This document shows positions 1-64,000 of a DNA stretch of 64,000 bases, piece by piece; position 1 is the stretch's first letter, and each line of letters starts with the position of its first letter. A program made the position numbers and the translations under genes. The DNA is from Haemophilus influenzae (GTDB lineage Bacteria > Pseudomonadota > Gammaproteobacteria > Enterobacterales > Pasteurellaceae): assembly GCA_923172585.1 (NCBI GenBank), contig OV298644.1, positions 451,427-515,426 on the forward strand. Reading direction: 5' to 3'. The notes beneath the pieces are model-generated. The model was not told the DNA's origin, did no database searches, and saw only the letters and a list, made by a program, of their open reading frames with translations.

Positions 1-1
1 A

Positions 2-238
2 CCAAGAGAACGCCTAGAAAAATATTACGAAGCACGAGAACAATTGAATAATCTTTATCGACAGCATAAAGATTTAGCACAAGCTGAAAAAAATAATGAT
101 GAGAAAATACGTTATGCTCAACTTGCAGAAGTTTATAAAAAACGCCAGCAAAAATGCCAAGATGCAATCGATCTTTTAGAAGAATATTTGGTGTTTAAAG
201 AAGAAGTGGAAAACCGTGAAAACACAGAAAATAGATGA
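2..238 (+). CDS. C-terminal part of an unidentified coiled-coil protein
   Basis: The frame is open from the window edge and ends at TGA 236-238, so only the last 78 residues are present. They are dominated by Glu, Lys, Gln, Arg and Asn (for example EKYYEAREQLNNLYRQ) with heptad-like spacing, suggesting a long helix or coiled coil. No cysteine cluster, signal or membrane segment is visible. I do not recognise the family. A shorter reading from TTG 44 is possible, but the open upstream frame makes a partial gene more likely. Confidence 0.6.
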   Translation, partial: PRERLEKYYEAREQLNNLYRQHKDLAQAEKNNDEKIRYAQLAEVYKKRQQKCQDAIDLLEEYLVFKEEVENRENTENR

Positions 239-246
239 TGAGAAAT

Positions 247-273
247 AAAAAAACTAATTCTTCCGAATTAGTT
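247..273 (-). terminator. Rho-independent terminator after tRNA-Ser
   Basis: A perfect 9-bp stem, AACTAATTC (252-260) and GAATTAGTT (265-273), has a 4-base loop. On the minus strand it is followed by seven T residues. It lies 17 bases past the CCA end of tRNA-Ser. It may also serve the plus-strand gene ending at 238. Confidence 0.75.
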
Positions 274-289
274 AGCTCGTAAAAATTGA

Positions 290-379
290 TGGCGGAGGAA
301 TAGGGATTCGAACCCTAGGAGGGCGCAAACCCTCGCCGGTTTTCAAGACCGGTGCCTTCAACCACTCGACCATTCCTCC
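290..379 (-). tRNA. tRNA-Ser (anticodon UGA)
   Basis: The minus strand reads GGAGGAATGGTCGAGTGG at the 5' end, a long variable arm typical of class II tRNAs, TTCGAATC in the T arm and an encoded CCA (290-292). The anticodon loop CTTGAAA gives TGA. The 90-nt length including CCA fits tRNA-Ser. It sits alone, with its own promoter upstream and a terminator downstream. Confidence 0.96.
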
Positions 380-397
380 GTGATTTAACGAGCGTGA

Positions 398-426
398 ATA
401 ATACGTTCTCTAATAAAAACCGTCAA
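398..426 (-). promoter_or_regulatory. Sigma-70 promoter of tRNA-Ser
   Basis: On the minus strand a TTGACG -35 element (421-426) and a TATTAT -10 element (398-403) are separated by exactly 17 bases, just upstream of the tRNA start at 379. Both hexamers differ from consensus by one base, so this should be a strong constitutive promoter. Confidence 0.8.
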
Positions 427-476
427 GTAGAAATAATCTCATTTTTATCAAGTGATTATTTTTACCACAGCTTATA

Positions 477-515
477 AAAAATGCCTTTCCTATTTATGAA
501 CGGAAAGGCATTTTT
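477..515 (-). terminator. Terminator downstream of efp
   Basis: AAAATGCCTTTCC (478-490) pairs with GGAAAGGCATTTT around an 11-base loop. The minus strand continues into a T-rich run, so it can end efp transcription about 80 bases past the efp stop. The region between it and efp holds one uptake sequence at 568-576 and no gene. Confidence 0.7.
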
Positions 516-591
516 ATTGAATGAATTTCAGTGCTTTTTATTACTGCACAATACACCACAGAAATTAACCGCACTTTTATCATCTAAGAAA

Positions 592-1158
592 TTATTTTAC
601 GCGAGAGACGTATTCGCCAGAGCGGGTATCAACTCTGATAACTTCACCGATTTGAACGAAAAGAGGTACTTTTACGACTGCGCCTGTGCTTAATGTTGCT
701 GGCTTACCGCCAGTGCCTGCGGTATCGCCTTTAAGACCTGGGTCTGTATCGACGATTTCTAATTCAACAAAGTTTGGTGGCGTAACAGTAATTGGCGCAC
801 CATTCCATAAAGTCACGATACAATCTGCTTGGTCTAATAACCATTTTTCTGCATCGCCTACGGCTTTTGCATCAGCAGAGTACTGTTCAAATGTTTCTGG
901 GTGCATAAAGTACCAGAAAGCATCGTCTTTGTATGAATAAGTTAAGTTAAGATCCATAACATCAGCCGCTTCAACCGAAGTGCCAGATTTAAAGTTTACG
1001 TCTAATACTTTGCCTGAAATTAATTTACGAATACGAGTACGAGTGAATGCCTGACCTTTGCCTGGTTTTACAAATTCATTTTCAACGATGACACAAGGCT
1101 CGCCGTCTTGCATAAATTTTAGACCTGGTTTGAAATCACTGGTAGTATATGTAGCCAT
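592..1158 (-). CDS. efp: Translation elongation factor P
   Basis: The 188-residue product is EF-P, which binds between the P and E sites of the ribosome and relieves stalling at polyproline. The N-terminal KOW-like domain carries PGKGQ with Lys34 at its tip, the residue that receives beta-lysine in gamma-proteobacteria. Two OB-fold domains follow and the C-terminus is intact ([10 protein letters not shown]). The ATG at 1158 gives the usual N-terminus. It is divergent from epmB, whose product makes the beta-lysine; the ligase gene epmA is not in this window. The intergenic gap is only 37 bases, so the two promoters must overlap. Confidence 0.97.
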
Positions 1159-1195
1159 ATTTGAAATATCCTAAAAATGAGAGATGGTTTGAAAA

Positions 1196-2211
1196 GTGCG
1201 TATTTTACCCCAAGAACCCGTCATTAGAGAAGAACAAAATTGGCTCACAATTCTAAAAAATGCCATTTCAGATCCTAAATTATTGCTAAAAGCCTTAAAT
1301 TTACCAGAAGATGATTTTGAGCAATCCATTGCTGCGCGGAAACTGTTTTCGCTTCGCGTGCCACAACCTTTCATTGATAAAATAGAAAAAGGTAATCCGC
1401 AAGATCCCCTTTTCTTGCAAGTGATGTGTTCTGATTTAGAGTTTGTGCAAGCGGAGGGATTTAGTACGGATCCCTTAGAAGAAAAAAATGCCAATGCGGT
1501 GCCAAATATTCTTCATAAATATCAAAATCGCTTGCTCTTTATGGCGAAGGGCGGTTGTGCGGTGAATTGTCGTTATTGTTTTCGCCGACATTTTCCTTAC
1601 GATGAAAACCCAGGAAATAAAAAAGCTGGCAACTGGCGTTAGATTACATTGCGGCACATTCTGAAATAGAAGAAGTGATTTTTTCAGGTGGTGATCCTTT
1701 AATGGCGAAAGATTACGAATTAGCTTTTTTAATAAAACATTTGGAAAACATACCGCACTTACAACGTTTGCGTATTCACACCCGTTTGCCTGTTGTGATT
1801 CCGCAACGGATTACTGATGAATTTTGCACTTTATTAGCAGAAACTGGTTTGCAAACAGTTATGGTGACACACATTAATCATCCGAATGAAATTGATCAAA
1901 TTTTTGCTCATGCGATGCAAAAATTAAAAGCTGTGAATGTCACGCTTTTGAATCAATCTGTTTTGCTAAAAGGCGTGAATGATGATGCGCAAATTCTAAA
2001 AATATTGAGCGATAAACTTTTTCAAACAGGCATTTTGCCTTATTACTTGCATTTGCTGGATAAAGTTCAAGGGGCGAGCCATTTTTTGATTAGCGATATT
2101 GAAGCTATGCAAATCTATAAAACCTTGCAATCTCTGACTTCTGGCTATCTTGTTCCTAAACTTGCACGAGAAATTGCGGGCGAGCCAAATAAGACTTTAT
2201 ACGCAGAATAA
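1196..2211 (+). pseudogene. epmB: EF-P lysine 2,3-aminomutase, frame broken by one base
   Basis: EpmB is a radical-SAM, PLP-dependent enzyme that isomerises (S)-alpha-lysine to (R)-beta-lysine for EF-P modification. Residues 1-140 are read from GTG 1196 and include the cluster motif CAVNCRYC. The frame then stops at 1640. The rest of the protein, from SWQLALDYIAAH through SGGDPLM, VTLLNQSVLLKGVND and YLVPKLAREIAGEP, continues in the next frame to 2211. One extra A in the A6 run at 1619-1624 would join the halves into about 338 residues, close to the E. coli length of 342. The break is either a sequencing error or a loss of function. It faces efp, its partner. Confidence 0.88.
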
Positions 2212-2308
2212 GATCCGATAAAATACACATAATTTTTCGCCGCACTTTTGAGCTTCTCAATTTTGTGGCTAATTAATATAAATAAGAACAAGCATCATAG
2301 GCAATCCA

Positions 2309-3638
2309 GTGAATTCTATGGATAAAAATCAACAATCATCTCAAAATGAATTGGATTTAGGGCTTAATCAAGAGCCAATTACACCAAAGAAAACAATTCA
2401 GCCAAGTTCGTCAATTTTAGGTAAAGCAAAAGGGTTATTTGCCAAAAAAAATCACGTGCAAACTAACTTTCAGCAACGTAAAGAACCTACTTTTGGCGAT
2501 TCATCAACGCAAGAAAATGATCCTTTAATTCCGAGTGAAAATTTGAAAACAGTGCAAAAGCCTGTTCTTCAAACTTCTTCCACAGAAGAAAATATTTCTG
2601 CGGTTGATGAAGAAATCAGTGCTGAAAATAACGCGGATGAACCCGTCGAAAAGGCTGAAAAACCTATTTTAGCTCAACCAGAAAAATGGAAAATATTACA
2701 AGTATTGCCAGCAAAACATCGCCGTTTATTTATGGCTATTTTTGTGTTGGTTATTTTATTGATTATTTTCTTCGCATTAAAACCAAGTTCTGACACCGTT
2801 GAGTCTTTTACTCAATCTAACAGCAATGAAATTCCTGTGCAGTTCCAATCGTTAGATCAAAGTCAGCCAGTGGAAACCACGATTTTAGATAATCCTCCTG
2901 CACAAAATCAAATGGCTGTAGAACAAGCTAACCAATCTGAATTTGCACCAAAAGCAGAGGAAGCGGCGAATAATACGACGGCTCAAAACCCATTAGTAGA
3001 AAATGCGCCAATGCGGCAAAATGTTGTTCAAGCTCCAAGTCAAATGCCAAATGAAATGGCTGCGGCATCTGTTGCGCCTATGCAACCAACTCAAGCAGAA
3101 CAGCTCAAAAGCAAGCTGCACAAACGCAGCAGAACAGCCAAAAGCAACTGCGCCAGTTCAGCCGATGAAAAAAGCGGTAGAGCCACAAGTTGCGCATAAA
3201 GATACTGTGAAAAAAGAAGTGAAAGTGGCGGAGAAAGCACAGGCTCCATCAAAAACAACGGAACAAAACGTCGCTAAAACAGCAGGAAACGCACCGATTG
3301 TTGAAGCTAAACCTGTTCAAGCTAAAAAAGAAAAGAAAGTTCAAATCGTTGATGCAAAACCTGTGAGTAACTCTACAGCCTCTCGCCTTTCAGCAAAAAC
3401 ATTAACTGTGCCGAAAGGTGTTTCACTGATGCAAGTCTTCCGTGATAATCAACTTAATATTTCCGATGTAAACGCAATGAGCAAAGCGGCAGGGGCGGGA
3501 AATGTTTTAAGTAGCTTTAAATCTGGCGATAAAGTAACGGTATCTGTGAATAATCAAGGGCGAGTAAATGAAATGCGTTTATCCAATGGTGCGCGTTTTG
3601 TGCGTCAGTCTGATGGTTCTTATCAATATAAAAAATAA
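2309..3638 (+). pseudogene. oapA: Opacity-associated protein A, frame broken by small deletions
   Basis: OapA is a cell-envelope protein linked in H. influenzae to colony opacity and epithelial adherence. The N-terminal 140 residues are polar and cytoplasmic-looking, then one membrane segment follows (MAIFVLVILLIIFFALKP), then a long Gln/Ala/Pro/Lys-rich stretch. The C-terminus (LTVPKGVSLMQVFRDNQLN onward) is the OapA LysM-like domain. The frame from 2309 stops at 3197-3199, while the LysM-like end lies in another frame to 3638. Two single-base deletions between about 3100 and 3160 would explain it: the middle frame there reads AQKQAAQTQQNSQK. The start could be GTG 2309, which has a better-spaced AGG, or ATG 2318. 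Confidence 0.85.
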
Positions 3639-3644
3639 TTTTTT

Positions 3645-3672
3645 GGGCGAGTAATCGCCCCTTTTTCTTTTT
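3645..3672 (+). terminator. Terminator after oapA
   Basis: GGGCGA (3645-3650), loop GTAA and TCGCCC (3655-3660) are followed by a T-rich tract. It lies 7 bases past the oapA stop and 26 before the oapB start, so oapB probably has partly separate expression. Confidence 0.7.
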
Positions 3673-3697
3673 AAGTTATTTTCTCAAGGTAGGATTT

Positions 3698-4102
3698 ATG
3701 TTGAAAAAAACATCTCTTATTTTTACCGCACTTTTAATGGCTGGCTGTGCGCAAAATGCGAATGTGACAACACCTCAAACGCAAAAAATGCAAGTAGAAA
3801 AAGTGGATAAAGCCTTACAAAAAGGCGAAGCTGACCGATATTTATGTCAAGATGATAAAGTTGTTCGTGTTGTACACGCCACGCATAAAAAATACAAAAA
3901 AAATTTGCATTATGTTACCGTCACTTTTCAAGGCGTATCAGAAAAACTAACCTTAATGATTTCTGAACGTGGTAAAAATTACGCCAATATTCGTTGGATG
4001 TGGCAAGAGCGTGATGATTTTAGTACGCTAAAAACGAATCTCGGCGAAATTTTAGCAACGCAATGTGTCTCACAAACAAGTGAACGCTTATCTGGACAAT
4101 AA
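3698..4102 (+). CDS. oapB: Opacity-associated lipoprotein OapB
   Basis: The 134-residue product starts with a lipoprotein signal whose lipobox is LMAGC, so the mature protein begins at Cys16. Its mature part has one distal cysteine pair candidate (RYLCQDDK and ILATQC) and basic patches ([10 protein letters not shown]). OapB is needed with OapA for the opaque phenotype in H. influenzae; its biochemical role is not known to me. The ATG at 3698 has an AAGGTAGGA ribosome site. Codons 10-12 contain an uptake sequence. It ends 2 bases before recO, suggesting coexpression. Confidence 0.85.
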
Positions 4103-4104
4103 TC

Positions 4105-4815
4105 GTGCAAAGCGAACTTCAACGTGGTTTTGTTTTGCATCGTCGCCCTTATAGTGAAACGAGCTTATTGGTGGATTTATTCACTGAAGAAAGTGGGCGT
4201 TTAACAGTCATTGCAAAAGGGGCGCGGGCAAAGCGTTCATCTTGGAAATCGGTTTTGCAACCTTTCACACCTTTATTGTTGCGTTGGACGGGAAAAAGCA
4301 CATTGAAAACCCTCACTAAAGCTGAACCTGCCGCAATTACACTGCCTTTACAACAAATCGCCCTTTATAGTGGATTTTATGTAAATGAATTACTCACTCG
4401 AGTTATTGAGTCTGAAACGCCAAATCCTGCACTTTTTCAACATTATTTAAAATGCTTAACGGGCTTGGCAACGGAAACTAATATTGAGCCAACGTTGCGT
4501 CTTTTTGAATTTCAACTGTTACAAATTCTTGGTTACGGCGTGGATTTTCTGCATTGTGCTGGTTCTGGCGAGCCAGTGGATTTCTCAATGACATACCGTT
4601 ATCGTGAGGAAAAAGGTTTCATTGCGTCTTTAGTGAAAGATAATCTCACGTTTTACGGCAGAGATTTGTTAGCCTTTGAAGCCCTTGATTTTTCCGATGA
4701 TGCGGTACGTCAAGCGGCAAAACGTTTTACTCGTATTGCACTGAAACCTTATCTTGGCGATAAACCGCTAAAAAGCCGAGAGTTATTCACTCAAAATATT
4801 TTACTTTTAAAATAA
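4105..4815 (+). CDS. recO: DNA repair protein RecO
   Basis: RecO works with RecR and RecF to load RecA on SSB-coated gapped DNA. The 236-residue protein has the family N-terminus ([20 protein letters not shown]), an OB fold ([14 protein letters not shown]), then a helical C-terminal domain. Only one cysteine pair remains (CLTG, CAG), so no clear zinc finger is seen, as in other gamma-proteobacteria. The start is GTG, 2 bases after the oapB stop. Its stop TAA overlaps the rlmD ATG by one base. Confidence 0.95.
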
Positions 4816-6131
4816 TGGTTCTTCTTTATACCCCAAAGCAAAAAACAAAAAATGTTCAAACCATTACGGCTGATATTCTTGATTTAGATTATCAAGGTTT
4901 AGGCGTGGCGAAAATTAATGGTAAAACTTGGTTTATTGAAAATGCGCTTCCGCACGAAAAAGTGGAATGTCGTATTTTGGAAGATAAACGCCAATATGGA
5001 CACGCCATTGTAAAAAAATGGCGTGTAAAAAGCCCTGAACGTTTAGAACCTAAATGTGCCCACTTTATGCGTTGTGGTGGTTGCCAAGGACAGCATATTC
5101 CTATTGAAATGCAGAGAAAAGCGAAAGAATCTGCATTGTTTAAACGATTAAGTAAATTACAGTCAGAGCCGATTTCATTTCAACCTATGATTTGTGGCGA
5201 TGCTTGGGCGTATCGTCGTCGTGTGCGTTTGAGTTTATGGTTTAATCCAAACACAAAACAAATCGACATGGGCTTTCGTCAGAAAAATACCAACGATTTA
5301 ATACCCGTTCAATCTTGCGAAGTGGCAGAACCTGCAATTAATTATTTACTGCCTAAATTAACCGCACTTTTAGAAAAATTTTCAGCACCGAAACAGCTTG
5401 GGCATATTGAATTGGTGGCTGCCGATAATGGCGTCGCAATGTTGTTACGTTACACGAAAAACCTTGCGGAAATTGACCGCACTTTATTGCTTAAATTTGC
5501 TGAACAAGAAAAGTTAATGCTGTTTTTACAAAGCGACAAAGGCATTGAACAAATCTATGGCGATGCGCCTTATTATCAATTTTCTGATGGCATAAAATTA
5601 CATTTTGATATTCGTGATTTTATTCAAGTAAATAGTGCATTAAATGAACCTATGGTCAATACAGCGTTGGATTGGCTTGAATTGAGCCAACAAGATTGTG
5701 TGTTAGATTTATTTTGCGGCATGGGAAATTTTACGCTTCCTCTCGCCAAACTCGTGAAAAGTGCGGTAGGAATTGAAGGTGTTTTTGAAATGGTACAAAA
5801 AGCGGCGCAAAATGCCGAGAGAAACCAAATCAAAAATATTGAATTTTTCCAAGCGGATCTTGACCAATCCTTTGTTGAACAACCTTGGGCTAATCAGTCG
5901 TTCAATAAAATTTTGCTTGATCCTCCACGCAGTGGCGCAGCTTTCGCGTTAAATGCGTTGTGCGAGCTGAAAGCAGAGAAAATTTTATATGTGTCTTGTA
6001 ATCCCGCAACATTAGTGCGCGATGCGGAAATTTTATGTGATTTTGGCTACAAGATTGAAAAAAGTGCGGTGATAGATATGTTCCCTCATACGGGGCATTT
6101 GGAATCGATAACCTTATTCACTACAAAATAA
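4815..6131 (+). CDS. rlmD: 23S rRNA (uracil-1939-C5)-methyltransferase
   Basis: RlmD (formerly RumA) uses SAM to methylate U1939 of 23S rRNA. In order: a TRAM domain (residues 14-70), an iron-sulfur motif (CAHFMRCGGCQGQH), and the catalytic Rossmann domain with CVLDLFCGMGNFTLPLA for SAM, LLDPPRSGA, and YVSCNPATLVRD carrying the nucleophilic cysteine. The 438-residue length is normal. The TAATG overlap with recO indicates translational coupling. Three uptake sequences (5361, 5476, 5759) lie inside it and one (6062) near its end. Confidence 0.96.
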   Translation: MVLLYTPKQKTKNVQTITADILDLDYQGLGVAKINGKTWFIENALPHEKVECRILEDKRQYGHAIVKKWRVKSPERLEPKCAHFMRCGGCQGQHIPIEMQRKAKESALFKRLSKLQSEPISFQPMICGDAWAYRRRVRLSLWFNPNTKQIDMGFRQKNTNDLIPVQSCEVAEPAINYLLPKLTALLEKFSAPKQLGHIELVAADNGVAMLLRYTKNLAEIDRTLLLKFAEQEKLMLFLQSDKGIEQIYGDAPYYQFSDGIKLHFDIRDFIQVNSALNEPMVNTALDWLELSQQDCVLDLFCGMGNFTLPLAKLVKSAVGIEGVFEMVQKAAQNAERNQIKNIEFFQADLDQSFVEQPWANQSFNKILLDPPRSGAAFALNALCELKAEKILYVSCNPATLVRDAEILCDFGYKIEKSAVIDMFPHTGHLESITLFTTK

Positions 6132-6208
6132 CTCGGTTATTCGGTACAATATCCACCCAAAATAAAAGCGACAGGAAGTTGCTTGCTCTTCATCAACAAG
6201 GGGGTATT

Positions 6209-8440
6209 ATGGTTGCTGTTCGTGGTTCTCATTTGTTAAATCCGCAGGATTTTGTGATTGAACAATGGTGCACTGGCTTAAAACTAGCAGAACAAACAGA
6301 AAAAAGTTTGATCGATGCGTGGTATTACGCACGTGATTTAATGAATGCCTACCCCGATGAAATGAAGAATGCGACCTTGATGCTGCAGTCTGGCGTGGAA
6401 ATGGTAGAAATTTTACACGAACTTAATATGGATGCGGAAACATTGCTTACTGCCATGTTGTTTCCTATTGTTGCAAATAAATTAACAGACTGGGAAAGTC
6501 TAAAAGAAAAATTTGGTGCGAAAATTACTAAATTACTTAAAGGCGTGTTGGAGATGGATAATATTCGCCAACTTAATGCCAGTCATTCCGCTAACGCTCT
6601 GCAAGTGGATAATGTTCGCCGTATGTTGTTGGCGATGGTGGACGATTTCCGCTGCGTGATCATCAAACTTGCCGAACGTATTACTTTCTTGCGTGATGCA
6701 GAGCATCGTTGTGCAGAGGAAGACAAAGTCCTTGCCGTCAAAGAATGTTCTTATATTTATGCCCCTCTTGCCAATCGTCTTGGAATTGGTCAGTTGAAAT
6801 GGGAGTTAGAGGATTACTGCTTCCGTTATCTCCATCCTGAACAATATCGCGCTATTGCTAAATTATTGCAGGAACGTCGTCTTGATCGTGAACATTACAT
6901 TGCTGATTTCGTCAGTGAGTTGAGCGGTTATTTACGTGAAAATATCGAGCAAGTGGAAGTCTATGGTCGTCCGAAACATATTTACAGCATTTGGCGTAAA
7001 ATGCAGAAAAAGCATCTTGAATTCAGCGGTTTATATGACGTAAGAGCGGTCAGAATTATCGTGCAAAAATTACAAGATTGTTACACCGCACTTGGGATTG
7101 TTCATACTCAATTTAAACACTTACCCAAAGAATTTGACGATTATGTGGCGAACCCGAAACCGAACGGTTATCAATCTATTCATACTGTTGTTTTAGGTAA
7201 AGGTGGCAAGCCAATTGAAGTGCAAATTCGAACCCAACAAATGCATGATGATGCAGAGTTAGGTATGGCGGCACACTGGAAATATAAAGAAGGCAATACA
7301 GGCAGTATGTCTGCCTATGAAGAAAAAATTGCGTGGTTGCGTAAATTGTTAGCTTGGCAAGATGATATTACGGATTCAGGCGAAGTGCTGGCAGAGTTGC
7401 GTAGCCAAGTGTTTGATGACCGTGTATATGTGTTTACGCCAAAGGGCGAAGTGGTGGATTTGCCAACGGGATCTACACCATTAGATTTTGCTTATGCCAT
7501 TCATAGTGAAATTGGTCATCGCTGTATCGGGGCAAAAGTGGCGGGGCGTATTGTGCCATTTACCTATCAGCTACAAATGGGCGATCAAATTGATATTATT
7601 ACCCAGAAAAATCCGAACCCGAGCCGTGACTGGCTAAACCCAAATTTAGGATTTACTCACACCGCAAAATCTCGAGCCAAAATTCAAGCGTGGTTTAAAA
7701 AACAAGATCGCGATAAAAATATTCCAGCGGGTAAAGAATTACTCGATAATGAACTCGCGCTTTTGAATTTAAGTATTAAGCAAGTGGAACCTTATGCGTT
7801 ACCACGCTATAACTTGAAAAATTTGGACGATCTTTATGCGGGCATTGGCAGTGGCGATATTCGTTTAAATAACTTAATCAATTTCTTGCAAAGTAAATTG
7901 ATTAAGGTGACTGCTAAAGAAGCGGATCAAGAGATTTTACGTCATGTTGCTAACAAAAGTGCGGTCAATTCTCAGCAGAAATCTGAAAAGAACAATGGCT
8001 ATGTGATTGTGGAGGGTGTGGACAATCTTATGCATCATATTGCGCGTTGCTGCCAGCCGATACCAGGCGATGCGATTGTTGGCTATATTACAATGGGACG
8101 TGGTATTTCTATTCACCGAGCGGATTGTGAACAATTCTTAGATTTGCAAGCGGCTCATCCAGAACGCGTAGTGGAATCAATTTGGGGCGAAAATTACGCA
8201 AGTGGTTTCCATATTAATATCCGTATTGTGGCAGGCGATCGCAATGGCTTATTGCGTGATATTACGACGGTTCTAGCAAATGAAAAAATTAGCGTATTAG
8301 GGGTCTCAAGCCGTGCTGATACCAAAAAACAGCTTGCTACTATTGATATGGAAATTGAACTTCATAATGTTGAAAGTTTGAGTAAAATATTGGCTCGATT
8401 AGCAAAATTAGATGATGTTATCGAAGCGAAGCGTTTATAA
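6209..8440 (+). CDS. relA: (p)ppGpp synthetase I
   Basis: RelA makes (p)ppGpp from ATP and GTP/GDP on ribosomes with uncharged tRNA. The N-terminal hydrolase-like domain is degenerate (LFPIVANK replaces the HD motif), and the synthetase domain has RPKHIYSIWRKM, the EFDD sequence typical of monofunctional RelA, and NGYQSIHT. A TGS domain (VYVFTPKGEVVDLPTGSTP), a Cys-Cys zinc-finger region (ARCCQPIPGD) and a C-terminal ACT domain follow. ATG 6209 gives MVAVRGSH, matching E. coli MVAVR, and has an AAGGGGG site; the upstream TTG 6179 is rejected. The length is 743 residues. dgkA follows after 14 bases. Confidence 0.97.
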   Translation: MVAVRGSHLLNPQDFVIEQWCTGLKLAEQTEKSLIDAWYYARDLMNAYPDEMKNATLMLQSGVEMVEILHELNMDAETLLTAMLFPIVANKLTDWESLKEKFGAKITKLLKGVLEMDNIRQLNASHSANALQVDNVRRMLLAMVDDFRCVIIKLAERITFLRDAEHRCAEEDKVLAVKECSYIYAPLANRLGIGQLKWELEDYCFRYLHPEQYRAIAKLLQERRLDREHYIADFVSELSGYLRENIEQVEVYGRPKHIYSIWRKMQKKHLEFSGLYDVRAVRIIVQKLQDCYTALGIVHTQFKHLPKEFDDYVANPKPNGYQSIHTVVLGKGGKPIEVQIRTQQMHDDAELGMAAHWKYKEGNTGSMSAYEEKIAWLRKLLAWQDDITDSGEVLAELRSQVFDDRVYVFTPKGEVVDLPTGSTPLDFAYAIHSEIGHRCIGAKVAGRIVPFTYQLQMGDQIDIITQKNPNPSRDWLNPNLGFTHTAKSRAKIQAWFKKQDRDKNIPAGKELLDNELALLNLSIKQVEPYALPRYNLKNLDDLYAGIGSGDIRLNNLINFLQSKLIKVTAKEADQEILRHVANKSAVNSQQKSEKNNGYVIVEGVDNLMHHIARCCQPIPGDAIVGYITMGRGISIHRADCEQFLDLQAAHPERVVESIWGENYASGFHINIRIVAGDRNGLLRDITTVLANEKISVLGVSSRADTKKQLATIDMEIELHNVESLSKILARLAKLDDVIEAKRL

Positions 8441-8454
8441 AAATAGGAAAATTT

Positions 8455-8811
8455 ATGTATAAAACGACGGGGCTAACCCATTTAATCAACTCCACTAAAT
8501 ATTCATTACAAGGCTTAAAAAGTGCGTTTAAAAATGAAACGGCTTTTCGCCACGAATGTTTTTTAGCCTGCATTTTAATTCCTCTTACTTTCTTTTTAGG
8601 CGAAACAAAAATTGAAATTATATTGATGATTTCTTCTGTTTTGCTTGTGATGGCGTTAGAACTTTTAAACAGTGCGGTAGAGACAGTTGTTGATCGCATT
8701 GGTACAGAACGCCACGAACTTTCAGGGCGTGCGAAAGATCAAGGTTCTGCATCGGTATTTATTGCCCTTTGTATTGTCGGTATCGTTTGGGGCGGAATTT
8801 TATTCTTCTAA
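8455..8811 (+). CDS. dgkA: Diacylglycerol kinase
   Basis: This 118-residue inner-membrane protein phosphorylates diacylglycerol released by osmoregulated-glycan or LPS synthesis. It has three membrane helices and the family signature ELLNSAVETVVDR, which holds the catalytic Glu and metal ligands. The ATG at 8455 has an AGGAAA site 14 bases after relA. It ends at a hairpin terminator built from an uptake sequence. Confidence 0.95.
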   Translation: MYKTTGLTHLINSTKYSLQGLKSAFKNETAFRHECFLACILIPLTFFLGETKIEIILMISSVLLVMALELLNSAVETVVDRIGTERHELSGRAKDQGSASVFIALCIVGIVWGGILFF

Positions 8812-8816
8812 CCCTT

Positions 8817-8846
8817 AAAAGTGCGGTAAGTTTTTACCGCATTTTT
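8817..8846 (+). terminator. USS-based terminator after dgkA
   Basis: AAAAGTGCGGTAA pairs, with one bulged G, with TTACCGCATTTTT. The left arm is an exact uptake sequence and the right arm a one-mismatch copy; the T tract follows. It ends dgkA. Confidence 0.75.
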
Positions 8847-8892
8847 GATTTATCCAATCACGTCAAAATTATTTATAAAAATAAGGAAAAAT

Positions 8893-9825
<933 letters not shown>

Positions 9826-9826
<1 letters not shown>

Positions 9827-10872
9827 TGCAAAATAATTTAAATTTACACCGCACTTTGCTTGGCATTGCTGCGGTGATTATTATCTTAGCTGGCGTAAAA
9901 TTGGCGGCAGAAATCGTGGTGCCATTCTTGCTATCACTCTTTATCGCGATAATTTGTTCGCCGATAATTAAGGCGATGACCCAACGCCGCGTCCCGCATT
10001 GGTTAGCCATTACTTTGCTTTTTGTCTTGATTTCTTTGGTATTTTTCTTCTTAGTCGGGTTGATTAACAGCACGGCAAGAGAATTTACCCAATCTATTCC
10101 ACAATATAAAGTTTTGCTTTCACAACGTGTGAGTGATTTAACTGGATTGTTGCAACGTTTCAATCTGCCTTTCACGCTTTCGCGTGAAACCATCCAAGAA
10201 AATTTTGACCCAAGCATCATTATGAATTTTGTGAGCCGAGTGTTGCTCAATTTTTCTGGTGTGGTCAGTAATGTGTTTGTTTTAGTGTTGGTTGTGATTT
10301 TTATGCTTGCCGAAGCACCAACGATGAAACATAAATTTGCAATGGTAATTAGTTCAACACCTCATGACGCAGTCAAAGAAGAACGCCATATTGATCGCAT
10401 TTTGCAAGGCGTAATTGGTTATCTCGGCATTAAAAGTATCACGAGTTTACTGACTGGTGTCGGGGTGTTTATTTTGTTGGAAGCCTGTGGGGTTCAATAT
10501 GCCATTTTGTGGGCAACCTTGAGTTTCTTGTTGAATTATATTCCGAATATTGGTTCTATCATTGCGGCTATTCCAATTATTGTGCAAGCCTTATTACTGA
10601 ATGGTTTTGGTGTTGGCTTTGGCGTGGCAGTCGGTGTTATTGCGATTAATATGGTTGTCGGTAACATTATTGAACCTAAAATGATGGGGCAACGATTAGG
10701 GCTTTCAACTTTAGTGGTGTTTCTTTCATTATTGTTTTGGGGATGGCTGCTTGGAACCGTGGGAATGCTACTGTCTGTTCCTTTGACGATGGCATTAAAA
10801 ATTGCCTTAGAGTCCAGCCCCAATACGGCGAAATATGCCTGTCTATTAGGAGATGTCGAAGATTTCAAATAG
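9826..10872 (+). CDS. AI-2E/PerM family permease
   Basis: The 348-residue inner-membrane protein has about eight hydrophobic segments and the family hallmark region near residues 225-310 (LLNYIPNIGSIIAAIP, NIIEPKMMGQRLGLS). Families in this group include exporters of AI-2 and of other solutes; the substrate here cannot be read from sequence. The start is GTG 9826, inside the glnB stop (TAGTG), implying coupling to glnB. An uptake sequence (9848) covers codons 8-11. Confidence 0.88.
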
Positions 10873-10884
10873 ATTTTAGAGATA

Positions 10885-10914
10885 AAAGTGCGGTGAATTT
10901 TAACCGCGTTTTTT
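10885..10914 (+). terminator. Terminator between perM and priA
   Basis: GTGCGGT and AACCGCG pair around a short A/T loop and are followed by TTTTTT. The left arm is an exact uptake sequence (10886-10894). It ends perM where the convergent priA begins its last codons. Confidence 0.6.
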
Positions 10915-13105
10915 ATGATAAGTCTTGCGGATCAACATCCAAAATTAACCGCACTTGGCTGTTTTTTTCTAGTTCGGCTTGTTGATATTCTCTTAATGCT
11001 TTTTGCAACGTCATTCTTGATGGATGCTGCAATAATAACTGCCAGCGATATTGCCCTGCTTTTTTGCTGAACGGTGCAGGCATTGGACCAAGCATTTGTA
11101 ATCCCGTAATTTGCTTCGATTGAAAAAAATCTGCAATTTGGCTTAAGCAATTTTCTGCAAGATCAGAATGTCGAGCCTGTGCTTTGAATAACGCCTGAAA
11201 AGTAAAAGGCGGCAATCCCATTGAATGGCGTAATTGTAAGGTTTCTTTTGCAAAAGCTTGGTAGCCATTTGCCAATAAAGTGGTAAGCAAAGGATGATCA
11301 GGATAATGTGTTTGTAGCACCACTTCACCTTGTTTATCGGCACGTCCTGCACGTCCAGCAACTTGAATATAAAGTTGAGCTAAACGTTCTTCTGCACGAA
11401 AATCCAGTGAAAATAATGCACTATCTACATTCACTAAGGCAACGAGAGTAACATTCGGGAAATGATGTCCTTTCGCGAGCATTTGTGTGCCAATCAAAAT
11501 TTGGCTTTTGCCTTGTTGAATATCTTCTAAATAACTCTCCAATTTTCCTTTACGCACCGTGCTATCGCGGTCGATTCGTGCTACAGAATAATGAGGAAAT
11601 AGCGTTTTCAAGGTTTCTTCTAATTGTTCTGTGCCGAGACCAGTAGTAACTAAATAGGTAGAACCGCAATCGCCACATTGGCGAGGAATAGTTTTTTGCG
11701 CACCACAATGATGACAACGCAATACATTTTGATGCTGATGATAGGTATAAGGTTTTTCACAATGAGGGCATTGTGCGATCCAACCACATTCATGGCAAAG
11801 CAATACGGGGGCAAAGCCACGACGATTTAAGAAAAGCAACACTTGATTGCCTTTTTCTAGGTGAGCTTTCATCCGTTCCAATAAGGGTTTTGAAAGCCCG
11901 TTTTGTATGTTTTGATTTTTTAAATCAATAACGAAATGACGAAGTGCGGTAGAATTCCCCGCTCTTTTTGATAAAACTAAATGTTGGTATTTGCCGTTTT
12001 GTACATTATTAATACTTTCTAAACTTGGCGTGGCGGAGCCCATTAATACCGCAATATTTAGTTTTTGAGCCAGCACAATCGCCAAGTCTCGCGCATGGTA
12101 ACGCCAACTGTCTTGCTGTTTGTAAGACGCGTCCTGTTCTTCGTCCAAAATAATTGCACCAAGATTAGAAAATTGCGTGAACAATGCCGATCTCGTGCCA
12201 ATCACAATAGCACTTTGTCCAGAGCGGGCGCGATCCCATACATAAAGCCGTTGCGTATCGGTTAAATTAGAATGCAGTACATCAATTTCTACATTGAAAC
12301 GAGCTTTGAAACGTTGCACCGTTTGAGGTGTTAGCCCGATTTCAGGTACAAGCACTAATACTTGCTTACCCGATTTTAAAATTTCTTCAATATACTGCAG
12401 ATAAATTTCTGTTTTACCTGAACCAGTCACGCCATCGAGCAGCCATACATTGAAACCAGAATGGAAGAGCAGTTGGCTGAAGGCTAAGGCTTGCTGCTTA
12501 TTTAAGGTTAAACGATTTTCAGCATTGACAATTGGGTTATTGCCTAATCTTTGTTGCCAGCTTAGGGGATTTGTTTGGATAGTAATTTCTTCAATAAACC
12601 CTTTGGCTTTTAAGGCAGACCAAATGGCAGAGGAAAAATTATTATTGCCTTTTTCAAGATCAGTTTCAGATAAGCATTGTAGGGCTTCAGCTTGCTTTTT
12701 CGAGCGTTTTAATTCGCCTTGTTCAAGGGCATTTTTCCCCGCATCCGTAATTCGCCAAAAAGTGCGGTCATTTTTCACCGCACTTTCGCCGTTACGCAAT
12801 TTCACAGGCAAGGCTTGAAATAACACATCGCCTAATCCCGCTTGATAATAATTTGCTGCCCAATGAAGCCAATCCCAATAAATGGGCGTAAAAAGTGGGG
12901 CTAAATCCAATGGTTGAAGAATAGCCTTGAATTTATCCTCTGGCACGTCCGATTTTGTCGGAAAATCAGCCACAATGGCGACACGTTTTTGGGTGCCAAA
13001 AGGCACAAAAACACGCATACCGATTTGTAATGAAACATCATCGGGGACGAAATAATCAAATAAACGAGGAAGCGGCACAGCCAGTGCCACTCGGACAATT
13101 TTCAT
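10913..13105 (-). CDS. priA: Primosomal protein N' (PriA helicase)
   Basis: PriA recognises stalled forks and reloads DnaB. The 730-residue product has the N-terminal 3'-DNA-binding domain (VALAVPLPRLFDYFVP), Walker A GVTGSGKTE, the DEEQ box (LDEEQDASYKQQD), and eight zinc-binding cysteines (CHECGWIAQCPHCEKP, CHHCGAQK, CGDCGS). Helicase motifs V-VI (IGTQMLAKGHHFP, QVAGRAGR) follow. ATG 13105 has AAGG six bases upstream; the TTG at 13111 is less likely. An inverted uptake-sequence pair (12760/12777) is inside the gene. It is divergent from trmB. Confidence 0.97.
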   Translation of the reverse strand: MKIVRVALAVPLPRLFDYFVPDDVSLQIGMRVFVPFGTQKRVAIVADFPTKSDVPEDKFKAILQPLDLAPLFTPIYWDWLHWAANYYQAGLGDVLFQALPVKLRNGESAVKNDRTFWRITDAGKNALEQGELKRSKKQAEALQCLSETDLEKGNNNFSSAIWSALKAKGFIEEITIQTNPLSWQQRLGNNPIVNAENRLTLNKQQALAFSQLLFHSGFNVWLLDGVTGSGKTEIYLQYIEEILKSGKQVLVLVPEIGLTPQTVQRFKARFNVEIDVLHSNLTDTQRLYVWDRARSGQSAIVIGTRSALFTQFSNLGAIILDEEQDASYKQQDSWRYHARDLAIVLAQKLNIAVLMGSATPSLESINNVQNGKYQHLVLSKRAGNSTALRHFVIDLKNQNIQNGLSKPLLERMKAHLEKGNQVLLFLNRRGFAPVLLCHECGWIAQCPHCEKPYTYHQHQNVLRCHHCGAQKTIPRQCGDCGSTYLVTTGLGTEQLEETLKTLFPHYSVARIDRDSTVRKGKLESYLEDIQQGKSQILIGTQMLAKGHHFPNVTLVALVNVDSALFSLDFRAEERLAQLYIQVAGRAGRADKQGEVVLQTHYPDHPLLTTLLANGYQAFAKETLQLRHSMGLPPFTFQALFKAQARHSDLAENCLSQIADFFQSKQITGLQMLGPMPAPFSKKAGQYRWQLLLQHPSRMTLQKALREYQQAELEKNSQVRLILDVDPQDLS

Positions 13106-13148
13106 AATCAACCTTGGGAAAAAATTTGCCCTATTATACGAGAAAAAT

Positions 13149-13157
13149 TGGTATAAT
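13149..13157 (+). promoter_or_regulatory. Extended -10 promoter of trmB
   Basis: The sequence TTGGTATAAT is an extended -10 element (TGnTATAAT), with a perfect TATAAT at 13152-13157. It is 31 bases before the trmB ATG. No good -35 is present at 17-base spacing, which fits extended -10 promoters. Confidence 0.6.
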
Positions 13158-13188
13158 CGCCGCCAATTTTTTCACGAACAAGATTTTT

Positions 13189-13929
13189 ATGACACAAACT
13201 TTTGCTGATCAAAAACGTAAAACCGTTGAAACCGCAGAATTTACCGAAGATGGTCGCTATAAGCGCAAAGTCCGTAGTTTTGTGCTCCGTACAGGTCGTT
13301 TGAGCGAATTTCAAAGAAATATGATGAATGATAACTGGGGAACACTTGGTTTAGATTACCAAACGGAACCTTTTGATTTTGCTAAGATTTATGGCAATGA
13401 TAATCCAGTTGTATTAGAAATTGGCTTTGGAATGGGAAAATCGCTCGTGGATATGGCTTTTGCTAATCCTGACAAAAATTACCTTGGCATTGAAGTTCAT
13501 ACTCCTGGCGTTGGTGCTTGTATTGCTTATGCAGTGGAAAAAGGCGTAACGAATTTACGCGTGATTTGCCACGATGCAACGGAAATTTTACGTGACAGTA
13601 TTGCTGATGGTGCGCTTGGCGGTTTGCAATTATTTTTCCCCGATCCTTGGCATAAAGCAAAGCATCATAAACGTCGTATTGTTCAACCGCACTTTGTGGC
13701 ACAAGTTGTACAAAAATTAGGTGGAAATGGTTTTATCCATATGGCGACAGATTGGGAAAATTATGCAGAGCAAATGCTAGAAGTATTAAGCGCAAACACC
13801 GATTTAGTGAACACCTCGAAAAATGGTGATTATATTCCAAGACCAGATTTTAGACCTTTAACTAAATTTGAAGCCAGAGGTTACAAACTTGGACATGGTG
13901 TTTGGGATTTATATTTTGTGAAGAAATAA
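13189..13929 (+). CDS. trmB: tRNA (guanine-N7-)-methyltransferase
   Basis: TrmB methylates G46 in the tRNA variable loop using SAM. The 246-residue protein has [13 protein letters not shown] for SAM binding, [10 protein letters not shown], and the family signature [15 protein letters not shown], followed by [16 protein letters not shown] 13189 starts 31 bases after a TATAAT; the longer ORF from 13114 would begin before the promoter. yggL follows, as in E. coli. Confidence 0.96.
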
Positions 13930-14013
13930 ATCAGTTTTAGGCAAACTCGATGCCTAATTGATGAATTTAATATAGAATATGCCTTCAAATATAACCTTAA
14001 TAGGAGAAATACA

Positions 14014-14358
14014 ATGTCTAAATCTTACAATCAACGCCAACGCAAAAAACTTCATCTCGCGGAATTTCAAGAACTGGGTTTTCTTGTAAATTTCCAATTT
14101 GCAGAAGGCACTGCGATTGAAACTGTAGATGAAACCGTTGATCGTTTTATTAACGAAGTGATTCAACCAAATGGATTAGCTTATGAAGGTAGCGGTTATT
14201 TACATTGGGAAGGTTTAGTTTGCCTAGAAAAAATTGGCAAATGCGATGAAAGCCACCGTGAAACTGTGAAAAAATGGTTAGAAACAAATGGTTTGCAACA
14301 AATTGAAGTAAGCGAATTATTTGATATTTGGTGGGAATATCCAACAAAAGTAGAATAA
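14014..14358 (+). CDS. yggL: YggL family (DUF469) 50S-associated protein
   Basis: The 114-residue product belongs to YggL/DUF469, small proteins reported to associate with the 50S ribosomal subunit. It starts with basic residues (SKSYNQRQRKKLHLAEFQE), then an alpha/beta body with two cysteines (GLVCLEKIGKC) and ends SELFDIWWEYPTKVE. The ATG at 14014 has a TAGGAG site. The trmB-yggL pairing is conserved in gamma-proteobacteria. The function is not settled. Confidence 0.88.
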   Translation: MSKSYNQRQRKKLHLAEFQELGFLVNFQFAEGTAIETVDETVDRFINEVIQPNGLAYEGSGYLHWEGLVCLEKIGKCDESHRETVKKWLETNGLQQIEVSELFDIWWEYPTKVE

Positions 14359-14371
14359 TCTAAATTGAAAG

Positions 14372-14402
14372 CAGCATAACAAAAATTGCTATGCTGTTTT
14401 GT
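14372..14402 (+). terminator. Terminator after yggL
   Basis: CAGCATA (14372-14378) pairs with TATGCTG (14390-14396) and is followed by TTTTGTTTT. It separates the yggL unit from the nap regulatory region. Confidence 0.75.
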
Positions 14403-14439
14403 TTTAATCCCTTGCAAAATTCATTAAACCTTAGATTTT

Positions 14440-14453
14440 TTGATCTATAACAA
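14440..14453 (+). promoter_or_regulatory. FNR-like site upstream of napF
   Basis: TTGATCTATAACAA matches the FNR consensus TTGATnnnnATCAA in 9 of 10 fixed bases. Its centre at 14446.5 would be at -41.5 if transcription starts near 14488, and a weak -10 (TACCTAT, 14478-14484) fits that. TACCTAT followed by TTGGGTT also resembles a poor NarP dyad. nap is known to be under FNR and NarP control in H. influenzae; the exact start is my inference. Confidence 0.6.
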
Positions 14454-14563
14454 ATAAAGTTCAAATAATTGACAAACTACCTATTTTGGGTTGTTCTCAT
14501 TCATTCATCGTAAACACATAATCCTTCGTCTACAGAAGCATTCAGAAATATTTTAAAGACATT

Positions 14564-15094
14564 ATGACCGTTGAAAATTTACCTCGCAGACAATTTTTAC
14601 GCGGTAAATTTTCAACATTGAGCTGTTTAGAAAATAATCAAAAACAGAATTTTGTGGGTATTAGACCGCCTTGGTCTGTGGAAAATTCTATTTTTGTAGC
14701 GCAATGTACGTGCTGTGGCGACTGTCTTTCTGTCTGTGAAACCAATATTTTGGTAAAGGGCGATGCTGGTTTTCCTGAAGTGTGCTTTGATAATGGCGAA
14801 TGTACTTTTTGTGGGAAATGTGTAGATGCCTGTAAACAGCCTATTTTTTATCCTCGTGACCAGTTACCTTGGTCACATAAAATCGACATTAGCGTAGCTT
14901 GTTTAACATTGCACCGTATTGAATGCCGAACTTGCCAAGATAATTGTCCAGCTAATGCGATCCGTTTCAAATTACAAATGGGTGGCGTAGCACAACCTTT
15001 AGTTAATTTCGATGCTTGTAATGGCTGTGGGGCTTGTGTACAAGGCTGCCCCGTGAATGCAATAACAATGAATGATCTAAAACAAAATGAATAA
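14564..15094 (+). CDS. napF: NapF iron-sulfur protein
   Basis: NapF is a cytoplasmic protein with four [4Fe-4S] clusters that assists NapA maturation. The 176-residue sequence shows cysteine clusters CTCCGDCLSVC, CTFCGKCVDAC, CRTCQDNCP and CNGCGACVQGCP. The N-terminal RRQFLRG resembles a Tat motif but lacks a following hydrophobic segment. It is the first gene of napFDAGHBC and overlaps napD by 8 bases. Confidence 0.94.
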   Translation: MTVENLPRRQFLRGKFSTLSCLENNQKQNFVGIRPPWSVENSIFVAQCTCCGDCLSVCETNILVKGDAGFPEVCFDNGECTFCGKCVDACKQPIFYPRDQLPWSHKIDISVACLTLHRIECRTCQDNCPANAIRFKLQMGGVAQPLVNFDACNGCGACVQGCPVNAITMNDLKQNE

Positions 15095-15368
15095 TACAAA
15101 TTTAATATTAGAAAATGCGAGGGATTGGCACGTTGTTGGATTGATCGTGCAAGGTAATCCAAAAAAATTATCAGCAATTCAAACCGCACTTTTAGCGATT
15201 GAGCATACTGAAATTCCGACTTTTGATGAAAAACTTGGAAAATTTGTGGTGGTAATGCAATCGCACGATCAGCATCTCTTGCTTGAAAAAATGGAAAGTG
15301 TGAAAGATATCGACGGTGTGATTAATGTATCGTTGGTGTATCACGAGCAAAATGAACAAAATAAATAA
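15087..15368 (+). CDS. napD: NapD, NapA Tat-signal chaperone
   Basis: NapD binds the twin-arginine signal of NapA and controls its export. The 93-residue product has the family N-terminus (DWHVVGLIVQGNPKKLSAIQ) and ferredoxin-like fold length. ATG 15087 lies inside the end of napF, so translation is likely coupled. An uptake sequence (15183) covers part of the gene. Confidence 0.94.
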   Translation: MNNTNLILENARDWHVVGLIVQGNPKKLSAIQTALLAIEHTEIPTFDEKLGKFVVVMQSHDQHLLLEKMESVKDIDGVINVSLVYHEQNEQNK

Positions 15369-15404
15369 TTTTAAAATCAAACGTTTAACGTGGGGGAAAA
15401 CGCG

Positions 15405-17888
15405 ATGAATTTAAGTCGTCGAGACTTTATGAAAGCCAATGCGGCTATGGCAGCCGCAACGGCAGCGGGGCTAACCATCCCAGTCAAAAATGTGGTTGCG
15501 GCTGAATCCGAAATTAAATGGGACAAAGCAGTATGTCGTTTCTGTGGTACCGGTTGTGCAGTATTAGTTGGTACTAAAAATGGACGTGTTGTGGCATCTC
15601 AAGGCGATCCTGATGCAGAAGTAAACCGTGGTTTAAACTGTATTAAAGGTTACTTCTTACCGAAAATTATGTACGGTAAAGACCGTTTAACGCAGCCGCT
15701 TTTACGTATGACAAACGGAAAATTTGATAAGAACGGCGATTTTACGCCAGTTTCTTGGGATTTTGCGTTCAAAACAATGGCTGAAAAATTCAAAGAAGCG
15801 TTCAAAAAGAACGGTCAAAATGCAGTAGGTATGTTTAGTTCTGGTCAGTCTACCATTTGGGAAGGCTATGCGAAGAACAAACTTTGGAAAGCTGGTTTCC
15901 GTTCTAACAACGTAGACCCGAATGCGCGTCACTGTATGGCGTCGGCGGCAGTTGCGTTTATGCGTACTTTTGGTATGGATGAACCTATGGGTTGTTATAA
16001 CGACATTGAACAGGCAGATGCTTTTGTTCTTTGGGGCTCAAATATGGCGGAAATGCACCCAATTTTGTGGTCGCGTATTACTGATCGCCGTATTTCTAAT
16101 CCTGATGTTCGTGTTACTGTGCTTTCTACTTATGAACATCGTAGTTTTGAACTTGCCGATCACGGTTTGATATTTACACCGCAAACTGATTTGGCAATTA
16201 TGAACTACATCATCAATTATCTTATTCAAAATAATGCGATTAATTGGGATTTTGTTAATAAACATACCAAATTTAAACGCGGAGAAACGAATATTGGCTA
16301 TGGTTTACGTCCAGAGCATCCATTAGAAAAAGACACGAATCGTGCAACAGCTGGGAAAATGCACGATTCTTCTTTTGAAGAATTAAAGCAACTTGTATCA
16401 GAATATACAGTGGAAAAAGTATCGAAAATGTCTGGGTTAGATAAAGTCCAGTTAGAAACTTTAGCGAAACTTTATGCTGATCCAACGAAGAAAGTGGTTT
16501 CCTACTGGACAATGGGCTTTAACCAACATACACGTGGTGTGTGGGTAAACCAATTAATCTACAATATTCATTTACTTACTGGAAAAATTTCAATCCCAGG
16601 TTGTGGGCCATTTTCATTAACTGGTCAGCCTTCTGCTTGTGGTACGGCGCGTGAAGTAGGTTCATTCCCTCATCGTTTACCTGCCGACTTAGTGGTAACT
16701 AATCCGAAACACCGTGAAATTGCTGAACGTATTTGGAAATTACCAAAAGGTACGGTTTCTGAAAAAGTGGGGTTACACACAATTGCACAAGACCGTGCAA
16801 TGAATGATGGCCAAATGAATGTGTTATGGCAAATGTGTAACAATAATATGCAAGCAGGACCAAACATTAATCAAGAGCGTTTGCCAGGCTGGCGTAAAGA
16901 AGGCAACTTCGTGATTGTTTCAGATCCTTACCCAACTGTATCCGCACTTTCTGCTGACTTAATTCTTCCAACGGCAATGTGGGTGGAAAAAGAAGGGGCT
17001 TACGGCAATGCAGAACGTCGTACCCAATTCTGGCGTCAGCAAGTCAAAGCACCGGGCGAAGCAAAATCAGACTTATGGCAATTAATGGAGTTCGCAAAAT
17101 ACTTTACGACGGATGAAATGTGGACAGAAGACTTACTTGCACAAATGCCTGAATATAGAGGTAAAACTTTATATGAAGTGCTTTTCAAAAATGGTCAAGT
17201 AGATAAATTCCCATTGAGCGAACTTGCTGAAGGCCAATTAAACGACGAATCAGAATATTTTGGTTACTACGTTCACAAAGGTTTATTTGAAGAATACGCT
17301 GAATTTGGTCGCGGTCACGGTCACGATTTAGCTCCATTTGATATGTATCATAAAGCGCGTGGTTTACGTTGGCCAGTTGTGGAGGGTAAAGAAACCTTAT
17401 GGCGTTACCGTGAAGGCTATGATCCGTATGTTAAAGAAGGGGAAGGCGTGGCTTTCTACGGTTATCCTGATAAGAAAGCGATTATTCTTGCGGTGCCTTA
17501 TGAACCACCAGCTGAGTCTCCCGATAATGAATACGATTTATGGTTATCAACAGGTCGTGTTCTTGAACATTGGCATACGGGGACAATGACACGCCGTGTA
17601 CCAGAATTGCATCGCGCATTTCCAAATAATTTAGTATGGATGCACCCATTAGATGCACAAGCACGTGGTTTACGTCATGGCGATAAAATTAAGATTTCAT
17701 CTCGTCGAGGCGAAATGATTTCTTATTTAGATACTCGCGGACGTAATAAACCACCTCGTGGCTTAGTATTTACCACTTTCTTTGATGCAGGTCAGCTTGC
17801 AAATAGCTTAACACTAGATGCGACAGACCCAATTTCAAAAGAAACCGACTTCAAAAAATGTGCGGTAAAAGTGGAAAAGGCTGCGTAA
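15405..17888 (+). CDS. napA: Periplasmic nitrate reductase catalytic subunit
   Basis: NapA reduces nitrate to nitrite in the periplasm with a Mo-bis-MGD cofactor and one [4Fe-4S] cluster. The 827-residue precursor has a Tat signal ([16 protein letters not shown]), the cluster motif CRFCGTGC and the last ligand NCIKG, and the Mo-ligand cysteine in [16 protein letters not shown] 15405 follows GGGGG by 8 bases; GTG 15390 would add five residues and has no site. The gene is intact, and the mog and napD genes nearby serve its maturation. Confidence 0.97.
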
Positions 17889-17905
17889 AAACCATGTAAA
17901 AATCA

Positions 17906-17954
17906 ACCGCACTTTATTTCTCCCATCAATAAAAGAGGAAGATGAAAGTGCGGT
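17906..17954 (+). repeat. Facing USS pair around the napG ribosome site
   Basis: ACCGCACTT (17906-17914) and AAGTGCGGT (17946-17954) can pair in the mRNA, extended by flanking A-T pairs. The 31-base loop holds the napG ribosome site AGAGGA, and the napG ATG (17942) abuts the right arm. A fold could mask the napG start or end some transcripts after napA. Confidence 0.65.
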
Positions 17955-18781
17955 TAAAATCTAAAAAGAAAATGAAGAAACCCGCCCTTAATCCTGAACG
18001 TAGAAAATTTCTTAAAGAAGCAACCCGTACTGCGGGTGGTTTAGCTGGCGTTGGGATTTTGTTGGGATTGCAGCAAAATCAAAGTCTTGCGCGCGAAGGT
18101 GTGCCATTACGCCCTCCATTTGCTTTGCAAGATGCGAAAGCGTTTTCTGCCGCTTGTATTCGTTGCGGACAATGTGTTCAAGCCTGTCCTTATGACATGC
18201 TGCATTTAGCCTCTTTATTATCGCCAGTAGAAGCAGGAACGCCGTATTTTATTGCGCGTGATAAACCTTGTGAAATGTGTCCTGATATTCCTTGCGCAAA
18301 AGCCTGTCCTAGTGGTGCATTAGATCGTCAAGCAACAGATATTAATGAATCGCGTATGGGGCTGTCAGTACTGTTAGATCACGAAACTTGCTTAAATTAT
18401 CAAGGATTACGTTGTGATGTTTGTTATCGAGTTTGTCCATTAATCGATAAAGCGATTACATTGGAAACACAACATAATCCACGTTCTGATAAGCATGCCT
18501 TATTTATTCCAACAGTACATTCTGATGCCTGCACGGGATGTGGAAAATGTGAGCAAGCTTGTGTGTTAGAAGAGGCTGCGATTAAAATTTTACCAATGGA
18601 TCTGGCAAAAGGTATGTTAGGTAAGCATTATCGTTTAGGTTGGGAAGAAAAAGCGAAAGCTGGCCATTCTCTTGCACCTAAAGATATGATTTCATTGCCA
18701 ACTCGAACACCAGAAGGGACAACTGTAATTCCTGAACCAGCAGAACCCGTGCTCGCACCAATTTTAAGGGGCGGAAAATAA
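17942..18781 (+). CDS. napG: NapG quinol-dehydrogenase ferredoxin subunit
   Basis: NapG is a periplasmic-side four-cluster ferredoxin that moves electrons from NapH to NapC. The 279-residue product has a Tat-like signal ([16 protein letters not shown]) and cysteine clusters [35 protein letters not shown] and [14 protein letters not shown] 17942 has AGAGGAAG directly upstream, while an internal ATG 17972 would also preserve the signal. The first codons are an uptake sequence (MKVRLK), so this N-terminal extension was probably added by it. Confidence 0.93.
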
Positions 18782-19644
18782 TGGCAAATGCACCAAAATC
18801 TGCAGGGAAAGAATCGCGCGAAAAATGGGGCTGGTGGTATGCAAACCGCTTTTTGTTTTGGCGTCGATTAAGCCAACTTAGCATTCTTGCGATGTTTTTG
18901 AGTGGCCCTTATTTTGGCGTGTGGATTTTAAAAGGTAATTATAGTGGTAGTTTATTACTCGATACTATTCCACTAAGTGATCCTCTAATTACCGCTGAAA
19001 GCTTGGCTGCAAGACATTTACCAGATGCTCTCACTTTAATTGGTGCTGCAATTATTGTGTTATTTTACGCAGTACTTGGTAGTAAAGTGTTTTGTGGTTG
19101 GGTATGCCCACTAAATGTTGTGACTGACTGTGCAGCGTGGCTTCGCCGTAAGTTAGGCATTCGCCAAACAGCAAAAATTTCGCGCGGTTTACGTTATGGT
19201 ATTCTTGTGCTTATTTTACTAGGCAGTAGTGTCAGCGGAATGTTGCTTTGGGAATGGGTTAATCCAGTGGCTGCTCTTGGTCGCGCCTTTGTATTTGGTT
19301 TTGGTGCAACAGGCTGGTTATTACTTGTTATTTTTCTTTTTGATTTATTGATTGCTGAACACGGCTGGTGTGGACATCTTTGCCCAATTGGTGCTGCTTA
19401 TGGTGTGATTGGTGCAAAAAGTTTAATCCGTATTAAAGTGATTGATCGCGCTAAATGCGATAATTGTATGGATTGTTACAATGTTTGTCCCGAAGCCCAA
19501 GTGTTACGTTCGCCTTTACATGGAAAAAAAGACGAAAGCCTACTTGTGCTTTCCAAAGATTGCATCAGCTGCGGACGTTGTATTGACGTTTGCGCTGAAA
19601 AAGTTTTTAAATTTTCGACCAGATTCGATCATTCAGGGGAGTGA
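18781..19644 (+). CDS. napH: NapH membrane quinol-oxidising subunit
   Basis: NapH is an inner-membrane iron-sulfur protein feeding electrons to NapG. The 287-residue sequence has four hydrophobic segments, the paired motifs CGWVCPLNV and CGHLCPIGA facing the cytoplasm, and a C-terminal ferredoxin domain (CDNCMDCYNVCP, CISCGRCIDVC). Its ATG overlaps the napG stop (TAATG). Confidence 0.95.
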   Translation: MANAPKSAGKESREKWGWWYANRFLFWRRLSQLSILAMFLSGPYFGVWILKGNYSGSLLLDTIPLSDPLITAESLAARHLPDALTLIGAAIIVLFYAVLGSKVFCGWVCPLNVVTDCAAWLRRKLGIRQTAKISRGLRYGILVLILLGSSVSGMLLWEWVNPVAALGRAFVFGFGATGWLLLVIFLFDLLIAEHGWCGHLCPIGAAYGVIGAKSLIRIKVIDRAKCDNCMDCYNVCPEAQVLRSPLHGKKDESLLVLSKDCISCGRCIDVCAEKVFKFSTRFDHSGE

Positions 19645-19649
19645 TTAAT

Positions 19650-20093
19650 ATGACTAAACAGGTATCTAAAATTTTAGCGGGATTATTTACCGCACTTTTT
19701 GCTGGCTCACTAATGGCATCTGATGCACCAGCAGTGGGAAAAGATTTAACTCAAGCGGCAGAAAATATTCCACCCGCATTTCATAATGCACCGCGTCAAG
19801 GCGAATTACCCGCATTGAACTATGTAAATCAGCCTCCAATGGTTCCACATAGTGTGGCAAACTATCAAGTGACAAAAAATGTAAATCAATGTTTAAATTG
19901 CCACAGCCCAGAAAATTCTCGTTTGAGCGGTGCAACTCGAATCAGCCCAACTCACTTTATGGATCGTGATGGAAAAGTAGGTTCAAGTTCATCGCCTCGT
20001 CGTTATTTCTGTTTACAATGTCACGTTTCTCAAGCAAACGTAGATCCTATTGTTCCAAATGATTTCAAACCGATGAAAGGTTACGGAAACTAA
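19650..20093 (+). CDS. napB: NapB diheme cytochrome c subunit
   Basis: NapB is the periplasmic electron donor of NapA. The 147-residue precursor has a Sec signal (ILAGLFTALFAGSLMA) and two CxxCH heme sites (CLNCH, CLQCH), plus the family sequence PPMVPHSV and RISPTHFMD. ATG 19650 lies 8 bases after AGGGGAG; GTG 19641 sits directly on that site and is less likely. An uptake sequence (19689) lies in the signal peptide. Confidence 0.95.
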   Translation: MTKQVSKILAGLFTALFAGSLMASDAPAVGKDLTQAAENIPPAFHNAPRQGELPALNYVNQPPMVPHSVANYQVTKNVNQCLNCHSPENSRLSGATRISPTHFMDRDGKVGSSSSPRRYFCLQCHVSQANVDPIVPNDFKPMKGYGN

Positions 20094-20107
20094 TTTAAGA
20101 GGTCTAT

Positions 20108-20710
20108 ATGTCTGAGAAAAAACCAAATATCTTAAAGCGTTTCTGGCAATGGTTTAGAAAACCAAGCCGTATGGCGATAGGTACAATTATTATCTTATCG
20201 GCTATTGGCGGTATTCTTTCTTGGGTTGGTTTTAACTATGGTTTAGAAAAAACCAACACTGAACAGTTCTGTGCAAGCTGCCATATGCAAGATGCTTATC
20301 CAGAATATTTACATAGCGTGCATTATCAAACTCGTACTGGTGTGGGGGCAAGTTGTCCAGATTGTCACGTACCACACGAATTTGGTGCAAAAATGAAACG
20401 TAAAATTATTGCAGCTAAAGAAGTATATGCGCACTATACTGGAAAAGTGGATACCTTAGAAAAATTCAATGCACATCGTTTAGAAATGGCTCAAAATGAA
20501 TGGGCGCGTATGAAAGCTAACGATTCTAAAGAATGTCGTAATTGCCATAATGTAGATCGTATGAACTTCAATGATCAACGTTCTGTGGCGGCACGTATGC
20601 ACCAAAAAATGAAAACTGAAGGTAAAACTTGTATCGACTGTCACAAAGGTATTGCACACCAATTACCTGATATGAGTGGCGTTGAGTCAGGCTTCAAAGA
20701 CGAGAAGTGA
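20108..20710 (+). CDS. napC: NapC tetraheme cytochrome c
   Basis: NapC is a membrane-anchored NapC/NirT-family quinol dehydrogenase that reduces NapB. The 200-residue protein has one N-terminal membrane anchor (MAIGTIIILSAIGGILSWVG) and four CxxCH sites (CASCH, CPDCH, CRNCH, CIDCH). A GAGGT site precedes ATG 20108 by 5 bases. It is the last gene of the nap operon. Confidence 0.96.
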   Translation: MSEKKPNILKRFWQWFRKPSRMAIGTIIILSAIGGILSWVGFNYGLEKTNTEQFCASCHMQDAYPEYLHSVHYQTRTGVGASCPDCHVPHEFGAKMKRKIIAAKEVYAHYTGKVDTLEKFNAHRLEMAQNEWARMKANDSKECRNCHNVDRMNFNDQRSVAARMHQKMKTEGKTCIDCHKGIAHQLPDMSGVESGFKDEK

Positions 20711-20719
20711 TTTTCTAGA

Positions 20720-20760
20720 AATAGGCTGAAAAAATACCGCACTTTTTTCAGCCTATTATA
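20720..20760 (+). terminator. Terminator of the nap operon
   Basis: A perfect 15-bp stem (20720-20734 with 20743-20757) closes an 8-base loop that contains most of an uptake-sequence core (TACCGCAC). It starts 10 bases past the napC stop. Confidence 0.8.
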
Positions 20761-20780
20761 AATTTGGGTAGTTTATAAAA

Positions 20781-20830
20781 AAATCTGCACTTTAATTCGC
20801 TGATTTATTCAGCCTTTAAGGTGCAGATTA
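20781..20830 (-). terminator. Second hairpin between napC and adk
   Basis: AATCTGCACTTTAA and TTAAGGTGCAGATT pair with one mismatch around a loop of about 20 bases. It lies 40 bases past the adk stop on the minus strand and likely ends adk. Confidence 0.6.
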
Positions 20831-20869
20831 ATTATATTTTCTAAAGTGCGGTTAATTTTTAGATTATTT

Positions 20870-21526
<657 letters not shown>

Positions 21527-21561
21527 TTAATACAAAACGTGATTAAGATACTGATAAAGCA

Positions 21562-21598
21562 TAGTGCGGTCAAATTTTTTATAATTTTTACCGCACTT
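21562..21598 (-). terminator. USS hairpin between ampG and adk
   Basis: AGTGCGGT (21563-21570) and ACCGCACT (21590-21597) pair around an A/T loop. On the minus strand the stem lies directly after the ampG stop. The T tract after it is weak, so termination is tentative. Confidence 0.5.
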
Positions 21599-22921
21599 TT
21601 ATACTGAGCTGGTCTTATTATTTTTTTGCTTCCAAGGCGCTACCCAAAATAAACAAAGCATGCCGGGAATCGCTAAAAATAAACAAAACCAAAAATACTG
21701 ATAATACCCCACCTCTCCCACAACATAACCAGAAAGTATACCTAAAACTTTACTTGGCAAAGCTGAAAGGCTTGTAAAAAGTGCAAGCTGTGTTGCAGTA
21801 TAAAGAGGATTACTCTCACGCGCCATAAAAGCCACAAAAGCTGCGGTACCAAGTCCAACGCCGATATATTCTGCTGCAATCACAACACCTAGTTTCCATA
21901 ACTCGGCAGATGTAATAACATCAAAATGACCGAAAGCAGACAACCAAATAAACCCACCAATTGTTACCATTTGTACAAGCCCAAATAGCCACAATGCACG
22001 GTTAATACCCAGTTTTAGCATTATCATACCACCAGCAAGCCCAGATAAAATGCTTGACCAAAGTGCGGTACTTTTTACAACAATAGCAATATCCTCTTTG
22101 CTAAATCCCATATCATAAATAAATTTGGTTTGTAACGTTGTGGCAAAAGAATCCCCGAACTTATACAAAAACAAAAATAGTAAAAAACCGATAGCCTGAA
22201 TGACGCCCTTACGCTGGAAAAATTCTTGTAATGGAATCCAAAATGCTTGATAGAACGGCTGATTAGTTTGCTGCACGTTGATTTTCGGCTCTTTTGCTAA
22301 AAATAATGTCATGAAGATGCCTGCTAACATACAAAGTGCGGTCCATAAAAAGACGGTTTCCCAAGGATAAATCGCCGCCAAATATAGCGATAATCCACCT
22401 GGAATTAATCCCGCAATTCGATAAGCATTAATATGAATAGTGTTTCCTAAACCTAATTCATGATCACTCAAAATTTCACGACGATACGCATCCAACACAA
22501 TATCTTGTGTAGCTGAAAAAAAGGCGATAAGCAACGCAATATTTGCTACTGTACCCAGTTGTGTGAGCGGATCAAACAGGCTAATGATGTAAAGTAAAAT
22601 CAATAATGCCACTTGTGAAAGCAGCATCCAGCTACGACGACGCCCTAAAAAACTCGGGAAATAACGATCCAATAATGGTGCCCACAAAAATTTCAATCCA
22701 TAAGGCAACATCACACCCGTTACTGCGCCAATAAGCTCAATTGAAAGATGTTTATCTGTCAGCCAAACAGGCAACATTTGCGACAATACAAATAATGGCA
22801 AACCAGAATTAAAACCTGTGAAGACGCAAATTAACATCTTGCGCGTAAAAATTTGAGAAGAAAGGAATTTGACATAAAGTGCGGTTAATTTTAGTTGTAT
22901 TTTAGAAATTTCGCCTTTCAA
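21599..22921 (-). CDS. ampG: AmpG muropeptide permease
   Basis: AmpG imports GlcNAc-anhydroMurNAc peptides for cell-wall recycling. The 440-residue product has about 12-14 membrane segments of the major facilitator type, with FNSGLPLFVLSQMLPVWL near the start and GRRRSWMLLSQ in a cytosolic loop, as in E. coli AmpG. The start is uncertain: the frame opens at TTG 22921 without a clear ribosome site, and the next Met is residue 29, which would cut into the first helix. Three uptake sequences lie inside. Confidence 0.9.
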   Translation of the reverse strand: MKGEISKIQLKLTALYVKFLSSQIFTRKMLICVFTGFNSGLPLFVLSQMLPVWLTDKHLSIELIGAVTGVMLPYGLKFLWAPLLDRYFPSFLGRRRSWMLLSQVALLILLYIISLFDPLTQLGTVANIALLIAFFSATQDIVLDAYRREILSDHELGLGNTIHINAYRIAGLIPGGLSLYLAAIYPWETVFLWTALCMLAGIFMTLFLAKEPKINVQQTNQPFYQAFWIPLQEFFQRKGVIQAIGFLLFLFLYKFGDSFATTLQTKFIYDMGFSKEDIAIVVKSTALWSSILSGLAGGMIMLKLGINRALWLFGLVQMVTIGGFIWLSAFGHFDVITSAELWKLGVVIAAEYIGVGLGTAAFVAFMARESNPLYTATQLALFTSLSALPSKVLGILSGYVVGEVGYYQYFWFCLFLAIPGMLCLFWVAPWKQKNNKTSSV

Positions 22922-23016
22922 TTAAAGGATTTTTGTAAAAATTAGGGGATTTTTAATCATTCCCCTAATGTTTAGCATTCTTCTTCCTAAAAAAGAAAAA
23001 CAAATATTAGAGAATA

Positions 23017-24033
23017 TTAATCTCTATACCCTTTTGGATTATTTTTCTGCCAGTTCCACGTGTCTTGCATCATTTTTTCAAGACCACGTTCTGCCACCCA
23101 ACCAAGCTCTTTTGCAGCTAAACTAGGATCAGAATAGCAAGTGGCAATATCGCCAGAGCGGCGTTCTACAAGTTTATATGCAATTGTAATATTGTTGGCT
23201 TTTTCAAAGGCTTTTACCATATCTAATACGGAATAACCATGGCCCGTACCAAGGTTATAAATATGTAAGCCAGCGTCATTTTCATGACGTTGAAGCGCTT
23301 TTAAATGCCCCACAGCTAAATCCACTACATGAATATAATCACGCACACCTGTTCCATCATGAGTGTCGTAATCACTACCAAATACAGAAAGTTGTGCTAA
23401 TTTACCGATAGCAACTTGGCTAATATAAGGTAATAAATTATTTGGAATACCATTTGGATCTTCACCAATCAAGCCACTTTCATGCGCCCCAACTGGATTA
23501 AAATAACGCAAGATAGTCATGCTAAATTTTGGTTCCGCTTTTACTGTATCGCGTAAAATCTGCTCAACCATATATTTAGATGTACCATAAGGGTTGGTTG
23601 TACCGCCGACCTCACAATCCTCTGTAATTGGAATAATTTTTGGATCGCCGTAAACCGTTGCAGATGAGCTAAATACAAAGTTCCAAACACCCGCTTTTTT
23701 CATTTCTTGAATTAATACAAGGGTGCCAGCGACATTGTTCATGTAATATTCTGTCGGCTTTTGAACACTTTCCCCTACGGCTTTTAACCCTGCAAAATGA
23801 ATAACAGAGCTAATCTCATTTTCTGCAAAAATTTTTTGTAACAAAGCACGATCTAAAATATCGCCTTCATAAAACTTTGCTTCTTTGCCCGTAATTTGTT
23901 TTACGCGCTCAAGGGATTTTGGCGATGAATTGCAAAGATTATCTAATACCACCACCTCTTTGCCAGCATTTAATAATTCTACAACTGTGTGAGAACCGAT
24001 ATAACCAGCGCCACCCGTCACTAAAATGGCCAT
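23017..24033 (-). CDS. galE: UDP-glucose 4-epimerase
   Basis: GalE interconverts UDP-glucose and UDP-galactose, supplying galactose for lipooligosaccharide. The 338-residue SDR protein has [11 protein letters not shown] for NAD binding, the catalytic Ser (FSSSATVYG) and the YxxxK pair in [12 protein letters not shown] 24033 is preceded by AAGGAA. Its position next to a sialyltransferase remnant fits a surface-glycan role. No uptake sequence occurs in this gene. Confidence 0.97.
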
Positions 24034-24209
24034 AATGATTTCCTTGTTAATTATTGAGACTAAAAAATTATATCACTATTTTGTGTGGTAAGAATGGTGA
24101 TTTTCAATAAAATAAAAAACCTGTTGCTAAAAAGTATTGTTGTAGCGAGTGAGATAACCTCTCATATTTAGGGCTATGTCCATTAGTTGTGTGATATAAG
24201 GTTATCTAA

Positions 24210-25133
<924 letters not shown>

Positions 25134-25361
25134 TGAATAAAATAGAAGTTATCCCTAAAAAATAATAAACATTATATAGATTTATAGAACTTTTTACTAA
25201 ACATTGATTATACCTTCCTAAAATTATTATCTAATATCAGTTGTACTATCTCCGTTGTATCTTAGCAAGAAAAATTTAAAAATGCTTTTCTTGTTCCATT
25301 CGGATAGAAACCTAATCGCTTGTTTTTTCTACCAAGCAAGCGTAAACTTACCAACAATTTT
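25134..25361. other. AT-rich spacer between lic3A remnant and thi operon
   Basis: No open frame or repeat is seen. It should contain the lic3A promoter (minus) and the thi promoter (plus). I could not pick convincing -35/-10 pairs for either. Confidence 0.5.
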
Positions 25362-25431
25362 TAGTCGGGGTGCCGAAAGGCTGAGATGATACCCGTGAAC
25401 CTGAAACAGTTAGCACTGACGTAGGAAACTA
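25362..25431 (+). ncRNA. TPP riboswitch (THI element)
   Basis: The segment contains GGGGTGCC, the conserved CTGAGA (25381-25386), ATACCCGTGAACCTGA and CAGTTAGCACTG..GTAGGAA in the right order for a thiamine pyrophosphate riboswitch. It lies 86 bases before thiZ. It should lower thiZXY-tenA expression when TPP is plentiful. No strong terminator stem is evident after it, so control may be at translation initiation. Confidence 0.95.
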
Positions 25432-25517
25432 ATATGCCAAAAAATCCATTTTCTTTTCATTCCATTTCTTATCCTTTCTTTTTTATTACGCATTCCCTTT
25501 AATCATTGAGGCGAGCG

Positions 25518-26240
25518 ATGGTGCGTATTCAAGATTTGAGTCTTGCCTTTAATGGGCAAACGTTATTTGAGCATCTTAATTTAACCCTGTTGCCGAACGA
25601 ATGGGTGAGCTTATTGGGCAGTTCAGGCGTGGGAAAATCGACACTTTTGCGACTACTGGCAGGCATTGAAACGCAAGGTGTGGTGCAGGGGAAAATCCTA
25701 TTTGAACCGAAAATTCGTATTGCGTGGTTGCCTCAAAAAGAGACACTTTATCCGTGGTTGTCAATTGTCGATAACGTGCAGTTGCAAGCGGTCTTATTTG
25801 GGCGAAAATCTGCAAAAACCACTGAAAAAGCTAAAATGTTGCTTGAAAAAGTGGGAATGGCAGCACATTGGCACAAGCCTTGTTCGCAGCTTTCGGGCGG
25901 GCAAAAACAGCGGGTTGCCTTGGCACGCACCTTAATGCAAGAGGCGGATTTGATTTTGCTTGATGAGCCTTTTTCCGCTCTTGATGCCATCAGTCGCCAT
26001 CAACTTCAAGATTTAGCCTTTGAACTGCTCGAAGATAAATCAGTGCTGCTCGTGACCCACGATCCACAAGAGGCATTGCGGCTAAGTCAGCGTATTTTTG
26101 TGTTGCGTTCGCCTGAAACTCATCAAACAGCATTATCGGCGGTGATTCTGCCCGAAGGTAACGCCCCTCGTGAGCTGCATCAAGCCAATTTATGGGCGTT
26201 GCAGCAACAATTATTGCAGGAATTAGGGGGCGAACAATGA
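25518..26240 (+). CDS. thiZ: ABC transporter ATPase for thiamine precursor
   Basis: ThiZ powers uptake of a pyrimidine precursor of thiamine with ThiX and ThiY. The 240-residue ATPase shows Walker A GSSGVGKST, signature LSGGQKQRVALAR, Walker B DLILLDEPFSALD and the H-loop VTHDP. ATG 25518 has GAGG six bases upstream; the TTG at 25506 is rejected. Its stop overlaps the thiX start (ATGA). Codon use is richer in G/C than neighbours and it has no uptake sequence. Confidence 0.93.
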   Translation: MVRIQDLSLAFNGQTLFEHLNLTLLPNEWVSLLGSSGVGKSTLLRLLAGIETQGVVQGKILFEPKIRIAWLPQKETLYPWLSIVDNVQLQAVLFGRKSAKTTEKAKMLLEKVGMAAHWHKPCSQLSGGQKQRVALARTLMQEADLILLDEPFSALDAISRHQLQDLAFELLEDKSVLLVTHDPQEALRLSQRIFVLRSPETHQTALSAVILPEGNAPRELHQANLWALQQQLLQELGGEQ

Positions 26241-26974
26241 AAATTCGCCTACTTAAACCGCTTTTAATTGTTGGCGTGTTGTTGATGCTCTGGCAAATGG
26301 TCGCAACCTTGGGCAGCTTTCCACACTACATTTTTCCCTCACCGCAAGCTGTAGGGCAGCAGTTATTCACACACGCTGAACTGCTTTGGCAGCATACGCA
26401 AGTCACGTTGTTAGAAATCTGCTTAGGGCTGTTGTTAGGCTTTCTATTTGGGTTGATTTCGGCGTTGTTGCTCTCATTTTCTCGTCAAATTTCTGCTGTG
26501 TTATTGCCGATTTTGGTCATTTCGCAAGCGATTCCCGTGTTTGCTATTGCACCGTTGTTAGTGTTGTGGTTTGGCTATGGAATGGCATCCAAAATTGTGA
26601 TGTCGGTGCTGATTATCTACTTCCCCGTCACGGCAGCTTGTTATGATGGACTACGCAACACCCCACAAGCGTGGCTCGATTTGGCGAAAACCTTTAACAT
26701 TTCCCCCTTGCGTTTATTGCTTAAAGTGCGATTACCTGCGGCTTTGCCTGCTTTTGCTTCGGGCTTGCGAATTGCCGTTTCGGTCGCCCCGATTGGTGCG
26801 GTGATAGGTGAATGGGTAGGTTCATCTGAAGGCTTGGGGTATTTGATGATTCACGCCAATGCCCGAATGCAAGTTGATTTAATGTTTGCCGCCTTACTGA
26901 TTTTAGTGTCAATTTCACTCTGTTTATATTTCAGCATTGATTGGCTATTACACCGTTTTATTTGGTCTGTTTAA
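26237..26974 (+). CDS. thiX: ABC transporter permease for thiamine precursor
   Basis: The 245-residue permease has about six membrane segments and the EAA loop (LDLAKTFNISPLRLLLKVRLP). It belongs to the SsuC/TauC-like group used with NMT1/THI5-type binding proteins. ATG 26237 overlaps the thiZ stop by 4 bases. Only a one-mismatch uptake motif (26724) is present. As in thiZ, third positions are relatively G/C rich. Confidence 0.92.
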   Translation: MKIRLLKPLLIVGVLLMLWQMVATLGSFPHYIFPSPQAVGQQLFTHAELLWQHTQVTLLEICLGLLLGFLFGLISALLLSFSRQISAVLLPILVISQAIPVFAIAPLLVLWFGYGMASKIVMSVLIIYFPVTAACYDGLRNTPQAWLDLAKTFNISPLRLLLKVRLPAALPAFASGLRIAVSVAPIGAVIGEWVGSSEGLGYLMIHANARMQVDLMFAALLILVSISLCLYFSIDWLLHRFIWSV

Positions 26975-26995
26975 CTTTTCATTAAAGGAGAAAAA

Positions 26996-27940
26996 ATGAA
27001 GACAATCATCCGTTATTTCAGCTTTGTAATGGGGCTAATGCTCACGCTTCCTAGCTTTGCAAAAGAGAAAATCAGCGTAATGCTAGATTGGTATGTAAAT
27101 CCCGATCATGCAGCCATCATTGTGGCTCAACAAAAAGGCTTTTTTGAGAAAAATAACTTGGAGGTTGAAATTATCGAACCTGCTGATCCTGCATTACCGC
27201 CGAAATTAGCGGCGGCAGAAAAAGTTGATTTAGCCGTGAGTTATCAGCCTCAGCTTTATCAACAAGTGGCAGAAGGCTTGCCTTTAGTTCGAGTGGGTTC
27301 ACTGATTTCAAATCCATTAAATAGCGTAGTGGTACTAAAAAAGAGCAATTTGAAAAGCCTTGCTGATTTAAAAGGTAAAAAAGTGGGGTATTCTGTCAGC
27401 GGTTTTGAAGATGGATTACTTGATACAATGCTTCATTCTATTGGTTTAAGCAATAAAGATGTGGAATTAGTGAATGTAAATTGGTCGCTTTCGCCCTCTC
27501 TTTTAACTGGACAAGTGGATGCTGTGATTGGTGCATTTCGTAATTTTGAACTCAATCAGCTTGCTTTAGAAAAGCAAGAAGGTATCGCATTCTTCCCTGA
27601 ACAATATGGCGTGCCTGCTTATGATGAGTTGATTTTAGTTGCTAATAAAAACAGCGTAACAGATAAAAAAACATCGGCATTTTTGACCGCACTTGAACAA
27701 GCCACAAGCTATCTACAAGCTCACCCCAATGAAGCGTGGCAAGCCTTTGTCAGCTATAAACCAAACGAACTTAACACGCCATTAAACCAACTGGCGTGGA
27801 AAGACACGCTCCCCTTCTTAGCCAATAAACCTCGCCAATTAGACGCTAAACGTTATCAACAAATGGCAGAATTTATGCAACAAAAAGGCTTAATTCCAAA
27901 AGCCTTAGCGTTGAAAGAATATGCGGTAGAAATTGAATAA
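26996..27940 (+). CDS. thiY: Periplasmic thiamine-pyrimidine binding protein
   Basis: ThiY is the substrate-binding component, known in related systems to bind formylaminopyrimidine salvaged from degraded thiamine. The 314-residue precursor has a signal peptide ending PSFA and the NMT1/THI5-like start SVMLDWYVNPDHAAIIVAQQ, then AVSYQPQLYQQV. An AAAGGAG site precedes ATG 26996. The only exact uptake sequence in the thi transport genes is at 27686. Confidence 0.93.
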   Translation: MKTIIRYFSFVMGLMLTLPSFAKEKISVMLDWYVNPDHAAIIVAQQKGFFEKNNLEVEIIEPADPALPPKLAAAEKVDLAVSYQPQLYQQVAEGLPLVRVGSLISNPLNSVVVLKKSNLKSLADLKGKKVGYSVSGFEDGLLDTMLHSIGLSNKDVELVNVNWSLSPSLLTGQVDAVIGAFRNFELNQLALEKQEGIAFFPEQYGVPAYDELILVANKNSVTDKKTSAFLTALEQATSYLQAHPNEAWQAFVSYKPNELNTPLNQLAWKDTLPFLANKPRQLDAKRYQQMAEFMQQKGLIPKALALKEYAVEIE

Positions 27941-27949
27941 GGAAAAAAG

Positions 27950-28696
27950 ATGATTGAACAACTCATTCAACAAGCTCAGCCTTATTGGCAACAATATATT
28001 GAACACGAATTTGTGCAACAGCTCGCAAAAGGTACGCTACCAAAAGCTTGTTTTCAGCATTATTTAAAGCAGGATTATCTCTATCTTTTTCATTACAGCC
28101 GAGCCTTTGCCTTAGGTGTATTCAAGGCAAAAAATTTCGCTGAAATGGAAACACCTCGTAAAACCTTAGAGATTCTTTGCCAAGAAATTCAACTACATTT
28201 AAATTATTGCCGTGAGTGGGGAATTAGTGAGCAAGAGATTTTTGCTACTCAAGAAAGTGCCGCTTGCATTGCTTATACTCGCTATTTGCTTGATTGCGGC
28301 ATGACGGGCAGTTTGGCTGAGCTTTATGCAGCTGTAACCCCTTGTGCTTTGGGTTACGCTCAAGTTGCTCGTTACATTACTCAGCATTATCCTCGCTTAC
28401 CGAACAACCCTTATCAAACGTGGATTGACACCTATGCGAGTGAGGAATTTCAACAAGCCGCCCAAGAAACCGTTGATTTTCTTACCGCACTTTGCAAACC
28501 ACTAAACCCAAGTCAGCTTGCTGAGATTCAACAGATTTTCACCACCGCAACTAGAATGGAAATTGCGTTTTGGCAAATGGGGTTGGATTTGGTTTGGCTT
28601 AGGCTTAGATTGGAGATTAGACGAATAACTTTATTTATCTCCAAACGGATAAATTTATTGCGATTTTCTACCTCCTCTTTGAGAAAAGAGGGGTAG
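27950..28696 (+). CDS. tenA: TenA aminopyrimidine aminohydrolase, extended C-terminus
   Basis: TenA hydrolyses aminopyrimidine to the thiamine precursor HMP, or cleaves thiamine. The body is normal: the active-site start (FVQQLAKGTLP), HYLKQDYLYLFHY, the catalytic Cys region (AVTPCALGYAQVA) and the end motif EFQQAA, then MEIAFWQMGLDL. There the DNA carries TTTGG twice in tandem (28588-28597). Removing one copy would give GLDLA followed by TAG, a 215-residue protein, the length I recall for this species. As written, translation runs 33 residues further through a basic tail that ends inside the terminator hairpin. Activity is probably kept, but the tail is unusual. Confidence 0.9.
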   Translation: MIEQLIQQAQPYWQQYIEHEFVQQLAKGTLPKACFQHYLKQDYLYLFHYSRAFALGVFKAKNFAEMETPRKTLEILCQEIQLHLNYCREWGISEQEIFATQESAACIAYTRYLLDCGMTGSLAELYAAVTPCALGYAQVARYITQHYPRLPNNPYQTWIDTYASEEFQQAAQETVDFLTALCKPLNPSQLAEIQQIFTTATRMEIAFWQMGLDLVWLRLRLEIRRITLFISKRINLLRFSTSSLRKEG

Positions 28697-28700
28697 AAAA
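28668..28700 (+). terminator. Terminator of the thi operon
   Basis: CTACCTCCTCTTT (28668-28680) pairs, with one bulge, with AAAAGAGGGGTAG (28684-28696), followed by AAAAATT. The present tenA stop lies in its right arm, which supports the view that tenA normally ends earlier. It can act in both directions between convergent operons. Confidence 0.65.
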
Positions 28701-28701
28701 A

Positions 28702-29516
28702 TTATCTTATTCTAATCTTGCTATAAGCTAATGCTATAACAAAAAATGCGGCTTGCAGAAGAATAATACAAGCACCTGTTGAGGCATCAAAATGATAGCT
28801 CAATATTACGCCTATTAGACTTGATGTAATGGAACTTATAATAGCAATCCATAACATTTTATCAAAAGATTTTGTTAGCGTAAGTGCAGTAATTCCTGGT
28901 GCAATTAACATTGCCACCACCAAAATAACGCCGACCACTTGCATCGTACTTACAATAGTTAAAGCAAGCAGCATTAACAAACCATAATGTAAAATTTTAG
29001 GAGAAAGCCCTGCAACACGGGCGTGGTTTGGGTCAAAACAATAAAGCAAAAAGTCTTTACGTTTAAAGACAATCAGACAAAAAATTATCGCAGAAATGAC
29101 CGCACTTTGAATCAGCTCTTGATGACTTACACCCAACACATTACCAAACAAAATATGGCTTAAATGCTGTTCTGTTTGAATTTTGGTAAACATAACCAAA
29201 CCAATAGCAAACATTCCAGAAAATACAATGCCCATTGCGGTATCTTCTTTTATACGACTATTTTCTTTTAAATATCCCACACCAAGCGAGCAAAAAATGC
29301 CTGAAAAAATGCGCCAATCGCTAAAGGAATTCCTGCCAAATAAGCGAGCACAATACCAGGTAATACAGCGTGAGAAATCGCATCACCCATTAATGACCAA
29401 CCTTTCAAGACTAAATAACAAGAAAGCAACGCACAAATAATTGAAACAATCAATGCGGTCAATAAGGCATTTTGCATAAACTCAAATTGTAGCGGTTCTA
29501 AAAGCCAATCAAACAT
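28702..29516 (-). pseudogene. Metal ABC permease 2, frame broken by one base
   Basis: This is a ZnuB/MntB/YfeD-type permease with about eight membrane helices. The N-terminal 80 residues (MFDWLLEPLQFEFMQ to LAIGAFF) run from ATG 29516 and then shift out of frame; the rest (VGYLKENSRIKEDTAMGIVF onward) is read in the next frame to 28702. One extra A in the A6 run at 29304-29309 would give GAFFSGIFCSLGVGYL and a 271-residue protein. Its start overlaps the stop of the other permease. A sequencing error is the likeliest cause. The product would form the channel with the neighbouring permease. Confidence 0.87.
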
Positions 29517-30356
29517 TTTCTACCGCCTTTTTATTACGAGTGAGTAAGCCATATTTTGGTGAAAACAAGAAGGCAACCAAGAATAATAATGTTTGCAATG
29601 TCACAATCACACCGCCTGTGGCACCATCTAAATAATAGCTAATATAGACTCCAACAAAACTTGTCACCGCCCCTAAAATAATAGCGATGATTGACAAGGT
29701 TTTGAATTTATCCGTTAGTAAATATGCTGTCGCACCTGGGGTAATGACCATCGCAATCACTAAAATCGCGCCTACAGTTTGCAAGGCAGCTACCACACAA
29801 GCACTTAATAATGTGAAAAATAAGATTTTATAAAATAATGGGGAAAGACCGACTGTAATCGCTTGAGTTTCATCGAAAAAAATCAGCAGTAAATCCTTCC
29901 AAAATAATAAAAGTAATACTAAACAAACACCGATAACAATTGCGACTTGGTAAATATCTTCATCGGCAATGCCTAAAATATTACCTAAAATGATATTTTG
30001 CACATTTACTGCGGTTGGATTTAAAGAAATGATTAACAGACCTAATGCAAAAAAAGTACTGAAAATAAATCCGATAACGGCATCTTCTTTCAGTTTAGAA
30101 ATGGATTTAATCCAAAGAATGGAAAGTGCGGCTAAAATTCCGGCAAAAATGCACCAAGTGCGTAAGGCAACGCAAAAGCATAGGCAATTGCAACACCAGG
30201 CACAACGGAATGAGAAAGCGCATCGCCAATTAGAGACCAGCCTTTAAGCATTAAATATGAAGACAAAAAAGCACAAATGCCACCCACTGCGGTACTCAAA
30301 ATCATCGCCTTGAGCATATAATCATAGGAAAAAGGTTCGAGCAATAAATCTAACAT
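29509..30356 (-). pseudogene. Metal ABC permease 1, frame broken by one base
   Basis: A second YfeC-type permease. Residues 1-70 (MLDLLLEPFSYDYML to YALGAF) run from ATG 30356. The frame is then lost at an A5 run (30145-30149); one extra A would restore GAFFAGILAALSILW and join it to the downstream part (VNVQNIILGNILGIADEDIY onward), giving 282 residues. The two permeases are paralogues with the same failure at the same helix. It starts 3 bases after the ATPase gene, so the four genes form one transcript. Confidence 0.87.
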
Positions 30357-30359
30357 TAC

Positions 30360-31280
30360 CTAATCCCTCTTATTTTTAACCGCACTTTTATAAGGGCAAT
30401 CTTCAAAATGGCAATCCTGTGTTGTTAGCGCAGGTGGATCTTGCTTAGTTTCGCCATAGAATACAACGGCTTTTTCATCATCTGTTAAGACGGTAACAGA
30501 ACGTTTATCTTCATCATTATGTAAATTTTCGCCCAATAATTTAATATGACGTAACACCCCACCAAATACAATTTCCAAATTATGTTGGTTAAAGGTATCT
30601 TCTGTTTTTCCTGCGGCGATGACCGTGCGATTAATCATTACCACTTGATCACAAAAATCAGGAACAGAACCTAAGTTATGAGTTGAGACAAGAATAAGAT
30701 GACCTTCTTCTCGAAGCTGTTGAAGAAGATCAACAATGGCATTTTCAGTTTTCACATCAACGCCAGTGAAAGGTTCATCCAATAAAATAATTGGACTTTG
30801 TTGTGCTAAAGCGCGGGCTAAAAACACGCGTTTTTTCTGCCCGCCAGATAACTCGCCAATTTGACGATGCGCAAGATGCTCAATATTTACTCTCTGCATC
30901 GCCTCTTGAACGTTTTGTTTATCAATCGCTTTGGGGATACGAAGAAAATTCATATACCCATAACGCCCCATCATCACGACATCATACACTGACACTGGAA
31001 ATTGCCAGTCCACTTCTTCTGATTGTGGTACATAAGCAACCAAATTACGTTTCAGTGCTTGGGAAATTGGCAAATCACAAAGTTTAATTTCACCTTGTTG
31101 TGGCTTCACAAGCCCCATTATGCTTTTAAATAATGTGGATTTACCACTGCCATTCACGCCAACTAACGCACAAATAGTTCCACTATTGAGTGAGAACGTC
31201 ATATTGTGAATCGCAGTATGACCATTGTTGTAACGAACAGTTACATCATTAACCCAAATTGATGTCGAGAAAGAGTCCAT
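30360..31280 (-). CDS. ABC transporter ATPase, Mn/Fe type
   Basis: The 306-residue ATPase belongs to the YfeB/SitB/MntA group: Walker [25 protein letters not shown], Walker [13 protein letters not shown] and H-loop STHNLG. After residue 240 it has an extension of about 65 residues ending in a Cys/His/Asp patch (DCHFEDCPY), which could bind metal. ATG 31280 overlaps the stop of the binding-protein gene (TAATG). In Rd these genes were named an iron-chelate system; manganese and ferrous iron are both plausible substrates. Confidence 0.92.
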
Positions 31281-32161
31281 TATTTTCCGAATCCTTTAAC
31301 AATGGTTGATACAGTGACGTTAAGCAAATCAAGATAAGTTGGCACAGGGCCGTCTTTCGCAGAAAGTGAATCAACGTACAATACGCCACCGTATTTTGCG
31401 TCACTTTCTTTGGCTACTTGTTGTGCAGGTTTGGCTGAAATTGTACTTTCACTAAACACAACAGGAATATTGTTTTTACGAACTAAATCAATCACTTTAC
31501 GCACTTGTTGTGGTGAGCCTTGTTGTTCAGCATTGATTGGCCATAAATAACCTTCTTTTAAGTTGTAATCTTTCGCCAAATAACTGAAAGCACCTTCACT
31601 TGTTACAAGCCAGCGTTGCGCTTCTGGAATTTGTGCTAATTTTGCACGAAGCGGTTCATCAAGTTGTTTAATTTTTTGAGCATAGTCAGCGGCATTTTTT
31701 TCGTACACTGCTGCATTTTGTGGATCGTATTTCACTAACGCATTTTTAATATTTTCAATATAAATTAATGCATTCGATGGCGACATCCACGCATGTGGAT
31801 TAGGCGCATCTTTATACGGGCCTTCATAAATAGATAATGGTTGAATACCTTCTGTTACTACCACAGCAGGTTTATCTTTAACATTTTGGAAGAAACGCTC
31901 AAACCAACGTTCTAAATTTAAGCCGTTCCATAAAATTAAATCGGCAGATTGTGCTTTTACAATATCTTTTGGAGTGGGTTCATATTCGTGAATTTCAGCA
32001 CCGGGTTTGGTGATAGATTCCACTGTAGCTGCATCACCCGCCACATTTTGTGCAATATCTTGAATCACGGTGAAGGTGGTAACAACTTTGAATTTTGCAT
32101 TAGCTTGCATTGCAAATAAACCAAGTGCAAGTGCGGTCATAATTTTGAATGAATTTCGCAT
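31280..32161 (-). CDS. Metal-binding periplasmic protein (YfeA/SitA type)
   Basis: This 293-residue cluster A-I binding protein has a signal peptide ending ANAKF and the expected ligand regions: a His in [11 protein letters not shown], a His in [10 protein letters not shown], a Glu in NAEQQGSP or SEGAF, and an acidic residue near the end (LYVDSLS). The family carries Mn, Fe(II) or Zn; the lack of a His-rich loop argues against a dedicated Zn importer. It is the first gene of the operon, downstream of a Fur-like box. An uptake sequence (32129) lies in the signal. Confidence 0.93.
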
Positions 32162-32270
32162 AAGATGTCCTTATTTAAAAAAGATAGATTGAATGCCTGA
32201 ATAATTGTTCAACAGCACAACAATTATTCATCGGAAATAATAGTACTACTTTTTATGTTGTTTTGGAATG

Positions 32271-32291
32271 GAAATGATTATCAAAATGATA
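32271..32291 (-). promoter_or_regulatory. Fur-like box upstream of the metal importer
   Basis: On the minus strand ATTTTGATAATCATTTC matches the 19-bp Fur consensus GATAATGATAATCATTATC in about 14 positions, including the central GATAATCATT. It lies about 110 bases upstream of the binding-protein ATG. A further AT-rich dyad (TTATTATCATCAC) is at 32309-32321. It predicts induction by iron limitation. Confidence 0.7.
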
Positions 32292-32349
32292 AATTTATTT
32301 ATAAAGTTATTATCATCACAAAATGATATTATTTTTTTTTGAATGAACA

Positions 32350-33228
32350 TTATTTTGATAATTGCTGAATTAGCGTATTAAATCCCACTTCATCATAGCC
32401 ATCTTCATATTGAGCTTCTCCAGCTACATCACGAATTGTTCTTCCATTTAATGCTGTGCAGCCGAATTTTTCTAATTTGCTTTTAGTAAAGCTAGAACGA
32501 TACGCAGAGGAAGTGTTATTTAAACTAATTACGCCAATAGTTGCATTTTTGCATAGGTGTTTATTAATGAAAACGAGATTATAACCAGACTCTTGAATGT
32601 AGCCCGTTTTATTCACTGCCGCATCAAAGATTTCATCACGCACTAACTTATTAGTATTTTTAATATAAAGTTTGTGTTTCCCTGCTTGGATATAAGTTGC
32701 ATTAAGATTAGATAAACGTTTAATGTCCGATTTATTTAATGAATATTTAGCGAGTTTAACCAAATCCATCGGGCTGGAAATATTATAGCTAGATAACCCT
32801 GAACTATCGTGAAAACGAGTAGAATACATACCAAGTTGATGGGCTTTTTCGTTCATTTTATTAATAAATTGGCGACGACTTATTCCCGCTGCACGAGAAA
32901 GCGCGTGGGCAGCATAGTTATCAGAATGGACAAGCATTGCTTTCAATAATTCGTTACAAGAGATAGGAATATTTTTAGGTAATTTTGTTCCAGTGCCTTT
33001 AATTCTATCCGTATCCTCTTTTGTGATTGCGATTCGACAATTAGGATTTTTATTATTCTCTAAAAATACATTAGCCGTCATTAATTTTGTTACAGAGGCA
33101 ATAGGCTGAATACTATCAGGCGCATGGCTTTCCAATACTCGATTATGGGTAAAATCATACACAACATAAGACTGTGCCAGCGAAAAAGAAGGACACAAAG
33201 ATAAAATAAATAAAGCTTTTTTAAACAT
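32350..33228 (-). CDS. pbpG: D-alanyl-D-alanine endopeptidase (PBP7)
   Basis: PbpG cleaves DD-crosslinks in murein. The 292-residue precursor has a signal peptide (ALFILSLCPSFSLA), then SVTKLM (SxxK nucleophile), SDN in LVHSDNYAAH and KTG in VNKTGYIQESG. ATG 33228 has AAGGTG upstream. It lies alone, divergent from the rlmN unit. Confidence 0.94.
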   Translation of the reverse strand: MFKKALFILSLCPSFSLAQSYVVYDFTHNRVLESHAPDSIQPIASVTKLMTANVFLENNKNPNCRIAITKEDTDRIKGTGTKLPKNIPISCNELLKAMLVHSDNYAAHALSRAAGISRRQFINKMNEKAHQLGMYSTRFHDSSGLSSYNISSPMDLVKLAKYSLNKSDIKRLSNLNATYIQAGKHKLYIKNTNKLVRDEIFDAAVNKTGYIQESGYNLVFINKHLCKNATIGVISLNNTSSAYRSSFTKSKLEKFGCTALNGRTIRDVAGEAQYEDGYDEVGFNTLIQQLSK

Positions 33229-33291
33229 TATTGGACACCTTAGAAAATAAGCTCACATTTTACCGCACTTTTTCCGCTGTAATTGGAAATA

Positions 33292-33311
33292 TTTGCGATC
33301 TAGATCGCAAA
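33292..33311 (+). promoter_or_regulatory. CRP-S competence regulatory site
   Basis: TTTGCGATCTAGATCGCAAA is a perfect 20-bp palindrome with the TTGCGA..TCGCAA core of the Haemophilus CRP-S sites that need both CRP and Sxy. In H. influenzae the genes here (rlmN and pilF, HI0365-0366) are known members of the competence regulon. A possible -10, GATTAT (33352-33357), puts the site near -61.5. Uptake sequences flank it on both sides in opposite orientation (33262, 33313). Confidence 0.9.
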
Positions 33312-33472
33312 AAAGTGCGGTGAGATTTTCCATCGTTTTTCAATTCCGCTAGATTATGCGATGACAAATCTGTACAATCGCCGTTCATTTTTTAATTGCG
33401 AATTTTTCGTTGTGAGTTTTGATAAAACACCTGCACAACGCTATCGCCACAATGTGTAATAACGAGGCTAAA

Positions 33473-34624
33473 ATGTCAGAATTATTGTCTGTGCAATCAG
33501 ATTCACCAGCTAAAAAAATTAATCTAATGGATTTAACGCGCCAACAAATGCGCGAATTTTTTAAAGAACTCGGCGAAAAACCATTCCGTGCAGATCAGTT
33601 AGTAAAATGGATTTATCATTTTGGCGAAGATAACTTCGACAATATGACAAACATTAATAAAAAATTACGTGAAAAACTTAAGGCGGTTGCAGAAATTAAA
33701 GCCCCAGAAGTTGCCGTTGAACAGCGTTCAGCCGATGGCACGATAAAATGGGCAATGCAAGTGGGCGAACAACAAGTTGAAACTGTGTATATTCCCGAAG
33801 CAGATCGCGCGACGCTTTGTGTATCTTCCCAAGTTGGCTGTGCCTTAGCTTGTACATTCTGTTCAACAGCACAACAAGGATTTAATCGCAATTTAACGGT
33901 TTCAGAAATTATCGGTCAAGTATGGCGAGCCTCTAAAATTATTGGTAACTTTGGCGTAACTGGCGTTAGACCCATTACAAATGTAGTAATGATGGGAATG
34001 GGCGAACCCTTATTAAATGTCGCAAACGTTGTTCCTGCAATGGAAATTATGTTAGATGATTTTGCTTATGGTTTATCAAAACGTCGTGTCACTTTATCAA
34101 CTTCTGGGGTTGTGCCAGCACTAGATAATTTGAGCAAAATGATCGATGTGGCACTGGCAATTTCATTACATGCACCAAATGATGAATTACGTGATGAAAT
34201 TGTGCCAATCAACAAAAAATATAATATCAAAACCTTGATTGACTCAGTAAATCGTTATTTAAATGTATCAAATGCAAACCACGGCAAAGTAACGATTGAA
34301 TATGTGATGCTCGATCATGTGAATGATGGCATTGAACACGCTCATCAACTTGCAGAAGTATTAAAAAATACACCTTGTAAAATTAATTTAATTCCGTGGA
34401 ATCCGTTTCCAGAAGCACCTTATGCAAAAAGCTCAAATACACGTATCGATCGCTTCCAAAAAACCTTAATGGAATATGGCTTTACCGTGATTATCCGTAA
34501 AACCCGTGGCGATGATATTGATGCGGCTTGCGGACAGCTAGCTGGAGATGTTATCGATCGTACTAAACGTACGGCAATGAAACGCCAATTTGGACAAAAT
34601 ATTGGGGTAACAGAAGTTAATTAA
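33473..34624 (+). CDS. rlmN: Dual-specificity 23S rRNA/tRNA A-C2 methyltransferase
   Basis: RlmN is a radical-SAM enzyme that methylates A2503 of 23S rRNA and A37 of some tRNAs. The 383-residue protein has [20 protein letters not shown], the cluster motif [24 protein letters not shown], and the second catalytic Cys near the end (DAACGQLAG). ATG 33473 has CGAGG upstream and gives the E. coli-like start MSELL; the frame opening at 33419 is not used. It sits downstream of the CRP-S site, so it is expressed more strongly in competence. Confidence 0.95.
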
Positions 34625-34631
34625 TATTCTA

Positions 34632-34660
34632 GGCATGTGAATTAATCAAGTTCACATGCC
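34632..34660 (+). terminator. Hairpin between rlmN and pilF
   Basis: GGCATGTGAA (34632-34641) and TTCACATGCC (34651-34660) form a perfect 10-bp stem with a 9-base loop. The following tract is only CTATGTTTTC, so it may be a partial terminator or a processing site that sets rlmN to pilF ratios. Confidence 0.5.
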
Positions 34661-34724
34661 CTATGTTTTCATACAAATTAAAGCATATTAAATATTTCTT
34701 CCTACCCTGTTAAAAGGAGAAAAA

Positions 34725-35264
34725 ATGCAAACAATAAGTAAACAACTAAGTGCGGTTATTTTCCCTTTCATTTTTTCTGCCTGCGTTTCACAATCAGCAT
34801 CTAGCTTAGATCATCAAGCTGCCGCCAAAGCGCGAGTGGAACTCGCTTTGAGCTATCTTCAGCAAAATAATCCTCAATTGGCTAAAATCAATTTAGACAA
34901 AGCACTTCAACACGATAAAAATTACTATCTCGTGCATTCAGCACTTGCACATTATTATCAACAACAAGGGCAAATAAAAAATGCCTTTCGTGAGTATGAA
35001 ATAGCCGTAAAACTTAATCATAAACAAGGCGATGTACATAATAATTTTGGTACGTTTCTATGTAGTCAAAAGAAATTTGAGCAAGCCCAGCAACAATTTG
35101 AATTAGCCCTTAATTCGCCGAATTATTATCGTCAAGCAGATACATTTGAAAATATCGTGCTTTGTGCTTATTCCGCGAAAAAAATGGATATTTATCAGCA
35201 AACATTAGAAAAATTACGTCAAATCGATGGAAAACGTGCGGAAAAATTCAATAGTCTAAAATAA
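34725..35264 (+). CDS. pilF: Type IV pilus pilotin-like TPR lipoprotein PilF
   Basis: The 179-residue lipoprotein has a signal with lipobox FSAC and TPR repeats (ARVELALSYLQQNNPQLAKINLDKAL, then three more). This is the PilF/PilW family that pilots secretin assembly for type IV pili. In H. influenzae it belongs to the competence regulon and is required for transformation. AAAGGAG precedes ATG 34725. An uptake sequence (34748) is inside the signal peptide. Confidence 0.9.
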   Translation: MQTISKQLSAVIFPFIFSACVSQSASSLDHQAAAKARVELALSYLQQNNPQLAKINLDKALQHDKNYYLVHSALAHYYQQQGQIKNAFREYEIAVKLNHKQGDVHNNFGTFLCSQKKFEQAQQQFELALNSPNYYRQADTFENIVLCAYSAKKMDIYQQTLEKLRQIDGKRAEKFNSLK

Positions 35265-35335
35265 AGCATTGCCAAATCAAGTATTGGACTTTAAAATTTA
35301 GCCCTTATTTACCGCCTAATTATTTGATTAACTTT

Positions 35336-36247
35336 ATGAATCCAACTACTGAGCAAGTGCTTTCTCCTGGTGAGATTTTTCGTCAAACACGCGAAGCCTT
35401 AAATCTTTCTCTTGAAGATGTCGCTAAAGAAATCACGCTACGCCCTTCTATATTAGAGCAACTTGAAAATAATGAATTTATTCAAAAATCAACGCCTTCT
35501 ATATTTGTCAAAGGTTATGTTCGCAGCTATGCAAAATTCTTACGTTTGCCAGATTCTGTGTGGGAAAATATTGTTTTTGCTGAAACCGAAAAAAATGATT
35601 TAGGGAAAAATGCACGTTCAACCCGTGCCGTTAATCAATATTCTTCTCACAATCGTTGGATCGGGCGTTTAACCGCAATAGTATTCGTGATTGTAATTGG
35701 TATGACTGGGCTTTGGTGGTGGCAAAGTTATCAACAAAATACTCAAGAACGCGATGATTTAGTGCAAAGTTATGTTGCCTCTACCGAAAACAATCAGCCC
35801 GCCACCGCTCTTGTGACAACAGAAGAAAGTAATAAATCTGCACCAGAAACAGCAGCACCAGTCTCACAACCAGTAGAAATAACAAATAATCTGTTACCAG
35901 AAATAGCACAAGAAAATAGCGTTTCACTACCCAAAAACAATGAAAAATCAGTTTCAGACATTCAAAGTGCGGTCGAAAATCCAAGTATTTCTACAACGTT
36001 ACCTATAGCAAAAGGCGATTTAGTGATTGAAATACTAACACATAGCAGTTGGATTAGTGTAAAAGATAACGCCCGTCACGTATTAGCACAAAAAGAATAT
36101 AAACAAGGCGAAATATTAACCTTTAATGGCAATGAATTTTCATTAATTGTAGGCGCGCCAAGCAATGTGCGCATCACTTACAAAGGCGAGAATTATCCTC
36201 TTAAAGTGGATGGTCGCGTAGCAAAATTCAAACTTTCACAACCTTAG
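35336..36247 (+). CDS. rodZ: Cytoskeleton protein RodZ
   Basis: RodZ links MreB to the elongation machinery. The 303-residue protein has a cytoplasmic HTH domain ([25 protein letters not shown], split here), one membrane helix ([19 protein letters not shown]), a variable Pro/Thr/Ser/Asn linker and a periplasmic DUF4115 domain. ATG 35336 is preferred over TTG 35324; neither has a good ribosome site. ispG follows after 8 bases, as in other gamma-proteobacteria. Confidence 0.93.
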
Positions 36248-36255
36248 GAAAAATA

Positions 36256-37362
36256 ATGTCAGCTTTTCAGCCAACTATTAAGCGTCGTGAATCGACAAAA
36301 ATTTATGTGGGAAATGTACCAATTGGTGGGGATGCACCGATTGCCGTGCAATCAATGACAAATACTCGCACCACTGATGTGGAAGCGACAGTTGCTCAAA
36401 TTAAATCATTAGAACGTGTTGGTGCAGATATTGTTCGTGTATCTGTTCCCACAATGGATGCTGCAGAAGCATTTAAACAAATTAAACAACAAGTGAATGT
36501 CCCGCTCGTAGCAGATATTCATTTCGACTATCGTATCGCGTTAAAAGTCGCAGAATATGGCGTGGATTGTTTACGTATTAATCCCGGCAATATTGGTCGT
36601 GAAGATCGCATCCGTGCCGTTGTTGATTGTGCTCGTGACAAAAATATTCCGATTCGTATTGGCGTAAATGCAGGATCTTTAGAAAAAGATTTACAAGAAA
36701 AATACGGCGAGCCAACACCAGAGGCATTATTAGAGTCCGCATTACGTCACGTAGAAATTTTAGATCGCCTAAATTTCAACCAATTTAAAGTGAGCGTAAA
36801 AGCCTCCGATGTATTCTTAGCGGTGGAAGCTTATCGTTTACTGGCTAAAGCAATTAAACAACCTTTACATTTAGGCATTACAGAAGCAGGTGGCGCACGC
36901 GCTGGTGCAGTAAAATCTGCGGTGGGTTTAGGAATGTTATTAGCTGAGGGCATTGGCGATACGCTGCGCGTTTCTTTGGCGGCAGATCCTATAGAGGAAA
37001 TCAAAGTCGGTTTTGATATTTTGAAATCTTTAAGAATTCGCTCTCGTGGCATTAATTTTATTGCTTGCCCAACTTGTTCTCGTCAAGAATTTGATGTGAT
37101 CGGCACAGTAAATGCACTAGAACAACGCCTTGAAGATATTATTACACCAATGGATGTATCGATTATCGGCTGTGTAGTGAATGGTCCTGGTGAGGCGCTC
37201 GTCTCCGATCTCGGCGTAACGGGTGGTAACAAAAAAAGCGGTTATTATCTTGACGGCGAACGTCAAAAAGAGCGTTTTGATAACGAAGATATAGTGAACC
37301 AATTAGAAGCAAAAATTCGTGCGAAAATCGCACGACAAGATCCAAAAAACAGAATTATTTAA
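36256..37362 (+). CDS. ispG: 4-hydroxy-3-methylbut-2-enyl diphosphate synthase
   Basis: IspG is a [4Fe-4S] enzyme of the MEP isoprenoid pathway converting MEcPP to HMBPP. The 368-residue product has a TIM-barrel N-terminus ([20 protein letters not shown]) and cluster cysteines in [11 protein letters not shown] and [10 protein letters not shown]. Its AGGAAAAATA site lies just after the rodZ stop. Confidence 0.97.
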
Positions 37363-37371
37363 GGAAAGCTC

Positions 37372-38643
37372 GTGGCAAAAACAATTCAAGCAATTCGTGG
37401 TATGAACGATTGCGCCCCAACAGAATCTCCATTATGGCAATGGATTGAAGCACAAGTACGCAATGTATTAAATAGTTATGGCTATTCGGAAGTGCGTATG
37501 CCAATTGTAGAAAGCACGCCATTATTTGCGCGCGCAATCGGCGAAGTAACTGATGTTGTCTCAAAAGAAATGTACACATTTTGGGATAACGATGAACAAT
37601 TAACCTTACGCCCTGAAGGCACAGCAGGCTGTGTGCGAGCAGCCATTGAACACGGTTGGATCTATAATAATGAACAACGCTTATGGTATATCGGGCCAAT
37701 GTTCCGTCATGAACGTCCACAAAAAGGGCGTTACCGTCAATTCCATCAAGCAGGTGTTGAGGTATTCGGTATTGCAAATCCAGAAATCGATGCTGAATTA
37801 ATCATACTTACCTATCGTTTATGGAAAGCGTTAGGTATCGATCAACATGTTACACTTCAACTTAACTCAATTGGTTCTTTAGAAGCACGCGCAAATTATC
37901 GTTCTACGTTGGTTGGATTCTTAGAAAACCATCAAGATTTAATGAGCGATGAAGAAAAAGATCGCTTGGTAAAAAATCCATTGCGTATTTTGGATACCAA
38001 AAATCCAGAATTACAAAAAGTATTGGATAACGCGCCAAAATTACTTGATTATCTAGATGATGAAAGCCGTGAGCATTTTGAACAATTATGTTCATTATTA
38101 GATGCGGTTGGTATTCAATATGAAATTAATCCTAAACTCGTGCGTGGTTTAGATTATTACAACAAAACTGTATTTGAATGGGTAACCTCTGCTCTTGGTG
38201 CACAAGGTACCGTGTGTGGCGGCGGTCGTTATGACGGTTTAGTGGAACAACTTGGCGGACACGCAACGCCAAGCATCGGATTTGCGATGGGGTTAGAGCG
38301 TTTAGTCTTGTTGGTACAAGAAGTTAATCCAAATGTTCCTGTTAAAAGTGCGGTGGATATTTATGTTGTTTATCAAGGCGAAGGCACAACATTAGCCGCT
38401 TTTGAATTAGCGGAAAAAGTACGCTCAGAATTACCGCACTTAAATACTATGTTGCACTGCTCTGGCGGTAATTTCAAAAAACAATTTAAACGTGCAGATA
38501 AATCTGATGCAACATTAGCATTAGTTATCGGCGAAAGCGAAGTCCAAAATAAACAAGTCGTTGTTAAACACTTACAAGGTGGTGCAGATCAGCAAACCTT
38601 AGATTTAGTGAATGTAATCGACTATATTCAAACTCAATTTTAA
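37372..38643 (+). CDS. hisS: Histidyl-tRNA synthetase
   Basis: HisS charges tRNA-His. The 423-residue class II enzyme shows motif 2 ([19 protein letters not shown]), the His A loop ([14 protein letters not shown]) and GGRYDGL. The start is GTG 37372 with AAGGAAAG upstream, giving [13 protein letters not shown]. It follows ispG by 9 bases. Two facing uptake sequences (38346, 38433) are inside. Confidence 0.97.
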
Positions 38644-38660
38644 TTTAAAAGGGGAAAAAC

Positions 38661-39275
38661 ATGGCTTATTCCATTGAAGAAGAACAAGAGATTAACCAGT
38701 TGAAAGAGTGGTGGAAAGAGAATGGCAAAACAATTATTGTCGCTTTTATCTTAGGGGTTGGCGGTATGTTTGGATGGCGTTATTGGCAAGCACACCAAGC
38801 AGAACAAATCGCTCAAGCCTCCGCACAATATGATGCTTTAATTAATTCTGTGCAACAAGACGAACAGGCTAAAAAAGCAAATATAGAACAATTTGTGCAA
38901 GCTAACAGCAAAACGGCATACGCTGTCTTTGCTTTGTTAGATGAAGCGAAAAAAGCCACTGAAAAACAAGATTTTTCAGCAGCAGAAGCAAATTTAAATC
39001 AAGCATTAACCCAATCTCAAGATGAAGTATTAACGTCTATTGTTGCATTACGTCTCAGTGCTGTACAATTTCAATTGGGTCAATTAGACAATGCTTTAAC
39101 CACATTAAACCAAGTGAAAGGCGAAAGTTTTAATGCTCGTAAAGCGATTTTAACTGGCGATATCCAAATTGCAAAAGGAGATAAAGTTGCGGCGAAAAAC
39201 AGCTTTGAGCAAGCACAACAAAGTGGTAGCCAATTAGAACAACAAATGGCAAAAATGAAATTAAACAACCTTTAA
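38661..39275 (+). CDS. yfgM: YfgM ancillary SecYEG translocon protein
   Basis: YfgM is a single-pass membrane protein with a periplasmic TPR domain that works with PpiD at SecYEG. The 204 residues include EEEQEINQLKEWWKENGK, a membrane helix (TIIVAFILGVGGMFGWRYW) and TPR-like helices rich in Gln and Ala. AAGGGGA precedes ATG 38661. bamB, its usual neighbour in E. coli, is not here; the convergent isc operon follows. Confidence 0.9.
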   Translation: MAYSIEEEQEINQLKEWWKENGKTIIVAFILGVGGMFGWRYWQAHQAEQIAQASAQYDALINSVQQDEQAKKANIEQFVQANSKTAYAVFALLDEAKKATEKQDFSAAEANLNQALTQSQDEVLTSIVALRLSAVQFQLGQLDNALTTLNQVKGESFNARKAILTGDIQIAKGDKVAAKNSFEQAQQSGSQLEQQMAKMKLNNL

Positions 39276-39280
39276 AAAAT

Positions 39281-39311
39281 AATACCCGCATCAAAGTGCG
39301 GGTATTTTTTC
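39281..39311 (+). terminator. Bidirectional terminator between yfgM and iscX
   Basis: AATACCCGCA (39281-39290) and TGCGGGTATT (39297-39306) form a perfect 10-bp stem, with T6 after it on the plus strand and T6 on the minus strand. It ends both convergent operons. Confidence 0.9.
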
Positions 39312-39325
39312 AATCAAATTTCTGA

Positions 39326-39520
39326 TTATTCAAATTCATCTAACCATTTTAATAAAATAGCCTCAAGAATTGATTCATTTGATTTATTCGGATCATCGTC
39401 AAAATCTTCAAGTTCACAAATCCATTTATATAAATCAGTAAAACGAACGGTTTTTGGATCTAAATCTGGATTACGATCGTAAAGTTCTTCTGCAATTAAT
39501 TGGGCGTCTGTCCATTTCAT
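39326..39520 (-). CDS. iscX: IscX
   Basis: This 64-residue acidic protein is the last isc gene; it binds IscS and Fe and tunes cluster assembly. The sequence [20 protein letters not shown] and the [11 protein letters not shown] patch are typical. Its ATG overlaps the fdx stop (TAATG). Confidence 0.95.
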
Positions 39521-39861
39521 TAGTGAGCCGCCTCATTTGCGTGATTAAGGTTATATTTTGGAATTTCTACCACAAGATCTTCATTTCCCACGACGCATTG
39601 ACAAGATAAACGGCTATCCATTTCTAATCCCCAAGCCTTATCTAGCATATCTTCTTCTTGATCACTCGTTTCATTTAAAGAATCAAACCCCTCACGAACA
39701 ATCACGTGGCAAGTTGTACAAGCACAAGAACCATCACAAGCGTGATGAATTTCTACTCCTGCATTGTGAGCAACTTCTAATAAGTTATCTCCTGTTGCAG
39801 CATCAACGACCATACCTTCAGGACAAAAATCTTCATTAGGTAAAAAAATCACTTTTGGCAT
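39520..39861 (-). CDS. fdx: Isc [2Fe-2S] ferredoxin
   Basis: Fdx supplies electrons for cluster assembly. The 113-residue protein has the adrenodoxin-type ligands in [11 protein letters not shown] and LSCQC. ATG 39861 begins [16 protein letters not shown]. It follows hscA by 39 bases, with a one-mismatch uptake motif in the gap. Confidence 0.96.
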
Positions 39862-39900
39862 AATACTTTCCTCAAAATTATTTAATATCTGACCGCACTC

Positions 39901-41758
39901 TTACGGATTTTCAATGTCTGACAGATTTTTACCCGTCAAAGCTTTATTAATTGACGCATTCATTCGACGAGCCGCAAATTCTTGGGTAGCAGTGTCTAAG
40001 GCTTTAATTCCTTGCGCAATTGCATCGCGATCTGAACCTAGTTTTACATCCATTAATTGTTTTAACACAGTTTCAATATGATGAAATTCATCTGTGCTAA
40101 GCAATTCAGCCCCATCTGCTTGTAACGCAACAATTACGCTTTCAATAACACGATCTGCTTCCACACGCTGCTCTGCTAATTCACGTGCTTGTAAATCCTC
40201 TTGCGCATTATCAAAAGAAGATTTAATCATTGCGGTTACTTCTTCATCAGTTAAGCCATAAGATGGTTTAATTTGTATTGAAGACTGTACTTTTGTCGAT
40301 TTTTCCATCGCTGTAACGCTTAATAAACCATCTGCATCCACTTGATAAGTCACTCTAATATGGGCTGCACCCGCTGCCATTGGCGGAATACCTCGTAGAG
40401 TAAAGCGTCCTAAAGAACGACAATCATCCACTAGCTCTCGTTCGCCTTGTAGCACATGAACAGTCATTGCCGTTTGTCCATCTTTGAAAGTAGTAAACTC
40501 TTGCGCACGAGCTACAGGAATTGTTGTATTACGTGGAATAATTTTTTCCACTAATCCGCCCATCGTCTCAATGCCTAAAGAAAGTGGTACAACATCAAGC
40601 AATAACATATCAGAATCAGTTTTATTCCCGACTAAAATATCTGCTTGAATTGCAGCACCAAGTGCCACAACTTTATCAGGATCGATTGAGGTTAATGGTG
40701 TTTTACCAAAAACTCGCCAACTTGTTCTCTTACATAAGGCACACGAGTTGAACCCCCAACCATTACCACCGCTTGCACTTCTTCGGATTCCACATTGGCA
40801 TCTTTCAATGCCCGACGACAAGTTAGCAATGAACGTTTTACCAGCGGATAAATTAATTCATTGAATTGTTCCCGCGAAATTTCTACTGAAAAATCTTGCC
40901 AAGAAATAACCGCACTTTTTTCATTAGTCAAAGTAATTTTAGCTTGGTTAGCAAGGGTTATTAGCTCACGCTGTTGATTTGCTGTTTGTGGTTTTAGCTT
41001 AGTTTGTTCTATTACCCAATCTGCAATTAAATGATCAAAATCATCTCCACCTAATGCAGTGTCTCCCCCGTTGCTAAAACTTCAAAGATACCTTTTGATA
41101 AGCGTAAAATTGAAATATCAAATGTGCCACCGCCTAAATCATAAACCGCAATAATGCCTTCCTGCCCACTATCTAATCCATAAGCGAGTGCAGCTGCAGT
41201 AGGTTCATTCAATAAACGTAATACATTTAGCCCTGCTAAACGCGCAGCATCTTTAGTGCTTTGACGTTGAGCATCATCAAAATAAGCAGGAACTGTAATC
41301 ACAACGCCAGAAAGCTCTCCGCCAAGACGCTGTTCGGCAATATGATTTAAACGCGACAAAATATCTGAAGACACTTCAATTGGACTTTTCTGCCCTTGTG
41401 CTGTAACAATTAAAGGTAATCCATTTTCACTTGCTACAAATTCATAAGGCAAACTAGGATAACGAGATTGCACATCTGCAAGACTTCGACCAATTAAGCG
41501 TTTGACTGAAATCACTGTATTTTGGGGATCAAGTGATGCTTGTTCAAAAGCTTCCAAACCAACTTTCTTTTCTGCAACGCCATAATGAACAACTGATGGT
41601 ACAAGACTACGATCTTGTTCATCATTAAGAATCACGGATTTTCCACTACGCACAGATGCTACTAAAGAATTAGTTGTTCCCAAATCAATTCCTACCGCCA
41701 AACGATGTTGGTGTGGAGCCGCTGTTTGTCCGGGTTCTGCAATTTGTAATAATGCCAT
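39901..41758 (-). pseudogene. hscA: HscA chaperone, frame broken twice
   Basis: HscA is the Hsp70 that releases clusters from IscU. The nucleotide-binding domain begins well ([34 protein letters not shown]). The frame is lost at a C5 run (41065-41069, plus strand), where one more C would give [17 protein letters not shown] second loss is at an A5 run (40708-40712), where one more A gives [15 protein letters not shown]. The substrate domain then reads normally to 39901. With both repairs the protein has 619 residues, close to E. coli 616. Two homopolymer deletions in one essential-pathway gene point to sequencing error. Confidence 0.9.
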
Positions 41759-41775
41759 ATACTTTTTTCTACTAG

Positions 41776-42462
41776 TTATGCGGCGGAATACGCCAAATCA
41801 AATTTATTTTTTTCTGTAAAGTTTGCTTGGTAATGGGTTTCAATATTGACTTCCTGTTTTTGACGTTCATCAATCGCTATTTTTCTGTCTTGGTTTAAAT
41901 CAGGCGTGAATACAAAAATTTGATTACCATCTAATTGTTTTACATCATCTTGCCAATTTTGCCAAAATAGTCCTTGATAAAAGGCCTCTAAATCGCCATT
42001 CAATGCCCAAGCTAAAAATTCTGTGTAAGTAAAATTTAAATTATGCCAAGTAAGATCTTTTGACGAATAGTAATAAATTTTGCCAATATTATCGCCTAAC
42101 AAACCACCATTTAACGCAAAATAACCACCAATCACATCATCTGCAACTAATAAATATTTTGGTTTTTCGCCTGACTCACTAAAAGATTTACTGAAATTCC
42201 AATCCATCAAGCCACGCGGTAATTTAAAACTTCCAGAACCTAAAATACGTAACCAACCATAATGAATTAAAATTCCACCTGTTTCATAGATTACTGCGCC
42301 CATTGGCGAGGATGTTGGCATTTGCATAGTAAAAAGCTCACGCTCCGCACTGGATTGATCTTTTTTAATTACTTCACAATGATTGCGAGCGTTATCAATC
42401 CATTGGGAAATGGTTATCCAAGCAGAATGTTCTAGACTAGTGAGCTGTTCAAGAGTTTGCAT
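41776..42462 (-). CDS. DUF2625 family protein inside the isc operon
   Basis: The 228-residue soluble protein matches my memory of DUF2625: [21 protein letters not shown] (split: [26 protein letters not shown]), [24 protein letters not shown] and [20 protein letters not shown]. These resemble SUKH/SMI1-like features (loading a Gly-rich D-x-x-G-G-Y-F element), but no function is established. There is no signal peptide. It lies between hscB and hscA, separated from hscA by 17 bases and from hscB by a 12-bp hairpin, and appears to be transcribed with them. E. coli has no gene here. Confidence 0.8.
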
Positions 42463-42483
42463 AGTGTTATTTATTCACATCTC

Positions 42484-42510
42484 GTAGGGGCAAATTACAT
42501 TTGCCCCTAC
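42484..42510. repeat. Intergenic dyad GTAGGGGCAAAT / ATTTGCCCCTAC
   Basis: A perfect 12-bp inverted repeat (42484-42495, 42499-42510) with a 3-base loop lies between hscB and the DUF2625 gene. It resembles dispersed Pasteurellaceae intergenic dyads rather than a terminator, since no T run follows on the minus strand. It could stop exonucleases or mark an insertion point. Confidence 0.8.
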
Positions 42511-42512
42511 AT

Positions 42513-43037
42513 TTAATCTAATTCAAAAATTCGTTCTTCCACACGCTCAATTTCTTCAGAAAGTTTACGGGTAAAACGCAGTTTATCACAGTATTGAGAT
42601 GCTCTCGCCCATTGTTGAGATTTCAAACTCTCAAAAAGTGCGGTCAATAATAATTGAGTTTCTTGTTTAATTTCTTTCGCAAAAGCATTTAATGCTCTTT
42701 CATCTTGCTGGCTTTCAACTTCTTCTAATTGTTCTCGCCACTGTAACTGTTGCATTAAAAACGCCACATCTTGCGTGCTTTTTTGTTCAAGATCTAACTG
42801 CTCGCCAGTATTAAGAGCAATGATCGCTTCAGCTCGCAAAATTGGGTCTTTTAACGTTTTTAAGGCATCATTCACTTCGGTGGATTTTTGCATCGCAACA
42901 CGTTGTTCTAAAGCACTACTTGAGACAAAATTATCTGGATGTAGAGCCTTTTGTAATTTTAAATAATGTGCATTTAGTGCTTTTTCATCCAGCTGAAAAT
43001 CAACGGGTAAATCAAAAATTTGAAAAGGATTTAACAT
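42513..43037 (-). CDS. hscB: HscB co-chaperone
   Basis: HscB is the J-protein that brings IscU to HscA. The 174-residue product has a J domain (NPFQIFDLPVDFQLDEKAL) with HPD in KALHPDNF, and a C-terminal three-helix domain that binds IscU. ATG 43037 lies 12 bases past iscA. Confidence 0.96.
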   Translation of the reverse strand: MLNPFQIFDLPVDFQLDEKALNAHYLKLQKALHPDNFVSSSALEQRVAMQKSTEVNDALKTLKDPILRAEAIIALNTGEQLDLEQKSTQDVAFLMQQLQWREQLEEVESQQDERALNAFAKEIKQETQLLLTALFESLKSQQWARASQYCDKLRFTRKLSEEIERVEERIFELD

Positions 43038-43049
43038 CAGATTATTACC

Positions 43050-43373
43050 TTAAACGTGGAAACTTTCGCCACAACCACAAGATTCTTTTACATTTGGATT
43101 ATTATATTTAAAGCCTTCATTTAGGCCTTCTTTTACATAATCCAGTTCAATGCCATTGAGATAAACGAGACTTTTTGGATCGACAATAATATTAACACCG
43201 TGCTGCTCAAAAACTTGATCTTCTGAATTTAAAACATCTACAAACTCAAGTACATAAGCTAAGCCAGAACAACCTGATGTTTTCACACCTAAACGTAATC
43301 CAATACCTTTACCACGATTATCCAAAAAGGCTTTCACTCGCTGAGCTGCTTTTTCTGTTAATGTAATACCCAT
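43050..43373 (-). CDS. iscA: IscA A-type carrier
   Basis: IscA carries Fe or [4Fe-4S] clusters to targets. The 107 residues include the three cysteines in [10 protein letters not shown] and [12 protein letters not shown] 43373 starts [13 protein letters not shown]. An uptake-sequence hairpin separates it from iscU. Confidence 0.97.
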
Positions 43374-43392
43374 CTATCCCCCAAACACCGCT

Positions 43393-43422
43393 AAAAGTGC
43401 GGTCAAAATTGACCGCACTTTT
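43393..43422. repeat. Perfect USS hairpin between iscU and iscA
   Basis: AAAAGTGCGGTCAA and TTGACCGCACTTTT form a 14-bp perfect inverted repeat (43393-43406, 43409-43422) of two facing uptake sequences. It looks like a terminator with T tracts in both directions, yet it lies inside the isc operon, 8 bases past the iscU stop. It may attenuate downstream genes. Confidence 0.85.
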
Positions 43423-43430
43423 TCACATGA

Positions 43431-43810
43431 TTAGCCTTGTTTTGCTTTATAATCAGCAATTGCTGCTTTAATTGCATCTTCTGCTAAAATAGAGCAATGC
43501 ACTTTCACTGGCGGTAATTCTAATTCTTCAGCAATTTGGCTATTTTTAATAGCCCCTGCTTCTTCTAAAGATTTACCTTTTACCCACTCAGTAATTAATG
43601 AACTAGATGCAATCGCAGAACCACAACCATAAGTTTTGAATTTTGCATCTTCAATAATGCCATTATCATCTACTTTGATTTGTAGTTGCATAACATCACC
43701 ACAAGCTGGCGCACCGACCATTCCAGTACCAACATTGCTATCTTTTTGTCCAATGATCCCACGTTACGTGGATTTTCATAATGATCAATTACTTTTTCGC
43801 TATAAGCCAT
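43431..43810 (-). pseudogene. iscU: IscU scaffold, frame broken by one base
   Basis: IscU is the scaffold on which IscS builds [2Fe-2S] clusters. MAYSEKVIDHYENPRNVGSLDK is read from ATG 43810 (split: MAYSEKVIDHYENPRN, VGSLDKK). The frame is lost at a T5 run (43743-43747); one more base gives DKKDSNVGTGMVGAPACGD. All three active cysteines (APACGD, TYGCGSA, VHCSIL) lie in the second frame, ending at 43431. The repaired protein has 126 residues. Because iscU is a core gene, a sequencing error is likely. Confidence 0.92.
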
Positions 43811-43869
43811 TTTAACTTTCCTTTTTTCAATTCTAGTGAATGCCATTGTCAGATAATGGCAACTAAATA

Positions 43870-45084
43870 TTAGTGAGCAGACCACTCAATGGTATTTAAA
43901 TCAATACCTTCTTTAAACATATCCCATAATGGCGATAATGCACGAAGTTTTTCTACCGCACCTTTCATTAAATTAATTGTGTAATCAATTTCTTCTTCAG
44001 TAGTATAACGACCTAATGTGAAACGAATTGAACTGTGCGCCAATTCATCATTTAAGCCAAGTGCGCGCAATACATAAGATGGCTCTAAACTAGCAGATGT
44101 ACAAGCAGAACCAGAAGATACTGCAATATCGCGCAACGCCATCATTAAGGATTCGCCCTCAACATAGTTAAAGCTAATATTTAAATTGCTATCTAAACGA
44201 TGTTCCATTGAACCATTTACATAAGTTTCTTCAATATCTTTTAAGCCATTATATAAACGATCACGAAGAACTTTTAAACGTGGCATTTCGGTTGCCATTT
44301 CTTCTTTTGCAATGCGATAAGCCTCGCCCATTCCCACGATTTGATGAACAGGTAATGTACCTGAACGCATACCACGTTCATGACCACCACCATGAATAAT
44401 CGCCTCTAAACGTACGCGAGGTTTACGACGAACATACAATGCACCAATACCTTTTGGCCCGTAAAGTTTATGGCTAGACATCGACATTAAATCAACAGCT
44501 AATTCTTCCAAATTAATTTCAACTTTACCAACACTTTGCGTTGCATCCACATGGAAAATTGTTTTATTTGCACGACAAAGTTCGCCAATAGCTTTAATAT
44601 CTTGTAACACACCAATTTCATTATTAGCGTGCATAATTGAAGCTAGAATTGTATCTGGACGAAGCGCAGCTTTGAATTTTTCTAAATCAATTAAACCATC
44701 AGCTTCTGGAGACAAATAAGTTACTTCAAAACCTTCTCTTTCTAATTGACGGCAAGTATCTAACACTGCTTTATGTTCAGTTTTACAGGTAATAATGTGT
44801 TTACCTTTAGTTTGATAGAAATGTGCCGCACCTTTAATTGCGAGGTTGTCAGATTCTGTTGCGCCAGAAGTAAAGACAATTTCACGAGAATCTGCGCCAA
44901 TGAGATCAGCGATTTGATTACGCGCAATATCAACAGCTTCTTCTGCTTGCCAACCAAATTTATGTGAGCGAGAGGCTGGATTACCAAATGTGCCATCGAT
45001 GGTTAGAAACGCCATCATTTTTTTCGCAACACGTTCATCGACTGGACAGGTCGCTGCGTAGTCTAAATAAATAGGTAATTTCAT
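43870..45084 (-). CDS. iscS: Cysteine desulfurase IscS
   Basis: IscS takes sulfur from cysteine for clusters, tRNA thiolation and cofactors. The 404-residue PLP enzyme has the PLP lysine in [10 protein letters not shown], the HVDATQS region, and the persulfide cysteine in [19 protein letters not shown] 45084 has TAGGAG five bases upstream; GTG 45090 adds only two residues. The start motif reads DYAATCPVD, with Cys where E. coli has Thr. Confidence 0.97.
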
Positions 45085-45150
45085 TTTCACTCCTAAATTA
45101 TGCTAAATATAACCGCACTTTTTTATTTAAAAATATACTGCTTATCTTTT

Positions 45151-45603
45151 TTATTGATTAACTAATAAATTATTAAAATCACGATGAGATTGACGTTTTA
45201 CATTACGCTTATTTACCAGCTCTGCTAACGTAATCTCATTTAAAAAACTTTCAATACGTAAACTTAAATCTTCCCAAAGTTTGTGAGTTAAACATTCCAC
45301 ACCATTTTTACAATTTTCACGCCCCAGACATTTCGTTACGTGAATATTTTCATTTACTGCCGCAATAATCATTCCTACAGAAATTTGTTCACTTGGTAGC
45401 CCTAACTGATAACCACCTCCTGGCCCGCGAACACTTTTGACTAAACCGTCTTTACGTAATTTAGCAAAAAGTTGCTCTAAATAAGATAAGGAAATATGTT
45501 GGCGTTCAGAAATATCCGCAAGGCTTACAGGCCCGCCATCTGCATTTAAAGCAATATCTAAAACGGCTGTAACTGCATAACGACCTTTCGATGTAAGTTT
45601 CAT
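45151..45603 (-). CDS. iscR: IscR, Rrf2-family [2Fe-2S] regulator
   Basis: IscR represses the isc operon when it carries a cluster. The 150-residue protein has a winged helix ([20 protein letters not shown]) and the three cluster cysteines in [16 protein letters not shown] with the His ligand. It is first in the operon, downstream of a nearly perfect type 1 IscR box. Confidence 0.97.
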
Positions 45604-45638
45604 AAAGAATCCCTAAAAATTAATTGCACAATACTTAC

Positions 45639-45663
45639 ATATCTGACTAATTTAGTCAATTAT
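45639..45663 (-). promoter_or_regulatory. Type 1 IscR binding site and iscR promoter
   Basis: On the minus strand ATAATTGACTAAATTAGTC followed by AGATAT matches the type 1 IscR consensus ATASYYGACTRWWWYAGTCRRSTAT in nearly every position. TTGACT inside it can serve as -35, with AAGTAT 17 bases on as -10. The site starts inside the end of trmJ (stop at 45656-45658). It predicts feedback of isc by cluster status. Confidence 0.92.
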
Positions 45664-46381
45664 CCTCTTTTGTTAAATCAATTCGTTTTTCAACCGCACT
45701 TAGCATGCCATTTAAAATATTTAATTCGTTTTTCTCTAATTTTGCACGATAGTATAAACGCTTTAATTTACGCATAACTCCTTGATTTTGAATAAATCCA
45801 AGAGACTGATATATACGTTCTGTGTAGTCAAAAAAATAAGCTAACTGATCTGTTGTTGGATAGTTTTTCTCTATTAAAGAAAGTGAATTTTTCTTATTAT
45901 TTTGAACTAAGAAAGCCATACGCAATTCATAACTTACCAGCTGCACAGCCATTGCTAAATTTAAAGAAGAATAATCAGGATTCGCTGGAATATTCAAGTG
46001 ATAATGACATTTCAGCAGTTCTTCATTGGTTAATCCAATACGCTCACGACCAAACACAATAGCTATCTTGCCTTTATACGCTACAACTTTCTCTGCGCAT
46101 TCTCGAGGCTCGATCAATGTATTTTGTAAATGACGTAAGCGAGCACTTGTTCCAATTACCAAAGAGCAATCATCGACGGCTTCATCAAAACTATCGACAA
46201 CCCTAGCATTTTTTACAATATTTTCTGCGCCAGCTGAAAGGGCATAAGATTGTTCATCAACAGATTTAGGTGAAACAAGACAAAGCTGGGTCAATCCCAT
46301 CGTTTTCATTGCTCTAGCCGCAGAGCCAATATTACCACTGTGCGAAGTTTCAATTAAAACAATACGAATATTTTCCAACAT
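45656..46381 (-). CDS. trmJ: tRNA (cytidine/uridine-2'-O)-methyltransferase TrmJ
   Basis: TrmJ is a SPOUT enzyme that methylates the ribose at position 32. The 241-residue protein has VLIETSHSGNIGSAARAMKT, LVIGTSARLRH, IVFGRERIGLTNEE and NLAMAVQLVSYE, which form the SAM-binding knot. ATG 46381. It precedes iscR in the same direction, as in E. coli. Confidence 0.95.
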   Translation of the reverse strand: MLENIRIVLIETSHSGNIGSAARAMKTMGLTQLCLVSPKSVDEQSYALSAGAENIVKNARVVDSFDEAVDDCSLVIGTSARLRHLQNTLIEPRECAEKVVAYKGKIAIVFGRERIGLTNEELLKCHYHLNIPANPDYSSLNLAMAVQLVSYELRMAFLVQNNKKNSLSLIEKNYPTTDQLAYFFDYTERIYQSLGFIQNQGVMRKLKRLYYRAKLEKNELNILNGMLSAVEKRIDLTKEDN

Positions 46382-46491
46382 AATGATGCCCGACTAAAAT
46401 TTAAGGGTATTCTACCACAATAACCGCTAAAAATAGTCAAGAATTTAAGCAAATTAAAGAAACTTAAAATATTAGAGATGAATAATAAAAA

Positions 46492-46567
46492 TGGTGGGTT
46501 GTGAGAGACTCGAACTCTCGACCGACGGATTAAGAGTCCGCGACTCTACCAACTGAGCTAACAACCC
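46492..46567 (-). tRNA. tRNA-Lys (anticodon CUU)
   Basis: The minus strand reads GGGTTGTTAGCTCAGTTGG at the 5' end, has loop CTCTTAA (anticodon CTT), T arm GAGTTCGAGTC and encoded CCA; 76 nt. The acceptor stem GGGTTGT/ACAACCC pairs perfectly. It lies 23 bases downstream of the second tRNA-Lys. Confidence 0.95.
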
Positions 46568-46590
46568 AACTGGACAACTAAATCAGAGAG

Positions 46591-46666
46591 TGGTGGGTCG
46601 TGAAGGATTCGAACCTTCGACCAACGGATTAAAAGTCCGCTGCTCTACCGACTGAGCTAACGACCC
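46591..46666 (-). tRNA. tRNA-Lys (anticodon UUU)
   Basis: The minus strand starts GGGTCGTTAGCTCAGTCGG, with loop CTTTTAA (anticodon TTT), T arm GGTTCGAATCC and encoded CCA; 76 nt. It is upstream of the CUU isoacceptor, so the pair likely shares one transcript. Confidence 0.96.
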
Positions 46667-46763
46667 ACTGTACTAATGGATTTATGATAACGCATTTGCT
46701 CTAGAATCGAAAGAATAAATTCATTCGTTCAAGCTAATTGGTTAAATTACAAACGATGAAAAC

Positions 46764-46797
46764 AAAACAGAATCCAATAAAAAATGGATCCTGTTTT
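46764..46797 (-). terminator. Terminator after pal
   Basis: AAAACAGAATCCA (46764-46776) pairs with TGGATCCTGTTTT (46785-46797) with one G-T pair. On the minus strand the stem is followed by GTTTTC. It ends the tol-pal operon 24 bases past pal. Confidence 0.75.
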
Positions 46798-46820
46798 TCA
46801 AGTATTAGAAATACTAAGAA

Positions 46821-47282
46821 TTAGTACGCTAACACTGCACGACGGTTTTTAGAATATGCAGCTTCATCATGACCTAATACTGCAGGTTTTTCTTCACCGT
46901 AAGATACTGTGCCTAATTTACCAGCATCAACACCTTTACCAGCTAAATAACCTTTAACTGCATCTGCACGACGTTGGCCTAATGCGATGTTGTATTCTGG
47001 TGTACCACGTTCATCAGTGTTACCTTCTACTAATACTTTAGCAGCTGGCGTTGCATTTAAATATGCAGCGTGCGCGTCTAAGATTTGAACGTATTCACCA
47101 GTAATGTCATATTTATCAAAACCGAAATAAACGGTATTGTAACGTTGTTGAAGATCAGCAACAGAGTAACCGCCAAAAGTTTGAGCAGCACCATTGCCTG
47201 CAGCATCGTTGTTAGATGAACTACAAGCTGCTAATGCAGCTACAGAACCTGCAACTAATAATGATTTAACAAATTTGTTCAT
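46821..47282 (-). CDS. pal: Peptidoglycan-associated lipoprotein (P6)
   Basis: Pal anchors the outer membrane to murein and works with Tol proteins; in H. influenzae it is the P6 antigen. The 153-residue precursor has lipobox LAAC (mature Cys at 20) and an OmpA-like domain with [20 protein letters not shown] binding diaminopimelate. It follows tolB by 23 bases. Confidence 0.98.
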
Positions 47283-47305
47283 TAGATTTCTCCTAAATGA
47301 GTTTT

Positions 47306-48589
47306 TTATTTAGTTAAGTATGGAGACCAAGCTGGAAATTTAACTTGACCATCACTTCCTGGAAGGCTCGCCTTAAAGCGACCATCTGCAGAAACCAATT
47401 GTAGCACCTTTCCTAAGCCCTGTGTAGAACTATAAATAATCATAATTCCATTTGGAGAGAGGCTTGGACTTTCGCCTAGAAAAGATGTACTAAGTACCTC
47501 TGAAACGCCCGTTGTGAGATCTTGTTTAACTACATTATTGTTACCATTAATCATCACAAGTGTTTTTCCATCTGCACTAATTTGCGCGCTGCCGCGACCA
47601 CCCACTGCTGTTGCACTACCTCCGCTTGCATCCATTCGATAAACTTGTGGCGAACCACTTCTATCGGATGTAAATAAAATTGAATTTCCGTCTGGCGACC
47701 ACGCTGGTTCAGTATTATTACCCGCACCACTCGTCAATTGAGTAGGTGTACCGCCATTTGCTCCCATAACGTAAATATTCAGAACACCATCACGAGAAGA
47801 AGCAAAAGCTAAACGAGAACCATCTGGCGAAAAGGCTGGTGCGCCATTATGCCCTTGAAAAGATGCCACTACTTTACGTGCGCCAGAATTTAAATCCTGT
47901 ACAACAAGTTGTGATTTTTTATTTTCAAACGATACATAAGCCAAACGCTGGCCGTCTGGAGACCAAGCTGGAGACATAATTGGTTGGGCACTACGATTGA
48001 CGATAAACTGATTATAGCCATCATAATCTGCTACACGAACTTCATAAGGTTGCGAACCGCCATTTTTTTGCACAACATAAGCGATACGAGTTCTAAAGGC
48101 ACCACGGATCGCAGTTAATTTTTCAAAAACTTCATCGCTCACAGTATGCGCGCCATAGCGTAACCATTTATTTGTTACTGTATAGCTATTTTGCATTAAT
48201 ACAGTCCCTGGCGTACCTGATGCACCAACCGTATCAATTAATTGATAAGTAATACTATAACCATTACCCGATGGAACCACTTGTCCAATTACAATTGCGT
48301 CAATTCCAATATTCGACCAAGCCTCAGGATTCACCTCTGCAGCTGAAGTTGGGTGTTGAGGCATTTGAGAAACCGCAATAGGATTAAACTTACCACTGTT
48401 ACGTAAATCATCTGCAACAATTTTACTAATATCTTCTGGTGCAGAACCAACAAATGGCACGACAGCGATAGGGCGCGCACCATCAACCCCTTCATCAATG
48501 ACAATGCGTACTTCATCGCCAGCGAATGCATTGCTTCCAACAGCAAGTACAATCGCGAATACGCTCACTAAACGTTTTAATAATTTCAT
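47306..48589 (-). CDS. tolB: TolB periplasmic beta-propeller protein
   Basis: TolB binds Pal and the Tol inner-membrane complex. The 427-residue precursor has a signal peptide ending NAFAG, an N-terminal alpha/beta domain and six propeller blades with repeats such as [28 protein letters not shown] and [17 protein letters not shown] 48589 has AAAGGTAAC upstream; the frame opening at 48613 is not used. Confidence 0.97.
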
Positions 48590-48630
48590 TTTGTTACCTT
48601 TAAAATTTAACAATAAATTTTTCTAAAGAA

Positions 48631-49680
48631 TTATCGAATATCAAAGTCAATAATTGGTGATTTATATTTTTCATAAATTTCATCTGATGGCGCAGCTGGA
48701 ACTTTTTCGTTCTAGCCACCGCACTTAATGCAGCTGAACAAATATCATCAGAGCCTGAAATTTTTTGATACCCCAAGATTGTGCCATCTCGACCTAATTG
48801 AATTTTAATACGACAAACCTTTCCTGCAAAATTTGGATCTTTTAAGAAACGACGTTGAATCTCTTTCTTAATTACACCTGCGTATTGATCCCCAACCTTA
48901 CCACCATCGCCAGAGCCAAGTGCAGCACCGCTACCTTGAGTTCCACCTTTATTTGTGTTTCCCCCTTTAGATGCACTACCGCCACCAATATCTCCGCCAT
49001 TTAAGAAATCATCTAGGCTTGCTTGATCTGCTTTACGTTTCGCTTCCGTAGCAGCTTTAGCTTCTGCATCAGCTTTTGCTTTTGCCTCTGCTGCCGCTTT
49101 CGCTTTTGCCTCCGCTTCAGCCTTGCTTTAGCCGCAGCAGCTATGCGTTTAGCCTCTGCTTCTGCTTTTACTTTTGCAGCTTCAGCCGCTTGCTTTAGCC
49201 CTAGCCTCTTCAGCTTGCTTTTGTTTTTCCAACGCTTCTTGCCTTAGCTTGCTCTTGTTGTTTTTTCATTTCTTGCCGCCTGTTGCTTTTCTTGCTGACA
49301 GCATTAACTCTTCTTGTCGCTTGAACCTCTTCTTGATGCTTAGTCTCTTCTTGTCGTTTAACTTCTTGTCGTTGAACTTCTTGTTGATGCTTAATCTCTT
49401 CTTGATTAGGCTCAGGTGGTTTTTCTTCCACAACAGGTTCTGGGCGTTTTTGTTTATCCGCTTGCCGTTGCTTTTGTTGTTGAATACGCCCCCATTCCTG
49501 AGTAGACGTACCTGTATGATCAATCACTGTCTCGATTACATCTCCTTCACTTTCTCCACCACCCATAATTTCAACGGTGTGATAAAGCGAACTTAAAATC
49601 AATAAGCCAAACAAGATAAAGTGCAAAAGGATAGAAATAGCAAAAGCATTGATTCCTTTCTTTTGTCGATTATTTTGCAC
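48631..49680 (-). pseudogene. tolA: TolA, reading frame broken by several small indels
   Basis: TolA spans the periplasm between TolQR and the outer membrane. The N-terminal helix (AFAISILLHFILFGLLILSSLY) and start of the Ala/Lys/Glu/Gln helix run from ATG 49680. The helix then changes frame several times: near 49320-49260, near 49245, near 49190 and near 49122. The C-terminal domain (SLDDFLNGGDIGGGSA, KKEIQRRFLKDPNFAGKVC, GYQKISGSDDICSAALSAVA) is in one frame, and one last shift near 48705-48716 precedes the end (PIIDFDIR). The known helix is about 370 residues. The breaks are in low-complexity DNA and mostly lose one base of a short run. Confidence 0.85.
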
Positions 49681-49695
49681 GTGTTACCTACTTAG

Positions 49696-50115
49696 CTAAA
49701 TGGGATTTGTCATTAAACCTACAGATTTAATGCCTGCAAGATGAAGTAAATTCAATGCCTTAATCACTTCTTCATAAGGTACTTCTTTAGCTCCGCCTAC
49801 TAAAAATAGCGTATTATTATCCTTATCAAATTCCTGTCAAGATAATTGAGTAACCATTTCTTCTGTTAAACCTTCTTGACGTTCTCCGCCAATAGAAATC
49901 GCATATTTTCCAATACCTGCCACTTCAAGAATAACGGGCACCTTATCTTCATTAGAAACCTCTTGGCTTTGCACAGAATCAGGCAATTCAACTTGAACGC
50001 TTTGACTAATAATAGGGGCGGTTGCCATAAAAATTAACACTAAAACTAAAAGCACATCTAAAAAAGGCACAATATTAATTTCAGATTTAATTGCTTTACG
50101 CTGACGACGAACCAT
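49696..50115 (-). pseudogene. tolR: TolR with an in-frame TGA at codon 93
   Basis: TolR forms the ion-driven motor with TolQ. From ATG 50115 the frame gives 92 residues including the membrane helix with the key Asp (IVPFLDVLLVLVLIFMATAP). It then meets TGA (49837-49839). The same frame continues for 46 residues (QEFDKDNNTLFLVGGAKEVPYEEVI and LLHLAGIKSVGLMTNPI) to TAG 49696, for exactly 139 codons, the normal length. So this is a substitution, probably CGA (Arg) to TGA, not an indel. If real, TolR would lack most of its periplasmic domain. Confidence 0.9.
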
Positions 50116-50144
50116 ATATTCCTCTAAAATTTTAACTTATTTTT

Positions 50145-50170
50145 ACCGCACTTTTTCTTCAAAGTGCGGT
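50145..50170. repeat. USS hairpin between tolQ and tolR
   Basis: ACCGCACTT (50145-50153) and AAGTGCGGT (50162-50170) face each other across 8 bases in the 69-base gap between tolQ and tolR. The stem is 9 bp. It may lower tolRAB-pal expression relative to tolQ. Confidence 0.8.
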
Positions 50171-50184
50171 CAATTTTCCTATTT

Positions 50185-50871
50185 TTAGTGAGGGGCTTTA
50201 CCAAAGGCTTGACGGTGTAAAATCGTCGTAAATTCATCAATAAAGTTACCGTAATCTTGTTCAATGGCATTCACTCGTAAGCTTAAACGGTTATAAGCCA
50301 TTACTGCAGGAATTGCGGCAAATAAACCAATCGCAGTGGCAATCAACGCTTCAGCGATACCTGGCGCTACCATCTGTAACGTTGCTTGTTTTGCACCACT
50401 TAATGCCATAAAAGCGTGCATGATACCCCAAACAGTGCCGAATAAACCAATATAAGGGCTAACAGATGCCACTGTGGCTAAGAATGGAACTCGGTTTTCC
50501 AAACTTTCAATCTCACGGTTCATCGCAAGATTCATCGCGCGCATTGTGCCTTTAATAATCGCTTCAGGTGCGTCTGGATTTACTTGTTTTAAACGTGAAA
50601 ATTCTTTAAATCCCACGCAAAAAATTTGTTCGCTGCCCGTTAATCCATCGCGACGATTAGATAGCCCTTCATAAAGTTTATTTAAATCTTCTCCTGACCA
50701 GAAACGATCTTCAAACGTACGCGCTTCTTTTAAGGCATTCGTTAAAATACGGCTACGTTGAATAATAATTGCCCAAGATATGATTGAGAAAGAAATCAAA
50801 ATCACAATTACCAGTTGCACAACAATACTTGCTTTTAGAAAAAGATCTAAAAAATTCAATTCTGCAGTCAT
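50185..50871 (-). CDS. tolQ: TolQ inner-membrane motor subunit
   Basis: TolQ is the MotA/ExbB-type pentameric proton channel of the Tol system. The 228-residue protein has three membrane segments ([20 protein letters not shown], then [20 protein letters not shown] and [20 protein letters not shown]). ATG 50871. It follows ybgC by 16 bases. Confidence 0.97.
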
Positions 50872-50887
50872 TGCATACTCCGAAAAA

Positions 50888-51298
50888 TTATTTTAAGTGA
50901 TGAAACGCCGCTTTAACTTCTTTGGGAAACGCCACAGGTTTCATCTTGCCTAGATCAACACAGGCTACTTTAACAGTAGCCTTTGATAACATCAGGGTGT
51001 CGCGCATCAGTCTCTGTTCAAAAAGGATTGTAGCTCCTTTTACTTCTGAAACCTCTGTTTCCACCATAAGTAAATCATCCAATTTTGCTGCCACGCAATA
51101 ATCAATGGCGAGCGTTTTGACAACAAATGCGAGTTGTTGTTCCTCTAGTAAGGTTTGTTGCGTAAAATTTAATGTACGCAAACATTCTGTTCTTGCTCGT
51201 TCAAAAAAATGCAAATAGCGAGCGTGATACACTACGCCACCTGCATCAGTATCTTCATAATACACACGAACAGGAAAAGAAAAGCCATTATCCAACAT
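50888..51298 (-). CDS. ybgC: YbgC acyl-CoA thioesterase
   Basis: YbgC is a hotdog-fold thioesterase; the H. influenzae enzyme is known to act on short-chain acyl-CoA. The 136-residue product has the 4-HBA thioesterase signature [19 protein letters not shown] (Asp nucleophile region). ATG 51298 (MLDNGFSFP) has GGGTGAG upstream; TTG 51310 is rejected. It is the first gene of the tol-pal operon. Confidence 0.95.
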
Positions 51299-51623
51299 AT
51301 TCTCACCCAATTGGTCACAATAAACCGTGTATTCTAGAACCAGTTTTTGGGATAAGCAAGCTATCTATGAAAAAACTCAATAAGATTTTATTCATTTTAA
51401 AACATCTAAAATTTTTACCGCACTTTTAGCCTGACTAGCAAAAGATAAGGTAATGACAAATCATTTTTAACCTTTCTAATTGAGCAAAAACCATTCAAAG
51501 CATAACCGTTCTTTAAAAATAGCCTCTATGTAATCTTAAACCACCAGTATTTTTATTCTTGATATTTAGCGTTTCTATGCGACAATCTTCGCGGTTATTT
51601 ACTTTAAAAATATGTTTTACTAG
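51299..51623. other. Intergenic region between ybgC and yoaA with promoter
   Basis: This 325-base gap separates divergent genes. It holds one uptake sequence (51417-51425) and a plausible plus-strand promoter for yoaA, TTGATA (51559-51564) and GACAAT (51581-51586), spacing 16. The tol operon promoter must lie near 51310-51400 on the minus strand, but I cannot single one out. No gene or RNA is seen. Confidence 0.55.
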
Positions 51624-53546
51624 ATGGATTACGAAAATCAAATTGCCAATATTTTCTCACTAAATGGCGAATTAAGCCAAAATATCAAAGGTTTTCGTCC
51701 TCGAGCTGAACAACTTGAAATGGCATATGCTGTAGGTAAAGCAATTCAAAATAAATCTTCCCTTGTAGTTGAAGCTGGAACGGGTACAGGAAAAACCTTT
51801 GCATATCTCGCGCCTGCTTTAGTTTTTGGTAAAAAAACCATTATTTCTACAGGATCTAAAAATCTTCAAGATCAGCTTTTTAATCGAGATCTTCCAGCTA
51901 TTAAAAAAGCCCTTAATTTCACGGGAAAAATTGCGTTGCTAAAAGGTCGGGCAAACTATCTTTGTTTAGAGCGTTTAGATCAAGTGATTGCTCAAGGTGT
52001 GCTTGGAGATAAGTCTGTTTTAGCTGAATTAAGTAAAGTACGAAAATGGAATAATAGTACTAAAACAGGCGATTTCACAGAATGTATCGAGCTTGCAGAA
52101 GATAGCCCAATTATTCCTCAACTGACGAGTACAGCTGAAAGTTGTTTAGGCACCGATTGCCCTAATTATTCAGAATGTTATGTAGCAAGTGCGCGTAAAA
52201 AAGCATTAAATGCGGATTTGGTTGTAGTTAATCATCATTTATTTTTTGCTGATATGGCTGTGAAAGAAAGTGGTTTTGGCGAACTTATTCCAAATGCAGA
52301 AGTGATTATTTTTGACGAAGCTCATCAGTTACCCGATATTGCCAGTCAATATTTTGGTCAATCTTTAACATCACGCCAGCTTTTTGATTTGTGTAAGGAT
52401 ATTAATATTGTCTATCGCACAGAACTTAAAGATATGCAGCAGCTTGGCACAACATCTGATACCTTACTGAAAGTGGTACAAGATTTTCGTTTATTACTGG
52501 GTAATGGGAGTAATGTTCGAGGAAATTGGCGTGAGCTTTACAAGCAAAGTGCGGTGAAAAAATCCTTTGAATTATTACAAGAGAAAATAGATTTTTTATC
52601 TGAAGTAATTAAATTAGCACTTGGTCGTTCCCAAACTTTAGATAGTATTTTTGAGCGTGTTGAGTCCATTAAAATCCAACTCAAACGTTTATCTGAAACA
52701 AATATTGTGGGTTATTGTTATTGGTATGAAGGAAATGGTCGCCAGTTTGGTTTACATATTACGCCATTGACAGTAGCCGATAAATTTGGTGCTCAGCTCG
52801 AAGCGAAAGAAGCCGCTTGGATATTCACATCTGCGACATTAGAAGTGGGGGGAACTTTTAATCATTTCTGCCAACGTTTAGGCATTGAAAATGCGACACA
52901 AAAAATTTTATATAGTCCCTTTAATTATTCTGAGCAGTCTTTGCTTTGTGTGCCTCGATATTTGCCGAATACTAATCAAGTGAATACATTAAATTCACTA
53001 GGCGAAATGTTATTACCCGTGATTGAAGCAAACAAAGGGCGTTGCTTTGTTCTTTGCACTTCCTATTCAATGATGCGTGGTTTAGCTGAATATTTCCGTG
53101 AAAAAAGTCATCTTTCGATTTTATTACAAGGCGAAACCTCAAAAGGCAAATTACTCGAACAATTTATAAAAGAAACGCATAGCGTTTTGGTGGCAACTTC
53201 TAGCTTTTGGGAAGGTGTAGATGTACGCGGCGATGCACTTTCTTTAGTCATTATTGATAAACTTCCTTTTACCGCGCCAGATGAACCTTTGTTGAAAGCT
53301 CGCATTGAGGATTGTCGTTTGCAAGGTGGCGATCCATTCAATGATATTCAAATTCCTGAAGCGGTAATTACCTTGAAACAAGGCGTTGGACGTTTAATTC
53401 GTGATGTTACAGATCGTGGCGTTGTGATTATTTGTGATAATCGATTAGTGATGCGCAATTATGGCGAAACTTTTTTGAAAAGTTTACCTAACTCAAGTCG
53501 TACCCGTGATCTCAACAAAGTGATACAATTCTTACAAAATAAGTAA
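51624..53546 (+). CDS. yoaA: YoaA, DinG/XPD-family helicase
   Basis: YoaA is an iron-sulfur superfamily 2 helicase that, in E. coli, binds HolC and helps repair replication blocks. The 640-residue protein has VEAGTGTGKTFAYL (Walker A), cluster cysteines in ANYLCLERL and SCLGTDCPNYSEC, the DEAH box (IFDEAHQLPD), and motif VI (QGVGRLIRD). Its cluster would depend on the isc genes nearby. Start ATG 51624 lacks a strong ribosome site. tsaB begins 12 bases on. Confidence 0.93.
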   Translation: MDYENQIANIFSLNGELSQNIKGFRPRAEQLEMAYAVGKAIQNKSSLVVEAGTGTGKTFAYLAPALVFGKKTIISTGSKNLQDQLFNRDLPAIKKALNFTGKIALLKGRANYLCLERLDQVIAQGVLGDKSVLAELSKVRKWNNSTKTGDFTECIELAEDSPIIPQLTSTAESCLGTDCPNYSECYVASARKKALNADLVVVNHHLFFADMAVKESGFGELIPNAEVIIFDEAHQLPDIASQYFGQSLTSRQLFDLCKDINIVYRTELKDMQQLGTTSDTLLKVVQDFRLLLGNGSNVRGNWRELYKQSAVKKSFELLQEKIDFLSEVIKLALGRSQTLDSIFERVESIKIQLKRLSETNIVGYCYWYEGNGRQFGLHITPLTVADKFGAQLEAKEAAWIFTSATLEVGGTFNHFCQRLGIENATQKILYSPFNYSEQSLLCVPRYLPNTNQVNTLNSLGEMLLPVIEANKGRCFVLCTSYSMMRGLAEYFREKSHLSILLQGETSKGKLLEQFIKETHSVLVATSSFWEGVDVRGDALSLVIIDKLPFTAPDEPLLKARIEDCRLQGGDPFNDIQIPEAVITLKQGVGRLIRDVTDRGVVIICDNRLVMRNYGETFLKSLPNSSRTRDLNKVIQFLQNK

Positions 53547-53558
53547 ACGAGAATAATA

Positions 53559-54269
53559 ATGCAAAATTTAACTTTATTGGCGTTGGACACCTCTACTGAA
53601 GCTTGTTCTGTCGCTTTATTGTATCGTGGTGAGAAAACACATATTAATGAACTTGCCCAACGCACACACACTAAACGAATTTTACCTATGATCGATGAAA
53701 TTTTGGCAAATTCGGGTTTAGGTTTAAATCAAGTTGATGCTTTAGCTTTTGGGCGTGGGCCTGGTAGTTTTACTGGTGTTCGTGTTGGTGCGGGGATTGC
53801 ACAAGGTTTAGCGTTTGGTGCGGATTTGCCTGTCATTCCAATTTCAAATTTAACCGCAATGGCTCAGGCAGCATTTGAATTACATCAAGCAGAAAATGTT
53901 GTTGCCGCAATTGATGCGAGAATGAATGAAGTCTATTTTTCTCAAGTAGTGAGAGAAAAAGTGCGGTCAGATTTTGGGGAAGTTTTTCAATGGCGAGAAA
54001 TCATTAGCGAACAAGTTTGTTCTCCAGAACAAGCGATTAATCAGCTTCAAAATGATAACGCATTTAGAGTCGGGACAGGCTGGGCTGCTTATTCTCAATT
54101 TACTGAAAAAAATCTAACTGGCTCAGATATAGCATTGCCTAATGCCTTATATATGTTAGAACTTGCTCAGGTAGAATACTTGCAAAAACACACAATTTCA
54201 GCTTTAGAAATTGAACCGATTTATTTGCGAAACGAAGTTACTTGGAAAAAATTACCAGGGCGTGAATAA
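53559..54269 (+). CDS. tsaB: TsaB, tRNA t6A37 synthesis subunit
   Basis: TsaB (YeaZ) is the scaffold of the TsaBDE complex that makes threonylcarbamoyl-A37 in tRNA. The 236 residues begin LLALDTSTEACSVALL and carry RGPGSFTGVRVGAGIAQGLA, the ASKHA-type pseudo-ATPase fold. It is in an operon with yoaA and slp, as in E. coli. Confidence 0.96.
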   Translation: MQNLTLLALDTSTEACSVALLYRGEKTHINELAQRTHTKRILPMIDEILANSGLGLNQVDALAFGRGPGSFTGVRVGAGIAQGLAFGADLPVIPISNLTAMAQAAFELHQAENVVAAIDARMNEVYFSQVVREKVRSDFGEVFQWREIISEQVCSPEQAINQLQNDNAFRVGTGWAAYSQFTEKNLTGSDIALPNALYMLELAQVEYLQKHTISALEIEPIYLRNEVTWKKLPGRE

Positions 54270-54293
54270 GTTTAAATAACTGGAGGATAGAAA

Positions 54294-54845
54294 ATGAAAG
54301 GAAAAATCACCTTATTTTTTACCGCACTTTGTTTCGGATTAACGGGCTGTATTGCACCACCAAAAGGGTTAGAAAAAGAGCGATTCTCAATTAATTCCTA
54401 TCGCGAGATTTCTCCTCAGGATTTGACCTGTCATTGTAAAACAGTTCGACTTGGAGGAAAAATTATCAATACTACCGTTTTAGCAAATCAAACAAAAATT
54501 GAAGTGTTAAGTTTACCCGTATCATCAATTTCAGCTAAACCATTTGTTGAATTGCAATCCGATGGTCGCTTTATCGTGTATTTCAACGGTTTTGTTGAGC
54601 CTGAAAATTTAAAAGAACGTTATATTACTGTAGGCGGTCAATTAGCTGGAACAGAGAAAGGCAAAATAGAACAAGCTGATTATACTTATCCTGTTGTTCA
54701 AGCGGATAAATACCGTATTTGGACACTCAGTACCACCTATGATTATCCAACAGATGATTGGGATGAAGATGATGATTGGGGATTTTTTAGATGGAGATAT
54801 CGCCCTTGGTATGTTCAGCCTGAAATTCGCTATTATTTGAATTAA
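54294..54845 (+). CDS. slp: Slp-family outer membrane lipoprotein
   Basis: The 183-residue product has a lipoprotein signal with lipobox LTGC and a mature domain like E. coli Slp (ISPQDLTCHCKTVRLGGKI, then YPVVQADKYRIW). The C-terminus is rich in Asp, Trp and Tyr (DDWDEDDDWGFFRWRYRPWY), a feature of this group. Role: stationary-phase or starvation lipoprotein, not well defined. An uptake sequence (54321) lies in the signal. Confidence 0.9.
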   Translation: MKGKITLFFTALCFGLTGCIAPPKGLEKERFSINSYREISPQDLTCHCKTVRLGGKIINTTVLANQTKIEVLSLPVSSISAKPFVELQSDGRFIVYFNGFVEPENLKERYITVGGQLAGTEKGKIEQADYTYPVVQADKYRIWTLSTTYDYPTDDWDEDDDWGFFRWRYRPWYVQPEIRYYLN

Positions 54846-54886
54846 TGATAAAATCTTAAAGATTTTCCAACAAATTAGGATAAAAA

Positions 54887-56575
54887 GTGGAAAAAATTTG
54901 GCTTCAAAATTATCCAGAAGGTTCTGAAAAATTTCTAGATACCTCAAAATATGAATCTATTTTGGATATGTTCGACAAAGCAGCGCGCGAACATCCAGAT
55001 CGCCCCGCTTACATTAATATGGGGCAAGTACTTACTTTCCGTAAATTAGAAGAGCGCAGTCGTGCATTTGCCGCATATTTGCAAAATGAATTTAAACTTC
55101 AACGTGGCGATCGCGTGGCATTAATGATGCCAAATTTATTGCAATATCCTATCGCACTTTTTGGTATTTTACGGGCTGGCTTAATTGCAGTAAATGTCAA
55201 TCCTCTTTACACACCGAGAGAATTAGAGCTCCAGTTGCAAGATAGTGGTACGGTAGCGATTGTCGTGGTATCAAATTTTGCTTCTACCTTGGAAAAAGTC
55301 GTTTTCAATACCAATGTTAAACACGTTATTCTTACCCGAATGGGCGATCAACTTTCTTTTGGTAAACGTACTTTAGTCAATTTCATCGTGAAATATGTGA
55401 AAAAACTCGTGCCGAAATATAAATTACCGCACGCAGTAACATTCCGTGAAGTATTGAGTATTGGTAAATATCGCCAATATGTTCGTCCAGAAATATCGCG
55501 TGAGGATTTAGCCTTTTTACAATATACTGGCGGTACAACTGGCGTGGCGAAAGGTGCAATGCTAACGCACGGAAATATTATAACCAATGTCTTCCAAGCA
55601 AAATGGATTGCAGAGCCATTTATTGGCGATCATTCTCGCACTCGTTCAGCTATTTTAGCCTTACCTCTTTATCACGTATTTGCCTTAACGGTAAACTGCT
55701 TATTATTTTTAGAGTTAGGTGTCACGGCGATCTTAATCACTAATCCGAGAGATATTGAAGGATTTGTGAAAGAGTTGAAAAAATACCGTTTTGAAGCAAT
55801 CACTGGTGTGAATACCTTATTTAATGCGTTGTTAAATAATGAAAATTTCAAAGAAGTTGATTTTTCGGCTTTAAAACTTTCTGTAGGTGGCGGTATGGCT
55901 ATTCAACAATCAGTGGCAACACGTTGGCACGAATTGACGGGCTGTAACATCATTGAAGGTTATGGAATGACGGAGTGTTCGCCATTAATCGCCGCTTGTC
56001 CGATTAATGTTGTGAAACATAATGGCACTATTGGTGTGCCAGTGCCAAATACGGATATAAAAATCATTAAAGATGATGGCTCTGATGCAAAAATTGGCGA
56101 AGCTGGCGAATTATGGGTGAAAGGCGATCAAGTAATGCAAGGTTATTGGCAACGACCTGAAGCAACGAGTGAAGTGTTAAAAGACGGTTGGATGGCAACT
56201 GGCGATATTGTCATTATGGATGAATCATATAGCTTACGCATCGTTGATCGTAAAAAAGATATAATTTTGGTTTCTGGCTTTAATGTCTATCCAAATGAAA
56301 TTGAAGATGTCGTTATGCTGAATTACAAAGTGTCTGAGGCTGTGGCAATTGGTGTTCCTCACGCAGTTTCTGGCGAAACGATAAAAATCTTTGTGGTGAA
56401 AAAAGACGATAGTTTAACTCGTGATGAACTTCGCAACCATTGTCGCCAATATCTCACAGGCTATAAAGTGCCAAAAGAAATTGAGTTCCGAGACGAACTA
56501 CCAAAAACTAATGTTGGCAAGATTTTACGTCGGGTTTTACGCGATGAAGAGATCGCAAAACGTCCAAAACATTAA
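54887..56575 (+). CDS. fadD: Long-chain fatty acid-CoA ligase
   Basis: FadD activates exogenous fatty acids with ATP and CoA. The 562-residue enzyme has the P-loop-like [26 protein letters not shown] and the C-terminal hinge [17 protein letters not shown]. The start is GTG 54887 with AGGA six bases upstream. H. influenzae lacks a full beta-oxidation set, so its likely use is phospholipid synthesis from host fatty acids (inference). Confidence 0.94.
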
Positions 56576-56630
56576 TGTCAAAATGGGATAGCAATATCCC
56601 ATTTTTGTTCTTTTTAAATAAAAAATCACT

Positions 56631-57773
56631 ATGATAAAAGAATGTCAAAATCCACCGCACTTTAGAGTCATTTCGGATAATACTGCGCTATTGGAAATTT
56701 GTAATTTGGCTCAGATGAAAAGTGCGGTCGCCTTAGATACAGAATTTATGCGTGTTTCCACTTATTTTCCTAAGTTAGGATTAATCCAACTTTATGATGG
56801 CGAGCGCGTCTCTTTAATTGATCCTTTAGCGATTACGGATTTTTCTCCTTTTGTCGCATTGTTATCCAACCCTAAGGTATTAAAAATCTTACATTCTTGT
56901 AGTGAAGATTTATTGGTTTTCTTACAAGAATTTGATCAGCTTCCACGCCCAATGATTGATACGCAAATTATGGCGCGCTTTCTTGGGCTTGGTACATCAG
57001 CAGGCTTGGCAAAATTAGCACAACAATACTTAAATGTAGAAATCGATAAAGGCGCAACTCGTACCAATTGGATCAAACGCCCCCTTTCTGATATTCAACT
57101 TCAATATGCCGCAGGCGATGTTTGGTATTTGTTGCCGCTTTATCATATTCTTGAAAAAGAGTTAGCGAAAACACCTTGGGAACAAGCAGTAAGAGATGAT
57201 TGCGAACTTGTTCTTGCTAAAACGCATAAATTACAAGCGCGAGATTCAGAAAAAGCGTATTTAGATATTCCAAATGCTTGGAAATTAAATCCATTAGAAT
57301 TGTCTCGTTTAAGAGTTTTGGCACAGTGGCGACAAAACGTGGCAATAGAACGTGATTTAGCACTTTCTTATATTGTGAAATCAGAACATCTTTGGAAAGT
57401 GGCAAAGAATAATCCACGTAATACATCTGAAATGTTAGAAATGGGATTAACTGAAAATGAAGTGCGTGTGCGTGGTAAAAAGATTTTACAATTACTTGCT
57501 CAAGCAAGACGTATTTCGTCTAATGACTATCCTGAACCTATTGAACGTATTTCTGAAGATCCTCGTTATAAAAAAACAATTCAATTATTACAAGAAAAAG
57601 TGAATAGCTTAATACCAGAAGGTTTAACCCCTGAAATCGTTGCAAGTAAACGCACTTTGGAAGAATTGATTAAATGGGTTTGGAAATATGATTGTTCTCA
57701 AGATAAACGACCAGAGTTGCTGATTGGATGGCGAAAACCTATTGGTGAAAAGTTAGTGGATGCACTTAAGTAG
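56631..57773 (+). CDS. rnd: Ribonuclease D
   Basis: RNase D is a DEDDy 3'-5' exonuclease that trims tRNA and small RNA 3' ends. The 380 residues include Exo I ALDTEFMRVSTYFPKLGLIQ, Exo II SEDLLVFLQEF with MIDTQIMA, Exo III YAAGDVWYLLPLY, and an HRDC domain (LDIPNAWKLNPLELSRLRVL). Two uptake sequences (56654, 56720) lie near the start. ATG 56631 gives MIKECQN. It follows fadD by 55 bases, as in E. coli. Confidence 0.95.
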   Translation: MIKECQNPPHFRVISDNTALLEICNLAQMKSAVALDTEFMRVSTYFPKLGLIQLYDGERVSLIDPLAITDFSPFVALLSNPKVLKILHSCSEDLLVFLQEFDQLPRPMIDTQIMARFLGLGTSAGLAKLAQQYLNVEIDKGATRTNWIKRPLSDIQLQYAAGDVWYLLPLYHILEKELAKTPWEQAVRDDCELVLAKTHKLQARDSEKAYLDIPNAWKLNPLELSRLRVLAQWRQNVAIERDLALSYIVKSEHLWKVAKNNPRNTSEMLEMGLTENEVRVRGKKILQLLAQARRISSNDYPEPIERISEDPRYKKTIQLLQEKVNSLIPEGLTPEIVASKRTLEELIKWVWKYDCSQDKRPELLIGWRKPIGEKLVDALK

Positions 57774-57780
57774 ATATAAA

Positions 57781-57815
57781 AAAGCGTTGGGCAAATAGCT
57801 CAACGCTTTTCGTTT
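57781..57815 (+). terminator. Bidirectional terminator between rnd and oafA
   Basis: AAAGCGTTG (57781-57789) and CAACGCTTT (57801-57809) pair around an 11-base loop; T-rich DNA follows on both strands. It serves both convergent genes. Confidence 0.85.
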
Positions 57816-59684
57816 TTACTCGTAGAGTTTTTTCACTTGTTCAGGTGTCATCACTCGTTGGTATTTACTAAATTCTTTTGCCATATAGTAAGCACCAAAA
57901 TTTGTTAAGTGATCTTGATCAGCGTACAAGTATTTTCCTTCTGCCATAACACTATCTTTTGGTAAATACTGTTGAGCATCTACCCAATAAACATTAGGAA
58001 TATCTTTGACTAAATCGTGAATGATTTTGTTACTCGCATCAATATCGCCCATACGATGAATTGGCGTTAAATATTTTTCAAGCCCATAATTTTCTAATAA
58101 ATAACCACGCAGCGGAGAACGACTTACTGAACTATTATTAGCAAAAACATATACGGGCTTTTGCATCGCTAGTTGTTTCACTGTGTTTTTAAAACGCGCT
58201 TTAAAGTCTGGTTCAATGAAAGTTTCGGGTCTAAAACGAGGTACTGGCTGTCCGCCCATTCTCAAGTCATAAAATGCTGAAATAAATATCGCTTTATATT
58301 GAGAATCTTTCTGCCATACAGATTGGCAATTAGGATCTAATTGATATTGTTCATTCACAATAAAGCTACATTCAAATTTATCTTTGAAAATATCTGCTTT
58401 CCAGCCTTCTTTATTTCCCACATAGTTTAGAAAAGCTTCTAAATGTGAAGAATGAGAATCGCCTAAAATAATGACCTTAGCAGGATAATGATTTTCATTA
58501 GAAACAGGAATTGCTTGTTCAATGTTTTCTTTTTCAGCTCGTATTGTTTGTCTTTTATAAAGATTAAATCCTAAGAGTAAAAGAGAAGGAATAAAATAAA
58601 TATAAAGAAAACTTTGTTTAAAGTTTAGTTTCGATTTTCTAATTGGTTGTTCGATTAAATAATAACTTAGAACTGAAAAAATTATTGTTAATACTATTAC
58701 TATAGCGATAGATTGATTATTAATTTGTTTTTCGCCCGTTATATAATAAGCAAACGCAATAAAAATCCAATGATATAAATAAAGAGAATAAGAAATTTTT
58801 CCAATAAACACTATTGCTTTATTAGATAAACATAATTTAACGATGTTATTTTGTGATGTGGTATGAATAATTAATGCTGTAAAAATACAAGGAAGAATTA
58901 AAGTAATACCTGGAATATATGCAATATCATTATTCATTAAAAATAAGCAGGAAAATAATAGTAATGTACTTAAAATAGCCAGAATATTACTTATTTGCCT
59001 ACTCAATTGAACCTTGTTTGAAAGATTATGATAAATTGCCAACAAAGATCCTACAAGTAATTCAGGAAATCTTAGGTTAGAGAGATAATAAATATTAGGC
59101 TGGTGCAATACTTCTTTGTAAAAGTTAGCTGAAACAAAAGAGGTGGCAAGTAAAATAAAAAACAAAATTAGCGTTATAATAAATAATACTTTAATTTCTC
59201 TAAATTTTTTATAAGCTAAAATGAGGATAAGTGGAAAAATAAGATAGTATTGTTCTTCTACGGCTAATGACCAAATATGTAATACAGGGTTTTCATTTGC
59301 ACTTAAATCAAAATAACCTTGTGTTAATCCTAGATAGAAATTAGATAGGAATGCAATAGCTAATTCAATGGTTTTTCTTAATTTATTGAAATCATTATAA
59401 ATAAAAATAGCAGACGCAATGAAAGACACTAATGCCATCACTGTAATAAAAGCAGGATAAATTCGTTTAATACGTCGAGTATAAAATTGTTTAAGCGAAA
59501 AAGAATTCTGTTGAATTTCTGTGATAATAATACCCGTAATCAGAAACCCAGAAATAACAAAGAAAATATCCACCCCAAGAAAACCACCAGATAACCAGTT
59601 TTCATTAAGATGATAAATAATGACTGAAATAACAGCAATTGCACGTAGTCCATCAATTTCTGGACGATATTTAATAGATGACAT
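57816..59684 (-). CDS. oafA: OafA-type O-acetyltransferase with SGNH domain
   Basis: The 622-residue protein joins an acyltransferase-3 membrane domain ([20 protein letters not shown], about ten helices, with [10 protein letters not shown]) to a periplasmic SGNH domain ([15 protein letters not shown] and the Asp-His end [10 protein letters not shown]). In H. influenzae oafA O-acetylates lipooligosaccharide heptose and helps serum resistance. ATG 59684 (MSSIKYRPE) is chosen; the longer frame to 59828 would read through the ychF end and an uptake sequence. It is very AT rich. Confidence 0.9.
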
Positions 59685-59708
59685 AATATTCCTTTTATAA
59701 AAATATCG

Positions 59709-59742
59709 ACCGCACCTTGATTTATGCGTCAAAAGTGCGGTT
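59709..59742 (-). terminator. Terminator after ychF
   Basis: On the minus strand ACCGCACTTTTGA pairs with TCAAGGTGCGGT around an 8-base loop, followed by CGATATTTTT. The left arm is an exact uptake sequence (59733-59741). Confidence 0.7.
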
Positions 59743-59758
59743 AATTTTTTGTGTGTTT

Positions 59759-60850
59759 TTATACGTTGAATCGGAAATGCATTACATCGCCATCTTGTAC
59801 GATGTAATCTTTGCCTTCTAAACGCCATTTACCCGCTTCTTTTGCACCGTTTTCACCGTTGAATTGGATAAAGTCTTGGTAAGCGATAACTTCTGCTCGG
59901 ATAAAGCCTTTTTCAAAGTCGGTGTGGATTACGGCTGCTGCTTTTGGTGCGGTTGCGCCGACTGAAACTGTCCAAGCTCGTACTTCTTTTACGCCAGCAG
60001 TGAAATAAGTTTGAAGATTTAAAAGTGCATAACCAGCACGAATTACTCGGTTCAATCCTGGTTCTTCAATGCCTAAATCTTGTAAAAACTCGACTTTTTC
60101 TTCATCGTCAAGTTCCGCAATTTCAGATTCAATCGCCGCACATACAGGAACAACAACAGCGCCCTCTTTTTCGGCAATTTCACGAACGCGATCTAAGTAT
60201 GGATTATTTTCAAAACCATCTTCATTTACGTTTGCGATATACATTGTTGGTTTTAACGTTAAGAAGTTGTAACTCTTGATTGCTTGCAATTCTTCTTTAT
60301 CTAACCCAACAGAACGAATCATTCCAGCATTTTCCAGCACAGGAAGGATTTTTTCCATAACGGAAAGTTCAAATTTAGCTTCCTTATCGCCACCTTTGGC
60401 ACGTTTTTGTAAACGTTGGATCGCGCGTTCACAGCTGTCTAAGTCTGCTAAAGCTAATTCAGTGTTGATAGTTTCAATATCATCAAGCGGATCAATTTTC
60501 CCTGCAACGTGTACAATGTCATCGTTTTCAAAACAACGCACTACGTGACCTATCGCATCGGTTTCACGAATATTAGCGAGGAATTTATTACCCAAGCCCT
60601 CGCCTTTGCTAGCACCTGCAACTAAGCCTGCGATATCCACGAATTCCATCGTGGTAGGTAATATGCGTTCAGGCTTAACGATTTCTGCCAATGCATCTAA
60701 ACGTGGATCTGGCATTGGCACGACACCCGTATTTGGTTCGATAGTACAGAATGGATAGTTTGCGGCTTCAATGCCAGCTTTAGTGAGTGCGTTAAAAAGA
60801 GTAGATTTGCCGACATTTGGCAATCCCACAATACCACATTTGAATCCCAT
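59759..60850 (-). CDS. ychF: YchF/Ola1 ribosome-binding ATPase
   Basis: YchF is a TRAFAC-class P-loop protein that prefers ATP. The 363 residues have [14 protein letters not shown], the DxxG ([12 protein letters not shown]), a non-canonical NVNE in place of NKxD, and a C-terminal TGS domain ([18 protein letters not shown]). ATG 60850. pth is upstream, as in most gamma-proteobacteria, 48 bases away. Confidence 0.96.
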
Positions 60851-60898
60851 AATTTTTCCCTTATTTTGAGTAAAACGGTTGTAAAACTAACCGCACTT

Positions 60899-61483
60899 TT
60901 AAATTTTAAAACTGTTTAAACGGTTGGTCGCTTTGACCATTCCATCTTTGAAAATCATTTCTACACAATCAGTTGCCTCATCTAGCACTTTTTCAAGTGC
61001 ATTGCGATCTGCTGGCGATGGTTTATTTAAGACGTAACCTGCCACTAAATCACGATGGCCTGGATGCCCAATGCCAATGCGTAAACGGTAGAAATTATTG
61101 TTATTGCCCAGTTGAGCCACAATATCTTTTAAGCCGTTATGCCCACCATGTCCACCGCCTTGTTTGAGTTTCGCTGTGCCAGCAGGCAAATCTAGTTCAT
61201 CGTGAATAACCAAAATTTCTTCAGGTTTAATACGGTAAAAACTTGCCAATGCCCCAACTGCTTTACCGCTTAAATTCATAAAAGTTGTTGGCACTAAAAG
61301 GCGTACTTCTTTTCCATTCACTAAAGTGCGGACAGTTTTTCCGAAGAATTTACTTTCTGGATTTAGTGAAACGTTAAAACGACGTGCCAAGCGTTCAATA
61401 AGCCATTCGCCTGCATTGTGACGTGTATCGGCATATTTTTCGCCAGGGTTGCCTAAACCAACAATGAGTTTTATTTCTGACAT
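60899..61483 (-). CDS. pth: Peptidyl-tRNA hydrolase
   Basis: Pth frees tRNA from drop-off peptidyl-tRNA. The 194-residue product has the catalytic His in [20 protein letters not shown], and [23 protein letters not shown] 61483. It forms a pair with ychF. Confidence 0.97.
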
Positions 61484-61662
61484 TTTTATTTGATGATGTA
61501 ATTTGATGATGTAAAAAATAGTGGCGTATTGTAGCGAAAAAGCCTTAAATTCTCAATCTATAAGGCGGAAACAAAGAGGTAATTTATTGCTCGTGATTTA
61601 TCATTAAAAGTCACCGCACTTTTCCGTTATAATGGTTAAAATTTTTTAACAAAGAAGTAAAA

Positions 61663-61971
61663 ATGAATCAGATTAACATTGAAATCGCTTATGCTTTTCC
61701 CGAACGTTATTATTTGAAATCTTTTCAAGTTGATGAAGGAATCACCGTGCAAACTGCTATTACGCAATCAGGGATTTTAAGCCAATTTCCAGAGATTGAT
61801 TTGAGCACAAATAAAATTGGGATTTTCAGTCGTCCAATAAAATTGACTGATGTATTAAAACAGGGCGATCGTATTGAAATTTATCGTCCATTACTTGCTG
61901 ATCCGAAAGAAATTCGCCGTAAGCGTGCAGCAGAGCAAGCTGCAGCCAAAGACAAAGAAAAAGGAGCTTAA
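61663..61971 (+). CDS. RnfH family ubiquitin-like protein
   Basis: The 102-residue protein belongs to RnfH (UPF0125): a beta-grasp fold with IEIAYAFPERYYLKSFQVDE, IGIFSRPIKLTDVL and the end of the fold GDRIEIYRPLLADPKEIRRKR, then an Ala/Lys tail. In E. coli rnfH is linked to ratA; its role is unclear. A TATAAT (61628-61633) lies 29 bases upstream. roxA starts 2 bases after its stop. Confidence 0.88.
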   Translation: MNQINIEIAYAFPERYYLKSFQVDEGITVQTAITQSGILSQFPEIDLSTNKIGIFSRPIKLTDVLKQGDRIEIYRPLLADPKEIRRKRAAEQAAAKDKEKGA

Positions 61972-61973
61972 AA

Positions 61974-63188
61974 ATGACCGCACTTTCATCCGTTGATTTT
62001 TGTTTACCTGAACATATCACGCCAGAAATTTTTCTACGTGATTATTGGCAGAAAAAGCCACTTGTAATTCGTAACGGTTTGCCTGAAATTGTTGGGCAGT
62101 TTGAGCCACAAGATATTATTGAGCTCGCACAAAATGAAGATGTGACAGCTCGTTTAGTGAAGACATTTTCTGATGATGATTGGAAAGTTTTTTTTAGCCC
62201 TTTAAGCGAAAAGGATTTCCAACAATTGCCAGAAAAATGGTCGGTGTTAGTTCAAAATTTGGAGCAATGGTCGCCTGAATTAGGACAACTTTGGAACAAA
62301 TTTGGCTTTATTCCTCAATGGCAACGTGATGATATTATGGTGTCTTACGCGCCGAAAGGTGGCTCCGTTGGTAAGCATTATGATGAATATGATGTATTTT
62401 TAGTGCAAGGCTATGGTCATCGTCGTTGGCAAGTGGGTAAATGGTGTGATGCAAGCACTGAATTTAAACCCAATCAATCGATCCGAATTTTTGATGATAT
62501 GGGCGAATTAGTCATTGATGAAGTAATGAATCCAGGGGATATTTTGTATATTCCAGCCCGTATGGCGCATTATGGCGTGGCTGAAGATGATTGTTTAACC
62601 TTTTCTTTTGGCTTGCGTTATCCAAATTTAAGCAATTTGATTGATGGCATAAGCAAAGGTTTTTGTCATCAAGATCCTGATTTGAATTTAAGCGAGTTTG
62701 ATTTACCGCTACGTTTAAGCCAGTCTGAACAACGTACAGGTAAACTTGCGGATGAAAATATTCAAGCGATGAAACAGCTTTTATTAGATAAATTGGCTCA
62801 TTCAGAAGCTTTTGATACGTTATTTAAACAAGCAGTGGCGAGTGCGGTAAGTTCTCGTCGTTATGAGTTATTAGTCTCTGATGAAATGTGCGATCCCGAT
62901 GAAGTGCGGTCAATTTTAGAAGAAGATGGCGCATTCCTTTCTCAAGACAACAATTGTAAATTGCTTTATACCGAAAATCCGCTGCGAATTTATGCGAATG
63001 GCGAGTGGTTAGATGAACTTAATATAATTGAGAGCGAAGTATTGAAACGTTTATCTGACGGCGAAAGTTTAGATTGGGCGTTTTTATCTGATTTAGCCAA
63101 TAAAACAGAAGATCCTGAAACCTCAATGGATTTGCTGTTAGATTCAATTTGTAACTGGGTTGATGATGGGTGGGCGTTAATTGAATAA
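61974..63188 (+). CDS. roxA: RoxA (YcfD) ribosomal protein uL16 arginine hydroxylase
   Basis: RoxA is a JmjC-type Fe(II)/2-oxoglutarate oxygenase that hydroxylates Arg81 of uL16. The 404-residue protein has the HxD motif in [15 protein letters not shown], the distal His in [15 protein letters not shown], and a C-terminal winged-helix region. ATG 61974 is followed directly by an exact uptake sequence (61977), giving MTALSS. It is in an operon with the RnfH gene; xseA starts one base past its stop. Confidence 0.93.
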
Positions 63189-63189
63189 C

Positions 63190-64000
63190 ATGTCAGACAA
63201 TATTTATTCCGTCTCTCAACTAAATTCTGCCGCACGTCAGATGTTGGAGGGGCATTTTTCCCAAATTTGGCTAACGGGGGAAATTTCCAATTTTACCCAA
63301 CCTGTATCTGGACATTGGTATTTAACGCTGAAAGATGAAAATGCACAGGTGCGTTGTGCAATGTTTCGTATGAAAAATTTGCGTGTAGCTTTTCGTCCAC
63401 AAAATGGAATGCAAGTGCTTGTGCGTGCCAATGTGAGTTTATATGAGCCTCGCGGCGATTATCAGCTTATTATTGATTCGATGCACCCAGCTGGCGAGGG
63501 ATTATTGCAACAGCAATTTGAAGCGTTAAAAATGAAATTGGCTGCGGAAGGATTGTTTGCTCAAAATCTTAAGAAAAATCTACCGCACTTTAGTAAAGCA
63601 GTGGGGATTATTACGTCTTCTACAGGTGCGGCATTACAGGATATTTTGCATATTTTGGCACGCCGTGATCCAAGTTTAAAAGTTGTTATTTATCCCACTG
63701 CAGTTCAAGGCAAAGAGGCGACTGCAGAAATTGTGCAAATGATTGAACTTGCTAATGTGCGACAAGAAGTGGATGTATTAATTGTGGGTCGTGGTGGTGG
63801 TTCATTAGAAGATCTTTGGTGTTTTAATGAAGAAGAAGTGGCTCGTGCGATTTTTCGTTCAACCTTACCCATTATCAGTGCGGTGGGACACGAAACAGAT
63901 GTGACGATTGCCGATTTCGTTGCAGATCTTCGTGCGCCAACCCCCTCTGCTGCGGCTGAGTTAGTTAGTCGTAATCAAGATGAATTATTGCAACAACTTC
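63190..64000 (+). CDS. xseA: Exodeoxyribonuclease VII large subunit, N-terminal part
   Basis: The frame is open from ATG 63190 to the window end (270 residues). It starts with an OB fold ([40 protein letters not shown]) and goes into the catalytic domain ([41 protein letters not shown]). Exo VII degrades single-stranded DNA. It follows roxA by one base. Confidence 0.95.

Follow-up and report, generated by a model that had tools for sequence, protein, structure and literature searches.

What is a DUF2625 gene doing between hscB and hscA, a chaperone pair whose genes are usually adjacent? The gene lies in a 64,000-nucleotide stretch of the Haemophilus influenzae genome (the window, taken at its full length), and a preliminary description of this DNA had offered two answers: an accessory factor of Fe-S cluster assembly, or a passenger inserted together with a dyad at the upstream edge of the gene. 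We found no paper on DUF2625 under its names in the open-licence literature.

The DUF2625 gene within the isc operon

The isc genes of the window are read from the minus strand in the order iscS-iscU-iscA-hscB-DUF2625-hscA-fdx-iscX (Table 1). The open reading frame between hscB and hscA scores 296.6 bits against the PF10946 profile (cut-off 27), with residues 4-209 of 228 matched, and this match together with the same-strand coordinates confirms the placement given in the preliminary description. The 12-bp dyad is confirmed as well, with perfect arms in the 50-nt gap after hscB. Spacing and strand indicate that DUF2625 is probably co-transcribed with the isc genes. Judged by gene order, it is probably HI0374 of H. 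influenzae Rd KW20. The label of histidyl-tRNA synthetase given to HI0374 in a table of PMC3877243 is unsupported by the Pfam, NCBIfam and fold results. In the assembly the frame of hscA is broken into three and that of iscU (43431-43885, minus strand) into two. Both genes are open in four relatives (hscA over 619 codons), and the window is one base short in homopolymer runs where the two frames break, so that sequencing error is a likelier cause than decay.

Table 1. Features of the isc locus in the window, in order of position
Feature	Position	Strand	Remarks
iscX	39326-39520	-	3' end of the isc operon
fdx	39520-39861	-	3' end of the isc operon
hscA	39901-41758	-	Three reading-frame pieces in the assembly; start at 41758
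Gap, DUF2625 stop to hscA start	41759-41775	-	17 nt
DUF2625 gene (PF10946)	41776-42462	-	228 aa, predicted SUKH fold; profile match and structure model
Gap, hscB stop to DUF2625 start	42463-42512	-	50 nt; contains the dyad
Dyad	42484-42510		Perfect 12-bp inverted repeat (arms 42484-42495 and 42499-42510, 12 nt each), 3-nt loop, GTAG ends, REP-like hairpin
hscB	42513-43037	-	174 aa; HSCB_C domain
Upstream isc operon	43050-45603	-	Presumably iscA, iscU, iscS and an Rrf2-type regulator at the iscR position
Inverted AAGTGCGGT-type pair	43393-43422		Between iscA and iscU; by eye, presumably like paired Haemophilus uptake signals

The position is a fixed property of the family members that carry the gene. 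One DUF2625 match each was found in 79 of 140 Pasteurellaceae species genomes and none in 61, while hscB was found in 139, including all 79 carriers; the loci compared are those of the 79 carriers and of the 60 non-carriers having hscB. In 78 carriers DUF2625 separates hscB from hscA, all three in the same orientation, at times with cargo genes, and in the remaining carrier (L038) it lies downstream of hscB, with no hscA match within the 10-kb stretch. The preliminary description had proposed such a map and named random placement in relatives, along with no Fe-S phenotype, as the outcome that would refute its reading; a position downstream of hscB in 79 of 79 carriers is the opposite of random placement within Pasteurellaceae. 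Non-carriers share the order iscS-iscU-iscA-hscB-hscA-fdx and differ in that hscB and hscA are adjacent, 6-157 bp apart in 58 of 60 loci. The two others are L111, with an 877-bp gap holding a glycosyltransferase ORF, and L113, whose locus stops at a contig edge.

No genus is mixed (21 carry DUF2625 and 22 do not). On a quick operon tree built from IscU, IscA, HscB and the N-terminal part of HscA of 139 operons, presence of the gene requires one change, as opposed to a mean of 45.1 with shuffled labels (0 of 500 as low), and the carrier branch has an SH-aLRT support of 89. The change count alone cannot separate gain from loss, and midpoint rooting nests the carriers as a clade; we read the pattern as a single gain without any loss among the 79 species. 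In a class-wide sample the gene was present in 2 of 369 genomes, both of them Pasteurellaceae.

The DUF2625 frame is open in 78 of the 79 carriers, with a stop in L054, and mean column identity is 68% over 60 sequences. Among the invariant residues are G62, G63, G69, R72, D109, G112, G113, N118 and Y131. In four genera the mean dN/dS of DUF2625 (Nei-Gojobori method) is 0.107, 0.050, 0.024 and 0.048, the fourth genus having a mean dS above 1; the corresponding values are 0.124, 0.067, 0.054 and 0.121 for hscB and, over the N-terminal part of hscA, 0.054, 0.026, 0.032 and 0.045. The values for DUF2625 are below those for hscB in each of the four genera, and they indicate purifying selection comparable to that on the neighbouring genes.

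Origin and predicted fold

Outside Pasteurellaceae the family occurs in Bacteroidota. A scan of 84,980 species genomes gave 77 loci, 45 in Pasteurellaceae and 32 in Bacteroidota; one of the 45 bears the public name Pseudomonas stutzeri (L149), which looks wrong. More distant members occur on plasmids of Pantoea, Burkholderia, Streptomyces and others (18 records), and neither an isc gene nor a toxin gene is annotated in the four annotated records among the five viewed, the fifth being without annotation. A ferrochelatase gene adjoins the copy of Pantoea sp. Lij88, and VOC-family and GNAT genes recur near plasmid DUF2625 in two records each. Phages gave no tblastn match to DUF2625 and E. coli genomes no DNA match. 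In a separate Bacteroidota sample the gene was present in 12 of 395 genomes; with G532 set apart, 11 loci from 10 genomes were matched and none had an isc match in the 1.5-kb flanks, and one genome of the sample (L263) has a fragment only, giving no match for the tree.

Bacteroidota DUF2625 proteins, from Pedobacter, Mucilaginibacter, Flavobacterium and others, are homologous to those of Pasteurellaceae over most of their length, with 38-51% identity in the best segment, but many of them differ in having a signal-like N terminus. In a quick protein tree of 102 rows, for which the 79 Pasteurellaceae proteins were thinned to 33 at 90% identity and matches of fewer than 150 residues were dropped, the Pasteurellaceae proteins form one clade (support 95) that is nested among Bacteroidota sequences via branches of 81-94. 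The six nearest relatives come from Sphingobacterium faecium, Pedobacter helvus, Chryseobacterium rhizosphaerae, Maribacter, Winogradskyella and a Flavobacterium. Judged from the first ATG and hydropathy rather than by a signal-peptide program, a signal-like N terminus is present in 22 of 36 chosen forms from outside Pasteurellaceae and absent from all six nearest relatives. Because the Pasteurellaceae forms begin at the core domain and their nearest relatives are signal-free, the Pasteurellaceae protein should be cytosolic. The tree, with moderate node supports, most likely reflects a single transfer from a Bacteroidota donor belonging to the cytosolic subgroup. A foreign gene that splits a usually adjacent chaperone pair, and has been lost in none of 79 species, offers a clean natural case of operon capture.

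An AlphaFold2 model computed from a 60-sequence alignment (pLDDT 88.3, pTM 0.87) points to a SUKH fold. The best solved match to the model is Tdi1 (8g0k_B; VIA Z 11.7 over 178 residues), followed by Tdi2 (8fzz_B; 11.6 over 175 residues) and Atu4351 (6itw; 10.3); SMI1/KNR4 proteins, yeast Knr4 and Syd come next with Z from 8.5 to 4.6, values below 8 being weak by the tool's own note. The placing of Tdi proteins and Atu4351 among SUKH members is our own reading of this shared match list. The match is a distant one, since the best Foldseek E value is 1.8e-3 at 10% identity and no match falls below 0.001. Sequence profiles would be insufficient by themselves to assign the fold: SMI1_KNR4 matches weakly in 3 of 60 members (best E 7e-4) and 5 of 38 (best 0.0095) and SUKH_6 in 2 of 38, and Kelch profiles match as weakly or more often (Kelch_1 in 14 of 60, best 0.067, and in 2 of 38; Kelch_6 in 5 of 60, best 0.0066; Kelch_2 in the 38-member set, best E 0.0053). 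A Kelch-repeat protein was considered and rejected; by sequence, solved structures gave weak matches only, Kelch repeats among them (E 0.0036), and the fold search puts the Kelch domain 6gy5_A at E 9.2.

Tdi1 and Tdi2 (Bacteroidales T6SS immunity) and Atu4351 resemble the model over nearly the whole chain, about residues 17-219, and their chains of 193-221 residues are of similar length to DUF2625, although only 9-11% of residues are identical in the alignments. The likeness to the SUKH-1/SMI1_KNR4 proteins (YobK, Listeria 2icg, Knr4) and Syd consists of the core fold and the weak profile matches, but the majority of the structural alignments stop at about model residue 160, which leaves the Tdi group as the main match to the C-terminal part of DUF2625. 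SUKH proteins are described in PMC3482391 as immunity proteins against the widest range of toxins, and, in the account of PMC10470768, a Tdi protein acts by inserting into the nuclease that it targets, orphan Tdi genes are common, and the proteins of such orphans give protection from Tde attack.

The surroundings of the gene differ from those of the Tdi system. No Ntox15 toxin was found adjoining DUF2625, and the gene is conserved and inherited at one place, not as part of a mobile immunity array. Among ten representative ORFs from the hscB-hscA junctions of Pasteurellaceae, eight have a Pfam family and none has a polymorphic-toxin domain, one junction ORF being a ParE toxin (L036). Thirty neighbours from 17 of the 32 Bacteroidota loci likewise include no toxin among the 24 with a family, and six have no family. 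The cognate toxin or immunity array expected beside an immunity gene is thus missing from the neighbourhoods searched, as it also is for orphan immunity genes. A role in anti-phage defence was considered as well and is unsupported, PADLOC giving no match.

With moderate confidence, and leaning on a modelled fold, we favour the view that DUF2625 is a recruited cytosolic protein of binding or immunity type that occupies a permanent expression slot in isc. The gene would have entered the ancestor of a single Pasteurellaceae clade, with Bacteroidota as the most likely source, would have landed once between hscB and hscA, and would have been retained there under purifying selection, probably transcribed with the isc genes, with the operon serving as a slot of steady expression. 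Its product, a cytosolic protein with a predicted SUKH fold, would most likely act on its own by binding and blocking a protein, for example an effector delivered by a neighbouring cell or some conserved partner inside the cell; it probably takes no working part in Fe-S assembly. The binding function, its target and the reason for the kept position are the parts that we infer. Arguing for this view are the one fixed site, the Tdi1/Tdi2-like fold, and nearest relatives that are of cytosolic type and come mostly from genomes with no NifU_N match. Immunity proteins are usually variable and patchy in distribution, and the conservation of DUF2625 without loss among 79 species argues in the other direction, as do the lack of a polymorphic-toxin neighbour, the Foldseek E values above 0.001 and the larger number of members matched by Kelch_1 than by SMI1_KNR4 (14 versus 3 of 60). 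Moreover, adjacency to isc in two phyla would have to be put down to coincidence or to a permissive site. The family gains a predicted fold and two opposed functions that can be put to the test.

Links to Fe-S assembly and other roles

The second phylum is represented by Mucilaginibacter, where DUF2625 is present in 26 of 149 genomes and, in 13 of the 26 carriers, follows iscSUA, with iscU and iscA no more than 1.5 kb upstream in the same orientation (L229, L232-L234, L236, L238, L240-L242, L244, L245, L247, L250/L252); these counts are lower bounds, as some flanks end at contig ends. Among the other Bacteroidota loci in which isc proteins were sought, none showed such linkage. In one linked genome (L208/L242) iscA and DUF2625 are separated by an FMN-reductase-like gene, and the linked DUF2625 gene of G660 is interrupted by stops. 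No HscA or HscB match was found in the isc-linked Mucilaginibacter stretches. In the protein tree the isc-linked Mucilaginibacter forms stay outside the Pasteurellaceae clade, and a single clade of all isc-linked forms is rejected with a p-AU of 0.0013, a value weakened by the naming of the group after the tree had been seen and obtained with five long rows omitted. The sequences thus suggest that the Mucilaginibacter link to isc is independent of the Pasteurellaceae one.

For a role in Fe-S assembly this second link is mixed evidence. A hydrophobic signal-like N-terminal stretch is present in 8 of 10 isc-linked Mucilaginibacter forms tested, so that these proteins would leave the cytosol and not meet IscU. 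A match to the NifU_N scaffold is absent from 14 of 32 Bacteroidota carriers, some of them incomplete MAGs, and from 5 of the 6 nearest-relative genomes; co-occurrence with an IscU-type scaffold is therefore not general among Bacteroidota carriers and holds within Pasteurellaceae, where all 79 carriers have hscB. Given the SUKH fold, the missing NifU_N matches and the signal-like N termini, the isc position alone is a weak argument for an Fe-S role. A function tied to the ISC system is unlikely to be ancestral, since most linked forms tested have a signal-like N terminus, HscA and HscB were not matched beside them, and NifU_N is repeatedly absent; it could have been acquired later in Pasteurellaceae. 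The Mucilaginibacter genes are a warning case, being adjacent to isc in another phylum while their products are apparently exported, and show how operon position alone would mislead.

The accessory factor of the preliminary description can be put in a narrower form, as a lineage-specific ISC accessory recruited after the insertion to modulate HscA, HscB or IscU, a reading that we do not favour and regard as less likely than a binding-type protein. The unbroken retention downstream of hscB, the start of the Pasteurellaceae forms at the core domain with signal-free nearest relatives, and a second link to isc that arose outside a single clade are all consistent with it; the NifU_N absences, the signal-like extension of the linked Mucilaginibacter forms and the 22 of 43 Pasteurellaceae genera that have no DUF2625 count against it. 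A Rodentibacter locus (L079) bears on both sides of the question. Here an exchange extends from inside hscB to about the hscA start (L079:3916-5620, with hscB forward) and takes in the 3' portion of hscB along with a GT8 gene and DUF2625. Relative to its congener L031, IscU is 100% identical, the N-terminal part of HscA 94%, HscB 71% and DUF2625 46%. That DUF2625 was exchanged together with the 3' portion of hscB speaks for the accessory role; that it is only 46% identical to the congener's protein beside an HscA that is 94% identical speaks against it. L078, the sister beside L079 in the tree, has a DUF2625 that is equally low in identity to that of the window.

Rather unlikely, in our judgement, is a house-keeping role outside both immunity and Fe-S assembly, for example with a partner in the membrane or envelope, in which case the position would be historical. 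Syd, one of the proteins with a SUKH fold, binds a membrane or envelope partner, and the fold also includes Knr4; the occurrence of signal-free forms beside those with a signal-like N terminus would suit such a role. The analysis yielded no direct evidence for a partner of this kind. It is less probable again, though conceivable, that a SUKH-fold protein gained by transfer now serves the HscB/HscA pair as a fixed partner peculiar to this clade, and that a Mucilaginibacter relative was drawn to isc independently. Such a partner might, for example, protect HscA, HscB or IscU against a protein that attacks them, or tune their cycle.

A neutral passenger kept by inertia is a further reading, and its support comes from the behaviour of the junction itself. 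The hscB-hscA junction, opened by DUF2625, collects further cargo genes, and does so far oftener than other junctions of isc. An extra ORF of at least 90 aa is present in 24 of 78 carrier junctions (L036, L039-L043, L047, L049, L051-L054, L057-L059, L061-L063, L065, L068, L071, L072, L078 and L079) versus 1 of 59 non-carrier junctions (L111). In 24 of the 48 carrier junctions among L031-L079 the length goes beyond 690 bp, the size of the DUF2625 gene, by over 350 bp; elsewhere in isc, gaps of more than 350 bp number 0 of 109 for iscA-hscB, 2 of 109 for iscS-iscU, 5 of 109 for iscU-iscA, 8 of 106 for hscA-fdx and 0 of 80 for fdx-iscX. The 30 carriers L001-L030 hold no such cargo, which is therefore not a feature of the window's close relatives.

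The cargo comprises glycosyltransferase family 8 (8 carriers and L111), YdcZ transporters (8), DUF559 (4) and YhcG (2), together with RhuM, KilA-N, an acyltransferase and a ParE-type toxin, where one protein per family was scanned with Pfam and the remainder assigned by BLAST clustering. Two ORFs, L054_x0 and L058_x1, gave no Pfam family. The former, a 111-aa ORF without a Pfam family at E 0.01, lies between hscB and the stop-broken DUF2625 of L054 and presumably carries a Y1/REP transposase-like motif, as judged by eye. The cargo is patchy. For DUF2625 itself, with dN/dS of 0.024-0.107 in four genera, one interrupted frame among 79 and no loss among 79 species, retention through inertia is very improbable; as neutral sequence it is refuted by dN/dS values far from 1.

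The dyad beside the gene

When as many as 3 mismatches are allowed, the window holds a single match to the dyad pattern, and none of 100 dinucleotide shuffles holds any. The exact hairpin (0 mismatches) has one copy in the genome, as has the looser GTAGGGGC...GCCCCTAC hairpin; among Pasteurellaceae the latter is found in 31 of 140 genomes, compared with 1 of 140 for a reversed control pattern. The preliminary description's term 'dispersed-type' is therefore apt at the level of the family and is not borne out within the genome. The dyad stretch folds strongly as RNA (z -3.1), but no U-run follows the hairpin on the operon strand. An intrinsic terminator of the operon was considered and rejected, the only terminator-like site being on the other strand and the number of such sites in the scan (1) equal to the shuffled mean of 1.0.

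The definition of REP elements in PMC3686654 is a 5' GTAG or GTGG tetranucleotide followed by a palindrome, and the GTAG-ended dyad agrees with it in sequence. It departs from REP elements in copy number and in an associated transposase (RAYT): the genome of the window has a single exact copy and gave no Y1_Tnp match; Y1 transposase matches were found in 8 of 10 genomes of the genus, including one with the same hairpin (G064). The dyad is present in the window and in L002 and decayed in L003 and L004, and five loci from other Haemophilus species, with DUF2625 at the same place, lack it (L001, L005, L010, L012 and L014). Since sister species keep the gene without it, the dyad did not bring DUF2625, and the earlier idea of a passenger inserted with the dyad fails on these five loci as well as on a dN/dS below that of hscB. 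The idea that a mobile element carried DUF2625 in, with the dyad as its end, can be set aside almost entirely: the dyad's REP-like ends, its place at the upstream edge of the gene and the Y1 transposases of the genus fit the idea, but the gene occurs without the dyad, the dyad decays where the gene persists, no partner hairpin with arms of at least 9 was found at the other edge of DUF2625, and the window's own genome gave no Y1 match. The dyad is a late, local and probably functionless addition beside the gene. Elsewhere in the family, G094 and G095 each hold 11 GTAGGGGC...GCCCCTAC hairpins, the maximum among the 140 genomes.
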